Position numbers and translations under genes: made by a program. This document shows, piece after piece, positions 1-48,689 of a stretch of 48,689 bases of DNA. Under the pieces are notes generated by a model. The model saw nothing but the letters and a program-made list of their open reading frames with translations. It made no database searches and was not told the DNA's origin. The DNA comes from an uncultured bacterium. Its GTDB lineage: Bacteria; Bacillota; Clostridia; Oscillospirales; Oscillospiraceae. Location of the stretch: positions 1 through 48,689 of the forward strand of contig CANRXB010000018.1 of NCBI GenBank assembly GCA_947643715.1, given 5' to 3'. The number at the start of each line of letters is the position of its first letter. Position 1 is the first letter of the stretch.

Positions 1-14
1 CAGCGAACTTTGTC

Positions 15-43
15 ATCTTACCACACTCAGTCGCTCTTGTCAA
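15..43 (-). promoter_or_regulatory. Leftward sigma-A promoter, proximal of a tandem pair
   Basis: On the minus strand TTGACA (43-38) is followed after 17 bp by TAAGAT (20-15). A-rich tracts lie just upstream. With the second promoter at 119-147 it forms a tandem pair firing off the left edge, an arrangement typical of rRNA or tRNA operons. No gene is visible in 1-228; the stretch is T-rich on the plus strand and appears to be promoter DNA. The boxes are seen directly; the rRNA assignment is inference. Confidence 0.65.
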
Positions 44-118
44 GTGCTTTTTTCGCTTCCCATCAAACTTTTTTATCAGTTCTTTTTGGGATCTTGCCTC
101 GCGGCTGAGCGCTCAGTT

Positions 119-147
119 AATATACCAAACACGGCGGCGATTGTCAA
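119..147 (-). promoter_or_regulatory. Leftward sigma-A promoter, distal of a tandem pair
   Basis: On the minus strand TTGACA (147-142) and TATATT (124-119) are separated by exactly 17 bp. The DNA upstream of the -35 box (about 148-180) carries phased A-tracts on the minus strand, resembling an UP element. It points the same way as the promoter at 15-43, about 104 bp downstream. Confidence 0.65.
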
Positions 148-228
148 CACCTTTTTTGATTTTTTCTGTCTTTTTTCTTCAGGCCCTCTCTGCCACAATA
201 TATCGTGTCCCGCAGCAGCACCAGACCA

Positions 229-1158
229 CTATTCCTTCTCTTTTGGCGGGAGCACCATGGTCAGCACCGCCAATACCAAGCACCCGGCCGGCAGTACGGC
301 CTGGGGCAGCGCCTGCGTCGCCCCGGTGAGGGCCACCCCCAAAGCGACCAATACGGCCGCTCCAGGCCAGTAGCCATCCCCCCAGCCCCGAGCCAGCAGC
401 CCAGCCAAGGTCAGATCAGGCAGCAGCCAGACGGCGGAGATCAGCCCTTCCAGCCGCGCGCTCTCCCCCAGCAGCCCCGCCGCAGCGAAAAAGGGCCCCT
501 CCAGCAAGACCGCCACTCCAGGGCTGAGCAGTCCCGTCGTCAGCAGGCTCAGCGCAGCGCTCAGCAGCCCCAGCGCCCCCAGCCAGACCAGTCCATGTCC
601 CGGTCGTTCCGGCCCTGCTTTCACTTTATATAGATATGGGAGGACGAACAGCCCCGTGGACATCGTGAGCGCCCCTGCCAGCAGGGATCCCTGCCAGCTC
701 CCTACGGGCTGCATCGCCCACCGCCAGTCCATCCTGGGCAGTCCCAGCAGGAGGATGACCGCCGTCACCGCCAGCATGGCCAGCCAGAAGATCTCCACCG
801 CACGGAAGAACGCGGCCGTTTTCCCCAGCCCCATCCATATCAAGGGCAGCGCCAGCAACACCAGCAGCCAGCCCGGGCCGCCCCCTTCGCCTGACGCCTG
901 CTGGACGCGCAGCGCGGCACGGCGCAGCACGTCCGCCATGAGCAGGACGGCCCAGGCCCTATATGCCACCTCTAAAACAGGGTGGAGCCGTCCCCTGCCC
1001 ACCCGGAGCAGCAGCAGCCAGCCCGCGGCGACCCCGATGGCGCCAGCCGCCAGCAGCCATCGCCAGTCCGCCAGGCCGGCCCCCGCGGCGGCTGTGGACA
1101 GCCCGCCCACCAATACCGCCACCCAGATCTGCCGCGCAGAGAGCAACTCGCTTTTCAT
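229..1158 (-). CDS. Spore germination permease, GerAB/GerB-like
   Basis: A hydrophobic protein of 309 aa with about 8-10 predicted membrane segments and few charged residues, apart from a basic loop near residue 180. Position and character fit the B subunit of a GerA-type germinant receptor, an APC-superfamily-like transporter of the inner spore membrane that binds the germinant. It is shorter than the usual roughly 360 aa. Its ATG overlaps the stop of the C-subunit gene by 4 bp (ATGA), so translation is probably coupled. It is the last gene of the ger operon. The family call rests mainly on operon context, because the sequence is divergent. Confidence 0.72.
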   Translation of the reverse strand: MKSELLSARQIWVAVLVGGLSTAAAGAGLADWRWLLAAGAIGVAAGWLLLLRVGRGRLHPVLEVAYRAWAVLLMADVLRRAALRVQQASGEGGGPGWLLVLLALPLIWMGLGKTAAFFRAVEIFWLAMLAVTAVILLLGLPRMDWRWAMQPVGSWQGSLLAGALTMSTGLFVLPYLYKVKAGPERPGHGLVWLGALGLLSAALSLLTTGLLSPGVAVLLEGPFFAAAGLLGESARLEGLISAVWLLPDLTLAGLLARGWGDGYWPGAAVLVALGVALTGATQALPQAVLPAGCLVLAVLTMVLPPKEKE

Positions 1159-1712
1159 GTCGCCGTCCTCCGATCTTCCCAGTCGATGACCGAGGGCTTC
1201 CCTCCCGCCAGCAGAGGCAAGCTGAGGGCCTCGCCCGCTTCCAGTGCGGCGAGCGCCTCCACCACCGTGGGCGCTCCCATCTCCTGACGGGCGAGCAGAT
1301 CCAGCCCGGCGGCCGGATCCTCACAGCCGTCGAGCAGGTCTGCCGCCCCTGTCTCCGCCAGCCATACCGTGGCGGACGCGCCCAATTCCTCATTGCGCAG
1401 CACGGCCAGCAGCACTTCCTCCAGCGCCACGTCCCGCCCCACGACCAGATACGAGACACTGGTGAGGGACAGCTCCTCTTCCCCCGACCACGGCAGGGCC
1501 TCCAGGGCCTGGGCGAAGTCCGCGCCGGTGGAGCGTCCCCGGCTCTGCCCTCCCTGGCCGTCCCCGCCACTCACCGCCGTCAGCGTGACCGGGTCGGCCC
1601 CGTCCACCCCCAGCACCCGTACCAGGGCCAGCCCCTCCGGCTCTTGGGACGCCGGACGCCAGCCCGCCAGCAGCACAGCCAGCCCTATGGCCAGCAAAAG
1701 CCATTTCCTCAC
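1155..1712 (-). CDS. Short GerAC-like germination protein lacking the lipobox cysteine
   Basis: The start is GTG at 1712, preceded by AGGAGG and overlapping the gerA stop by 4 bp (GTGA). The product has 185 aa, about half the usual Ger(x)C length. Its N-terminus is a signal-like helix ending LLAGW, followed by a segment resembling the start of Ger(x)C proteins (LALVRVLGVDG). In the family, a lipid-modified Cys normally stands between that Gly and Trp (G-C-W); here it is absent. The C-terminal germinant-receptor domain also appears to be missing. The protein may be held by an uncleaved signal helix. Identity is inferred from the N-terminal pattern and operon position. Confidence 0.65.
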   Translation of the reverse strand: MRKWLLLAIGLAVLLAGWRPASQEPEGLALVRVLGVDGADPVTLTAVSGGDGQGGQSRGRSTGADFAQALEALPWSGEEELSLTSVSYLVVGRDVALEEVLLAVLRNEELGASATVWLAETGAADLLDGCEDPAAGLDLLARQEMGAPTVVEALAALEAGEALSLPLLAGGKPSVIDWEDRRTAT

Positions 1713-3229
1713 CCTTGGTTCCTCCTGTTCTCGGTGTTGAGATGATCGGGCCGGGTCTTGACCTCGGGCAGCGGCTCTCGGAGCACCACATGCCCCTCCT
1801 TCTGCCGCCCCGCGTTGGACGCGAAGGGCGTGAGGTACGCCACGCCGAAGGTCTCCAGCCGGGCCAGCCGGTACACCAGCGACATCCCCGCCAGCACCAG
1901 GCCCGTCGATCCCAGCAGCCCGCCCGCCACGGTGAGCCCGAAGCGCCAGATCCGCAGCGCGCCGGCGAAGTCCTGGCTGGGGGCGGTGTAGCCCGCGATG
2001 CCCGCGATGGCCACCACCACCAGCACGGCGGGGGAGACCAGCTTGGCCTCCACCGCCGCAGAGCCCACCACCAGCCCGCCCAGGATGGACACCGTCTGCC
2101 CGATGGAGGAGGGCAGGCGCAGGCCGGCCTCCTGCAGCACCTCGAAGGCCAGCAGCATCACCAGCACCTCGGTCAGCGTGGAGAAGGGCACGTCCGCCTT
2201 GGCCGCGATGATGGACAGCGTGAGCTTCACCGGGATGAGCTCCGGATCGAACAGCACCGCCGCGACATAGAGCCCGGGCAGGAACAGGGTGATGAGCATA
2301 CACACGTACCGCAGCACCGACAGCGCTCCCGCCACCGCCCAGCTCGTGCTGCGGTCCTGGCCAGTGCGGAAAAAGCTGTCCAGGGTGGCGGGGAACAGCC
2401 AGCCCATGGGGATGCCGTCCACCAGCACGCCCACCCGGCCCTCCGCCAGCCCGGTGCAGAACCGGTCGGGCCGCTCGGTGTAGGCCGTCAGCGGGAAGGA
2501 GGTATGGCTCTCGTCCGTCACATACTGCTCCAGGCTGCCTGTCGTCACCAGCGCGTCGATGTCGATGGCCTCCAGCCGCTGCTTCACCTGGGCCGCCAGA
2601 GCGGGATCGGCGATGCCCTCCACATATACCACATCCACCGGGGTGACGGACCGGCGCCCCACGATCTGCTCCTCGATCTTCAGCTCCGGGGCCCGGAACC
2701 GCCGCCGTATCAGCGAGGTGTTGGTGCGCAGGCTCTCCACGAAGGAGTCCCTGGCCCCCTTCACGTCCGGCTCGTTCTCCGGACTGGACACGGACCGTTT
2801 CTCCTCCGTGGCGGCGGACAGGGTGAGCGCCTGTCCTTTCCCGGGGAAGAACAGGGCCACCGACCCGTCGATGAGGTCGAAGATCACCTGATCCGCCGTG
2901 TCCCGCACCTGGACGGACAGGGTGTACAGCCCACCGTTGGCCATGAGGTCGAAGGCGGCGTCCATGTCGGGGGCGGTCCGCAGCGCCTCGTTCTGGGCCA
3001 GCGGCCGCAGCACGTAGTCGCACGCCCGCTCATTTCGCACCTGCCCCGCGATGAACAGCATCTCCACCTGCCGGGCCGGGTCGTTGTTCAGATAGAGGAC
3101 CCGGCGGTCGAAGTCGGCGCACCGGTCGAACACCTTGGCGATGGCGTCCGCCGTGACAGGGCAGTCGAACCTGGGCTCCTGCCGCGGGTGCGGGGGCGGC
3201 ACATCCTTTTTCGTACCGAAGATACCCAT
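1709..3229 (-). CDS. Spore germination protein GerA family, A subunit
   Basis: 506 aa, the normal family length. A soluble N-terminal domain (about residues 30-260) includes EGIADPALAAQVKQRLEAID, and a membrane domain follows (about 270-470) with GRVGVLVDGIPMGWLFPAT and PSSIGQTVSILGGLVVG, both typical of GerA/SpoVAF proteins. It forms the A subunit of the germinant receptor. The ATG at 3229 is chosen because GGAGG lies just upstream; an extension to 3283 has no ribosome site. First gene of a three-gene operon in A-C-B order with 4-bp overlaps. Expression is expected in the forespore, but no sigma-G promoter was confidently seen. Confidence 0.9.
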   Translation of the reverse strand: MGIFGTKKDVPPPHPRQEPRFDCPVTADAIAKVFDRCADFDRRVLYLNNDPARQVEMLFIAGQVRNERACDYVLRPLAQNEALRTAPDMDAAFDLMANGGLYTLSVQVRDTADQVIFDLIDGSVALFFPGKGQALTLSAATEEKRSVSSPENEPDVKGARDSFVESLRTNTSLIRRRFRAPELKIEEQIVGRRSVTPVDVVYVEGIADPALAAQVKQRLEAIDIDALVTTGSLEQYVTDESHTSFPLTAYTERPDRFCTGLAEGRVGVLVDGIPMGWLFPATLDSFFRTGQDRSTSWAVAGALSVLRYVCMLITLFLPGLYVAAVLFDPELIPVKLTLSIIAAKADVPFSTLTEVLVMLLAFEVLQEAGLRLPSSIGQTVSILGGLVVGSAAVEAKLVSPAVLVVVAIAGIAGYTAPSQDFAGALRIWRFGLTVAGGLLGSTGLVLAGMSLVYRLARLETFGVAYLTPFASNAGRQKEGHVVLREPLPEVKTRPDHLNTENRRNQG

Positions 3230-3315
3230 CGTCCCGCCTCCTTTCCCATCCAGTATCCCGGCCCGGGCCAAAAATATGCACATGGAAAATATATGCCGTA
3301 AACGTGAAATTTTTC

Positions 3316-3344
3316 TTTACAAAGTGGTGAAACTATGATATGCT
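3316..3344 (+). promoter_or_regulatory. Sigma-A promoter of rpsO
   Basis: TTTACA (3316-3321), 17-bp spacer, TATGCT (3339-3344). It lies in the divergent gap between the ger operon and rpsO and predicts a leader of about 115 nt. Confidence 0.6.
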
Positions 3345-3350
3345 TTGCCC

Positions 3351-3466
3351 GAACGTCCGACAGGACGCTCCCGCCTGCTTAGTTCCGGGGCATGGCCCGC
3401 TCTACGCGGGGCTTCACCCGCCCGGTACTCAGCGGCTGGGGAATAAAAGGAAAGGTGGAACCTCCC
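3351..3466 (+). promoter_or_regulatory. Structured 5' leader of rpsO, possible S15 autoregulatory site
   Basis: The leader holds short hairpins (CGTCC/GGACG near 3355-3368 and CCCGC/GCGGG near 3408-3422) and ends in the rpsO ribosome site. S15 represses its own translation in several phyla through leader structures; that this leader does so is inference. Confidence 0.3.
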
Positions 3467-3733
3467 ATGATCCGCAAAGATCAAAAGACGGCCGTCATCG
3501 AGGCCAACCGCACCCACGGTACCGACACCGGCTCTCCCGAGGTGCAGATCGCGATCCTCACCGCCCGCATCCAGGAGCTCACCGAGCACCTGCGCGTGCA
3601 CATCCACGACAACCACAGCCGCCGCGGCCTGTACAAGATGATCGGTAAGCGCCGCAAGCTGCTGGACTACCTGGCGAAGAAGGACATCGAGCGCTACCGC
3701 GCCATCATCGCCAAGCTGGGCATCAGAAAGTAA
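3467..3733 (+). CDS. rpsO: 30S ribosomal protein S15
   Basis: 88 aa, standard length. It has the S15 signature ([14 protein letters not shown], then [20 protein letters not shown]). S15 binds the 16S rRNA central domain early in 30S assembly. The ATG at 3467 follows AAAGGTGG; upstream in-frame starts lack a ribosome site and are not conserved. A structured element begins directly after the stop codon. rpsO and pnp lie near each other as in many bacteria, here separated by a small gene. Confidence 0.98.
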
Positions 3734-3868
3734 GAAGCGCGGGGATCGGCCCATGGGGGCAGATGCACCGAAGCGAGGACGAACGCCCAAGGCCCACATG
3801 GTGGGACTGGATCTTGTCCAAGTCGGAGGGAGCCGCCCCGTATGATGGGCCCGACCCGAGCGTGACGA
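3734..3868 (+). ncRNA. Structured intergenic element, copy A (rpsO 3' side)
   Basis: The element begins immediately after the rpsO stop with GAAGCGCGG (3734-3742). An outer helix pairs 3746-3754 with 3845-3854. An inner hairpin CCCAC-ATG-GTGGG (3793-3805) is followed by GGATCTTGTCCAAGTCG (3809-3825), then GAGCCGCC, and the element ends AGCGTGACGA (3859-3868). The same layout occurs at 4313-4449 with different paired bases but the same unpaired motifs. It could be a structured RNA, a 3' UTR element or a mobile repeat; I do not recognise a named family. Confidence 0.5.
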
Positions 3869-3886
3869 TGCCCGTTACCGTAAACA

Positions 3887-3913
3887 AGGGGCGGCGGGAT
3901 GACCGCCGCCCCT
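3887..3913 (+). other. GC-rich hairpin before the small membrane protein gene
   Basis: An 11-bp stem pairs AGGGGCGGCGG (3887-3897) with CCGCCGCCCCT (3903-3913). No T-run follows, so it is not a classical terminator. It ends 11 bp before the ribosome site of the next gene and may mark an mRNA end or processing point. Confidence 0.4.
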
Positions 3914-3938
3914 GTCCCCGTCCTAGAGGATGTTGCCC

Positions 3939-4226
3939 ATGGATCTTCTCGCCGAAATTTTGATGGAAATGCTGGGAACGGCCATCGTGGAGGGCGGCGT
4001 GTCCGCCGCCTTTGACCGCCGCCGCCCCGCTTGGCTGCGGGTCCTCGTCCTGGCGGTGCTGGGGCTGTTCTGCGCCGCCGTGTTCGCGGTGATCCTGCTG
4101 GTGGGCGTCGGCTCTCTGCCCGACCTCCCGCTGATCGCCCTGTTCCTGTTCGCCCTGGACGCGGTTTGGGTATCCCTCTGCGTCCGGCGGTCCTGCAAGA
4201 TCCTGCGCACTTTCTCCCGCAAATAG
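3939..4226 (+). CDS. Small two-helix membrane protein, unknown function
   Basis: 95 aa. A short amphipathic N-terminus is followed by basic residues (DRRRPAWLR) and two hydrophobic helices (about residues 34-56 and 60-78), with a basic tail RRSCKILRTFSRK. The second of two in-frame ATGs (3939) is preferred because AGAGGA lies 8 bp upstream; the first (3930) overlaps that site. No family is recognised. It sits alone between rpsO and pnp, flanked on both sides by copies of the same structured element. Confidence 0.6.
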   Translation: MDLLAEILMEMLGTAIVEGGVSAAFDRRRPAWLRVLVLAVLGLFCAAVFAVILLVGVGSLPDLPLIALFLFALDAVWVSLCVRRSCKILRTFSRK

Positions 4227-4250
4227 TCCCTTCCTCCCATGGAGCCGCCG

Positions 4251-4313
4251 CCTTTTTAGCAGTTGAACATGGGTCCTGCCAATAGGCGGGGCTTATGTTC
4301 AAGTGCTAAAAGG
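4251..4313 (+). repeat. Long imperfect inverted repeat
   Basis: Left arm 4251-4270 (CCTTTTTAGCAGTTGAACAT) pairs with right arm 4295-4313 (ATGTTCAAGTGCTAAAAGG) with one mismatch and one extra base; the loop has its own short stem CTGCC-AATA-GGCGG. It lies downstream of the small membrane gene and abuts element copy B. It lacks a 3' T-run. It may be an RNA hairpin or the end of an inserted element. Confidence 0.55.
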
Positions 4314-4449
4314 AAGCGCGGAGAAGCGGTCAGCGAGGGAGCTTGGAACGGAGCGAAGGCAAAAACCGGCCGCCGCAAAGCGGAGGCGGATCTTGCCCGA
4401 GTCGAAGTGAAAGCGACCGAGCCGCCCTGACCGCTTCGCAGCGTGACAA
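4313..4449 (+). ncRNA. Structured intergenic element, copy B (pnp leader)
   Basis: Same architecture as the copy at 3734-3868: GAAGCGCGG (4313-4321); an 11-bp outer helix GAAGCGGTCAG (4323-4333) with CTGACCGCTTC (4427-4437); inner hairpin CCGC-AAA-GCGG (4373-4383); GGATCTTGCCCGAGTCG (4388-4404, 15 of 17 identical to copy A); GAGCCGCC; and AGCGTGACAA (4440-4449). Both helices differ in sequence from copy A while remaining paired. It lies in the probable leader of pnp, 42 bp before the start codon. Confidence 0.5.
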
Positions 4450-4491
4450 GGCAGCTCCCACGTCATTCACAACACGAAAGGAGCTCACCTA

Positions 4492-6642
4492 ATGTCGACC
4501 GTCATCACTCACAAGCAATTCTCCAACGAGCGCACCTGGACCATGGACCTGTGCGGCCGTCCGCTGAAGATCGAGATGGGCAAGGTGGCCGAGCTGGCCA
4601 CCGCCTCCGCCCTGGTCACCTATGGCGAGACCACCGTACTGGTGGCCGTCACCGTCTCTCCCCGTCCTCGGGACGGCATCGATTTCTTCCCCCTGTCCGT
4701 GGATTTCGAGGAAAAGCTGTACGCCGTGGGCCGCATCCCCGGCAGCTTCATGCGCCGCGAGGGCCAGCCCTCCCTGCCCGCCGTGCTGGCCGGGCGGGTC
4801 ATCGACCGCTCCATCCGCCCCCTGTTCCCCTACGACTTCCGCAACGACGTGGTGTGCACCTGCACCGTCATGAGCGTGGACCGGGACTGCTCTCCCGAGG
4901 TCACCGCCATGATCGGCGTGTCCGCCTGCCTGGCCGTGTCCTGCATCCCCTGGGCGGGCCCCATCGGCTGCCTGGAGATGGGCTACGTGGACGGCCAGCT
5001 GGTCTACAACCCCACCAAGGAGCAGAAGCACAGCTCTCAGCTGGACCTGACCGTGGCCGCCACGGCGGGCAAGGTCATCATGATCGAGGCGGGCGCCAAG
5101 GAGCTGCCCGACGCCATCATGTACGACGCCATCCTCAAGGCCCATGAGGAGATCCAGAAGCAGGTGGCGCTCATCGACCGGCTGGTGAGCGAGGTCGGCA
5201 AGGAGAAGATGACCTACGACCACGCCGCCTTCGATCAGGAGCTGTTCGACAAGATCGTCGCCGACTTCATGGACGAGGCCAAGGCCGCTATGGACACCGA
5301 CGACAAGAACGTCCGGGAAGAGCGCTGGAACGCCATGATTGAGAAGTGGCACGAGAAGTACCTCGAGGACCACCCCGACATGGACCAGTACCTGGAGGAG
5401 ATCACCTATAAGTTCCAGAAGAAGATCGTGAAGGCGTGGCTCCTGGAGGGCCACCGCGTGGACGGCCGCGCCAAGAACGAGATCCGTCCCCTGGCCGCGC
5501 AGGTGGGGCTCCTGCCCCGCGTCCACGGCTCCGGCCTGTTCACCCGCGGCCAGACCCAGGTGCTGTCCATCTGCACCTTGAACACCCTCTCCGCTTCCCA
5601 GAAGCTGGACACCATCTGGGAGGAAGAGGAGAAGCGGTATATGCACCACTACAACTTCCCCGCCTTCTCCACCGGCGAAGCCCGGGCCGCCCGGTCCACC
5701 AACCGCCGGGAGAAGGGCCACGGCGCCCTGGCGGAACGGGCCCTGGAGCCCGTCATCCCCAGCGCGGAGCAGTTCCCCTACGCCATCCGGGTGGTGTCCG
5801 AGGTGCTCTCTTCCAACGGCTCCACCTCCCAGGGCTCCATCTGCGGCTCCACCCTGGCCCTGATGGACGCCGGCGTGCCCATCAAGGCCCCGGTGGCCGG
5901 CATCTCCTGCGGCCTGATCCAGGACGACAACGGCGGCTTCACCACCTTCATCGACATCCAGGGCGTGGAGGACTTCCACGGCGAGATGGACTTCAAGGTG
6001 GCGGGCACCAAGAAGGGCATCACCGCCATCCAGATGGACATCAAGAACGACGGCCTCAGCCACGCCATCATCAAAGAGGCCCTGGACATCACCAAGGACG
6101 CCCGTTTCGCCATCCTGGACGAGATCATGCTGCCCTGCATCTCCACGCCCCGGTCCGAGGTGAGCCGCTACGCGCCCAAGATGATCACCGTGAAGATCGA
6201 CCCGGACAAGATCCGGGAGGTCATCGGCAAGGGCGGCGCTGTCATCCAGAAGATCACCGCCGAGTCCGGCGCCCAGATCGACATCGAGGATGACGGCACC
6301 ATCCACATCGCCTCCCCCAACGCCGAGTCCTGCGCCATCGCCAAGAAGATGATCGACACCATCGTTTTCGTCCCCGAGGTGGGCGCGCTGTACTACGGCA
6401 AGGTAGTGCGGATCCTCCAGTTCGGCGCGTTCGTGGAGTTGGCCCCCGGCAAGGACGGCATGGTCCACATCTCCAAGCTGGCCAACCACCGGGTGGCCAA
6501 GGTGGAGGACGTGATCAACGTCGGCGACATGATCTGGGTGAAGGTCACCGACATCGATGAAAAGGGCCGGGTCAACCTTTCCTACAAGGATGCCCTTCGG
6601 GAGATCGAGGCCAAGAAGGACGCGGGCGAGCAGGTGAAATAA
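4492..6642 (+). CDS. pnp: Polynucleotide phosphorylase
   Basis: 716 aa, full length. PNPase degrades RNA 3'-5' with phosphate and works in mRNA turnover. Two RNase PH-like domains are joined by a helical linker (about residues 240-320); the second carries STSQGSICGSTLALMDAG. A KH domain follows with VIGKGGAVIQKI (about 573-584), then an S1 domain (about 635-702, YYGKVVRILQFGAFVEL). The ATG follows GAAAGGAG. Other bacterial pnp genes are controlled post-transcriptionally through their leader; here the leader holds structured element B. A parS-like site and a hairpin follow the stop. Confidence 0.98.
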   Translation: MSTVITHKQFSNERTWTMDLCGRPLKIEMGKVAELATASALVTYGETTVLVAVTVSPRPRDGIDFFPLSVDFEEKLYAVGRIPGSFMRREGQPSLPAVLAGRVIDRSIRPLFPYDFRNDVVCTCTVMSVDRDCSPEVTAMIGVSACLAVSCIPWAGPIGCLEMGYVDGQLVYNPTKEQKHSSQLDLTVAATAGKVIMIEAGAKELPDAIMYDAILKAHEEIQKQVALIDRLVSEVGKEKMTYDHAAFDQELFDKIVADFMDEAKAAMDTDDKNVREERWNAMIEKWHEKYLEDHPDMDQYLEEITYKFQKKIVKAWLLEGHRVDGRAKNEIRPLAAQVGLLPRVHGSGLFTRGQTQVLSICTLNTLSASQKLDTIWEEEEKRYMHHYNFPAFSTGEARAARSTNRREKGHGALAERALEPVIPSAEQFPYAIRVVSEVLSSNGSTSQGSICGSTLALMDAGVPIKAPVAGISCGLIQDDNGGFTTFIDIQGVEDFHGEMDFKVAGTKKGITAIQMDIKNDGLSHAIIKEALDITKDARFAILDEIMLPCISTPRSEVSRYAPKMITVKIDPDKIREVIGKGGAVIQKITAESGAQIDIEDDGTIHIASPNAESCAIAKKMIDTIVFVPEVGALYYGKVVRILQFGAFVELAPGKDGMVHISKLANHRVAKVEDVINVGDMIWVKVTDIDEKGRVNLSYKDALREIEAKKDAGEQVK

Positions 6643-6652
6643 TTAGAATATG

Positions 6653-6668
6653 TGTTTCATGTGAAACA
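6653..6668 (+). promoter_or_regulatory. parS: parS-like centromere site for ParB/Spo0J
   Basis: TGTTTCATGTGAAACA differs from the Bacillus parS consensus TGTTTCACGTGAAACA at one central base. It lies intergenically between pnp and the next gene, about 36-37 kb from dnaA-dnaN, matching the known origin-proximal clustering of parS. No second copy was seen in the window, and parA/parB are not in it. Confidence 0.75.
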
Positions 6669-6671
6669 TTT

Positions 6672-6703
6672 GAACAGGGGGCGGCTTGGGTCGCCCCCTG
6701 TTC
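6672..6703 (+). terminator. Terminator-like hairpin after pnp
   Basis: A 12-bp stem pairs GAACAGGGGGCG (6672-6683) with CGCCCCCTGTTC (6692-6703) around an 8-nt loop. No U-tract follows, so it may stabilise the 3' end rather than terminate by itself. Confidence 0.5.
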
Positions 6704-6722
6704 ATCCATAGGGAGGGATCTC

Positions 6723-7214
6723 ATGCTGTACTTACAGAAAGCCGCCCGCACCGACGGGCGGGACGTATACGAAATGCTCCAGCGGATCCCGGATACGCCG
6801 TTTTTGGATGCCAGCTACCAGATGGCGTGGGAGGATTTCCCCAACTGGGTGGCCCACCGGGTGGAGATGGCGGACGGCGTCGGGCTGCCGGAGGGCTGGG
6901 TGCCCTCAACCACTTTTTGGCTGATGGACGACAGCGTTCCCGTGGCCTTGAGCTGTCTCCGCCACCGTCTCACCGACGCCCTGCGGGAAGGCGGCGGCAG
7001 CATCGGTTACGCGGTGGACGCCACCAAGCGGAAAATGGGCTACGGCAAGGCCCTGCTGGAGCTGATGATCCAGGAGGCCCGGCGCATGGGCATCACGGAG
7101 GAACTGCTGGTGACGATCCATCCGGACAATATCCCCTCCCGGCGGGTAGCGGAGGCCAACGGGGGAGTGCTGCGCCGGGAGACGGCGGAGCGTGTCTACT
7201 ACTGGTTTGCGTAA
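6723..7214 (+). CDS. GNAT family N-acetyltransferase
   Basis: 163 aa, a single GNAT domain. The acetyl-CoA loop is KRKMGYGKALLELMI (about residues 101-115), followed by TIHPDNIPSRRVAEANGG, the usual Asn-x-Ser/Ala-x-x-x-x-x-x-x-x-G helix. The substrate cannot be read. The start follows AGGGAGG, and the next gene begins 15 bp after the stop, so the two are probably cotranscribed. Confidence 0.88.
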   Translation: MLYLQKAARTDGRDVYEMLQRIPDTPFLDASYQMAWEDFPNWVAHRVEMADGVGLPEGWVPSTTFWLMDDSVPVALSCLRHRLTDALREGGGSIGYAVDATKRKMGYGKALLELMIQEARRMGITEELLVTIHPDNIPSRRVAEANGGVLRRETAERVYYWFA

Positions 7215-7229
7215 AAGGCGGGAGGACAG

Positions 7230-7802
7230 ATGGGGATTTTGAAAAGCGTGGGCTTCTCCCTGCTCCACCCATTCCTCAGGGTATATATCAAGCTGCGGTA
7301 TGGGGACTACTGGGCGCTGAAGGAGCATCTGCAAAGCCATCCCTCCGGGCTGCTGAAGCAGGCGTATGAAAAATACTTCATGCGCTACGGCAGCTATGTG
7401 GGGATCGGCTCCAAGATCGCGGGCAGGCCGTATTTCCCCCACGGCTGCGTGGGCGTGTTCATCTCCAACGACGCGGTGCTGGGGAAGGATCTGGTGATCT
7501 TCCAGCAGGTGACCATCGGATCCAACACCCTTCCCGGCACGAAACGTCCCGGTGCCCCCGTGGTGGGGGACGGGGCATACCTCGGCGCGGGGGCCAAGAT
7601 CGTCGGCGGCGTCACCATAGGGGACTGCTGCCGTGTGGGGGCCAACGCCGTGGTGGTGCAGGACATGCCTCCCCACAGCGTGGCGGTGTGCGCTCCCACC
7701 CAGATCATCCAAAAGGAAGCGCTGGACAACGCTTTCCGTGTGACCATCGATGGGGCACAGTATGTGAGTTCCAACGGCCGTCTGGTCCGGTCAGACGAAT
7801 GA
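7230..7802 (+). CDS. Hexapeptide-repeat acyltransferase, serine-acetyltransferase-like
   Basis: 190 aa. After a roughly 60-aa basic helical N-terminus come left-handed beta-helix repeats, including FISNDAVLGKDLVIFQQVTI, VVGDGAYLGAGAKIVGGVTI and GDCCRVGANAVVVQDMPPHS. The FPHGCVGVFIS segment places a likely catalytic His. It lacks the long N-terminal domain of true CysE, so the acceptor may be serine or a sugar. RBS GGGAGG at spacing 7. It follows the GNAT gene closely and ends at an intrinsic terminator. Confidence 0.82.
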   Translation: MGILKSVGFSLLHPFLRVYIKLRYGDYWALKEHLQSHPSGLLKQAYEKYFMRYGSYVGIGSKIAGRPYFPHGCVGVFISNDAVLGKDLVIFQQVTIGSNTLPGTKRPGAPVVGDGAYLGAGAKIVGGVTIGDCCRVGANAVVVQDMPPHSVAVCAPTQIIQKEALDNAFRVTIDGAQYVSSNGRLVRSDE

Positions 7803-7809
7803 TACCCGA

Positions 7810-7845
7810 ACAGGGGACGACGACGGTCGTTCCCTGTCTGTTTTT
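7810..7845 (+). terminator. Intrinsic terminator of the acyltransferase pair
   Basis: A 12-bp stem pairs 7810-7821 with 7826-7837 (one G-U), followed by CTG and a TTTTT run. Confidence 0.8.
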
Positions 7846-8131
7846 GGAGGAAACCTCGTGCTGTACTCACAGCCGCCCGCTGGCTCATGGGCGATGGTCC
7901 CTGTGGCCTTCGCCTGTCTGCGCCGGGAAACGGCCCAGGGAGCATACTGTGGATCCGCATGGATCGGACCGCATGTGCGTCCCACCGCCGGCCTTCGACA
8001 GCCCCAGACATGGTCATGTCGCCCAGGCGGCGTATTTTTTTCTTCCCGATGCAACGATCGGGCCCCTCCTGGGGTATTATAGATGACAGGCAAGACCCGT
8101 GCCGCGGCCGAGGCGCGGGGGAGAGGAGGCG
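7846..8131 (+). other. Non-coding region upstream of the sigma-factor gene
   Basis: No convincing gene is seen in these 286 bp. A T-tract (8034-8041) and a small hairpin CCCGAT/ATCGGG (8045-8062) precede a -10-like TATTAT (8075-8080). A -35 box could not be placed confidently. The promoter of the sigma-serpin operon most likely lies here, possibly recognised by the sigma factor itself. Confidence 0.4.
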
Positions 8132-8608
8132 ATGGCCTTGACCCAAGAGCAGCGCACCCAGGTAGTGGAGCGCTGGGGCGATATGGTCTGGCGGCTGGCC
8201 CTGGCCCGTACCGCCAGCGTCCCGGACGCTGAGGACGTGTTCCAGGAGGTGTTCCTGCGCTATTTCCGCCACGAGGATCGGTTCCAAAGCGACGAGCACC
8301 GCAAGGCATGGCTCATCCGCTGTACAGTGAACCGGGCCAAGAGCGTGTTCGCCTCGCCCTGGCGGCGGCGCACCGTGCCTTTGGAGACCGCCGAGGAGGT
8401 GGGCGTGGAGGACGACTACCGCGAGGTGTACAGCGCAGTGCTGTCCCTGCCCGCGAAATACCGGGCCGCCATCCACCTGCACTACTTCGAGGGCCTGTCG
8501 GTGGCCGAGATGGCCACCGCACTGGATGTACCAGAGGGCACGGTGAAATCCCAGCTCAGCCGGGGCCGCGCCCTCCTGCGGGATATGCTCAAGGAGGTAG
8601 AGCTATGA
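8132..8608 (+). CDS. ECF-type RNA polymerase sigma factor
   Basis: 158 aa, the usual ECF size. Region 2 (about residues 20-75) has DAEDVFQEVFLRYFRH and RKAWLIRCTVNRAKS; region 4 (about 105-155) has LPAKYRAAIHLHYFEGLSV, EMATALDVPEGTVKSQLSRG. There is no region 1.1 or 3. The ATG at 8132 is used because GAGAGGAGG lies 4 bp upstream. Its stop overlaps the start of the serpin gene by 4 bp, the position where the cognate anti-sigma gene normally lies. The regulated genes are unknown; autoregulation is likely by analogy. Confidence 0.93.
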   Translation: MALTQEQRTQVVERWGDMVWRLALARTASVPDAEDVFQEVFLRYFRHEDRFQSDEHRKAWLIRCTVNRAKSVFASPWRRRTVPLETAEEVGVEDDYREVYSAVLSLPAKYRAAIHLHYFEGLSVAEMATALDVPEGTVKSQLSRGRALLRDMLKEVEL

Positions 8609-10155
8609 AGCGATATCAAAAAGCGAACGAGGGCATCCATGCCCCCGATGGATTGAAACAGGACGCCGCTCGTCCCACAGGGAAAGCCCGGTATGCCCGC
8701 TGGACGGGCGCGGTAGCTGCGGTGTTGGCGGTGGCCCTTTTGGGCGGCACGATGATGTGGCCCGGAGCAGACAACGGCCCCACCCCGCTCTCCAACGAGA
8801 ACGGTCCTGTCGTCAGGACCGCCGTACAGCCCGTGGCCTCGCAGGCCCTGGCTCTGGCGGAATATCCGGAGACGGCCCCTTATCCCAAGGACGAGGACTT
8901 CATCTCTCCGATCACCGGAGAGCTCCAGCACCAAAAAATGAACGATGCGTGGGACGCCTGGCGCGAAAGTATGGACGCGCTGTCCTCCGGCATAGACTAT
9001 ACCGGGGTACTGGACGGCTTCCTGACCGCGTCCACCACGCAGTTCCTGTCCGGGGCAGGGGAGGAGAACCGCGTCTATTCCCCTTTGAACGTCTACATGG
9101 CCCTGTCCATGCTGGCGGAGACCACCGGGGAGAACACCCGTCAGCAGATCCTGGACCTGCTCCAAGTGAGCTCTGTCGGGGACCTGCGGGAGCGCGCTTC
9201 CGTTCTGTGGCGGGACAACTACCGGGACGACGGAGTGGTCACCTCCATCCTGGCCAACTCCCTGTGGCTCAGCGACAGCATGACCTACAGCAAGGACGTG
9301 CTCGCCCGGCTGGCCAAGGACTATTACGCGTCCTCCTTCTCCGGCGCCATGGGCTCCTCGGAATATGACCAGGCCCTGCGGGACTGGCTCAACGAACAGA
9401 CCCGCGGCCTGCTGTCCCAGCAGGTGGAGGGCCTGAGCATGGACCCGCAAACGGTGTTGGCCCTGGCCTCCACCATCTATTTCAAGGCCACCTGGGACGA
9501 TGAGTTCCAAACAGAGCTTACCGAGACCGACACCTTCCACGCCCCCACCGGCGATGTGGACACCGACTTCATGCACCGCACTATGGCGACCAACTACTAC
9601 TGGGGCGACCGTTTCGCCGCTGTGGAGCTCAACTTCCGGCAGGGCGGATCCATGTGGCTGGTCCTCCCCGACGAGGGGCACACGGTGGATGAGCTGCTCG
9701 AGTGCGGCGAGGCCATGGACTTCCTCCTGGCTGAAAAGACCGGCAGCTACGACGAGAACGGCGCGTCCAAGGGTGGCTGGCCCGGTAAGAAGCATCTCAA
9801 CGTCAACCTGTCCATGCCCAAGTTCGACGTGTCCTCCGACCTGGATCTCATCGAGGGCCTGAAGGCGCTGGGCGTCACCGACGTGTTCGACTACACCGCC
9901 GCCAACTTCGACCCGCTGGAGGCCAGCACCAACGATCCGCTGTACGTCTCCCAGGCACAGCACGCCGCTCGGGTGAAGGTGGACGAGGAGGGCTGCGAGG
10001 CTGCGGCCTACACCATCTTCATGGTAGAGTGCGGCGCTGCGATGCCCCCCGCCGATGAGGTGGACTTCACCCTGGACCGTCCCTTCCTGTTCGCCATCAC
10101 CGGGGACAGCGGCCTGCCCCTGTTCACCGGCGTGGTCAATCAGCCCAACGGCTGA
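8605..10155 (+). CDS. Membrane-anchored serpin in the anti-sigma position
   Basis: 516 aa. Residues 1-32 are basic and cytoplasmic (with IHAPDGLKQD), about 33-52 form a membrane helix, 53-125 are a linker, and about 126-514 form a serpin fold outside the membrane. Serpin landmarks: VYSPLNVYMALSMLAETTG; YFKATWDDEF; hinge EEGCEAAAYT (461-470); and LDRPFLFAITGDSGLPLFTG. The reactive loop runs about 463-482 (MVECGAAMPP at its scissile part), so the target protease cannot be named. P14 is Cys rather than the usual Thr/Ser. The ATG overlaps the sigma stop (ATGA), so the two are translationally coupled. A role as protease sensor controlling the sigma factor is inference. Confidence 0.9.
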   Translation: MKRYQKANEGIHAPDGLKQDAARPTGKARYARWTGAVAAVLAVALLGGTMMWPGADNGPTPLSNENGPVVRTAVQPVASQALALAEYPETAPYPKDEDFISPITGELQHQKMNDAWDAWRESMDALSSGIDYTGVLDGFLTASTTQFLSGAGEENRVYSPLNVYMALSMLAETTGENTRQQILDLLQVSSVGDLRERASVLWRDNYRDDGVVTSILANSLWLSDSMTYSKDVLARLAKDYYASSFSGAMGSSEYDQALRDWLNEQTRGLLSQQVEGLSMDPQTVLALASTIYFKATWDDEFQTELTETDTFHAPTGDVDTDFMHRTMATNYYWGDRFAAVELNFRQGGSMWLVLPDEGHTVDELLECGEAMDFLLAEKTGSYDENGASKGGWPGKKHLNVNLSMPKFDVSSDLDLIEGLKALGVTDVFDYTAANFDPLEASTNDPLYVSQAQHAARVKVDEEGCEAAAYTIFMVECGAAMPPADEVDFTLDRPFLFAITGDSGLPLFTGVVNQPNG

Positions 10156-10164
10156 CTCCGGCCC

Positions 10165-10205
10165 ACAAAAGGACCCCCTCCCTGGGATACAGGGAGGGGG
10201 TCCTT
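10165..10205 (-). terminator. Terminator between serpin and ileS
   Basis: A 16-bp stem (10169-10184 with 10190-10205) with a 5-nt loop. On the minus strand it is followed by TTTT, so it terminates ileS; for the rightward serpin transcript there is no T-run, but the stem may still stop or stabilise the mRNA. Confidence 0.75.
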
Positions 10206-10220
10206 CTCACGTTCGTTCGT

Positions 10221-12995
10221 TCATTCGCCCAGCACTGCCGCGCAGCGGTCGCACAGCTCGGCGTGGTGGCCGGGGGTGCCGATGTGGACGTCGTGCTTCC
10301 AACACCGGGGGCATTTCTCCCCCACAGCGGGGACCACGTCCACCTTCAGGACATCCGTCTCGCTCTTCTTCAGCTCCGCCTGGGAGACGATGAAAATATC
10401 CGCCAGCGTCCCGGCGTCCATCCGATCCAGGGCAGTCTCGCACGCCGGGACGGTAAGGACGATCCCCGCCTCCAGGCTCTTCCCGATCTTCTTCTCGTTC
10501 CGGGCCGTCTCCAGGGCGCTGTTGACCACGTCGCGGAGCTTGATGACGGTGTTCCACCGCCCCATGGCGGACTCGTCCAGCGCCAGCGCCGGGTCGTAGT
10601 CCGGGATGTCGTTGAACAGCACGCACTCCGGGTCGTCGGACGCCCGGTGGGGCATGGCCGTCCAGATCTCCTGGCTGGTGAAGGCCAGGATGGGAGCCAG
10701 CATACGGGTCATCCTGTCCAGGATGAGGAACAGGGCGGACTGGACGGAGGCCCTGTGGGGCTCCTCGTCCCCGCAATACAGTCGGTCCTTGATGATGTCC
10801 AGATAGAAGTTGGACATGTCCACCACACAGAAGTTGTAGATCGCGCGGTAGACGGTGTGGAACTCATAAGCTTCGTATCCCGCCCGGACGGCCTTGACCA
10901 GATCGTTGGCCTTCGCCACCGCCCAGCGGTCCAGCTCCTGCATGTCCGCGGGATCCATGGCCTTGTCCGGATCGAAGCCGTTCAGGTTGCCCAGCATGTA
11001 CCGGGCGGTGTTGCGGATCTTGAGATACGCCTGAGAGAGCTGCTTCATGATCTCCTTGGAGATGCGCATGTCCTGGGTATAGTCCGCCGAGGACACCCAC
11101 AGCCGCAGCATGTCCGCGCCGTAGTCCTTGATGACCTCGTCGGGGGACACGGCGTTGCCAAGGGACTTGTGCATGGCCTTGCCCTCGCCGTCCACGGTCC
11201 AGCCGTGGGTGACGATCTGCTTATAGGGCGCGATCCCATTGCAGGCGATGGAGGTGAGCATGGAGGACTGGAACCAGCCGCGGTACTGATCGCCGCCCTC
11301 CAGGTACACGTCGGCAGGGTACTGGAGATAGGGCCGCGCCTGGGCCACCGCCGCCCAGGTGGATCCGGAGTCGAACCACACGTCCATGATGTCGCTTTCC
11401 TTGGAGAAGTGGGTCTTGCCGCACTTGGGGCACACTAGCCCGGCGGGGACCAGCTCGTCGGCGGGCTTGTCGAACCAGATGTTGGAGCCGTGCTCCCGGA
11501 ACAGCCCCGCCACATGGGAGATGGTCTCGGGGGTGATGATGGCCTCACCGCAGCCGTCGCAATAGAACACCGGGATGGGCACGCCCCACACCCGCTGCCG
11601 GGAGATGCACCAGTCGCTGCGCTCGCCGATCATGGACACCATGCGCTCCTTGCCCCAGGCGGGGTGCCAGGAGATGGCGTCGCAGGATTCCACCGCCGCG
11701 TCCTTGATGGCGTCCACGGAGCAGAACCACTGCTCGGTGGCCCGGTAGATGATGGGGTGCTTGCACCGCCAGCAGTGGGGATAGGAGTGGGTGATCTGGG
11801 CTTTGGCCACCAGGAAGCCCTCCGCCTCCAGGTCGGCCACCACCTGATCGTTGCCCTTGGCGTAGAACTGTCCCGCGTACCGGGCGTCGGTCATGACCCC
11901 CTTGGCGTTCACCGGGACGGGCACGCCGATATGGGTCAGTCCCGCGTCGTCGTACCGCTTGCACACGTCGAAGTCCTCCGCGCCGAAGCCGGGGGCGGTG
12001 TGGACGCAACCGGTGCCCGCGTCCAGGGTGACGTGATCGCCGTTGAGGATCACGGAGTCCTGGTCCAGCAGGGGATGCTTGGCTACCATCAGCTCGAAGT
12101 CGGAGCCCTTCAGCGTCGCCAGCACCTCACATGCGGCGAAGTCGATGCCCGCCTGCTCGCACACGCCCTTGGCGAGCTCTTTGGCCAGCACATACACCTC
12201 GCCGGACGGGACCTGGAGGAGCACATATTCGAACTGCGCATTCAGGGAGATGGCGGCGTTGCCGGGGATGGTCCAGGGGGTGGTGGTCCAGATCACGAAG
12301 GACAGTTTGGCCAGATCGCAGTACTGCCCCAGCTTGCCCTTGTCGTCCTTCACGGGGAATTTTACGAAGATGGTGGTACAAGGATCGTCCTGATACTCGA
12401 TCTCCGCCTCCGCCAAGGCCGTCTGGTCGTGAGGGCACCAGTAGACGGACTTCATCCCTTTGTAGATGAGGCCCTTTTCCGCCATCTTGCCGAACACTTC
12501 GATCTGCTTGGCCTCGAACTCGGGCAGCAGGGTGATATAGGGGTCCTCCCACTCGCCCAGCACCCCCAGGCGCTGGAACTGTTCCGTCATCCTGCCGATA
12601 TAGGCGGTGGCGAACTCCCGGCATTTGTCCCGGAAGGCGGCCACGGACATCTCCTCCCGCTTGACGCTCTTGTCTTTGAGCACGGCGGTCTCGATGGGCA
12701 GGCCGTGGGTGTCCCAGCCGGGGACGTAGGGGGCGCACCAGCCGGTCATGTTCTTGTATTTGACGATGATGTCCTTCAAGATCTTGTTCATGGCCGTGCC
12801 GATGTGGATGTTGCCGTTGGCATAGGGAGGGCCGTCGTGGAGGATGAACTTGGGCTTGCCCGCGTTCTTCTCCATCATCTTGTGGTAGGTCACTTTCGCC
12901 CAGCCGGGGTTGAGCAGATCCGGCTCACGCTTGGGCAGGCCCGCCCGCATGGGGAAATCGGTCTGGGGCAGGTGTACGGTCTTGTTGTAGTCCAT
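10221..12995 (-). CDS. ileS: Isoleucyl-tRNA synthetase
   Basis: 924 aa, the bacterial type. The class I HIGH motif is HIGT (residues 64-67, in PPYANGNIHIGTAMNK), and the KMSKS loop is KAMHKSLGN (about 607). The editing domain lies between, with TTTPWTIPGNAAI. The C-terminus carries a zinc site, CPRCWKH and ELCDRCAAVL. It charges tRNA-Ile. RBS TAGGAGGT precedes the ATG. An Ile T-box lies 580 bp upstream at 13577-13935, with an HTH gene in between on the same strand, so transcription is probably set by uncharged tRNA-Ile through that gene. Confidence 0.98.
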   Translation of the reverse strand: MDYNKTVHLPQTDFPMRAGLPKREPDLLNPGWAKVTYHKMMEKNAGKPKFILHDGPPYANGNIHIGTAMNKILKDIIVKYKNMTGWCAPYVPGWDTHGLPIETAVLKDKSVKREEMSVAAFRDKCREFATAYIGRMTEQFQRLGVLGEWEDPYITLLPEFEAKQIEVFGKMAEKGLIYKGMKSVYWCPHDQTALAEAEIEYQDDPCTTIFVKFPVKDDKGKLGQYCDLAKLSFVIWTTTPWTIPGNAAISLNAQFEYVLLQVPSGEVYVLAKELAKGVCEQAGIDFAACEVLATLKGSDFELMVAKHPLLDQDSVILNGDHVTLDAGTGCVHTAPGFGAEDFDVCKRYDDAGLTHIGVPVPVNAKGVMTDARYAGQFYAKGNDQVVADLEAEGFLVAKAQITHSYPHCWRCKHPIIYRATEQWFCSVDAIKDAAVESCDAISWHPAWGKERMVSMIGERSDWCISRQRVWGVPIPVFYCDGCGEAIITPETISHVAGLFREHGSNIWFDKPADELVPAGLVCPKCGKTHFSKESDIMDVWFDSGSTWAAVAQARPYLQYPADVYLEGGDQYRGWFQSSMLTSIACNGIAPYKQIVTHGWTVDGEGKAMHKSLGNAVSPDEVIKDYGADMLRLWVSSADYTQDMRISKEIMKQLSQAYLKIRNTARYMLGNLNGFDPDKAMDPADMQELDRWAVAKANDLVKAVRAGYEAYEFHTVYRAIYNFCVVDMSNFYLDIIKDRLYCGDEEPHRASVQSALFLILDRMTRMLAPILAFTSQEIWTAMPHRASDDPECVLFNDIPDYDPALALDESAMGRWNTVIKLRDVVNSALETARNEKKIGKSLEAGIVLTVPACETALDRMDAGTLADIFIVSQAELKKSETDVLKVDVVPAVGEKCPRCWKHDVHIGTPGHHAELCDRCAAVLGE

Positions 12996-13026
12996 TTGGG
13001 ATACCTCCTAAATCAAATCGAACGAT

Positions 13027-13236
13027 CTATCTGCGCTCGTCGCTTCGACCAAGCAGATAATCGGTGCTGACGCCATAATAGTCTGCTAGTTGCACAATCA
13101 AAGAGGCGGTCGGTTCGCGTTTGCCCTGTTCATATCGGCAATACGTACTCATGCCAATGTCCAATACAACAGCGAGCTGCTCTTGCCGGAGATTTTTCTC
13201 CTTCCGGAGTTCTCTCATTCTTTCTGCTAATTTCAT
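13027..13236 (-). CDS. Small XRE-family HTH regulator
   Basis: 69 aa, one helix-turn-helix domain covering nearly the whole protein: KLAERMRELRKEKNLRQEQL, then DIGMSTYCRYEQGKREPTAS and ADYYGVSTDYLLGR. The ATG at 13236 is chosen because AGGGGG lies upstream; the extension to 13302 would run through the palindromic operator. Its base composition is clearly less GC-rich than its neighbours, suggesting transfer. It is divergent to the small gene at 13320, with a 26-bp palindrome between them that is probably its operator. It lies downstream of the Ile T-box, so read-through could raise its expression. Confidence 0.88.
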   Translation of the reverse strand: MKLAERMRELRKEKNLRQEQLAVVLDIGMSTYCRYEQGKREPTASLIVQLADYYGVSTDYLLGRSDERR

Positions 13237-13247
13237 TATGAACCCCC

Positions 13248-13276
13248 TTGACAATTCCCGTTTCAGGTGGTACGAT
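13248..13276 (+). promoter_or_regulatory. Sigma-A promoter of the small gene at 13320
   Basis: TTGACA (13248-13253), 17-bp spacer, TACGAT (13271-13276). The start of transcription would fall inside the adjacent palindrome, the expected geometry for repression. Confidence 0.7.
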
Positions 13277-13302
13277 TTGATTATTCCATACGGGATAATC
13301 AA
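13277..13302 (+). promoter_or_regulatory. Palindromic operator, probable site of the HTH regulator
   Basis: Arms TTGATTATTCC (13277-13287) and GGGATAATCAA (13292-13302) around ATAC, 10 of 11 pairs matching. It lies between the divergent HTH and small genes, directly after the rightward -10 box. Binding by the neighbouring HTH protein is inference. Confidence 0.6.
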
Positions 13303-13319
13303 AAAGGAGTTGGAAAGCC

Positions 13320-13577
13320 ATGGATGATATCATCAATTCATTGGTGCAGGACATTGAGCGGGGCGCGTTTCCCTATTATTTCGCGAGGTCGGAGTACCAA
13401 AAGGAGCACCAAAGCGCACTGGCGCATTACCAATGGCTGGAGGAGCATTTGGGTAGCGAGGAAAAAGCCCATTTGGCGCGGGCCCGGGATGCGGATACCT
13501 ATGTTGACACCTTTGAACGGGAGGCACTGATCAGGACCGCCATCGCCGTGGGCATCCGCCTGACCCTTTCCTGTTGA
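13320..13577 (+). CDS. Small acidic protein, DUF6809-like
   Basis: 85 aa, mostly helical. It has YQKEHQSALAHYQWLEEHLG and an N-terminal MDDIINSLVQDIERGAFPYY, which recall a small family of unknown function common in gut Clostridia; the DUF6809 label is from memory. RBS AAGGAG lies 10 bp before the ATG. It has its own promoter and operator shared with the HTH regulator. Its stop lies at the edge of the T-box terminator on the other strand, and read-through transcription of ileS would run antisense across it. Confidence 0.7.
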   Translation: MDDIINSLVQDIERGAFPYYFARSEYQKEHQSALAHYQWLEEHLGSEEKAHLARARDADTYVDTFEREALIRTAIAVGIRLTLSC

Positions 13578-13935
13578 AAAAAACGCCTTTGTCCCCAAAA
13601 GGAGACAAAGGCGCTGACCTCTGCGATACCACTCCCGTTCCGTAGAAGCGCTGAGCCGTCGTGAGCAGCGGGCCAAGACCGATCGGGGGCTTAGGACCGC
13701 ATTGCGAACAGGCAAAGCGTGACGATATACGGCACTCATGCGCGCTGTAACGGGCACACCCGGCGGAGCCTACTTGCTTTCGCGTTGGGTCCGCAGCTCC
13801 CAGGGGATGTTCGCCGGGGCCGCCCCGCCGCCCTCGCACCATGCGGGCAGCTCTCTGAGAGGAGGTGTGCCGGTTACTCGTCCTGATCCAAGCTTTGCGA
13901 TATGGCGCCCGCTCTATCAGGAGCGGACGCTTTCT
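13577..13935 (-). promoter_or_regulatory. T-box riboswitch, isoleucine specifier
   Basis: Read on the minus strand. Stem I carries AGAGAGC and GGTGCGAG, then the specifier loop GAACATCCCCTGGGAGCTG, whose ATC triplet (13808-13806) is an isoleucine codon. A linker with GTTACAG and ATGAGTG follows. The T-box core reads GGGAGTGGTATCGCAG (about 13636-13621), close to the family consensus AGGGTGGNACCGCG. A 14-bp terminator (13613-13584) and T7 (13583-13577) close it. Uncharged tRNA-Ile should favour antitermination. ileS is the expected target, but its start lies 580 bp further on. Confidence 0.88.
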
Positions 13936-13964
13936 ATATTATAGGCGCAAGGGAGATTTGTCAA
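13936..13964 (-). promoter_or_regulatory. Promoter of the T-box leader
   Basis: Minus strand TTGACA (13964-13959), with TATAAT 15 bp downstream (13943-13938) or TAATAT at the usual 17 bp (13941-13936). Confidence 0.6.
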
Positions 13965-14191
13965 CCATTTTTCCTGGAAATGTTCCACAAAAAACGCAGC
14001 CGGGCCGTCCGCCGCCATTGCGCCCGCTTCCAAACGGTCCGCCCACCCAGGCGCAGCAGGTGGGCCCCGCCTCTTCTCAGTGCCTGAACGCCGGCGGCAG
14101 CGCCAATAGGGGGGAGCGCGCCGAAAGCTTCTCGCGCCGGGAGGGTATGCCTCGGCCTCTCGGATAGGCGGCCCCCGTAAAGGGGGTCCTT

Positions 14192-14242
14192 AGGGGGAAG
14201 CCCGCCTGGAGCGCGACGCGCGACCGGGGCGGACTTCCCCCT
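14192..14242. repeat. Imperfect inverted repeat, REP-like
   Basis: AGGGGGAAGCCCGCC (14192-14206) and GGCGGACTTCCCCCT (14228-14242) pair with a single mismatch around a GCGCGACGCGCG-containing loop. Confidence 0.5.
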
Positions 14243-14257
14243 GAGCATCCTCTTTGG

Positions 14258-14285
14258 GTCCTTTCTCCCATGTGGGAGAAAGGAC
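14258..14285. repeat. Perfect hairpin palindrome
   Basis: GTCCTTTCTCCCA (14258-14270) and TGGGAGAAAGGAC (14273-14285) are exact reverse complements two bases apart. No T-run follows on either strand. It may be an mRNA 3' stabiliser or part of an interspersed repeat. Confidence 0.55.
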
Positions 14286-14318
14286 CGCCCCCGGCAGGGC
14301 GCTCCCCTCGCGGGGACA

Positions 14319-15263
14319 TCAGGCCCTCTGGGCCTGGAAGGCATGCCATCCGCCCCGCTCCAAATGCCGGACGACGGTGAACCCGTTGGCCTCCAGCGCG
14401 GCGCGCACCTCGTCCTGCCGCCCGTCGATGATGCCGGAGGTGAGGAACGCCCCGTCCGGCGTCATGAACTCCCCCGCCTTGGCGGACAGCGGGACGATCA
14501 CGTCGGCCACGATGTTGGCCAGCACCACCTGATATCGCCCTGTCCCCAGCTTCGCCACCAGCTTCTCGTCGGCGAGCACGTCTCCGGCGTATACGCTCAG
14601 GCGGTCCGGACCCACGCCGTTGAGGGCCGCGTTGTCGAAGGCCGCGTCCGCCGCCTTGGGGTCGATGTCCACCCCCACGGCCCGGGACGCGCCCAAGCAC
14701 AGCGCCGCGATGGCCAGGATGCCAGAGCCGCAGCCCAGATCCAGCACCTGTTCCCCTGGGCGCGACACCTCCTCCAGCAGCTCCAGGCAGAGTTGGGTGG
14801 TGGGGTGCGCTCCGGTGCCGAAGGTGAGGCCCGGGTCCAGGAACAGCGGCGTGCGTCCCTGGGGCACGGCCTCCCCCCGCATCCAGTTGGGGACGATGTA
14901 GAGCCGTTCCCCTACGGAAATGGGCCGGTAGTACTTCTGCCAGGAGGTGGCCCAGTCCTCTTCCCGGAGGGAGGCGGTCTGCGGCTCGTACTCCTCCAGC
15001 CCCGCCAGGTACTGCTGGAGCTGCCTCCGGCCGTCCTCGCTGTCCGGCACATAGAACTTCACCCGGCTGACCCCTTTCATCCGGGCGATCAGCTCCTCGT
15101 CCACATAGTCCCAATACTGCCGCTCCCGTTCCAGGAAGCGGAGGAGATCCCCTTCCTCCTCCACCACCAGCCCGCTCATGCCGTTGGCCGTGAGGATGTC
15201 GCACACCCGGTCCAACCGTTCCGCCGGGACGGGGAGGGTCACTTCCAGCCACTGTCCACTCAT
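14319..15263 (-). CDS. prmA: Ribosomal protein L11 methyltransferase
   Basis: 314 aa, normal length. It uses S-adenosylmethionine to methylate lysines of L11. The N-terminal domain is followed by the methyltransferase fold, with TFGTGAHPTTQLCLELLEE, LDLGCGSGILAIAALCLGA, GVDIDPKAADAAFDNAALNG and VLANIVADVI. The ATG at 15263 is chosen because GGAG lies 8 bp upstream and MSGQWLEVTL is a typical start; an extension to 15329 lies in non-coding DNA that holds a repeat element. Confidence 0.95.
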   Translation of the reverse strand: MSGQWLEVTLPVPAERLDRVCDILTANGMSGLVVEEEGDLLRFLERERQYWDYVDEELIARMKGVSRVKFYVPDSEDGRRQLQQYLAGLEEYEPQTASLREEDWATSWQKYYRPISVGERLYIVPNWMRGEAVPQGRTPLFLDPGLTFGTGAHPTTQLCLELLEEVSRPGEQVLDLGCGSGILAIAALCLGASRAVGVDIDPKAADAAFDNAALNGVGPDRLSVYAGDVLADEKLVAKLGTGRYQVVLANIVADVIVPLSAKAGEFMTPDGAFLTSGIIDGRQDEVRAALEANGFTVVRHLERGGWHAFQAQRA

Positions 15264-15284
15264 ATCGTCATCTCCATGTATCCG

Positions 15285-15407
15285 CGCTTCGCCTGTTCGC
15301 GACGCGCGGCTCCCCACCGATCCAGGCAAGGCCCATTCGGGCCTCCGGCCCTCCTTGGGCGTTTGCCCTCACCCTGGTCCATCCGCGCTGCTCACGACGG
15401 CTCGGCG
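15285..15407 (-). ncRNA. Structured intergenic element, copy D
   Basis: It begins just after the stop of the upstream gene. GAGGGCAAACGCCCAAGG (15370-15353) matches copy A (3775-3792) at 16 of 18 bases. A GGGCC/GGCCC hairpin follows, then CTGGATC (15325-15319) and GGGAGCCGC (15314-15306), in the same order as copy A. Its two ends, GAGCCGTCGTGAGCAGCG (15403-15386) and GCGAACAGGCGAAGCG (15300-15285), recur at 13653-13719. It lies in the prmA leader. Relationship to the other copies is inferred by eye. Confidence 0.4.
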
Positions 15408-15722
15408 CTATTTTACCTTGATCTGCTTCACGCTGTCCAGCCGGATCAGCTTCTCGCACTGGTCCTTTTTGCCCTCGTTGGCCAGCACCAGCGCCCAGTC
15501 CTCATCGGCGTCCAGCACCTTGCACACCTTGCCCATCAGGTCTCCGTCGTTGGTCTCCAGGGTGAGCGTCACCGTCTTGCCCACCTGTTTGCGCACCTGA
15601 TCTCCCAGCCCCGACGCCCCGCCGGGGCGGATGCCGTTGTCCCGCAGGATGCGCTCCAGCCGGCTCACCTTGCCCATGAGGACGAGCACCATGATAAACG
15701 AAAAAATTCCAAAGTATTCCAT
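15408..15722 (-). CDS. Small membrane-anchored protein sharing a domain with its HTH neighbour
   Basis: 104 aa: one N-terminal membrane helix (residues 3-17), a short helical segment, then a compact beta-rich domain (about 46-104). That domain (GKTVTLTLETNDG, then CKVLDADEDWALV and KLIRL) lines up with the C-terminal half of the adjacent HTH protein. No family name is recognised. It starts 13 bp after the HTH gene ends, so the two form an operon. It may bind the same ligand or partner at the membrane; function unknown. Confidence 0.72.
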   Translation of the reverse strand: MEYFGIFSFIMVLVLMGKVSRLERILRDNGIRPGGASGLGDQVRKQVGKTVTLTLETNDGDLMGKVCKVLDADEDWALVLANEGKKDQCEKLIRLDSVKQIKVK

Positions 15723-15735
15723 CGTCCGGCCCTCC

Positions 15736-16218
15736 TCAGTTCAGCTCCAGGAGGGAACGCTTTGCCGCCTCCCCGTCCTTGAGGAAGGTGATAGTGCTGA
15801 TGGCGGACAGGGGGATGAGCCGCACCTCGTTTTTTTCCGGCTTCTTCTTGTTGACCACGACCTCTACGTTGGCCCAGCCGCCGTCGAAGTCCTGGATGAC
15901 GCACCAGTCGTGGACGATGGGCATCCCGTCGCTCTCGTAGAAGGCGAGCTTCACCCGTTTCCCCTGGGCCTGCTTCAGCAGCCGTGTCACCGGGGACGTG
16001 ACGGGCTTCCCTTTCTCATCCACCCCGTCCTGGAGCAGATAGTCGCAGCTCACCTCCAGGATCTGCGCCATGCGCACGATCTTCTCCGTCTCCGGGTAGG
16101 CCGTGTCCGACTCCCAGCGGCTCACCGCCTGCCGGGTCACCTCTAACTTCTCCGCGAGCTGTTCCTGTGTCAGATTCTTGGCCCGCCGGGCCTCCGCCAG
16201 TTTGTTCCCTAAACTCAT
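15736..16218 (-). CDS. XRE-family regulator with C-terminal beta-rich domain
   Basis: 160 aa. Residues 1-62 form a classic Cro/CI helix-turn-helix (NLTQEQLAEKLEVTRQAVSR, WESDTAYPETEKIVRM, SCDYLL). Residues 84-147 form a beta-rich domain (GKRVKLAFYESDG, WCVIQDFDGGWANVE, VRLIPLSAIS) that resembles the domain of the downstream membrane protein. It is a probable repressor with an attached sensory or oligomerisation domain. Its target is unknown, but it likely controls its own operon. Confidence 0.88.
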   Translation of the reverse strand: MSLGNKLAEARRAKNLTQEQLAEKLEVTRQAVSRWESDTAYPETEKIVRMAQILEVSCDYLLQDGVDEKGKPVTSPVTRLLKQAQGKRVKLAFYESDGMPIVHDWCVIQDFDGGWANVEVVVNKKKPEKNEVRLIPLSAISTITFLKDGEAAKRSLLELN

Positions 16219-16398
16219 CGTATCACCTCATCAGTCTGGGCACGCGGACCAGCCGCGCTCCCGTCGATGCTCCCAGCATACCAAAGACCGGCGGTTTGAC
16301 CAGATATCTCCCGTTGCAAAATGTAACGTTCCGGTTGCATCGGGGCATTTGGGCCCTGTTCGAGCCCTCTTCCCCAGGAAAAGACCCTTCCGGAGCCG

Positions 16399-17130
16399 TC
16401 AGCCCGCGCACCGCGCCGAGAGCTCCTTGAGCGTCACCTCGTGCGCCTCCTGCTCATAGGGCAGCGCGGGGATGGCCTCGGGCAGCTCCCAGCCGTTGGC
16501 GGCGAAGATGCGGCGGATGATCGTGCCGGTGAAGTCCGGGTTCTTCACCAGCACCGGGCCGGTGAGGTGGGTGGCGAACACATTGCCGGAGACATATCCC
16601 TCCGGCCCCTTCTCCTCCTCGTTCCCAGGTCCCAGGGACAGCCTTTCAAAGAGGGGGGTAGCCACCCCTTTCGTGACCGAGCACTTGTTCATGAAGCCCA
16701 CCACGGGGCTGTCCCACAGCGAGGTGTGGGCGATCACGTCCTCCGGCGTGCGTTCGTGCGTCTCCACGCTGGTGAAGTCCGCCAAGCCCAGGCCGGGCCA
16801 CACCTTCCCGTCCGCGTCCGTGACGCAGGTCCCCAGGGCCTCCATGGCGTTGCCGGTGAACAGCACCACGGCCGACCGGTCCACTGCGGTTTTGAACGCC
16901 TCCTCATAGGGGGCCAGGGCCGTGAGCGCCGCTTTTTGGGTGCGCTCCGTGCCCGCGCCCATGTAGATGAGGCCGGCCCGCTCGAAGTCCGGCGTGTCCT
17001 CGAACAGAGCCTCCCGGATCTCTACAGCCACGCCCATGGCCCCCAGGCGGCGGCGGAGCACCGCGAGATTGGCATATTCCCCATACAGGGACATACAGTC
17101 GGGGTAAAGGTGTACGATCGTCAGTTCCAT
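16399..17130 (-). CDS. GatD-like class I amidotransferase without catalytic Cys/His
   Basis: 243 aa. Paired with the MurT-like gene as in the lipid II isoglutaminyl synthase MurT/GatD. The fold signature is present (ELTIVHLYPDCMSLYGEYAN, LIYMGAGTERTQ, WPGLGLADF, GPVLVKN). GatD of S. aureus uses Cys94 in ICGGYQ and His189 in TYLHGP. The matching positions here read FTGNAM (Thr92) and THLTGP (Thr190), so both are replaced. The protein should not hydrolyse glutamine in the known way. The ATG at 17130 follows GAGGAGG. It begins 13 bp after the MurT stop, so the two form an operon. Confidence 0.85.
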   Translation of the reverse strand: MELTIVHLYPDCMSLYGEYANLAVLRRRLGAMGVAVEIREALFEDTPDFERAGLIYMGAGTERTQKAALTALAPYEEAFKTAVDRSAVVLFTGNAMEALGTCVTDADGKVWPGLGLADFTSVETHERTPEDVIAHTSLWDSPVVGFMNKCSVTKGVATPLFERLSLGPGNEEEKGPEGYVSGNVFATHLTGPVLVKNPDFTGTIIRRIFAANGWELPEAIPALPYEQEAHEVTLKELSARCAG

Positions 17131-17143
17131 GCCGTCCTCCTCC

Positions 17144-18475
17144 TCAGTCCCGGTCCACATAGGCCAGCAGCTTGTCCCGGTCAGAGAAGCAGGTGATCAC
17201 ATACAGATCTTCGTCCCCGCTCTCCTTCAGCCCGTCCGCCGCTGTGCGGATGTCCTCGCCCACCTCGATCTTGTCCGCCGGGATGTGGGTATATTTGAAG
17301 CGCACCGCCAGATCATTGCAGTACCTCCCGTACAGCATCACCTTTTGGACATGCTCGCAGCCGAGCTGGTCGAAATCGATGTCCCACAGCCAGCTCGTCT
17401 CTCCCGTGAAATACTTCCGGCTGATGGCGTCCACGACGATCAGCACCGTGCAGGGCTTCTCCGTGTCCGCGATATAGGCCAGGTTGGTGTCGTATGCCAC
17501 CGAGTTCTCGTGCTTCGAGGTGAGCAGGACGCCCTTGTGGTCTCCCAAACGGAACGTTATCATACGTCCATTCTTCAACATATAGTTGTTGATGACCCCC
17601 GCCATGGCCTCCCTGTCCGCCCCCGCCAGGGAGCACACCGACCACGCCGCCAGGATATTGTACACGTTGTAGATGCTCTTGAACGCCAGGGAGATCTCCG
17701 TCTCCCCGTCGATCGTCAGCCTGCCCGCCTTCAGGTCCAGGCTGGTGACGGTGATGTCCGTCTCATGCCGCTCATGCCCGCAGGACGGGCAGGAATAATG
17801 GCCGATATGGGCGTAATGGTAGCAGGAATAGACCATCCTCCCCTTGCACACTGGGCAACGGGCCCCGTCGTGATAGATGCCGCGGTGCTCCTTGGTGCTC
17901 GACGGGCACTCGTCCACCCCGAACCACTTCACCTTTCCGGCGTCGTGCTCCCGGGCAAAGCAGGACACCAGCGGATCGTCCGCGTTGAGCACCAGCAGCG
18001 TCTCCGGGGATATGGCGGGCCGGATGGCGTCATACACCCACTCCGGATGGCCGTTCCGGGTGAGCTGGTCCCGGTACAGGTTGGTGATGACGAGATGGGT
18101 GGGCTGGAACCAGCGGAAGGTATGCCGGGCATACCGCTCATCGCTCTCCAGCAGCAGCACGTCCCCCCGCATCCTGCCGCCCAGGGTGCAGTTGGACAGG
18201 ATGAGCGTGGCCACCCCCTCGATCTGGTTGGAGCCCTCTTTGTTGTACACCACCCGCTTCCCGCAGGCGGTGAGGATGGCGGCGATCATCTCCACGGTGG
18301 AGGTCTTGCCGTTGGAGCCGGTGACCGCGATGATATGCTGGGGCAGCTTCACCCGGCCCAGCACGTCGGGACAGATCTTCAGGGCGATCTGCCCCGGCAG
18401 GGAACTGCCCTTGCCGATCAGCCCGCCGATAGACCGCAGTAGTTTGCACACCAGAACAGCCAGGATCGATCTCAT
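17144..18475 (-). CDS. MurT-like Mur ligase family protein
   Basis: 443 aa. Mur ligase central domain with P-loop [10 protein letters not shown] (51-60), the MurT-specific zinc ribbon of four cysteines (207, 210, 229, 232; CPVCKG and CPSCGH), and a C-terminal domain with [10 protein letters not shown], where MurT supplies the third catalytic-triad residue. In known MurT an NPAG-type motif follows the central domain; here the region reads [12 protein letters not shown]. With the inactive-looking GatD partner, amidation of lipid II D-glutamate is doubtful. Its ATG overlaps the mnmG stop by 4 bp. Confidence 0.85.
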
Positions 18476-20418
18476 GCTCGATGCTCCCCCTCGAAATCGT
18501 TTCGTATAGCAGACGGTCCGGCCGGCCCCTGAGACGCCTGCGCCGGAATGGAAGTGGTCTTTTCCAAATAGATCATCAGCGCCGTCACGTCCGCCGGGGA
18601 CACCCCGGACACCCGGGACGCCTGCCCCAGATTCAGCGGCCTGATCTTGTCCAGCTTCTGCCGCGCCTCCAGCCGCAGGCCCTGGATGGACAGATAGTCC
18701 ACATCAGGGGGCAGGGGCCGGTCCTCCAGCCTGCGCATCTCCTCCACCTGGCGGGCCTGGCGCTCGATATAGCCCTGGTACTTCACGCAGATCTCCACCT
18801 GCTCCGCGATCTGCGCCGGAAGCTCCGGGCGGGCAGGGTCGAAGGGCGCCAGGTCCTCATAGGACAGCCTGGGGCGGCGCAGCAGATCCAGCAGCCGTCC
18901 GCCGTGGGGGCAGGGGGGCTCTCCCTTTTCCGCCAACAGCCTGTCCAGCTCAGGCGACGGGGAGGTCCCGGTGTGCTCCAGCCGCTGGATCTCCCGCTGC
19001 ACGGCGGCATATTTCTCCTCCACTTGGGCCAGCCGCCCTTCGCTCACCAGCCCCACCCGGTGCCCGTAGGCCGTGAGGCGTTGGTCTGCGTTGTCCTGCC
19101 GGTGGATGAGGCGGTATTCCGTCCGGGAGGTCATCATGCGGTAAGGCTCCGGCGTGCCCTTGGTCACCAGATCGTCGATGAGCACTCCGATATAGCCGTC
19201 CCCCCGGGTCAGAACCAGCGGCGGCTCTCCTTTGAGCTTCAGCGCGGCGTTGATCCCCGCGATCAGCCCCTGGGCGGCGGCCTCCTCGTAGCCGGAGGAG
19301 CCGTTGAACTGCCCCGCGCCGTACAGACCGGAGACCTTCTTGCATTCCAGGGTGGGCAACAGCTCTGTGGGGTCCACGCAGTCGTACTCGATGGCATAGG
19401 CGCACCGGGTCATCTCCGCCTGCTCCAGCCCGGGAACGGTGTGCAGCATCTCCACCTGGACCTGCTCGGGGAGGGAGGAGGAGAACCCCTGGATATATAC
19501 CTCCTCAGTGTCCAGCCCCATGGGCTCGATGAAGAGCTGATGCCTTGGCTTCTCGGCGAAGCGCACCACCTTGTCCTCGATGGAGGGACAGTATCTGGGC
19601 CCCACCCCTTCGATCGCCCCGGAGAACAGGGGAGAGCGGTGGAGGTTGTCCCGGATGACCTTGTGGGTGGCCTCATTGGTATAGGTGAGGTGGCACACCG
19701 CCCGGTTCTCCGGGACCGTCTGCGTCTGGAAGGAGAAGGGCACGGGCTGCTCGTCCCCCGCCTGGAGCTCCATCCTGGAAAAATCCACGCTGCGGCGGTT
19801 CACCCGGGGGGGCGTGCCCGTCTTGAACCGGCGGATGGACAGCCCCAGTCCGGCCAGGCAATCGGTCAGCGGCAGCGCCGCCGCCATGCCGTCCGGGCCG
19901 GACTGCCTCATGACCTCCCCCACGATGGTGCGTCCACCCAGATAGGTGCCGGTGGCTACCACCGCCGCCTTGACCGCATACGTGGCCCCTGTGACGGTGC
20001 GCACGGCGCAGACCGCGCCCTTTTCCGTGAGGATCTGGGTCACCTCCGCCTGCTTCACCCACAGGCCCTCCTGGATCTCCAGGGAACGCTTCATGATCTC
20101 CTGATACCGCCGGCGGTCCGCCTGGGCCCGGAGGGACCACACCGCGGGGCCCTTGCCCCGGTTGAGCATCCGGTATTGGATGCAGGCTTTGTCAGCGGCG
20201 CGGGCCATCTCGCCGCCCAGGGCGTCGATCTCGCGCACCAGTTGGCCTTTGCCCGTTCCCCCTATGGCGGGGTTGCAGGGCATATTGCCCACCGCGTCCA
20301 GATTGATCGTGAAGCAGATCGTCCTGAGCCCCATGCGAGCGCAGGCCAGTGCGGCCTCGATGCCCGCGTGGCCCGCGCCGATGACGGCGATATCGAATCG
20401 TCCTGCGTCATAGTCCAT
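18472..20418 (-). CDS. mnmG: tRNA uridine-5-carboxymethylaminomethyl modification enzyme MnmG
   Basis: 648 aa. With MnmE it modifies the wobble uridine of several tRNAs. The N-terminal FAD-binding motif is [19 protein letters not shown]; further landmarks are [20 protein letters not shown], the Cys of [13 protein letters not shown], and the C-terminal helical MnmE/tRNA-binding region. The ATG at 20418 is taken because AGGAGG precedes it. mnmG is often next to mnmE near oriC; here mnmE is not adjacent, and murT-gatD follows with a 4-bp overlap. Confidence 0.97.
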
Positions 20419-20556
20419 GACACGGCCTCCTTTTCCCTCCGCCTCGGCTCGCACGCCCCACACCGGGCCCGCCTGGGAGACGGTGCTTGCCCCGGGCCGT
20501 TCTCTTTATCATACGCCTTTCTCCGGCGCCCGCTCGGAAGAGCTGCGGGACCTTGG

Positions 20557-21441
20557 TCACCGCGTCAGCGTGACGACGGCCAATTCCGGGCGGTTGAACA
20601 GCCGGAAGCCCTTGAACGGCGTGGTGTTGTTGCCCAGCCCCCGGGAGACGAACATAGCGCTCTCCCCCAGGGTATAGGACCCGGAGGTCCAAGGCGGGAA
20701 GAACCGCCGGTCCGTGCCCAAGAGCCCGCCCACCACCGGCAGGCGGACGATGCCGCCATGCCCATGTCCCGCCATCACCAAATCGTATCCCGCTTGGGCA
20801 TACTGCTCGAAATGGTCGTTCCGGTGGGCCAGCAGCAGGGTGAACAGCCCTGGCTCGGCGTCCCCGATCTGGGCGGACAGCTCCTCCGGGGTGGTCTGGT
20901 CGGCGTAGCCGTTCGGGTCGTCCACCCCCGCCAGCACCAGCCGGGAGCCGCCGCGTTCCAGCACTTCATATCGGTTGGACAGCGGGACGGCCCCGCACTG
21001 GTCCAGCACTCCCTTCAGCTCCTTCACCGCCGCTGTCCCCAACGCCCATTCGTGGTTGCCGGTGACGTAGTAGGTGGGCGCGATCCCCGCCAGCCCTCTG
21101 GCCAGGGCGGGGACCATCCGGAGCTGGTCCTTCTGATCGATGAGGTCCCCGGTGACCACGATGAGCTCCGGCTCCTGCTCCGCCACCAGCCGCAGCAGCT
21201 CTCCGCTGCCCTCCCCGTATTCGTGGCCGTGGAGGTCGGAGAGCTGGACGATGCGCAGGCCGTCGAACCCCTCCGGCAGAGCGGGCAACTCCACCTGGGT
21301 ATGGGTGACCTGTAGGCCCCAACATTGCCAGTGATACCACGGCACGCTCACAGCGGCGAGGACGAGCAGGACGGCCAGCCACCGCAGCGGACGGCGTTTG
21401 CGCCGCCGCCGAGGGGCGCCCTCCCGATCAGTCGCCGTCAT
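20557..21441 (-). CDS. Membrane-anchored calcineurin-like metallophosphoesterase
   Basis: 294 aa. A basic N-terminus ([10 protein letters not shown]) precedes one membrane helix (about 20-38), then the phosphoesterase domain outside. The five metal-binding motifs are [29 protein letters not shown] and MAGHGHGG. It resembles YkuE-type enzymes; the substrate is unknown. Its start overlaps the end of the helicase gene by 14 bp, so they are cotranscribed. Confidence 0.92.
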
Positions 21442-23248
21442 GGAGGTAATACGGCCGCATCAGGCTTTTATGCTGGGTGGAATCCTTCTGGCGGTCCGCC
21501 CGGAGCGGGGCCTCGATGGGCCGCGGCCGGTCGTCCCGGCGGTGCCGCTTCCTGCCGGACAGAGAGGGAGGAAGGACCGGCTCTTTGGCCGCGGGAGCGG
21601 GCGCGCCCTGCTTCTTTCCCTGACGGCGGGGCTTCTGCTGGGCAGGTCTTTGGGCCTTCTCCTGTTTCCGCTTCTGCTCGGGCTGCGCCTGGGGCCTCCC
21701 CGCCGGCCGGCGGGGGGCCAGCAGCCGGGCAGTGGCGTCCATGATCACATCGGAGTCCAGGGGGTTGGGTTTATAGAACTCTGTGACCGGCACGGAGGGA
21801 TCGTCGGGGAGCGTGTCCTGGAGCCTGCCCTGGCGCACGCCCCGTCCGGCGGGCTTCCCCTTCTGGACCGCCTGTGGAGCCTGCTCCTCCGCCGGGGCCG
21901 CGTCCGGCACCTGCTGGCCGGCGCCCTTCTTGCGGCGGTGCTTCTTCTTTTTCGGGGCCTCTGCGTCCTCCTCCACCGCAGCGGGGATCGGTTCCGGCCT
22001 CGCCCCGGCCTTGGCCTGGGCGTCCCTTTGGCGGCGTTTCTCCTTCGCGGCCGCCCGGGCCTCCGCGTCCTCGGCGTTCACCTTCCTGCCATGCTTGTCC
22101 TTCTCGGGCGGGGCGAAGTCCTCCATCGGGAAAGGATGGTCCTCCACCACTGGGATGGGACGGCCCAGCAGCTTCTCGATGGCGCGCAGCTCGTCCTTCT
22201 CCCCGAACCGGCAGAAGGATATGGCCTCTCCCTCATGGCCCGCCCGGCCGGTACGGCCGATGCGGTGGACATAGGTCTCCGGCACGTCCGGCAGATCGTA
22301 GTTGAACACATAGGGGAGCTGATCGATGTCGATGCCCCGGGCGGCGATGTCGGTCGCGGCCAGCACCCGCACCCGGCCCGCCTTGAAATCGCTCAGTGCC
22401 TGCACCCGGGCGGACTGGCTCTTGTTGCCGTGGATGGCGGCGGCGGAGATGCCCCGCTTGGCCAGGTCCTGGGCGATGCGGTTGGCCCCATGCTTGGTCC
22501 GGGCGAACACCAAAGCGGAGGTGATGCCCCGTTCCTCCATGAGATAGGCCAGCAGCTTGGTCTTGTTGGCCTTGTCCACATGATAGAGGGTCTGCCGGAT
22601 GACCTCCACAGGGGAGGACACTGGATCCACCTCTACCCGGACATGGTCGTGGAGCAGGCCGTCCACCAGCCCCATCACTTCCGGGGGCATGGTAGCGGAA
22701 AAGAACAGCGTCTGTTTTCGCTCCGGCAGCAGCTTGAGCACGCGCTTCACGTCATGGATGAAGCCCATGTCCAGCATCCGGTCCGCCTCGTCCAGCACGA
22801 AGATCTCGATGTGGGACAGGTCCAGCAGCCCCTGCCCCTGGAGGTCCAGCAACCGGCCCGGGGTGGCCACCAGGATATCCAGGCCCTTCCGGATGGCCTC
22901 CACCTGGGGCTGCTGCCCCACCCCGCCGAAGATGACGGCGCAGCGCAGGGGCAGGTTGCGCCCATAGGAGACGAAACAGTCCTGGATCTGGATGGCCAGC
23001 TCCCGAGTGGGGGTGAGCACCAGGGCCCGGATGACCCGGGGCCTGGGGGCGCTCTTGCTCAGGCGCTGGAGGATGGGCGCGGCGAAAGCGCAGGTCTTGC
23101 CGGTGCCGGTCTGGGCGCAGCCCAGCACGTCCCGCCCGGCCAGGGCGGGGGGGATGGCCTTGCGTTGGATGGGGGTCGGGTCAGTGTAGCCCTCCTGAGT
23201 GAGAGCCTTGAGGATGGGGGCCGATAGCCCCAGATCGCGAAAATTCAT
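21428..23248 (-). CDS. DEAD-box RNA helicase with long basic tail
   Basis: 606 aa. The helicase core (about 1-370) has [45 protein letters not shown] and [10 protein letters not shown], in the RhlE/CshA class. The remaining roughly 235 residues are low-complexity, rich in Lys, Arg, Ala, Pro and Gln (for example [10 protein letters not shown]), a likely RNA-binding tail. It probably acts in ribosome assembly or RNA decay. It stands downstream of aroK and upstream of the phosphoesterase on the same strand. Confidence 0.95.
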
Positions 23249-23311
23249 AAATCTCCTACGTCCTTTTGTCCATCGGGGCGGGCGGTCCCGTCCCCTTCGT
23301 GATCGCGCCCG

Positions 23312-23815
23312 TCAGCTCCGGGCGGCCAGAGCTCTTTTCACAGCTTCCACCGTGCCCGCCAGGCTCTGGCCCCCGGCCGGGACGGTGATGTGGGCGCACC
23401 GCTCATACAGCGGGACCCGTTCGCAGTACACATCGGCCAACGTCTGGCCGGGGGACAGGGCGATCCCCCGGGAGGCCATGTCATGGATGCGGGCGGTCAC
23501 GTCCTCCAGGGACAGCTCCAGGTAGACCACCGTGCCCAGCCCGCGCATGTGGGCGATGGACTCCTCCCGGCATACGCAGCTCCCTCCGGGAGCCACCACC
23601 GTGCCGTGGCAGTCCAGGGAGCAGATAGCGTCCCGCTCCAGGTCCAGGAACCGCCCCACGCCCCGGTCGTCGATGAGCTGCTGGAGCAGTGCGCCCTCCC
23701 GCTCCTGGATGAGCAGGTCCACATCCAAAAAGCGCAGCTTCAGCGTTTTGGCCAGCACCACGCCCACAGAGCTCTTGCCGGAGCCCGGCATCCCGACCAA
23801 AATGATGTTGTCCAT
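23312..23815 (-). CDS. aroK: Shikimate kinase
   Basis: 167 aa, usual size. It phosphorylates shikimate in aromatic amino-acid synthesis. Motifs: Walker A GMPGSGKSS (8-16), DVDLLI for Mg/shikimate, APGGSCV (usually GGG), and a C-terminal adenine loop near YERCAH. AGGAGG precedes the ATG and a promoter lies 63 bp upstream. No other aro genes are in the window. A related small P-loop kinase cannot be fully excluded. Confidence 0.85.
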   Translation of the reverse strand: MDNIILVGMPGSGKSSVGVVLAKTLKLRFLDVDLLIQEREGALLQQLIDDRGVGRFLDLERDAICSLDCHGTVVAPGGSCVCREESIAHMRGLGTVVYLELSLEDVTARIHDMASRGIALSPGQTLADVYCERVPLYERCAHITVPAGGQSLAGTVEAVKRALAARS

Positions 23816-23877
23816 CCTGGCACCTCCTCAACCATGCTTTTCGTTTTCCAGATACAGGAAAACATCGCGTCCATCGT

Positions 23878-23906
23878 ATTATATCAGAGATCTCCCGCCG
23901 CGGCAA
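23878..23906 (-). promoter_or_regulatory. Promoter of the aroK-helicase-phosphoesterase unit
   Basis: Minus strand TTGCCG (23906-23901), 17 bp, TATAAT (23883-23878). Confidence 0.55.
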
Positions 23907-23948
23907 GGCTCAGCCTCACAGTTTCTGCCGCGCGGCCCCACACCGGGC

Positions 23949-23980
23949 AAAAAAAGTATCTATCCCGGGGGATAGATACT
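23949..23980 (-). terminator. Intrinsic terminator of the PilZ gene
   Basis: A perfect 12-bp stem (23969-23980 with 23955-23966) with a 2-nt loop, followed on the minus strand by T7. Confidence 0.9.
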
Positions 23981-24002
23981 TTCCTGCCGCGTATGTGCTG
24001 CG

Positions 24003-24728
24003 TCACCAGTGCCCTTCCTCGCTCCTGACCCACGTCTGCCGGTTGCCCACCTGGAGGTTGTACAGCGTCCGGGTGAGCTCTGTCAGCTCGCTCTCCTTCA
24101 ACTGGGCGAACAAGAAGCCGTAGCGGAACTTCCCCGGCTGGTATTCGTTGACCCGGATGACCTCTCCCAAGAACTCCATGGGAGCATAGTCCAGCAGCTT
24201 CACTCTCAGGCGCAGCACCTCGTCCTCCGCGTGGAGGAATTCCGACTCCACGCAAGCGCCGCCGGTGCTGATGTCCACCAGGTTGCATTCCTCCGGGTTG
24301 CTGTAGGTCTCGTCCTGGGGATAGAACATGGTGGCAGGGACCCCTACCTGGAGCCTGAAGTTGTTTCGGTGCTCCGGCATCTCCTGCATCTTCACGTCCT
24401 TCAGCCGGCACACCAGCCGCGAGGACTCCTGCACCACGCCCTTGAGGAAGAACTGGGCCATGGCCTCGTTGACGCCTCGGATGGTCACGACGGTGCCGGG
24501 CTCCCGGGTATCGAACGACAGCGCGCCGGGCAGGCGCTCCAGGGTCAGCGTCCGGTCCGAAAGAGCATAACCGGCCAGCCGCCCGGTGAGGATCCGGGCA
24601 CCCTCCGGCGTCTCCACGTCCAGCGTCATGCCGTTGTACAGTTCAGGGAACTCTTCGTCCAGCTCCTCTTCGTTGTCTTCTTCCAGGTCACGGTCCGAAC
24701 GTCCGAACAAAGATGAGAAAAAGCCCAT
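24003..24728 (-). CDS. PilZ domain protein, flagellar-brake-like (YcgR/YpfA type)
   Basis: 241 aa. An acidic N-terminal segment (13-29) is followed by a YcgR-N-like beta domain (about 30-112) and a PilZ domain with the c-di-GMP-binding residues RNNFR (121-125, RxxxR) and DISTGG (152-157, DxSxxG). It is expected to bind cyclic di-GMP and adjust motility or surface functions; no flagellar genes are nearby. The ATG at 24728 is preferred because GAAAGGGTGG precedes it. Monocistronic, with its own promoter and terminator. Confidence 0.88.
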   Translation of the reverse strand: MGFFSSLFGRSDRDLEEDNEEELDEEFPELYNGMTLDVETPEGARILTGRLAGYALSDRTLTLERLPGALSFDTREPGTVVTIRGVNEAMAQFFLKGVVQESSRLVCRLKDVKMQEMPEHRNNFRLQVGVPATMFYPQDETYSNPEECNLVDISTGGACVESEFLHAEDEVLRLRVKLLDYAPMEFLGEVIRVNEYQPGKFRYGFLFAQLKESELTELTRTLYNLQVGNRQTWVRSEEGHW

Positions 24729-24804
24729 GGTATCCACCCTTTCAAACTGTGCCCGGACGGGACGCTCCTCCCCGGCACTGGGCATGATTTCGATCTTGTC
24801 TTGG

Positions 24805-24834
24805 ATTATAACCGCTTCCAGGCCCAAATGTCAA
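24805..24834 (-). promoter_or_regulatory. Promoter of the PilZ gene
   Basis: Minus strand TTGACA (24834-24829), 18 bp, TATAAT (24810-24805). Confidence 0.75.
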
Positions 24835-25009
24835 TACCTCAACGGCCCATACGCATGGCCGGCCTCTTTTTTCTCCGTCTCCCCAGGGCCTCGGGGCCAA
24901 GCGTCCATATATGTGGCCGGACAGAGCCAGAAACGACCGGTCCAGGCGTATCGGCGGGCCCGCCTGGACCGGCGGCATGGAGGTCGGGAAGGTCCCTCGG
25001 TATGGGAGG

Positions 25010-25038
25010 TTGTAATTTCTGCCGAGACCCGCTATAAT
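25010..25038 (+). promoter_or_regulatory. Promoter of the miaA-hfq region
   Basis: TTGTAA (25010-25015), 17 bp, TATAAT (25033-25038). The miaA start lies 33 bp downstream. Confidence 0.75.
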
Positions 25039-25070
25039 AGGACTGACTTCCACCGGCAGGGGGTGTGGCT

Positions 25071-26015
25071 ATGCAACCGAATATCCTCGTGATCTGCGGC
25101 CCCACCGCCTCGGGCAAGACGGCCCTGGCCGTCGCCCTGGCCCGCCGCTTCCATGGCGAGGTGGTGTCTGCCGACTCCATGCAGATCTACCGCCGGATGG
25201 ACATCGGCACCGCCAAGCCCACTGTGGAGGAGATGCAGGGCGTCCCGCACCACATGCTGGACGTGGCCGATCCGGAAGAGGACTACTCCGTGGCCAGATA
25301 CGTCCAGGAAGCCGTCCCGATCGTAGACGATATCCTGGCCCGGGGGAAGCTCCCGGTGGTGGCGGGGGGAACGGGGCTGTATATCGACAACCTCGTCGCC
25401 GGGCGGCAGTTCGCCCCGTTCCAGGCGGACAGCGGCCTGCGCCAGTCCCTCCAGCAGCGGGCCCGGACCGAGGGCCTGCCCGCCCTGCGCCGCCTGCTGG
25501 AGCAGGTGGACCCGGAAGCGGCCCGGCGCATCCATCCCAATGACGAGAAGCGCACCGTCCGGGCGCTGGAGGTCTATCTGTCCACAGGGAAGACCATCAC
25601 CCAGCACGACCGGGAGAGCCAGGCCCTGCCGAAGCGCTATCGGCCGCTGACCATCGCCTTGAACTTCCGGGAGCGCCCCTGGCTGTGGGAGCGCATCGAC
25701 CGCCGGGTGGACGAGATGATGGCCCGGGGACTGGAGGGCGAGGTGTGCCGCCTGCTGGCCCAGGGCGTGCCCCAGGGCTGCACCGCCATGCAGGCCATCG
25801 GCTATAAGGAGCTCGCCCGCGCCGTCCTGGAGGGCCGCCCCATACGGGAAGGCGTGGAGGAGGTGAAGCTCCGTTCCCGCCAATATGCCAAACGGCAGCT
25901 CACCTGGTTCCGGCGGGACCGGGACGCCCATTGGTATGAATGGGAAAAAATACCAAATCTTTCCGCCGCCCTCGATTTTTCGACAGGTCTCGCCACAGAC
26001 TCTGGCTTACAATGA
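25071..26015 (+). CDS. miaA: tRNA dimethylallyltransferase
   Basis: 314 aa. It adds the isopentenyl group to A37 of tRNAs reading U-initial codons. Motifs: P-loop ICGPTASGKTALAVALARR, VSADSMQIYRRMDIGTAKP, VAGGTGLYI, DEKRTVRALEV and the C-terminal RQYAKRQLTWFRRD. The ATG at 25071 (7 bp after CAGGGGG) is preferred over a GTG two codons earlier. miaA next to hfq is a widespread arrangement and supports both calls. Confidence 0.97.
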   Translation: MQPNILVICGPTASGKTALAVALARRFHGEVVSADSMQIYRRMDIGTAKPTVEEMQGVPHHMLDVADPEEDYSVARYVQEAVPIVDDILARGKLPVVAGGTGLYIDNLVAGRQFAPFQADSGLRQSLQQRARTEGLPALRRLLEQVDPEAARRIHPNDEKRTVRALEVYLSTGKTITQHDRESQALPKRYRPLTIALNFRERPWLWERIDRRVDEMMARGLEGEVCRLLAQGVPQGCTAMQAIGYKELARAVLEGRPIREGVEEVKLRSRQYAKRQLTWFRRDRDAHWYEWEKIPNLSAALDFSTGLATDSGLQ

Positions 26016-26054
26016 ATGCACTCGAAGCATGAGGACATGCCCTGGCGCCGCTGT

Positions 26055-26124
26055 GCCCGGGCCGGACCCATCATGGAGCGGAGCCCTTCGATCTGGGCCC
26101 CGCCGCATCCCGTCCCCGCGCTTC
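26055..26124 (-). repeat. Partial copy of the structured intergenic element (copy C)
   Basis: On the minus strand GAAGCGCGGGGA (26124-26113) is identical to the start of copy A (3734-3745). ATGATGGGTCCGGCCCGGGC (26074-26055) matches its 3' end (3842-3861) at 17 of 20 bases. The central GGATCTTG core is missing. It sits in the miaA-hfq gap, opposite to the genes. Confidence 0.35.
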
Positions 26125-26148
26125 CAAAAAGAAAAGGAGTGCATCTAC

Positions 26149-26394
26149 ATGAGTCTCACCTCTACCGTATCCGTCGTCAAGCAGCCCAATGTCCAGGACA
26201 CGTTCCTGGCTGCCGCCCGCCGCCTCGCCTCCCGTGTCACTGTGTTCCTCATGAACGGCTATCAGCTCAGGGGCATCATCACCGCGTTCGATCCCTATGT
26301 GGTGGTGGTGGTGTCCGACGGCAAGCAGCAAGTCATCTACAAGCACGCGATCTCCACCATCGCCCCGGAACATCCACTCGAATTAGAAGCTTGA
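26149..26394 (+). CDS. hfq: RNA chaperone Hfq
   Basis: 81 aa. The Sm1 motif contains RVTVFLMNGYQLRGIITAFD, and the Sm2 motif is KQQVIYKHAISTI, close to the family's KQQLIYKHAISTI. VQDTFL supplies the proximal-face Gln. It forms a hexameric ring binding sRNA and mRNA. AAAAGGAG lies 8 bp before the ATG. Two strong hairpins follow the stop. Confidence 0.97.
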   Translation: MSLTSTVSVVKQPNVQDTFLAAARRLASRVTVFLMNGYQLRGIITAFDPYVVVVVSDGKQQVIYKHAISTIAPEHPLELEA

Positions 26395-26498
26395 CCTCCC
26401 TTCATGGGCGTCCTTCGGAGCCCCATGGGGGAGGCGGCACGGCAGAGCAGGTGGGCCCTCCCTTTGGAATGGGCATCTCCCGCGCAGCCGTGCCGGGC
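26395..26498 (+). other. Two consecutive hairpins between hfq and the HlyD-like gene
   Basis: The first stem pairs 26395-26408 with 26421-26434 (CCTCCC...GGGAGG, two mismatches). The second has an outer stem CGGCACGGC/GCCGTGCCG (about 26436-26444 with 26490-26498) enclosing a roughly 45-nt GC-rich loop. No T-run follows, so they are not obvious terminators. They could be a processed 3' UTR or small RNA. Confidence 0.45.
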
Positions 26499-26515
26499 AA
26501 GAAAGGGGACCACCC

Positions 26516-27775
26516 ATGAAAGAGAGCACCCTCGCGACCAGGATCATGATAGCCGTACTGTGCCTTGGCGTGGCCGTTTACCTGGCCGTCTACCTCGCCC
26601 AAGGCTGGAAAGAGGATCTGGCCACCACCTATGCCTACACATACTCCCTGGATGTGGGCCATGAGGCCACCGGCATCCTCATCCGCACGGAGATCCCACT
26701 CATCGGGACCAACGGTTATGTGGATCAGATCCTGGCCGAGGGGGCCAAAGCCGCCGCCGGGGACCCGGTGGCCCTGATATACAGCGACCCTTCCGCCCTC
26801 ACCACACGGCAGTCCATCCGCTCCTTGCAGGCGGAGATCGAGCAGCTCCAGTACGCTTTGGAGTCAGGCTCTCAGAACGCCGACGCCGCCCGGCTGGACG
26901 CCCAGGTCATCTCCTCCATCGTGTCCCTGCGCTCGCTGGCCGCCCAGGGGGACCTGACCGCGCTGGAGGATTCCGCCCTCAACCTGCGTTCCATGGTGTT
27001 CAAGCGGGACTATACTTACGGCGATGCCGGGGCCGCCAGCCAGATCGGCCAGCTCATCGCGGACAAGCAGGCCCAGCTCCAGGAGCTGAGCCGTTCCTTG
27101 GGCCAAGTGTCCACCACAGTGTTCGCCCCCGCCTCTGGCGTGTTCTCCGCCGGAGCGGACGGCTGGGAGGGGACGGTCACCCCTGATATCCTGGACGAGC
27201 TCACCGCCGACGGCCTCGCCGCCCTGATGGGCCAGCAGTATGAGGCCGCGCCCGGCGTCATGGGCAAGCTGATCACCGATTCCACCTGGTATTTCGCCGC
27301 GCTCCTGGATGGAGTGGACACCGGCCTCCAATCCGGCCACCGCTACACGCTGGATTTCTCCGGCGATTACTATGGCCAGGTGGAGATGACCCTCGAGCGG
27401 ATCTCCCTGGAGGACGATCGGACGCTGGCCATCTTCTCCTGCCGCTCCCGGCTGGCGGACACTGCGATGCTCCGTATCCAGACGGTGGACGTGGTCATCC
27501 AGCAGTTGGAGGGCATCCGCATCCCCCGCAGGGCCTTGCGGGTGGCGACGGAGGACGTGACCGGTGAAGACGGGAGCGTCAGCCAGGTGAACCGATACTA
27601 TGTGTTCACCGTGGTACGATCCCAGGCCTGGGGACAGGCGGTGGAGGTGCTGTACACCGACCCGGCCTATTATCTGGTCCGCCCTGTGGACCAGACCGCC
27701 GCCGACCGCCTGCGGGCCGGGGACGAGATCATCCTGAACTCCTCCGGGATGTACGATGGAAAGGTGGTACGCTGA
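26516..27775 (+). CDS. HlyD-like membrane-fusion protein, partner unknown
   Basis: 419 aa. An N-terminal membrane helix (about 9-28) is followed by a biotinyl-lipoyl-like half (GYVDQILAEGAKAAAGDPVA), a helical hairpin (about 95-200), the second lipoyl half (STTVFAPASGVFSAGADG) and beta-barrel domains. This is the architecture of HlyD/RND adaptors, which in single-membrane bacteria usually serve ABC exporters. No ATPase or permease is adjacent; the gene instead heads the yggS-sepF-divIVA cluster, with 2 bp to yggS. A cell-envelope or division role is inference. Confidence 0.78.
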   Translation: MKESTLATRIMIAVLCLGVAVYLAVYLAQGWKEDLATTYAYTYSLDVGHEATGILIRTEIPLIGTNGYVDQILAEGAKAAAGDPVALIYSDPSALTTRQSIRSLQAEIEQLQYALESGSQNADAARLDAQVISSIVSLRSLAAQGDLTALEDSALNLRSMVFKRDYTYGDAGAASQIGQLIADKQAQLQELSRSLGQVSTTVFAPASGVFSAGADGWEGTVTPDILDELTADGLAALMGQQYEAAPGVMGKLITDSTWYFAALLDGVDTGLQSGHRYTLDFSGDYYGQVEMTLERISLEDDRTLAIFSCRSRLADTAMLRIQTVDVVIQQLEGIRIPRRALRVATEDVTGEDGSVSQVNRYYVFTVVRSQAWGQAVEVLYTDPAYYLVRPVDQTAADRLRAGDEIILNSSGMYDGKVVR

Positions 27776-27777
27776 CC

Positions 27778-28491
27778 ATGAATCTGAAACAGCGCATCGC
27801 GAACGTGCGCGCCGGCATCGATGCGGCCGCGCTCGCCGCCGGGCGGGATCCCGCCTCGATCGCCCTGCTGGCCGCTACCAAGACCCAGAACTCGGACGTC
27901 ATCCGGGCGGCCATCGCCGCCGGGATCTCCGTCTGCGGGGAGAACCGGGTGCAGGAGCTGACGGCGCATCTGGCCGACGGCGCCTATGAAGGGGCTCGGG
28001 TCCACTTCATAGGCCACCTTCAGACCAACAAGGTGAGATATGTGGTGGGGAAGGTGGAGCTCATCCACTCCGTTTCCTCAGAGAAGCTGCTCACGGCCAT
28101 CGCCGCCCAGGCGGACAAGCTCGGCATCGTCCAAGACGTCCTGCTGGAAGTGAACCTGGCAGGGGAGCTGTCCAAATCCGGCTTCACGCCGGAGGAGGCG
28201 CCGATCGCTGCGGCCTTGTGCGCCCGGATGAACGGCGTGCGCCTGCGGGGATTGATGTGCATCCCGCCCGCAGCCTCCCGCCCCGGGGACAATCTTCCCC
28301 ATTTCCAAAAATTACGCCAGTTGGCTGTTGACATCAGCCAGGAAATGGTGGATAATAGGATAGATATGGACGTGCTCTCCATGGGGATGAGCGGCGACTA
28401 TCCCGACGCTGTTTCCGCGGGCTCCACCTGCATCCGGGTGGGTTCCGCTCTATTCGGCCCCCGCCTGCCTGTGTCGTCCAGGAAGGACTGA
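27778..28491 (+). CDS. YggS/YlmE family PLP-binding protein
   Basis: 237 aa, a single alanine-racemase-type TIM barrel. The PLP lysine is Lys35 in LLAATKTQN; also CGENRVQEL, VHFIGHLQTNKVRYVVG, LEVNLAGELSKSGF and SMGMSGDYPDAVSAGSTCIR for phosphate binding. The family keeps pyridoxal phosphate balanced and has no known catalytic activity. Placement just before sepF matches ylmE of other Bacillota. Confidence 0.95.
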   Translation: MNLKQRIANVRAGIDAAALAAGRDPASIALLAATKTQNSDVIRAAIAAGISVCGENRVQELTAHLADGAYEGARVHFIGHLQTNKVRYVVGKVELIHSVSSEKLLTAIAAQADKLGIVQDVLLEVNLAGELSKSGFTPEEAPIAAALCARMNGVRLRGLMCIPPAASRPGDNLPHFQKLRQLAVDISQEMVDNRIDMDVLSMGMSGDYPDAVSAGSTCIRVGSALFGPRLPVSSRKD

Positions 28492-28536
28492 ACCCAGTCC
28501 TTCCCTTTACTCACGATTGAAGGGAGACCTAGCTAT

Positions 28537-29028
28537 ATGAGCTTGATCGACGAACTCAAGCGCCTTGCCCGCCCCTATGAGGACGACGAGGAGGACGATT
28601 ACGAGGAAGATTTCACTCCGGTGAACAGCGTGAAGGAATTCCCCCGGGACCGCGACAGAGACAGGGATAGGGATAGAGACCGGGACAGGGATCGCGATCG
28701 TGACCGCGATTACGACCGCCGCAACAACAAGGTGGTCAACATCCACACCACCACACAGCTCCAAGTGGTGCTGGTCAGCCCCACCCGGTTCGAGAACGCC
28801 TCCGAGATCGCCGACCACCTTCGGGACAAGCGTACCGTGGTGCTCAACCTGGAGCAGACCGACAAGAACATCGCCCGCCGCCTCATCGATTTCCTGTCCG
28901 GCGTGGCTTATGCCAACGAGGGCACCATCAAAAAGGTCGCCCTGTCCACCTACATCATCACCCCTTATAACGTGGAGATCCTAGGCGATCTCATCGACGA
29001 GCTGGAAAACAACGGCCTGTATTTCTGA
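28537..29028 (+). CDS. sepF: Cell division protein SepF with Arg-Asp repeat linker
   Basis: 163 aa. An N-terminal membrane-targeting helix (MSLIDELKRLARPY) precedes an acidic stretch and then eleven Arg-Asp dipeptides (residues 37-58, bases 28645-28710). The C-terminal SepF domain (about 66-163) binds FtsZ and bundles it (VVLVSPTRFENASEIADHLR, TVVLNLEQTDKNIARRLIDF, LSGVAYANEGTI). AAGGGAG precedes the start. It lies between yggS and divIVA as in other Bacillota. Confidence 0.96.
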   Translation: MSLIDELKRLARPYEDDEEDDYEEDFTPVNSVKEFPRDRDRDRDRDRDRDRDRDRDRDYDRRNNKVVNIHTTTQLQVVLVSPTRFENASEIADHLRDKRTVVLNLEQTDKNIARRLIDFLSGVAYANEGTIKKVALSTYIITPYNVEILGDLIDELENNGLYF

Positions 29029-29050
29029 TCAAGAGGGGGGACACGACGCT

Positions 29051-29749
29051 ATGATGACTCCACAGGAAGTGGCCAGCCACTCCTTCGCCAAAGCCACGCT
29101 GGGCGGGTACAACCTGGCCATGGTGGACGAGTTCCTGGACGCGCTCACCGAGGACTACACCGCCTTATATAACGAGAACGCCATCCTGAAGAACAAACTG
29201 AAGGTCCTTTCCGACACGGTGGAGGAATACCGCGCCACTGACAACGCCATGCGCAAGACGCTGCTGGCCGCGCAGCAGATGGCCGACGCCATGGTGAGCG
29301 ACGCGGAGCGGAAACGCTCCGAGCTGGTCAGCCAAGCGGAGCAAGACGCTCACCTGCGCATGGCCGAGCTGGAGAAGGCCGTAGCTGCCGAGGAGTACCG
29401 TCTGCGTCAGGCCCAGGAGTCCACCGCCGCCTATGTGCGCAAGCTGGCGGATTTCCACGATCAGGAGATGGCGTTCCTGTCCAACCTGGGCGAGCTGGTC
29501 CCGCCGGAGCTGACAGCGCCCAACGATCCCTCCAGCGACATCAAAGCGGCGCTGGATGCCCAAGTCCAGGAGGAACAGGCCGTGCAGCAGCCCGCTGCCG
29601 AAGTGGAGCAGGACACCGCCGTCTATCCCGTCCTGCCGGAAGAGGAGCCTCCCGTCTATCCGACCCAAGAGGACGAGTTCGAACTGGACCCGGACGCCAC
29701 CCGGCGATATTCCGATCTCCAGTTTGGAAAAGACTATCAGATCCAATAA
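29051..29749 (+). CDS. divIVA: DivIVA family cell-division/polarity protein
   Basis: 232 aa. The N-terminal lipid-binding domain (MTPQEVASHSFAKATLGGYN, MVDEFLDALTEDY) precedes a long coiled coil (about 35-150), then an acidic Pro/Glu-rich tail (160-220). It binds curved membrane at septa and poles and recruits partners. Two adjacent ATGs (29051, 29054) follow GAGGGGGG. Last gene of the rightward cluster, closed by a strong terminator. Confidence 0.92.
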   Translation: MMTPQEVASHSFAKATLGGYNLAMVDEFLDALTEDYTALYNENAILKNKLKVLSDTVEEYRATDNAMRKTLLAAQQMADAMVSDAERKRSELVSQAEQDAHLRMAELEKAVAAEEYRLRQAQESTAAYVRKLADFHDQEMAFLSNLGELVPPELTAPNDPSSDIKAALDAQVQEEQAVQQPAAEVEQDTAVYPVLPEEEPPVYPTQEDEFELDPDATRRYSDLQFGKDYQIQ

Positions 29750-29757
29750 ATGAGGGA

Positions 29758-29794
29758 AGAGGCCCGCACGTCAAGACCGTGCGGGCCTCTTTTT
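29758..29794 (+). terminator. Intrinsic terminator of the divIVA cluster
   Basis: A perfect 13-bp stem (29758-29770 with 29778-29790), with T-run 29790-29794. Confidence 0.92.
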
Positions 29795-29805
29795 CCGCAT
29801 AGATG

Positions 29806-29841
29806 AAAAACAGGAGGTATCCGGACTCGGTCCGGATACCT
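29806..29841 (-). terminator. Intrinsic terminator of gap
   Basis: A perfect 12-bp stem (29830-29841 with 29815-29826) with a 3-nt loop, followed on the minus strand by CTCCTG and TTTTT. It stands back to back with the divIVA terminator. Confidence 0.88.
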
Positions 29842-29877
29842 CTGTTCTCATGCTCTAAGTCGTCCAGGGGACCTAGA

Positions 29878-30900
<1,023 letters not shown>

Positions 30901-31014
30901 TTAATAATAATGGTGATGATTGGTTCGCGCGGTAATATTATACTCTATCCGGCCGCCAAAGGGAAGGGGGATCGTCAAAATTTTTTCAAACTTTTTTCCC
31001 CTGTCTTTGCCGGA

Positions 31015-31599
31015 TCAGCCCATGGTGAACTGGATATTTTTGGCGCTCTCCTCGAACGTGTCGATCCACTCGCCCGTGGCGTCGGTGTAGGTGAAGGTGT
31101 AGGTCTTGTCGGCGTTGACGCATACGATGAGCTGGGTCATCTCCTGGCCCTCCAAAATCATGGTGTAGCTATACTGATAAGCTTCCAACCCGCACACCTG
31201 GTCGTTGGTGAAATAGCGGTCGGTGATCTCAGGCTCCACGCCATAGGCTTCCTTGAAGCTGCTGACCAGGGTGAGGCGGAGCATTTCGGCGGTGATGGCC
31301 TTGAACCCCAGATCGGTGGTGGCGTCTTTATCCATGATGTTCACGTTGATGTTGGAGTTGTCGGCGGTATTGTACCAGCAGGCGGCGAGACCTTCCATCT
31401 CCATGGGCTCGAAGCTCTCAGGCACGTCCACCGTGTAATCCACCACATGGTCGCTGACCTTTTCAGGCTCGCTGGACTGCACGTCCTGAGTGGGCTGGCT
31501 GGCGCTGGGCCCAACGTCCCAGTCCTTCCCCTCGTCCTTGGAACATCCCACCATGGACATCAACAGCAGGGCAAACAGGATCGCGATGTACTTTTTCAT
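31015..31599 (-). CDS. Lipoprotein of unknown function
   Basis: 194 aa. A lipoprotein signal peptide ends in the lipobox MVGC (Cys19). An acidic, Ser/Pro-rich linker (20-50) leads to a globular domain (about 53-194) with DYTVDVPESFEPMEMEGLAA and TYTFTYTDATGEWIDTFEES, reminiscent of PsbP/DcrB-like lipoproteins. No family can be named firmly. A promoter TTGCGG-17-TATAAT lies on the minus strand at 31683-31655. Divergent from the CLC gene. Confidence 0.8.
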   Translation of the reverse strand: MKKYIAILFALLLMSMVGCSKDEGKDWDVGPSASQPTQDVQSSEPEKVSDHVVDYTVDVPESFEPMEMEGLAACWYNTADNSNINVNIMDKDATTDLGFKAITAEMLRLTLVSSFKEAYGVEPEITDRYFTNDQVCGLEAYQYSYTMILEGQEMTQLIVCVNADKTYTFTYTDATGEWIDTFEESAKNIQFTMG

Positions 31600-31654
31600 T
31601 CGACTCTCTCCTTACTTATCGTTCTTCGGCCCGAGTCAGTGGACCGCAAGACCG

Positions 31655-31683
31655 ATTATAGCACTGGTGTACATCGACCGCAA
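31655..31683 (-). promoter_or_regulatory. Promoter of the lipoprotein gene
   Basis: Minus strand TTGCGG (31683-31678), 17 bp, TATAAT (31660-31655). Confidence 0.55.
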
Positions 31684-31705
31684 GGTCCTTCCGACTTGAC
31701 AGAGA

Positions 31706-31714
31706 TGGTATAAT
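31706..31714 (+). promoter_or_regulatory. Extended -10 promoter of the CLC gene
   Basis: TGGTATAAT (TG-n-TATAAT). A TTGACA at 31696-31701 is too close (7 bp) to serve as its -35 box. Confidence 0.55.
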
Positions 31715-31765
31715 GAACAAAGATCCATCTGGATCGGCGAAATAAAATGACGGGGAGTGGTCGAT

Positions 31766-33031
31766 ATGGCACAAAAGCTCAGATCCCGGCTCTTTGACGT
31801 GATCCCGTCCATCCAGACCCTGGTGCGCTGGCTGCTGCTGGCGGGATGCACTGGGGTGGCCTGCGGCATCGTGGGGGCGGCCTTTACCTGGTCGATCGCC
31901 CAGGCCACCGCGCTGCGGCTGGCCCACCCCTGGCTGCTGTTCCTGCTGCCCGTGACCGGCCTGATCATCGTTTCGATCTACCGGGCCTGCCACATGGAGG
32001 ACGACAGAGGTACCGATCAGATCATCGCCAGCGTGCGGGGCGGACAGCGTCCCCCGCTGCGGCTGGCCCCTCTGATCTTCCTGAGCACGGTGCTCACCCA
32101 TCTCACCGGCGGCAGCGCCGGACGGGAGGGCGCCGCCCTCCAGATGGGGGGGAGCCTCTCCGCCGGGATCGGCCGTCTGCTCCGGCTGGACGAGAAGAAC
32201 ATCAACACCATCATCCAATGCGGCATGACGGGCCTGTTCTCCGCCCTGTTCGGCACCCCCGTCACCGCGGTGGTGTTCTGTTTGGAGGTGGTGAACGTAG
32301 GCCATTTCCGGTATTCCGCGCTGTTCCCCTGCCTGATGTCCGCCATGGTGGCCGATTCCATCCCCAGGGCGCTCGGGATGCCCGCCGAGGCGTACACTCT
32401 GCTGGGCTTGCCTGAGATGGGGCCGATCCCGCTCTTGCAGTGCGGCGGGGTGGCCATACTGACGGCGGTGGTGGCCATGGCTTTCTGCTCGCTCATGCAC
32501 CAGGTGGGCCACCTGTACAAAAGATACATCCCAGACCAGTTCCAGCGCGCTCTGGTGGGAGGCGTGCTGATCATCGTCCTCACCCTGGCGGAAGGCAGCG
32601 GCGATTACAATGGCGCGGGCGCGCACATCATCGAGCTGGCCATAGAGGGCCACGTCCATGTGCCTTGGGCGTTCGCATGGAAGATGCTGTTCACCGCACT
32701 CACGCTGGGCGCAGGCTTCCGGGGCGGAGAGATCGTGCCCACACTGTTCATCGGCTCCACGTTCGGCTGCGCCATCGGCCCCCTGCTCGGGTTGGATCCA
32801 GCTTTTTCCGCCGCCATCTCCATGATCGCTCTGTTCTGCGGCGTAGTGAACTGCCCCCTGGCCTCCATCTTCCTGAGCATCGAACTGTTCGGCTATGAGG
32901 GGATGCTGTTCTTCGCCCTGGCCTGTTCTCTCAGCTATCTGCTCAGCGGGCAGTTCTCCTTGTATGCCAGCCAGAACATCGTCTATTCCAAGCTAGAGGC
33001 CCGGCTGAACGACCGGTACACAGGAGGCTGA
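31766..33031 (+). CDS. CLC family anion channel/transporter, possibly fluoride-type
   Basis: 421 aa with about 10-12 membrane segments and no CBS domains. The gating-glutamate motif reads AGREGAALQMGGSL (Glu121). The Gln-Met after it, rather than PxxH, resembles fluoride-exporting CLC-F proteins. The chloride GSGIP motif of classical CLCs is not visible near residue 80, where DRGTDQI stands. The later segment FRGGEIVPTLFIGSTFG fits the second pore motif. The ATG at 31766 lies 8 bp after GGGGAG and is preferred over GTG at 31757. Chloride/proton exchange remains possible. Confidence 0.85.
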   Translation: MAQKLRSRLFDVIPSIQTLVRWLLLAGCTGVACGIVGAAFTWSIAQATALRLAHPWLLFLLPVTGLIIVSIYRACHMEDDRGTDQIIASVRGGQRPPLRLAPLIFLSTVLTHLTGGSAGREGAALQMGGSLSAGIGRLLRLDEKNINTIIQCGMTGLFSALFGTPVTAVVFCLEVVNVGHFRYSALFPCLMSAMVADSIPRALGMPAEAYTLLGLPEMGPIPLLQCGGVAILTAVVAMAFCSLMHQVGHLYKRYIPDQFQRALVGGVLIIVLTLAEGSGDYNGAGAHIIELAIEGHVHVPWAFAWKMLFTALTLGAGFRGGEIVPTLFIGSTFGCAIGPLLGLDPAFSAAISMIALFCGVVNCPLASIFLSIELFGYEGMLFFALACSLSYLLSGQFSLYASQNIVYSKLEARLNDRYTGG

Positions 33032-33035
33032 TACC

Positions 33036-33560
33036 ATGTTGACCAAGTTGGAGAGCTCCCAGTTCGACCACTACTTGGACTTCGCCTATGATCATCAAGA
33101 GGAGCGTTATCTCCATGCCTACATCTTCTACACCCGCCGGGACACCGGAAGAGCGTTGGCTGAGTTCGTGGACCACTGCCGCGCCCGCTGGCCCGGGCAC
33201 GTCCTGGACCTGGGTTTCCCGGCGGAGAACGCGGACGCCATAGCCTGGCTGGAAGGGGAGGGGATACCCTGCATCGAGCGGTCCGGGCGCGGTCCCCAAA
33301 CAGGTCATGACAGGTCTATACGATGTGAAAAGGGCAAGGCGGACCACGTTGGTCTGCCTTGCCCTCGATCTCTTCATGAAGCCTTTGTTTCGGACGGATC
33401 TTCGCTCATTTCTGATACTCGAATTCCAGATTGTACAGGCACACGGTGTCCCCGTCCTGCACACCAAGGGCCTCCATCTGCTGGTACACACCGGCCTCCC
33501 GCAGCCGCCGTTCGAACCAGTTCCGGCTCTCGTAGTCGGAAAAATTCACGTTCGCCATGA
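33036..33560 (+). pseudogene. Truncated GNAT-like gene reading into obgE antisense
   Basis: A good ribosome site (AGGAGG) and ATG begin 4 bp after the CLC gene. The first roughly 85 codons look like real protein and end in ENADAIAWLEGEGIPCIERS, the typical C-terminal helix region of a GNAT. The frame then runs through the obgE terminator and 155 bp of antisense obgE, where the residues are implausible (Pro/Arg/Ser/Thr-rich). It lacks the acetyl-CoA loop. Probably a 3'-truncated or eroded acetyltransferase; the true coding part is about 33036-33310. Confidence 0.55.
33328..33365 (-). terminator. Intrinsic terminator of obgE
   Basis: A 15-bp stem (33351-33365 with 33331-33345, one G-U) with a 5-nt loop, followed by TTTT on the minus strand. 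It may also stop the rightward CLC transcript. Confidence 0.85.
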
Positions 33561-34689
33561 GCTGGCGCAGCCAGGGGCCGTCCACCAGCCAAGTGCCGTC
33601 CTCGTCCTGCTGGATGTCCAGGGCCTCGGAGGTATCCACCTCGGGAGGCCGCTCCACATAAGTGGGTTCGTACACGATCACCGGGGGCAGACTGGACAGC
33701 TCCGCCGCCGCCGCGTACATAAGCTCCCGCGTCCCCTGGTGGGTAGCGGCGGACAGCTCGAACAGGGGGCACCCTTTGGCTTCCACATGGGCCCGGAGCT
33801 TTTGGAGCAGCTCCGGATCCTCCATGACGTCCACCTTGTTGGCCGCCACCAGCATCCGCCGGGAAGCCAGCTCTGGGGACCAATGGGCCAGCTCCTCGCA
33901 GATCGCGTCGAAATCCTCCACAGGATCGCGCCCTTCCGAACCGGACACGTCCACCACGTGGATGAGCAGGCGGCAGCGGTCGATGTGCCGCAGGAAATCA
34001 TGGCCCAGGCCCGCACCCTGCGCCGCCCCCTCGATGATCCCCGGGATATCGGCCAATACGAAGGACCGGCCATCGTCCATGGGGACCACCCCCAGGTTGG
34101 GGGAGAGGGTGGTGAAATGGTAATTGGCGATCTTGGGCTGGGCCCGGGTGACCACGCTGAGCAGGGTGGACTTGCCCACGTTGGGGAAGCCCACCAGTCC
34201 CACGTCCGCCAGTAGCTTCAGCTCCAGGATCACCTCCCGGTATTGCCCGGGCAGGCCCGCCTTCGCGAACCGGGGCACCTGCCGGGTGGGGGTGGCGAAG
34301 TGCTGGTTGCCCCAGCCGCCGTTGCCGCCTTTGGCCAGGACGTGATCTTCGTCCCCGGACATGTCGCAGATGATCTCCTTCGTCTCCAGGTCCCGGACCA
34401 CCGTGCCCCGGGGGACCCGGATCACCAGATCCGCCCCATCCTTGCCGGAGCAGCGATTGCCGGAGCCGTCTTTCCCGTTCTCCGCAGTATATTTGCGCTT
34501 ATAGCGGAAGTCCATCAGGGTGGACATATGAGGGTCCACCCGCAGGATGACGCTCCCGCCGCGTCCGCCGTCGCCGCCGTCCGGGCCGCCGGCGGCTACG
34601 TATTTCTCACGGTGGAAGGCCACCGCGCCGCCTCCGCCGGTCCCTGCCCGGACGGTGATCCGGGCGGTGTCTACAAAGGATCCTGCCAT
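33406..34689 (-). CDS. obgE: GTPase Obg
   Basis: 427 aa. A glycine-rich Obg fold (about 1-158; GGPDGGDGGRGGSVILRVD, KGGNGGWGN) precedes the G domain with GFPNVGKSTLL, DIPGIIEGAAQG and ANKVDVME, then the OCT domain (about 345-427), found in Bacillota Obg. It acts in 50S assembly and stress control. The ATG at 34689 follows AAGGAGGTG. It lies downstream of rplU-prp-rpmA, flavodoxin and a GNAT, close to the common rplU-rpmA-obg order. Confidence 0.97.
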   Translation of the reverse strand: MAGSFVDTARITVRAGTGGGGAVAFHREKYVAAGGPDGGDGGRGGSVILRVDPHMSTLMDFRYKRKYTAENGKDGSGNRCSGKDGADLVIRVPRGTVVRDLETKEIICDMSGDEDHVLAKGGNGGWGNQHFATPTRQVPRFAKAGLPGQYREVILELKLLADVGLVGFPNVGKSTLLSVVTRAQPKIANYHFTTLSPNLGVVPMDDGRSFVLADIPGIIEGAAQGAGLGHDFLRHIDRCRLLIHVVDVSGSEGRDPVEDFDAICEELAHWSPELASRRMLVAANKVDVMEDPELLQKLRAHVEAKGCPLFELSAATHQGTRELMYAAAAELSSLPPVIVYEPTYVERPPEVDTSEALDIQQDEDGTWLVDGPWLRQLMANVNFSDYESRNWFERRLREAGVYQQMEALGVQDGDTVCLYNLEFEYQK

Positions 34690-34820
34690 CACCGCACCTC
34701 CTTCTTGAAAGTCCCGATCTCCATTTGTGTCTTTGTCCTGTCCCGCTGTCCGCTGGGACCCCCAGGCCGTATCATCGTCCGGCCCGGTCCGCATCCTCCA
34801 TACCGCCGAAGGACGAAGAT

Positions 34821-35315
34821 CTATCTCCTCACCATGAGGGGCGAACCATATCCGTCCTTACCGTCGTCGATGAAGCCGATCGACGACCAGAACCTGCGCG
34901 AGTCCTCCTTGGCGTAGTTGAGGGCATAGTAGAGCGCGCCGTCGGACCTGGTGTACCGCTCCAGCGCATCGAAACAGGCATGGCCCGTCCCGTTGCCTCT
35001 ATCGCTGGGAAAGACCCAAAAGTCCAAGATAAAGCATTTCCCATCCTCGCTCTGATATGTACAGTACTGTGACGCGCCGATCCGTACGCCATCTCGAATG
35101 AAATAGATCATGTGCAGCTTGTCTGGGCTGCGCTGCATGAGTCCTTTCAAATGGCCTCGGTATCCGTCGCTGGAAAAGTATCTTTTCTCCTCTTCGTCCA
35201 ATATCATCCCGTCGTCCACCAGATACTTGAACTGTATCTCCCAGAACTCGTCGATCCTTTCCACCGGGATCTCCTCGATCGTCACCTTGCCCTGTCCTTC
35301 CCTGCAACGATCCAT
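34821..35315 (-). CDS. GNAT family N-acetyltransferase
   Basis: 164 aa. A GNAT core with FILDFWVFPSDRGNGTGHAC, where the acetyl-CoA loop is R-x-x-G-x-G-like, and EDSRRFWSSIGFIDDGKDGY at the C-terminus. Substrate unknown. The ATG at 35315 follows GGAGG; longer starts reach into the flavodoxin gene. It begins 26 bp after the flavodoxin gene, on the same strand. Confidence 0.85.
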   Translation of the reverse strand: MDRCREGQGKVTIEEIPVERIDEFWEIQFKYLVDDGMILDEEEKRYFSSDGYRGHLKGLMQRSPDKLHMIYFIRDGVRIGASQYCTYQSEDGKCFILDFWVFPSDRGNGTGHACFDALERYTRSDGALYYALNYAKEDSRRFWSSIGFIDDGKDGYGSPLMVRR

Positions 35316-35341
35316 ATGAGGACCTCCGTCTATTTTAGTTA

Positions 35342-35779
35342 TCACCGGCACAGCCCCTGGAAGAAGCGCCGGGCGTTCTCCAGGTCGGTCTCGTCGGGGT
35401 GACCTTTGCCGATCCCGCCTACCAGCTTGAAGGGACCGAAGGTATCGTAGCCCTGGCATCCGAACTGTCCCACCTCAACGGCGGACTTCGCTTTCACCAC
35501 CTCTGAGATGGCTTTGGTGCTGGGCCTGCCTCCATAGGTACACAGGAAGAACACCTTTTTCCCCTCCGGCAGATTTTCCTCAGCGAATCTCAGCACGTCC
35601 CGGTGGAACTTCCAGCCATAGATGCCCGAGGCGAACCCAATCAGATCGTATCCGGTCAGATCGGCCCGGCCCTGGGCGGACGCGTCGATGAGGGTCACGT
35701 CGTTCCCCTGAGCGATGGCGTCCACCAGCTTTTTCGTGTTTCCATGATGGCTGGAATGGTAAACGATAGCGGTCTTCAT
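35342..35779 (-). CDS. Flavodoxin-like protein
   Basis: 145 aa. FMN-phosphate loop YHSSHHGNTKKLVDAI (about 6-21), then YDLIGFASGIYGWKF and KVFFLCTYGGRPS, as in flavodoxin/WrbA-type folds. An electron carrier or quinone-reductase-like role is likely. The ATG at 35779 follows AGGAGG. It lies after the rpmA terminator and is probably cotranscribed with the GNAT gene. Confidence 0.88.
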   Translation of the reverse strand: MKTAIVYHSSHHGNTKKLVDAIAQGNDVTLIDASAQGRADLTGYDLIGFASGIYGWKFHRDVLRFAEENLPEGKKVFFLCTYGGRPSTKAISEVVKAKSAVEVGQFGCQGYDTFGPFKLVGGIGKGHPDETDLENARRFFQGLCR

Positions 35780-35833
35780 CTCACCATACCTCCTGAAAGC
35801 GCCGGTCCGATCTCCCCGGCATATCGGTCTAAT

Positions 35834-35871
35834 GGAAAACAGCCGCAAACGGGAGACCGTTTGCGGCTGTT
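35834..35871 (-). terminator. Intrinsic terminator of rplU-prp-rpmA
   Basis: A perfect 15-bp stem (35857-35871 with 35838-35852) with a 4-nt loop, continuing into TTTT on the minus strand. Confidence 0.85.
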
Positions 35872-35879
35872 CGGCAAAT

Positions 35880-36164
35880 TTATTGCGCGATCTCCACGAT
35901 GGAGACCTGCTTGCGGTCCTTGCCCAAGCGCTCGAACTTCACCTTGCCATCCTTGAGGGCGAACAGGGTGTCGTCGCTGCCCTTGCCCACATTGACGCCG
36001 GGATGGATATGAGTGCCGCGCTGGCGCACCAGGATGTTGCCGGCCAGCACGAACTGACCGTCCGCCCGCTTCACGCCCAGGCGCTTGGCCTCGGAGTCAC
36101 GGCCGTTCTTGGTGGAGCCGCCGCCCTTTTTATGGGCAAAAAACTGGATGTTGAGCTTCAACAT
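35880..36164 (-). CDS. rpmA: 50S ribosomal protein L27, with Prp-cleaved extension
   Basis: 94 aa. The N-terminus [17 protein letters not shown] carries the Bacillota extension cut after Phe9 by Prp, exposing AHKKG, which reaches the peptidyl-transferase centre. Then [20 protein letters not shown], as in all L27. Third gene of rplU-prp-rpmA, followed by a terminator. Confidence 0.98.
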
Positions 36165-36199
36165 AGTCGTTTCCGTCCTTTCTGTTCAAGGTCGAGGAG

Positions 36200-36544
36200 T
36201 CATTCCTCGTCATCATCGTCCAACAATACGATGAGATTCTCGGGGTATCCCTCCGCCATGGCCTGCAGGTAGACCATCATGCCCGCCAGCAGGTTCTGGC
36301 AGGTATGCTCATTGGCCTCCCCCAGTCCGGCGGGGAGTTTCAGGGAGATATGCGCGTCCCGTTCCCGGGCCTTCACCGGGGCCCCCAGGCCCAGCACCTC
36401 GTTGATGGTACACTCGGTCAGGCCCACGGCCGCAGAGACGGCGGCGCACACGATGTCGGCGCCCTCCTGCGCATATCCGCTGTGGCCCTCCACCACGAAG
36501 CCGTCCAGACGCCCGTCCGCGCTGTGGAAGGTCACGGTGGTCAT
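36200..36544 (-). CDS. prp: Ribosomal-processing cysteine protease Prp
   Basis: 114 aa. Catalytic His21 (EGHSGYA) and Cys33 (DIVCAAVS) are both present. Prp removes the first nine residues of L27. The C-terminus is an acidic tail (LLDDDDEE). It sits between rplU and rpmA as in other Bacillota, 11 bp after rplU. Confidence 0.95.
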   Translation of the reverse strand: MTTVTFHSADGRLDGFVVEGHSGYAQEGADIVCAAVSAAVGLTECTINEVLGLGAPVKARERDAHISLKLPAGLGEANEHTCQNLLAGMMVYLQAMAEGYPENLIVLLDDDDEE

Positions 36545-36555
36545 ATCCGCTCCCC

Positions 36556-36867
36556 TCAGGCGTTGACCTTGGTGATCTCCACCTTGGTGTAGGGCTGACG
36601 ATGGCCCTGACGGCGGCGGTAGTTCTTCTTGGGCTTGTACTTGAACACCAGGATCTTTTTGCCCTTTCCGTTCTTCACCACGTTGGCGGTGACGGAAGCG
36701 CCGTCCAGGTTCGGGGCCCCGAACTTGGCGTCGTCGCCGTTCAGTACGGCCAATACCTTGTCGAAGGTGACGGTCTCGCCGGCTTCCACATCCAGCTTCT
36801 CGATGTAGAGGGTATCGCCCTCTGCGACCTTGTACTGCTTGCCGCCGGTCTCGATGATCGCGTGCAT
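36556..36867 (-). CDS. rplU: 50S ribosomal protein L21
   Basis: 103 aa. [18 protein letters not shown] at the start and [19 protein letters not shown] near the C-terminus are the L21 signature. The ATG at 36867 follows AGGCAGG. First gene of the operon, with promoter at 36966-36994 and a leader of about 92 nt. Confidence 0.98.
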
Positions 36868-36959
36868 AGCTGCACCTGCCTTTCCTTTATCACGGGCTCG
36901 CTGTCGGGGGCGGGGAGTACCCTCTTTTCTGTGGACATACCACACCCGGTCCAAGCGGC
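36868..36959 (-). promoter_or_regulatory. Leader of rplU, possible L21 leader element
   Basis: The leader (minus strand) contains GTCCACAGAAAAGAGGGTAC followed by a GC-rich tract before the ribosome site. A conserved L21 leader RNA precedes rplU in many Bacillota; I recall a CACAG-AAGAGGGT block in it. The match is from memory and unverified. Confidence 0.4.
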
Positions 36960-36965
36960 TTTGAT

Positions 36966-36994
36966 AGTATATCGATCCAATGATGGAAAGTCAA
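36966..36994 (-). promoter_or_regulatory. Sigma-A promoter of rplU-prp-rpmA
   Basis: Minus strand TTGACT (36994-36989), 17 bp, TATACT (36971-36966). The -35 box overlaps the hemZ stop codon. Confidence 0.8.
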
Positions 36995-38511
36995 GTGTTT
37001 CTCTCCACTTTCTCAGCTTTTTCCCCTTTTCGCATCGATCTTGCCTGGATATCCACGGCGGTCCGTTTCCCGGCGGCGACCTTGTCCCATCCCTCCAGGT
37101 ACTCCCTGGCGTATTTCGGGTTGGCCAGCCGGACGATCTTCCCCGTGTCCGGGTCCACCAGCTTGGTGATCCCTCCCGCCCCCAGGGACAGCACGCTTTG
37201 CAGCTCCTCCATCATGATCACGTTATAGGCGCATACCGTGCCCGGTTTGGCCCAGCCAACGTTCTCGAAGGAGCCGGACATATATTTCTGCCGGTAGAGG
37301 TAATAGGGTCCATATCCGGCCCCCCGCAGGCGTCCTCCGGCCAGCTCCAGCATGGCGGACACCTCTTCCGGAGCACACAGCGCTCCCCCCTCCTCGGTGA
37401 GCCTGGATCCCTTCTTCAATGCCAGGGTATGGACGGTGATATTGGCCGGATCCATGGCCAGCACCCGCTCCAGGGTCCGCCGGAAGCCCTCCGGCGTGTC
37501 GGTGGGCAGCCCCGCGATGAGGTCCATATTGACCAGGCCCCCGAACCAGCGGTCCGCCAGCTCCATGGCCTGTTCGATCTGGGCGGCGGTGTGGGCGCGC
37601 CCCATGGTTCGAAGGACGCTGTCCTCCATAGTCTGGGGGTTGATGGAGATGCGGTGGACCCGGTGGGCCTTGAGCGCCTCCAGCTTCTCCCGGGTGATGG
37701 TATCGGGCCGCCCCGCCTCCACGGTGGTCTCCACGCAGCGATCCATGGGCAGGTGCTCTTCCATGGCGGACAGCACCCGGTCCAATCCTTCCGCCGGCAG
37801 GGTAGTGGGCGTGCCGCCCCCCATGTAGGCGGTGGAGATATGCCATCCCCGCTCCCGCAGAAGCGCTCCCGCCACTTGGATCTCCCGGCACAGCGCCTCC
37901 ACATAGGGCCCTATCAGAGCGGCCGATCCCTTCACGTCCGAGGAGATGAAGGAGCAGTAGGCGCACCGGGTGGGGCAGAACGGCACGCCGAGATAAAGGG
38001 AAAGGCTGTCCCTCGTCAGGCCCTGGCGCACCCTCAGCGCCGTCTCGGCGCAGTCCATGGCCAGCTCGGCCCGGTCCCTGCTGACGCGGTATACCTGGAT
38101 GAGCTGTTCCTTCGCCTCCTCCCGGCTGGCGCCGGAAGCCATGCGGCGGGTGGGCAGCTTCACCGGACGCACTCCGGTGAGCGCACCCCAGGGGGGCTCA
38201 TGCCCCAGCGCCGCCACCCCCGCGTCATAAAACGCCAGCCGGAGAATGCGCTGGCGCACCCGGTCGTCGGCCAGACCGCCGGTGAGTTCGGAAGCGTCCG
38301 CTTTACGCCGGCTGGTATGGACCTTCCCCTCCCACCACAGGACGGCCTGGGCCGTGAGCTCCCGGTCATCCTCCTCCAAGGACAGCAGCAGGGAGGGAGA
38401 GCTGCCGTCCGGCTCCCCCTCCGGATATCCCGGCCTCTGGCCGGGGAACAGGGTGAGCAGCATCTGCTCCACGGCATAGCGATAGTCGTGCCCCCGCAGA
38501 TAGAGCTCCAT
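36991..38511 (-). CDS. hemZ: Coproporphyrinogen dehydrogenase HemZ-like radical SAM protein
   Basis: 506 aa. A roughly 165-aa N-terminal domain precedes the radical SAM core with CPTRCAYCSF (Cys179, 183, 186), AYMGGGTPTTL, NPQTMEDSVL and NMDLIAGLPTDT, then a HemW-type C-terminal region with YYLYRQKYMSGSFEN. It resembles HemZ, an oxygen-independent coproporphyrinogen oxidase-like enzyme. No other heme genes are near, so its true substrate is uncertain. Its ATG lies 1 bp after the MBL gene stop. Confidence 0.9.
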   Translation of the reverse strand: MELYLRGHDYRYAVEQMLLTLFPGQRPGYPEGEPDGSSPSLLLSLEEDDRELTAQAVLWWEGKVHTSRRKADASELTGGLADDRVRQRILRLAFYDAGVAALGHEPPWGALTGVRPVKLPTRRMASGASREEAKEQLIQVYRVSRDRAELAMDCAETALRVRQGLTRDSLSLYLGVPFCPTRCAYCSFISSDVKGSAALIGPYVEALCREIQVAGALLRERGWHISTAYMGGGTPTTLPAEGLDRVLSAMEEHLPMDRCVETTVEAGRPDTITREKLEALKAHRVHRISINPQTMEDSVLRTMGRAHTAAQIEQAMELADRWFGGLVNMDLIAGLPTDTPEGFRRTLERVLAMDPANITVHTLALKKGSRLTEEGGALCAPEEVSAMLELAGGRLRGAGYGPYYLYRQKYMSGSFENVGWAKPGTVCAYNVIMMEELQSVLSLGAGGITKLVDPDTGKIVRLANPKYAREYLEGWDKVAAGKRTAVDIQARSMRKGEKAEKVERNT

Positions 38512-38512
38512 C

Positions 38513-39145
38513 TCAGCGGTCCATGGCGGCGCGCAGACACTGGTTGGTCCTGCGCTCCCGCTCCAGCGTGGTCTGTCCCTCATGTCCCGGCAGCACCCGG
38601 TAGTCCCCATCCAGCTCTCCCAGCCGTTTCAGGGAGCTCATCATGGCCCTTTCGTCCCCGCCGTCGAAATCCACGCGGCCCATGGAACCGGCGAACAGAG
38701 TGTCCCCGGTGAACAGCACGTCCCCCGCACGCAGGGTCACGGAGCCGGGGGTGTGGCCTGGGGTCTCCAGGACCTCCACATCGACGCCGGCCACCTCCAC
38801 CACGTCTCCCTCCTCATAGGACGTGACGTCCCCGAAGGAGCTGACGGTGGGGAAGCTCTGGCCGAACATGGACACGGTGTCCTCCCCTTGGTGGATGTCC
38901 GCAGGGTGGCAGTAGACAGGCAGGTCCGGCCACTCCTCCCTCAGCCCGGGTATGCCCAGGATGTGGTCGAAATGGCTGTGGGTAAGCAGCACCGCCTCCG
39001 CCTCCAGCCCGTTCTGGATGAGCCACACGGCCACTTGCTCCCCCTGGTCGCCGGGATCCACGATCCCACATCGATGACCGCCGTCCTTCCGGAAGATATA
39101 GCAGTTGGTGCCGATCTGCCCCAGGCGCAGTATACTGATCTCCAT
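38513..39145 (-). CDS. Metallo-beta-lactamase-fold hydrolase, glyoxalase II-like
   Basis: 210 aa. Zinc motif HSHFDHI, then ETPGHTPGSV, GDTLFAGSMGRVD and LPGHEGQTT, the pattern of small hydroxyacylglutathione-hydrolase-like proteins of Bacillota. The ATG at 39145 is 6 bp from GAGGTG and is preferred over ATG 39148 and GTG 39154. It forms an operon with hemZ. Confidence 0.9.
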   Translation of the reverse strand: MEISILRLGQIGTNCYIFRKDGGHRCGIVDPGDQGEQVAVWLIQNGLEAEAVLLTHSHFDHILGIPGLREEWPDLPVYCHPADIHQGEDTVSMFGQSFPTVSSFGDVTSYEEGDVVEVAGVDVEVLETPGHTPGSVTLRAGDVLFTGDTLFAGSMGRVDFDGGDERAMMSSLKRLGELDGDYRVLPGHEGQTTLERERRTNQCLRAAMDR

Positions 39146-39228
39146 CATGATCACCTCGAAACGATTTTTTCATCCGACAGGATATGCAGACGAAGGGTCC
39201 GGCCACGTCCGTATCCTGCCTTAGAGAA

Positions 39229-39253
39229 CAGCCCGCCGTGACACGGCGGGCTG
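39229..39253 (-). terminator. Terminator-like hairpin after khpB
   Basis: An 11-bp stem ACAGCCCGCCG/CGGCGGGCTGT with a short loop; TTCTCT follows on the minus strand. It marks the end of the rpmH-rnpA-yidD-yidC-khpB operon. Confidence 0.6.
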
Positions 39254-39263
39254 TGGGGGTCTC

Positions 39264-40088
39264 TCACATCTTGTTGGGATCATAGGTGACCACCGTGCGG
39301 CGGTTGGGCTCCGCGCCGGTGGAGAAGGTGGACACGCCGGGATGATCCTGGAGCGCGGTGTGGATCACATGGCGCTCATAGGCGTTCATGGCCTCCAGGG
39401 TGATGTTCCGGCGGTATTTCACCACCTTGCTCGCCGTCTTGCGGGCGAGGCGGCTGAGCGACTCCTCCCGGCGGGCACGATAGCCCTCGGCATCCACATG
39501 GATGCGTACCCGGTGGCTGCGGCCCCGGTTGACGGCGTAGCCGGTGAGCTGCTGGATGGCGTCCAGCGTCTCGCCCCGATGACCGATGAGGGCGCCCATC
39601 TCCTCCCCCTCCAGGACCACTTGATAGGTATCGCCCTCCCGGCGCACCACCGGGACGGCTTCCACGCCCATATGCCGAAACAGTCCGGTCTGGAACTCCA
39701 CGATGGCGGCAGCCACGTCGTCGTCCACCGGCTCGCCCTTGGGGGCGGGGACGGGCTGGACCGGTGCAGCCTTGGGAACGGGCTGGGGCTGGGGCCTGGT
39801 CTGCGCTTTGGGAGCGGGGCGCTGCACATGGGGCTCCGGCCGGGCATATCCAGGGGCGGGGCGTTCCTCCGCCGCGGGAGGAGCGGGAACAGGCGCGGGG
39901 GCAAGCTCATCGGGGACCTCATAGGTGAGCTTCACCTTGGCCGGTACGGAGCCGATGCCCAAAAAGCCGGTCTTACCACGTTCTAGGATCTCCACAGACA
40001 CATCGTCACGGTCCATCCCAAGCTGGGCCAGACCCTTGGCGATGGCCTCGTCTTCCGTCTTAGCGGTGACTTCGATATGTTTCAGCAC
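39264..40088 (-). CDS. khpB: RNA-binding protein KhpB (Jag/EloR)
   Basis: 274 aa. A Jag_N domain (about 1-53; GKTGFLGIGSVPAKV), a Pro-rich linker (55-120), a KH domain with LIGHRGETLDAIQQLTGYAV (about 167-186), and an R3H domain (MNAYERHVIHTALQDHPGV). With KhpA it regulates RNAs for cell elongation. It follows yidC, as in most Bacillota. Note the linker's many PxP repeats. Confidence 0.95.
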   Translation of the reverse strand: MLKHIEVTAKTEDEAIAKGLAQLGMDRDDVSVEILERGKTGFLGIGSVPAKVKLTYEVPDELAPAPVPAPPAAEERPAPGYARPEPHVQRPAPKAQTRPQPQPVPKAAPVQPVPAPKGEPVDDDVAAAIVEFQTGLFRHMGVEAVPVVRREGDTYQVVLEGEEMGALIGHRGETLDAIQQLTGYAVNRGRSHRVRIHVDAEGYRARREESLSRLARKTASKVVKYRRNITLEAMNAYERHVIHTALQDHPGVSTFSTGAEPNRRTVVTYDPNKM

Positions 40089-40129
40089 GAAACTGCACTC
40101 CTTTGTCTGGTGTTAGGTGATAGTTCAGA

Positions 40130-41434
40130 TCACTGTTCCTCTTCGTCCTCGGCGTAGGCCTCTTCATAGCCGTCGTCGGGGGCGGCGGGCTCTTCAGGCT
40201 TCTTCATCTCCGGCTGGACCGCTGGCTCCTGGCCGGGCAGGGCCTCGGGCCGCTGCGCCTCTTCGGCGGACGGACCGTCCTCAGGCTCGTCCTTGGCGGG
40301 CCCGTCCGGATCGTGATACGGGGTGACGGGATAACGACTGGGATCGTAGGCGCGGCCACGGGCATAGGCCCGCAGTCCCTCCCGGCTGGCGGAAAGGTCC
40401 ACGCCCTTCTCTTTGTTCTTGTTCTTCTGCTGCTTTCGGGGGTCCTTGCCTGCGGCGATAGCGGCGGCCTTCTTCTCTGCGGCGATGCGGCGGCGCTCCT
40501 TCTCGGCCTCCTTGGCCTTGGCGGCCTGCTCAGCCATCTCCTTTTGCGCTGCCTCGTAATCCTTGCGCAGCAGCCCGCCGCAGATGACCTCCTGCACCAT
40601 GCCCAGCAGGGAGTTGGCGATCCAGTAGATACACAGGCCGGCAGGCATGGTGAACCCGATCCACAAGGAGAGCACCGGGCTGAGCAGCATCATGGACCAG
40701 TTCATCTTGGGGGCCTGCTGGTCCCTGTTCATCTGGTTGGTCTTTTGGGTGACGAACATGGTGACCAGAGACAGCAGGGCGGAGACGATGGGCAGCAGGA
40801 ACAGCCCCACAGAGTCCCAGGAGATGCCGTCGGCCCAAAAGTCCAGCTTGGGGATCAGGGACAGGTCGATGCCAAAGAAGTCGAAATTGACCACGAACAT
40901 GCTGGTGGCCGCGATCCCCGTGGCGGTGACGGCGCTCTTGGCGGCCTCCAGATTGCCCGAGTTCATCATGGAGGCCAGCATCAGCTCGTTGTAACCGCTG
41001 GCGGTGAACTCGCCGCCCTGCTTCGCGGCCCAGCCCACGGCCTTGGCCACCTCTCTCACGGCGTCCTCAGTGAGCCACATCATGTACTTCAGCGGACGGC
41101 GGATGATGGCGTACAGAGGATACAGCACGGCGATGGGGATGAGCTGCCAGCCGCAGCCCCCCATGGGGTTGACGTTGTTCTCGGCGTAGAAGCGCTGGAC
41201 CTCCTGGTTGTACCGCTCCTTGTCGTTGCCGCAGCGCTTCTGGATCTCCTGGAGCTGACCGTTCATCACGTTCATCTTGATCGCGCTCTTCTTCCCCTTC
41301 AGGTTCAGGGGGAACAGGACGATCTTCACCACCACCGTGAACAGGAACAGAGCGATGCCATAGCTGTCGAACACCTGGCAGAACAGCTTGAGCAGCCAGC
41401 TGAACGGCGTCATGAGTATTTGCCAAATATCCAT
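40130..41434 (-). CDS. yidC: Membrane protein insertase YidC/Oxa1
   Basis: 434 aa. The conserved region comprises about five membrane segments: LFLFTVVVKIVLFPLNLKGK with the functional Lys/Arg groove, MGGCGWQLIPIAVLYPLYAI, and C-terminal segments with PVLSLWIGFTMPAGLCIYWI. The roughly 150-aa tail is charged and Glu/Ala/Lys/Arg-rich (residues 300-434), longer than in Bacillus, and probably contacts ribosomes. No lipobox Cys is visible at the N-terminus. Confidence 0.96.
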   Translation of the reverse strand: MDIWQILMTPFSWLLKLFCQVFDSYGIALFLFTVVVKIVLFPLNLKGKKSAIKMNVMNGQLQEIQKRCGNDKERYNQEVQRFYAENNVNPMGGCGWQLIPIAVLYPLYAIIRRPLKYMMWLTEDAVREVAKAVGWAAKQGGEFTASGYNELMLASMMNSGNLEAAKSAVTATGIAATSMFVVNFDFFGIDLSLIPKLDFWADGISWDSVGLFLLPIVSALLSLVTMFVTQKTNQMNRDQQAPKMNWSMMLLSPVLSLWIGFTMPAGLCIYWIANSLLGMVQEVICGGLLRKDYEAAQKEMAEQAAKAKEAEKERRRIAAEKKAAAIAAGKDPRKQQKNKNKEKGVDLSASREGLRAYARGRAYDPSRYPVTPYHDPDGPAKDEPEDGPSAEEAQRPEALPGQEPAVQPEMKKPEEPAAPDDGYEEAYAEDEEEQ

Positions 41435-41447
41435 GTTTGGCCTCCTA

Positions 41448-41684
41448 CTATCTTCGGATTTTCTTTTTTGGGACAGGGTCGTAGATGAAGGTCTTTTCCC
41501 TGTGGAAAGGATGGCACCGCAAGATCCGCCACAGGGCCAGCGCCCCGCCCTTCAGCGCGCCGTGGACCTCCACCGCCTCCAGGGCGTAGGTGGAACAGGT
41601 GGGGATGAAGCGGCAGCACGGGTCCCGGAAGGGCGATATGTCCCGCCTGTACCAGCGGATCAGGGCCAGCAGCAGGCTCTTCAT
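41448..41684 (-). CDS. yidD: Membrane protein insertion efficiency factor YidD
   Basis: 78 aa. Contains YRRDISPFRDPCCRFIPTCS and YALEAVEVHGALKG, then ILRCHPF, the YidD signature. It aids YidC. Its start overlaps the rnpA stop by 4 bp (ATGA). Confidence 0.96.
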   Translation of the reverse strand: MKSLLLALIRWYRRDISPFRDPCCRFIPTCSTYALEAVEVHGALKGGALALWRILRCHPFHREKTFIYDPVPKKKIRR

Positions 41685-42031
41685 CCCGCCTCGCCCTTCT
41701 TCAGCAGGCCCAGCTTGGCCGACAGGCGCAGGAAGGACTCCTCCAACTGCCGGTACCGGCTGGAGGCCGCCCGGACCCGAGCCACCACCACCACGTCCGC
41801 CCCGGAGATGAGCTTGTCCTCATTGAGCCGGTAGATCTCCCGCAGGCGGCGGCGCACCCGGTTGCGCACCACCGCATGGCCTACCTTGGTGGACACCGTG
41901 AGGCCCAGCCGGTTGTCTTTTCGCCCGTTGCGCCGGACGTAGAGGGCGAGCCGGCTGTCTGCGGCCGTCTTCCCCCGGTGATAGGCCCGACGGAACAGGT
42001 GGTTCTGTTTGAGCGGCGCGGTCTTTTCCAT
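41681..42031 (-). CDS. rnpA: Ribonuclease P protein component
   Basis: 116 aa. GLTVSTKVGHAVVRNRVRRR and LREIYRLNEDKL form the RNR motif and following helix that bind pre-tRNA leader and P RNA. It processes tRNA 5' ends with the RNA subunit, which is not in the window. Standard place after rpmH. Confidence 0.97.
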   Translation of the reverse strand: MEKTAPLKQNHLFRRAYHRGKTAADSRLALYVRRNGRKDNRLGLTVSTKVGHAVVRNRVRRRLREIYRLNEDKLISGADVVVVARVRAASSRYRQLEESFLRLSAKLGLLKKGEAG

Positions 42032-42120
42032 GATGGCCTCCCTGGGCCGCGAGGATCGGAGGGACGCGGCCTTCGTGCCCTAAAAGGGCGTTTTCACAGC
42101 TTTTCCGGGAAACGGACACA

Positions 42121-42147
42121 GGGGCGAGGGAAAAACTCCCGCGCCCC
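42121..42147 (-). other. Hairpin between rpmH and rnpA
   Basis: On the minus strand GGGGCGCGGGA pairs with TCCCTCGCGCCCC around TTTT. No T-run follows, so it may be an RNA processing or stability element adjusting L34 versus RnpA levels. Confidence 0.45.
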
Positions 42148-42178
42148 GGTCTTATCGTTTATCCCCATGTGTGCGCCA

Positions 42179-42313
42179 TCAGTGGCTCAGGCGGGCGCGG
42201 CCCTTAGCGCGGCGGCGGGCCAGGACCTTGCGGCCGTTGCTGGTAGCCATGCGCTTGCGGAAGCCATGGACCTTGGAACGCTGACGCTTCTTGGGCTGAT
42301 AGGTACGAACCAT
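42179..42313 (-). CDS. rpmH: 50S ribosomal protein L34
   Basis: 44 aa, standard: [20 protein letters not shown], then [19 protein letters not shown] precedes the ATG. First gene of the leftward operon divergent from dnaA. Confidence 0.98.
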
Positions 42314-42418
42314 GCGGGAACACCTCCTGTACAGTATGGCCGGCCGCTGGGCAGCCGCCCTCCACGACGCCTGGAAAGGCGCGTTCGACGATCTTTCGTG
42401 CATGATAGCATGTGAACG

Positions 42419-42447
42419 ATTATACCTTGATCTCCCCGCCCTGTCAA
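42419..42447 (-). promoter_or_regulatory. Strong sigma-A promoter of rpmH
   Basis: Minus strand TTGACA (42447-42442), 17 bp, TATAAT (42424-42419): both boxes match consensus exactly. Confidence 0.92.
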
Positions 42448-42575
42448 CAAAAAATCGGCAATATTCTTTTTTGCCTTCCCCGGCACAAGATATCGTGCCC
42501 TCCCGCCGGTCCCCGGCCCAAAAGAGCGGCCCCGCCGCCGCTTCCACATTATAATTAAAGTATCTGGAAAAACCC

Positions 42576-42604
42576 TTGTCTCATCTCCTGTTTTTTGGTA
42601 TAAT
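42576..42604 (+). promoter_or_regulatory. Sigma-A promoter of dnaA
   Basis: TTGTCT (42576-42581), 17 bp, TATAAT (42599-42604). A weak DnaA-box-like CTTCCACA lies upstream at 42541-42548, which could allow autorepression. The 332-bp rpmH-dnaA gap otherwise holds only these two promoters. Confidence 0.85.
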
Positions 42605-42645
42605 ATAAAAGTTATGACATCTGAAATTTAGGGAGGCTCACGCCC

Positions 42646-43962
42646 ATGAGATCGGCCGCCGACGTCTGGGAAAAAGTAAAAAGCCTGATGGAGAACACCA
42701 TGACCGCGGTGTCCATCGACACTTGGTTTGGCGACGTGGAGGCCGTCGCTTTGGAGGACACGCGGCTGGTGCTGTGCGTGCCCACCGATTTCAAACGGAA
42801 CATCATCCGCTCCCGCTTCCAATCCGGAGTGGAACAGGCCCTGAAGGAGCTGTTCTCCTTCGACGTGGACGTGGCCCTGCTGCTCCCGGAGGAACGGGAA
42901 GCCTATGCCCACCAGTCCGCTCCCAGCCCCGTGGCGGGGGACGCGGACCGTTACACCTTCGAGCGCTTCGTGGTGGGCTCTACCAACAAATTCGCGTTCA
43001 CCGCCGCGCAAAAAGTGGCGGAAGAGCCGGGCGGCGCCTATAACCCACTCTTCATCTACGGACAATCCGGCCTGGGCAAGACCCATCTGCTCCACGCCAT
43101 CGCCAACCGGGTCCGGCACAACCACCCCGGCTGCCGCATCCTCTATATCCAGAGCGAGGATTTCGTCAACGAGCTGGTGGGCAACCTCCGGCGGGGCATC
43201 GACATGCAGGAGTTCCGGGACAAATACCGCGGCGTGGACCTGTTCCTCATGGACGACGTACAGTTCATCGCGGGCAAGGATCTGAGCGAAGAGGAGCTGT
43301 TCCATACCTTCAACGCCCTCTACGAGCAGAAGAAACAGATCGTATTCACCTCCGACCGACCACCCCATGAGATGCTGCGCCTGGAGCAGCGCCTGCGTAC
43401 CCGTTTCGAGCAGGGCCTTCCCGCCGACATCCAGCCGCCGGACTATGAGACCAGAGTGGCCCTGCTGAAGAACAAGTCTCTGGAACGGGGGATATCCCTG
43501 CCTGAACCAGTGCTCTCCTATGTGGCCGAGAACATCACCTCCAACGTCCGGCAGATCGAGGGCGTGGTGAACAAGATCATGGCCTTCCAGGAGCTGATGG
43601 GCGCACAGGTGGACGTGGAGACCACCATCCGAGCCGTGCGGGACATCCTGCGGGCAAAGGAGAACTTCCTGCCCTCCGCCGAGACCATCATCCAAGAGGT
43701 GGCCCGGTTCTACGAACTGGACGCCAACGCCATCCGCGGACAGAGCCAGAACAAGGAGATCAGCACCGCCCGGAACGTGGCCATGTACATCATCCGGGAG
43801 ATGACCCAGCTCTCCCTGGCGGAGATCGGCCAGCAATTCGGCGGACGGCACCACTCCACCGTGCTCAATTCCATCAACCGGGTGGAGAAGATGATGAAGA
43901 CCCAGCCCGACCTCATGGAGATCATCCGGGACATCACCAACGCGGTCAATTCCGCCTACTGA
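42646..43962 (+). CDS. dnaA: Chromosomal replication initiator DnaA
   Basis: 438 aa. Domain I (about 1-80, TWFGDVEAV), a very short domain II (about 85-100), AAA+ domain III with Walker A IYGQSGLGKTHLLHAI (139-147) and Walker B LFLMDDVQFI, and DNA-binding domain IV with GGRHHSTVLNSI. It melts oriC and loads the helicase. GGGAGG precedes the ATG. Short domain II is usual in this group. Confidence 0.99.
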   Translation: MRSAADVWEKVKSLMENTMTAVSIDTWFGDVEAVALEDTRLVLCVPTDFKRNIIRSRFQSGVEQALKELFSFDVDVALLLPEEREAYAHQSAPSPVAGDADRYTFERFVVGSTNKFAFTAAQKVAEEPGGAYNPLFIYGQSGLGKTHLLHAIANRVRHNHPGCRILYIQSEDFVNELVGNLRRGIDMQEFRDKYRGVDLFLMDDVQFIAGKDLSEEELFHTFNALYEQKKQIVFTSDRPPHEMLRLEQRLRTRFEQGLPADIQPPDYETRVALLKNKSLERGISLPEPVLSYVAENITSNVRQIEGVVNKIMAFQELMGAQVDVETTIRAVRDILRAKENFLPSAETIIQEVARFYELDANAIRGQSQNKEISTARNVAMYIIREMTQLSLAEIGQQFGGRHHSTVLNSINRVEKMMKTQPDLMEIIRDITNAVNSAY

Positions 43963-44146
43963 TCTTCCACATCCTCGCGGACTGTGCTGTGGAACCATGT
44001 GGAAGCATTTTTCCTCCACGATCCGCCTAAGGAAGCTGTGGACATCATGTGGACCCCGTGTGGACGGTGAAACCGTTGCCACCACTGGGCGGAAAGGACT
44101 TTTCCACACGTTCCGCAGCCCCTAATAACTACTACGAATCTAAAAG
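43963..44146 (+). other. oriC: Replication origin oriC (dnaA-dnaN gap)
   Basis: Seven DnaA-box-like sites: TCTTCCACA (43963), TGTGGAACC (43988), TGTGGAAGC (43998), TGTGGACAT (44037), TGTGGACCC (44048), TGTGGACGG (44059) and TTTTCCACA (44100, the best match to TTWTNCACA). After the last box come a GC-rich spacer and CTAATAACTACTACGAATCTA (44122-44142), resembling the DnaA-trio next to the last boxes in B. subtilis. AT-rich DNA follows. Box positions are seen; origin function is inference from context. Confidence 0.88.
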
Positions 44147-44184
44147 ACCTTCCTCCTCTACCGGAGGGAAGAAAGGAGCCCGAC

Positions 44185-45306
44185 ATGAGATTCTCTTGCG
44201 AAAAGGCCATCCTACAATCCGCAGTCACCACCGCAGGCCGGGTCGTATCTCCTAAAAGCACCGTCCAAGCCCTGGAAGGCGTCCTCATCGAAGCAGAGGA
44301 CAGCATCCTGCGCCTGAGCGCCTACAACCTGAAAACAGGCATCATCACCACCATCCCAGCAGAAGTAACGGAAAGCGGTGCTATCGTACTATCCGCCCGT
44401 TTGTTCGGCGAGATCCTGCGCCGTATGCCAGACGACATGATATCCATCACGACTACCGCCTCCTGCTCCGTCCACATCGAATCCGGCCCTACCTCCTTCG
44501 ATATCACTGGAATCAGCGACGAGGACTTCCCCGAGCTGCCCAGCGTCAACGACGGTACCAACCTCTCCATCACGCAGTGTCTGCTGCGCTCCATGATAGG
44601 ACAGACCATCTTCGCCGTCAGTGACAACGACAGCCGCCCCATCCATACAGGCGCTCTGTTCGAGACCAACGGAGAAGAACTCACCATGGTCGCGGTGGAC
44701 GGTTATCGCCTCGCTTTGCGCCGGGAAAAGCTGCTCAGCCAGACCGCGCCCGGCAATCTCTCCTTCGTCGTGCCCGGCGACGCGCTCAACGAGGTGGAGA
44801 GGATCTGCTCGGACTGCGACGAACCGGTGAACGTCACCCAAGGGGAACGACACGTCACCTTCGAGACCAACGGCACGATATTGGTCACCCGCAGACTGGA
44901 AGGCGAGTTCCTCAACTACCGCCAGACCATCCCTCAAAACAATTCCGTCATCCTGGAGGCGGACTGCGCCGATCTCCAACGCTCCATCGACCGGGCGTCC
45001 CTCATCATAAACGATAAACTGAAAAGCCCCCTGCGCTGTAAGTTCGAGGACGGCACCGTCTCCATCACCTCCAAGACCGCGATAGGAGCAGCTTTCGACC
45101 GCTGTCCCATCACCGGAGACGGCAAGGGCCTGGAGATCGGCTTCAATAACCGCTTCCTGATGGAAGCCGTGAAGGCGGCTCCCGCGGCCCGGGTACGCCT
45201 GGAGCTGAACACGGCGACCTCCCCCTGCCTGATCCTGCCCCAGGAGGGCGAAAAAGACAACTTCCTCTATATGGTACTGCCCGTGCGTCTGCGGGCGGCG
45301 GAGTGA
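44185..45306 (+). CDS. dnaN: DNA polymerase III beta sliding clamp
   Basis: 373 aa, three clamp domains: [20 protein letters not shown] at the start, [15 protein letters not shown] in the middle, and the C-terminal [20 protein letters not shown] with MVLPVR. It holds polymerase on DNA. AGAAAGGAG precedes the ATG. Codon use in the first part is somewhat richer in A than in dnaA. Confidence 0.98.
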
Positions 45307-45311
45307 CGGCT

Positions 45312-45520
45312 ATGACGGAACGAAACATCAAGATAGAGACCGAGTATATCCGGTTGGACGCCCTGCTGAAATACGCCGGACTGGTGGGCACCGGCGGAGA
45401 GGCGAAATTGGCCATCCAAAACAGCGAGGTCCTGGTCAACGGCGAGCCCTGCACCATGCGGGGCAAGAAACTGCGCCCCGGGGACCGCACCGAGCTGGAC
45501 GGTCAGATCCTCATCGTAGG

Positions 45521-45524
<4 letters not shown>
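45312..45524 (+). CDS. S4-domain RNA-binding protein (YaaA/RlbA-like)
   Basis: 70 aa, one S4 domain: [20 protein letters not shown], then [18 protein letters not shown]. It is conserved between dnaN and recF in Bacillota and thought to bind RNA. The ATG at 45312 (GGAG 8 bp upstream) is preferred; a GTG at 45303 overlapping the dnaN stop is the alternative. Its stop overlaps recF. Confidence 0.93.

Positions 45525-48689
<3,165 letters not shown>

Follow-up and report, generated by a model that had tools for sequence, protein, structure and literature searches.

The gene pair studied here is best explained as an ECF sigma factor together with its own anti-sigma factor, the latter carrying an inhibitory-type serpin as an outside sensor and releasing the sigma factor by proteolysis; we put the probability of this account as a whole at about 0.6. 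Its parts differ in strength. Comparison with related sequences makes it very likely that the serpin protein is the anti-sigma factor of the adjoining sigma factor, which it would bind through its N-terminus. Trapping of, or cleavage by, a protease is the probable input signal. A proteolytic relay downstream of the serpin is slightly favoured.

Organization of the sigma-serpin locus

The features of the locus are listed in Table 1, with positions counted in the window, i.e., the whole stretch of 48,689 nucleotides that was analysed. The product of the first gene matched Sigma70_r2 (PF04542; 46 bits, residues 12-76) and Sigma70_r4_2 (PF08281; 60.5 bits, residues 97-149) above the Pfam cut-offs, and TIGR02937 was also above its cut-off. 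The protein is short and consists of regions 2 and 4 alone, which places it among the ECF sigma factors. The product of the second gene is a serpin, as indicated by a PF00079 match of 222 bits over residues 151-514.

The stop codon of the sigma gene (TGA, 8606-8608) and the start codon of the serpin gene (ATG, 8605-8607) lie in a common ATGA, through which the two genes would be translationally coupled. This overlap had been pointed out in the earlier note and was confirmed. The topology given there, a cytoplasmic part of about 32 residues followed by one membrane helix and an outside serpin, was also borne out, with 34 residues before the helix. A hydropathy scan found no second charge-free hydrophobic stretch in the serpin protein of the window. 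In the AlphaFold model of this protein, pLDDT is below 50 at residues 1-84. The gap between the helix and the serpin is made up of the linker and an extension, about 80 residues in all, and the start of the serpin is set at residue 151 by the Pfam match and at about 128-131 by the fold matches. A Pfam scan of the serpin protein with E values up to 1 returned PF00079 alone and no anti-sigma domain in the segment; the NCBIfam model CU044_5270 matched residues 21-100 with 21.4 bits, well below its cut-off of 100.

No further gene was seen in the bicistron of the window besides the sigma and serpin genes. A terminator-like hairpin lies at its 5' side, and a 16-bp hairpin stands at its 3' end. The latter has a folding energy of -36.4 kcal/mol (z -5.05; 0 of 200 shuffles equally low), and none of the T-runs listed on the + strand is located at it.

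Table 1. Features of the sigma-serpin locus (window coordinates).
Feature	Position	Strand	Details and basis
ECF sigma factor gene	8132..8608	+	158 aa; PF04542 and PF08281 above cut-off
Membrane-anchored serpin gene, putative anti-sigma factor	8605..10155	+	516 aa; PF00079, AlphaFold model, fold matches
ATGA overlap, sigma stop/serpin start	8605..8608	+	Sequence
Cytoplasmic segment, residues 1-34, core RYxxANEGIHAPxxLK, putative sigma-binding part	8605..8706	+	Alignment; recurrence on non-serpin ECF-linked proteins
Transmembrane helix, residues 35-51	8707..8757	+	Hydropathy scans
Low-complexity extracellular linker, residues 52 to ~85	8758..8860	+	Low pLDDT; varies between relatives
Serpin domain, residues 151-514	9055..10146	+	Pfam and fold matches
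Hinge, residues 461-470, EEGCEAAAYT, P17-P8	9985..10014	+	Low column entropy
Reactive centre loop, bait part, residues 471-482, IFMVECGAAMPP	10015..10050	+	High column entropy; low pLDDT
Predicted ECF-type promoter	8051..8078	+	Conserved GCAAC and GGTATT pattern; predicted function
16-bp hairpin between serpin gene and convergent ileS-like gene	10169..10205	.	RNA fold

Conservation of the sigma-serpin pair

A scan of named genomes revealed the sigma gene directly 5' of the serpin gene in all ten relatives. Relatives were found by search in 37 of 42 genomes of the genus, and a tally over the fetched loci gave a sigma-adjacent serpin in 29 of the 42; the rest comprise one genome with fragments only (G811), seven with a canonical serpin only, and five with none. 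For a wider comparison, identical serpins were merged (237 to 202 frames), and repeats of one locus in two collections were dropped likewise. The 202 distinct serpin frames (loci L025-L262 and the window) come from serpin-directed searches and hence form a non-random sample, in which 59 frames, including that of the window, are sigma-adjacent, 138 are not, and 5 were set aside as undecidable owing to too little upstream sequence. The search profiles for sigma factors and serpins were built iteratively within the same analysis.

The arrangement of the window recurs within this set. The offset between the two genes is -1 (ATGA-type) in 45 of the 59 pairs, and a hydrophobic helix follows after 30-51 residues in all 59 serpins, as judged by hydropathy. 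Thirteen of them have an extra charge-free hydrophobic stretch, which lies close to the serpin's C terminus in 12 cases and at residue 132 in L225. One of the 59, L211, belongs to another family of the class, and L277 is an additional sigma-serpin pair outside the family, beyond the 59. The background was estimated from serpins that do not directly adjoin a sigma gene: after 57 non-adjacent serpins with short upstream sequence had been dropped, a sigma gene was found within 1.7 kb of 12 of the 82 left (L161 among the 12). A plasmid search returned distant serpins only (23 records, all below 60% identity).

The cytoplasmic segment recurs on other sigma-linked proteins

Two types of cytoplasmic segment were distinguished by pattern, four serpins being assigned by eye. 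Type A is the segment of the window, RYKKANEGIHAPEELK. Its residues M1, R3, Y4, A7, G10, I11, H12, P14, and K18 are invariant (11/11 in alignment A1), and IHAP forms its conserved core. Type B reads DIFDAITDVRDDLIEEA or AIGxVDDxLxxxA, and the segment of L211 belongs to neither type.

A 56-column alignment of the type-A segment alone, with the sigma factor not part of the query, was used to search 200 genomes of the family. Among the matches listed (more than 30), 30 loci were examined, including the window's own, and a sigma gene on the same strand was found upstream in all 30. Twelve of the proteins are serpins and 18 are not. In the 17 loci where the match starts within the first six columns, the sigma gene always ends within 50 nt, and 12 of these 17 proteins are non-serpins. 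Pfam analysis of 10 of the 18 non-serpins gave RsgI_M in two and an M23 peptidase in one; in the same ten, DUF4179 was just below the cut-off in one, a sub-threshold, chance-like match was obtained in one, and nothing was obtained in five. The M23 domain (115.7 bits) is the outside part of an ECF-linked membrane protein with a type-A segment, encoded at L246:355-1695 on the - strand. This domain is of a peptidoglycan-cutting kind and possibly acts there as an anti-sigma sensor or as an output.

The type-B alignment was searched over 245 genomes of the class, and 29 of 30 loci were examined, the window's own being omitted. A sigma gene lies upstream in 28 of the 29 and within 150 nt in 26. The exception is L302 (1470-2702, + strand), where a type-B segment precedes a serpin split over two frames and no sigma gene is present in the 1.5 kb upstream; it is apparently a decayed locus. 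Non-serpins account for 27 of the 29 proteins, and Pfam analysis of ten type-B non-serpin proteins gave no match above cut-off. Many ECF-linked membrane proteins across the class (L277-L306) are recognizable by a type-B segment, and their outside domains are diverse.

The serpin protein of the window thus has two properties of membrane anti-sigma factors: its gene is conserved, coupled, and placed directly after the sigma gene, and its segment is common to other sigma-linked membrane proteins.

The segment follows the sigma factor

The sigma factors of 33 type-A serpin pairs form a single clade (99/97). In the sigma tree, they sit among sigma factors whose type-A partners are non-serpin proteins, the types of the non-serpin rows being assigned by hand. 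For the trees and distances, each sigma factor was represented by the C-terminal 175 residues of its stop-to-stop frame, which in some cases may include residues before the true start. The serpin-domain tree was built from 12 type-A and 22 type-B rows drawn from a larger set. There, types A and B interleave; type A needs four changes, at least three of them forced by well-supported branches, and type A as a single clade was rejected at a modest p-AU of 0.033. A quick serpin-domain tree interleaves the two types likewise. The label 'non' in the serpin tree might hide duplicates of adjacent serpins; inspection of the loci showed that the 'non' rows within the main clade are truly non-adjacent.

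The distances point the same way. For 57 pairs, the partial correlation of segment distance was 0.87 with the sigma factor given the serpin vs. 0.40 with the serpin given the sigma factor. Within type B (25 pairs), the correlation was 0.69 between segment and sigma factor vs. 0.03 between segment and serpin, and within type A (32 pairs) it was 0.53 vs. 0.44, each reached in 0 of 2000 permutations. The segment follows the sigma factor clearly across the types and within type B, and only weakly within type A. Exactly such a pattern would result from recombination in the linker, and this is what exchange of the sensor domain means. The serpins of L225, L227, and L211 fall outside the main serpin clade in the quick tree (L227 as a long branch), which suggests that the coupling of sigma factor and serpin arose more than once.

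The earlier note had asked whether the N-terminal residues recur in other ECF-linked membrane proteins and whether the sigma-serpin adjacency is conserved. Both questions can be answered in the affirmative, the first by the two segment searches and the second by the ten relatives and the 59 distinct serpins. The comparison gives good support to its view that the serpin takes the position of an anti-sigma factor, as the pair is conserved, the segment recurs, and the segment tracks the sigma factor (only slightly within type A). The one-shot protease sensor that it proposed is a plausible role, the hinge and loop of the serpin being of inhibitory appearance.

Hinge, bait loop, and fold of the serpin domain

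Column entropies were determined for 58 sigma-linked serpins. The mean was 0.88 bits for the hinge (residues 461-470) vs. 1.64 bits for residues 151-445, and 2.27 bits for the bait part of the loop (residues 471-482, 11 columns). Residues 473 and 474 are more variable than 96-99% of the domain columns. For residues 477 and 478, numbered P1 and P1', the corresponding shares are only 56% and 69%, respectively, and for residue 482 only 31%. The P numbers are our own count against the serpin reference. In the AlphaFold model, pLDDT is below 50 at residues 472-484. A conserved hinge of small residues together with a variable, exposed loop is the pattern of inhibitory serpins, and on the whole it fits inhibitors with changing targets. 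By our count, P1 is Gly or Ala, from which an elastase-like target protease may be guessed. The AlphaFold model is at least as close to cleaved and latent serpins as to native ones; the scores are close, and no conformational state was read from it.

Some of the data would also suit an anti-sigma factor whose serpin is no protease trap. It could then be a ligand sensor, similar to the hormone-carrier serpins, or a stable domain, with the sigma factor released by cleavage or shear anywhere. Position P14, usually Thr or Ser in serpins, is a Cys in the window, as it is in many relatives. The P1-P1' positions are middling in variability, none of the other outside domains attached to this segment is a known inhibitor, and the fold matches include carrier serpins, together with inhibitory ones at close scores. 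Such a function is nevertheless unlikely, since the hinge is conserved, the loop is more variable than the rest of the domain, and residues 473 and 474 stand out as changing protease targets predict.

Predicted promoter of the sigma-serpin operon

The predicted promoter of the window consists of GCAAC (8051-8055), 17 nt, and GGTATT (8073-8078), and is located 53 nt before the sigma start. In the type-A loci, GCAAC is found 5' of the sigma gene in 30 of 31 cases, although the surrounding sequence has diverged, and it is followed by about 17 nt and, in most loci, GGTATT. The pattern of GCAAC-N15-19 and a TA-rich element was present in 26 of the 31 loci vs. 1.3% of mononucleotide shuffles. ECF promoters typically contain AAC in their -35 element. 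We infer that the sigma factor autoregulates its operon. A search of six genomes with GCAAC-N16-18-GGTATT gave 11 matches vs. 8 for the reversed control, and a wider regulon was not found among them: four of the 11 are sigma promoters, and the other seven have no visible common gene. The genome of the window contains a second GCAAC-N17-GGTATT site (L266, G000:C16:30563-30590), located before a lipoprotein-like gene, which could be either a chance match or a member of the regulon.

Proposed mechanism

In the preferred account, with the serpin as a protease-trapping sensor, the membrane-tethered N-terminal segment of about 34 residues would hold the sigma factor at rest. An extracellular protease would attack the bait loop, and the serpin would either trap it covalently or be cut. 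The irreversible change of the serpin would make the linker or stalk accessible to signal peptidase or another site-1 protease, after whose cut an M50 intramembrane protease would complete the cleavage and free the sigma factor. The freed sigma factor would transcribe its own operon from the upstream promoter, thereby raising the amounts of both sigma factor and serpin, and in related loci also of a second, plain serpin.

Direct mechanical transmission of the shape change is unlikely because the linker is flexible, and by analogy with RsiV, a relay of site-1 and then M50 cleavage would be the likelier route. An M50 protease is encoded in the genome of the window (200 bits). M50 proteases were also matched in all 14 control genomes, so its presence is permissive. 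Motifs similar to A-x-A occur in 41 of 58 linkers vs. about 27 in shuffled linkers, and a clear site-1 motif was not found in the 58 linkers, whose end is poorly defined. The closest paralogous sigma factor in the genome is paired with a different membrane partner of its own, which makes cross-talk possible. A more far-reaching form of the model would have a suicide sensor, in which the irreversible serpin trap is the input stage, the variable bait loop is an evolvable port that sets the protease, and the same fold serves as both sensor and output; we hold this form tentatively, at a little under even odds.

The long low-complexity linker would also agree with a fuse or threshold arrangement, in which the serpin shields the anti-sigma stalk and the sigma factor is freed once the serpins are exhausted and the linker is cut. 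The second serpins of the tandem loci described below could raise such a threshold. This arrangement, which we regard as quite unlikely, differs from the protease-trap model solely in the sign of the trapping signal.

Relation to known systems

According to the available parts of PMC4183432 and PMC6066255, binding of lysozyme by the outside domain of RsiV leads to cleavage by signal peptidase and then regulated intramembrane proteolysis. RsiV and sigma-V are a pair of Bacillus subtilis, and the pair is also reported for Clostridioides difficile. RsiV is likewise a membrane anti-sigma factor, and its outside domain directly binds the attacking enzyme, as far as the sources describe it and as is proposed here for the serpin. 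The protein of the window differs in that Pfam detects in it neither DUF4179 nor DUF3298, the other domain of RsiV, and in that its outside domain is a serpin, which would trap proteases irreversibly.

The RsgI-like sensors of Clostridium thermocellum carry CBMs, glycosidase, and peptidase-like domains (available parts of PMC3413522 and PMC12203970). They are built in the same way, with a cytoplasmic segment, a helix, and an exchangeable sensor, and RsgI_M occurs at loci of this type in relatives. However, the protein of the window has no RsgI domain according to Pfam, its partner is an ECF sigma factor and not SigI, and RsgI signals via autocleavage. Class II (CnrY-type) anti-sigma segments are set apart by a length below 50 residues in the available part of PMC7406223; the segment of the window, with 34 residues, is similarly short, the comparison being by length only. 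The targets of siropins, which are serpins of gut bacteria, include human neutrophil elastase and proteinase 3, according to the available part of PMC5127057. Siropins and the Bifidobacterium longum serpin are inhibitory serpins of gut bacteria, but are described as purified inhibitors, with no sigma coupling in the available part of that paper.

We found no report of a sigma-serpin pairing in the accessible portions of the open-licence literature. The available text of PMC10059941 and PMC3413522 contains no sigma-serpin link, and that of PMC8233489 and PMC6718151 contains no word beginning with 'sigma'. As far as these searches go, the plan of sigma factor, anti-sigma segment, helix, and exchangeable sensor is known, and the serpin as the sensor is new. 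If the account is true, protease attack would join the signals that are read by a membrane anti-sigma factor binding the attacker itself, as with RsiV and lysozyme. Bacterial serpins, treated so far as inhibitors in the literature available to us, would gain a signalling role, and exchange of the bait loop should shift the inducing protease. The two short N-terminal segments also define a set of anti-sigma-like proteins in Clostridia whose exchangeable outside domains may report many signals.

Tandem serpins and three-gene loci

Seven distinct type-A loci (L030-L034, L136, and L137) consist of a sigma gene followed by two serpin genes in tandem; five of them are also represented by a second copy (L133-L135, L138, and L142). 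In all seven, the cytoplasmic motif is present on the first serpin only, and in L032 and L033 the second serpin is lipoprotein-like. An exception is the type-B locus L161 (1951-4863, + strand), in which both tandem serpins carry the segment and the second does not adjoin the sigma gene; these are possibly two anti-sigma copies for one sigma factor.

A different layout was found in L040, L048, L058, L059, L151, L153, L154, L155, and L156, where an ECF sigma gene is followed by genes for a separate type-B membrane protein and a canonical serpin. The middle membrane protein has another outside domain, and the serpin is mostly lipoprotein-like. Of the seven genus genomes with a canonical serpin only, six were fetched (G802 not included), and all six have this layout. 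In L037 and L190, a sigma gene lies within 1.7 kb of the serpin gene and no type-B protein was found between them. The three-gene layout indicates that such sigma factors probably have the serpin among their outputs as well, and we infer that the fused form may have arisen from this layout.

A serpin that follows an ECF sigma factor and a separate type-B protein and is itself lipoprotein-like (the six genus genomes, L040, L048, and L059) is what would be expected if the serpin were an output only, i.e., a membrane-anchored protective inhibitor, with the true anti-sigma factor encoded elsewhere. For the window, this explanation is very unlikely. It is the separate protein that bears the segment in the three-gene layout, whereas in the fused form it is the serpin protein, and a serpin acting only as an output gives no reason for the segment to track the sigma factor or to recur on non-serpins behind sigma genes. 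Chance adjacency or a gene-calling artefact is refuted by the recurrence of the pairing in 59 distinct pairs with a conserved overlap and a conserved segment.

Serpins of other families are joined to different parts. Several of them follow DLNGDGxVNSxD repeats, which are dockerin-like by eye (L177-L184), and others follow SLH-like or solute-binding-like parts (L185-L212).
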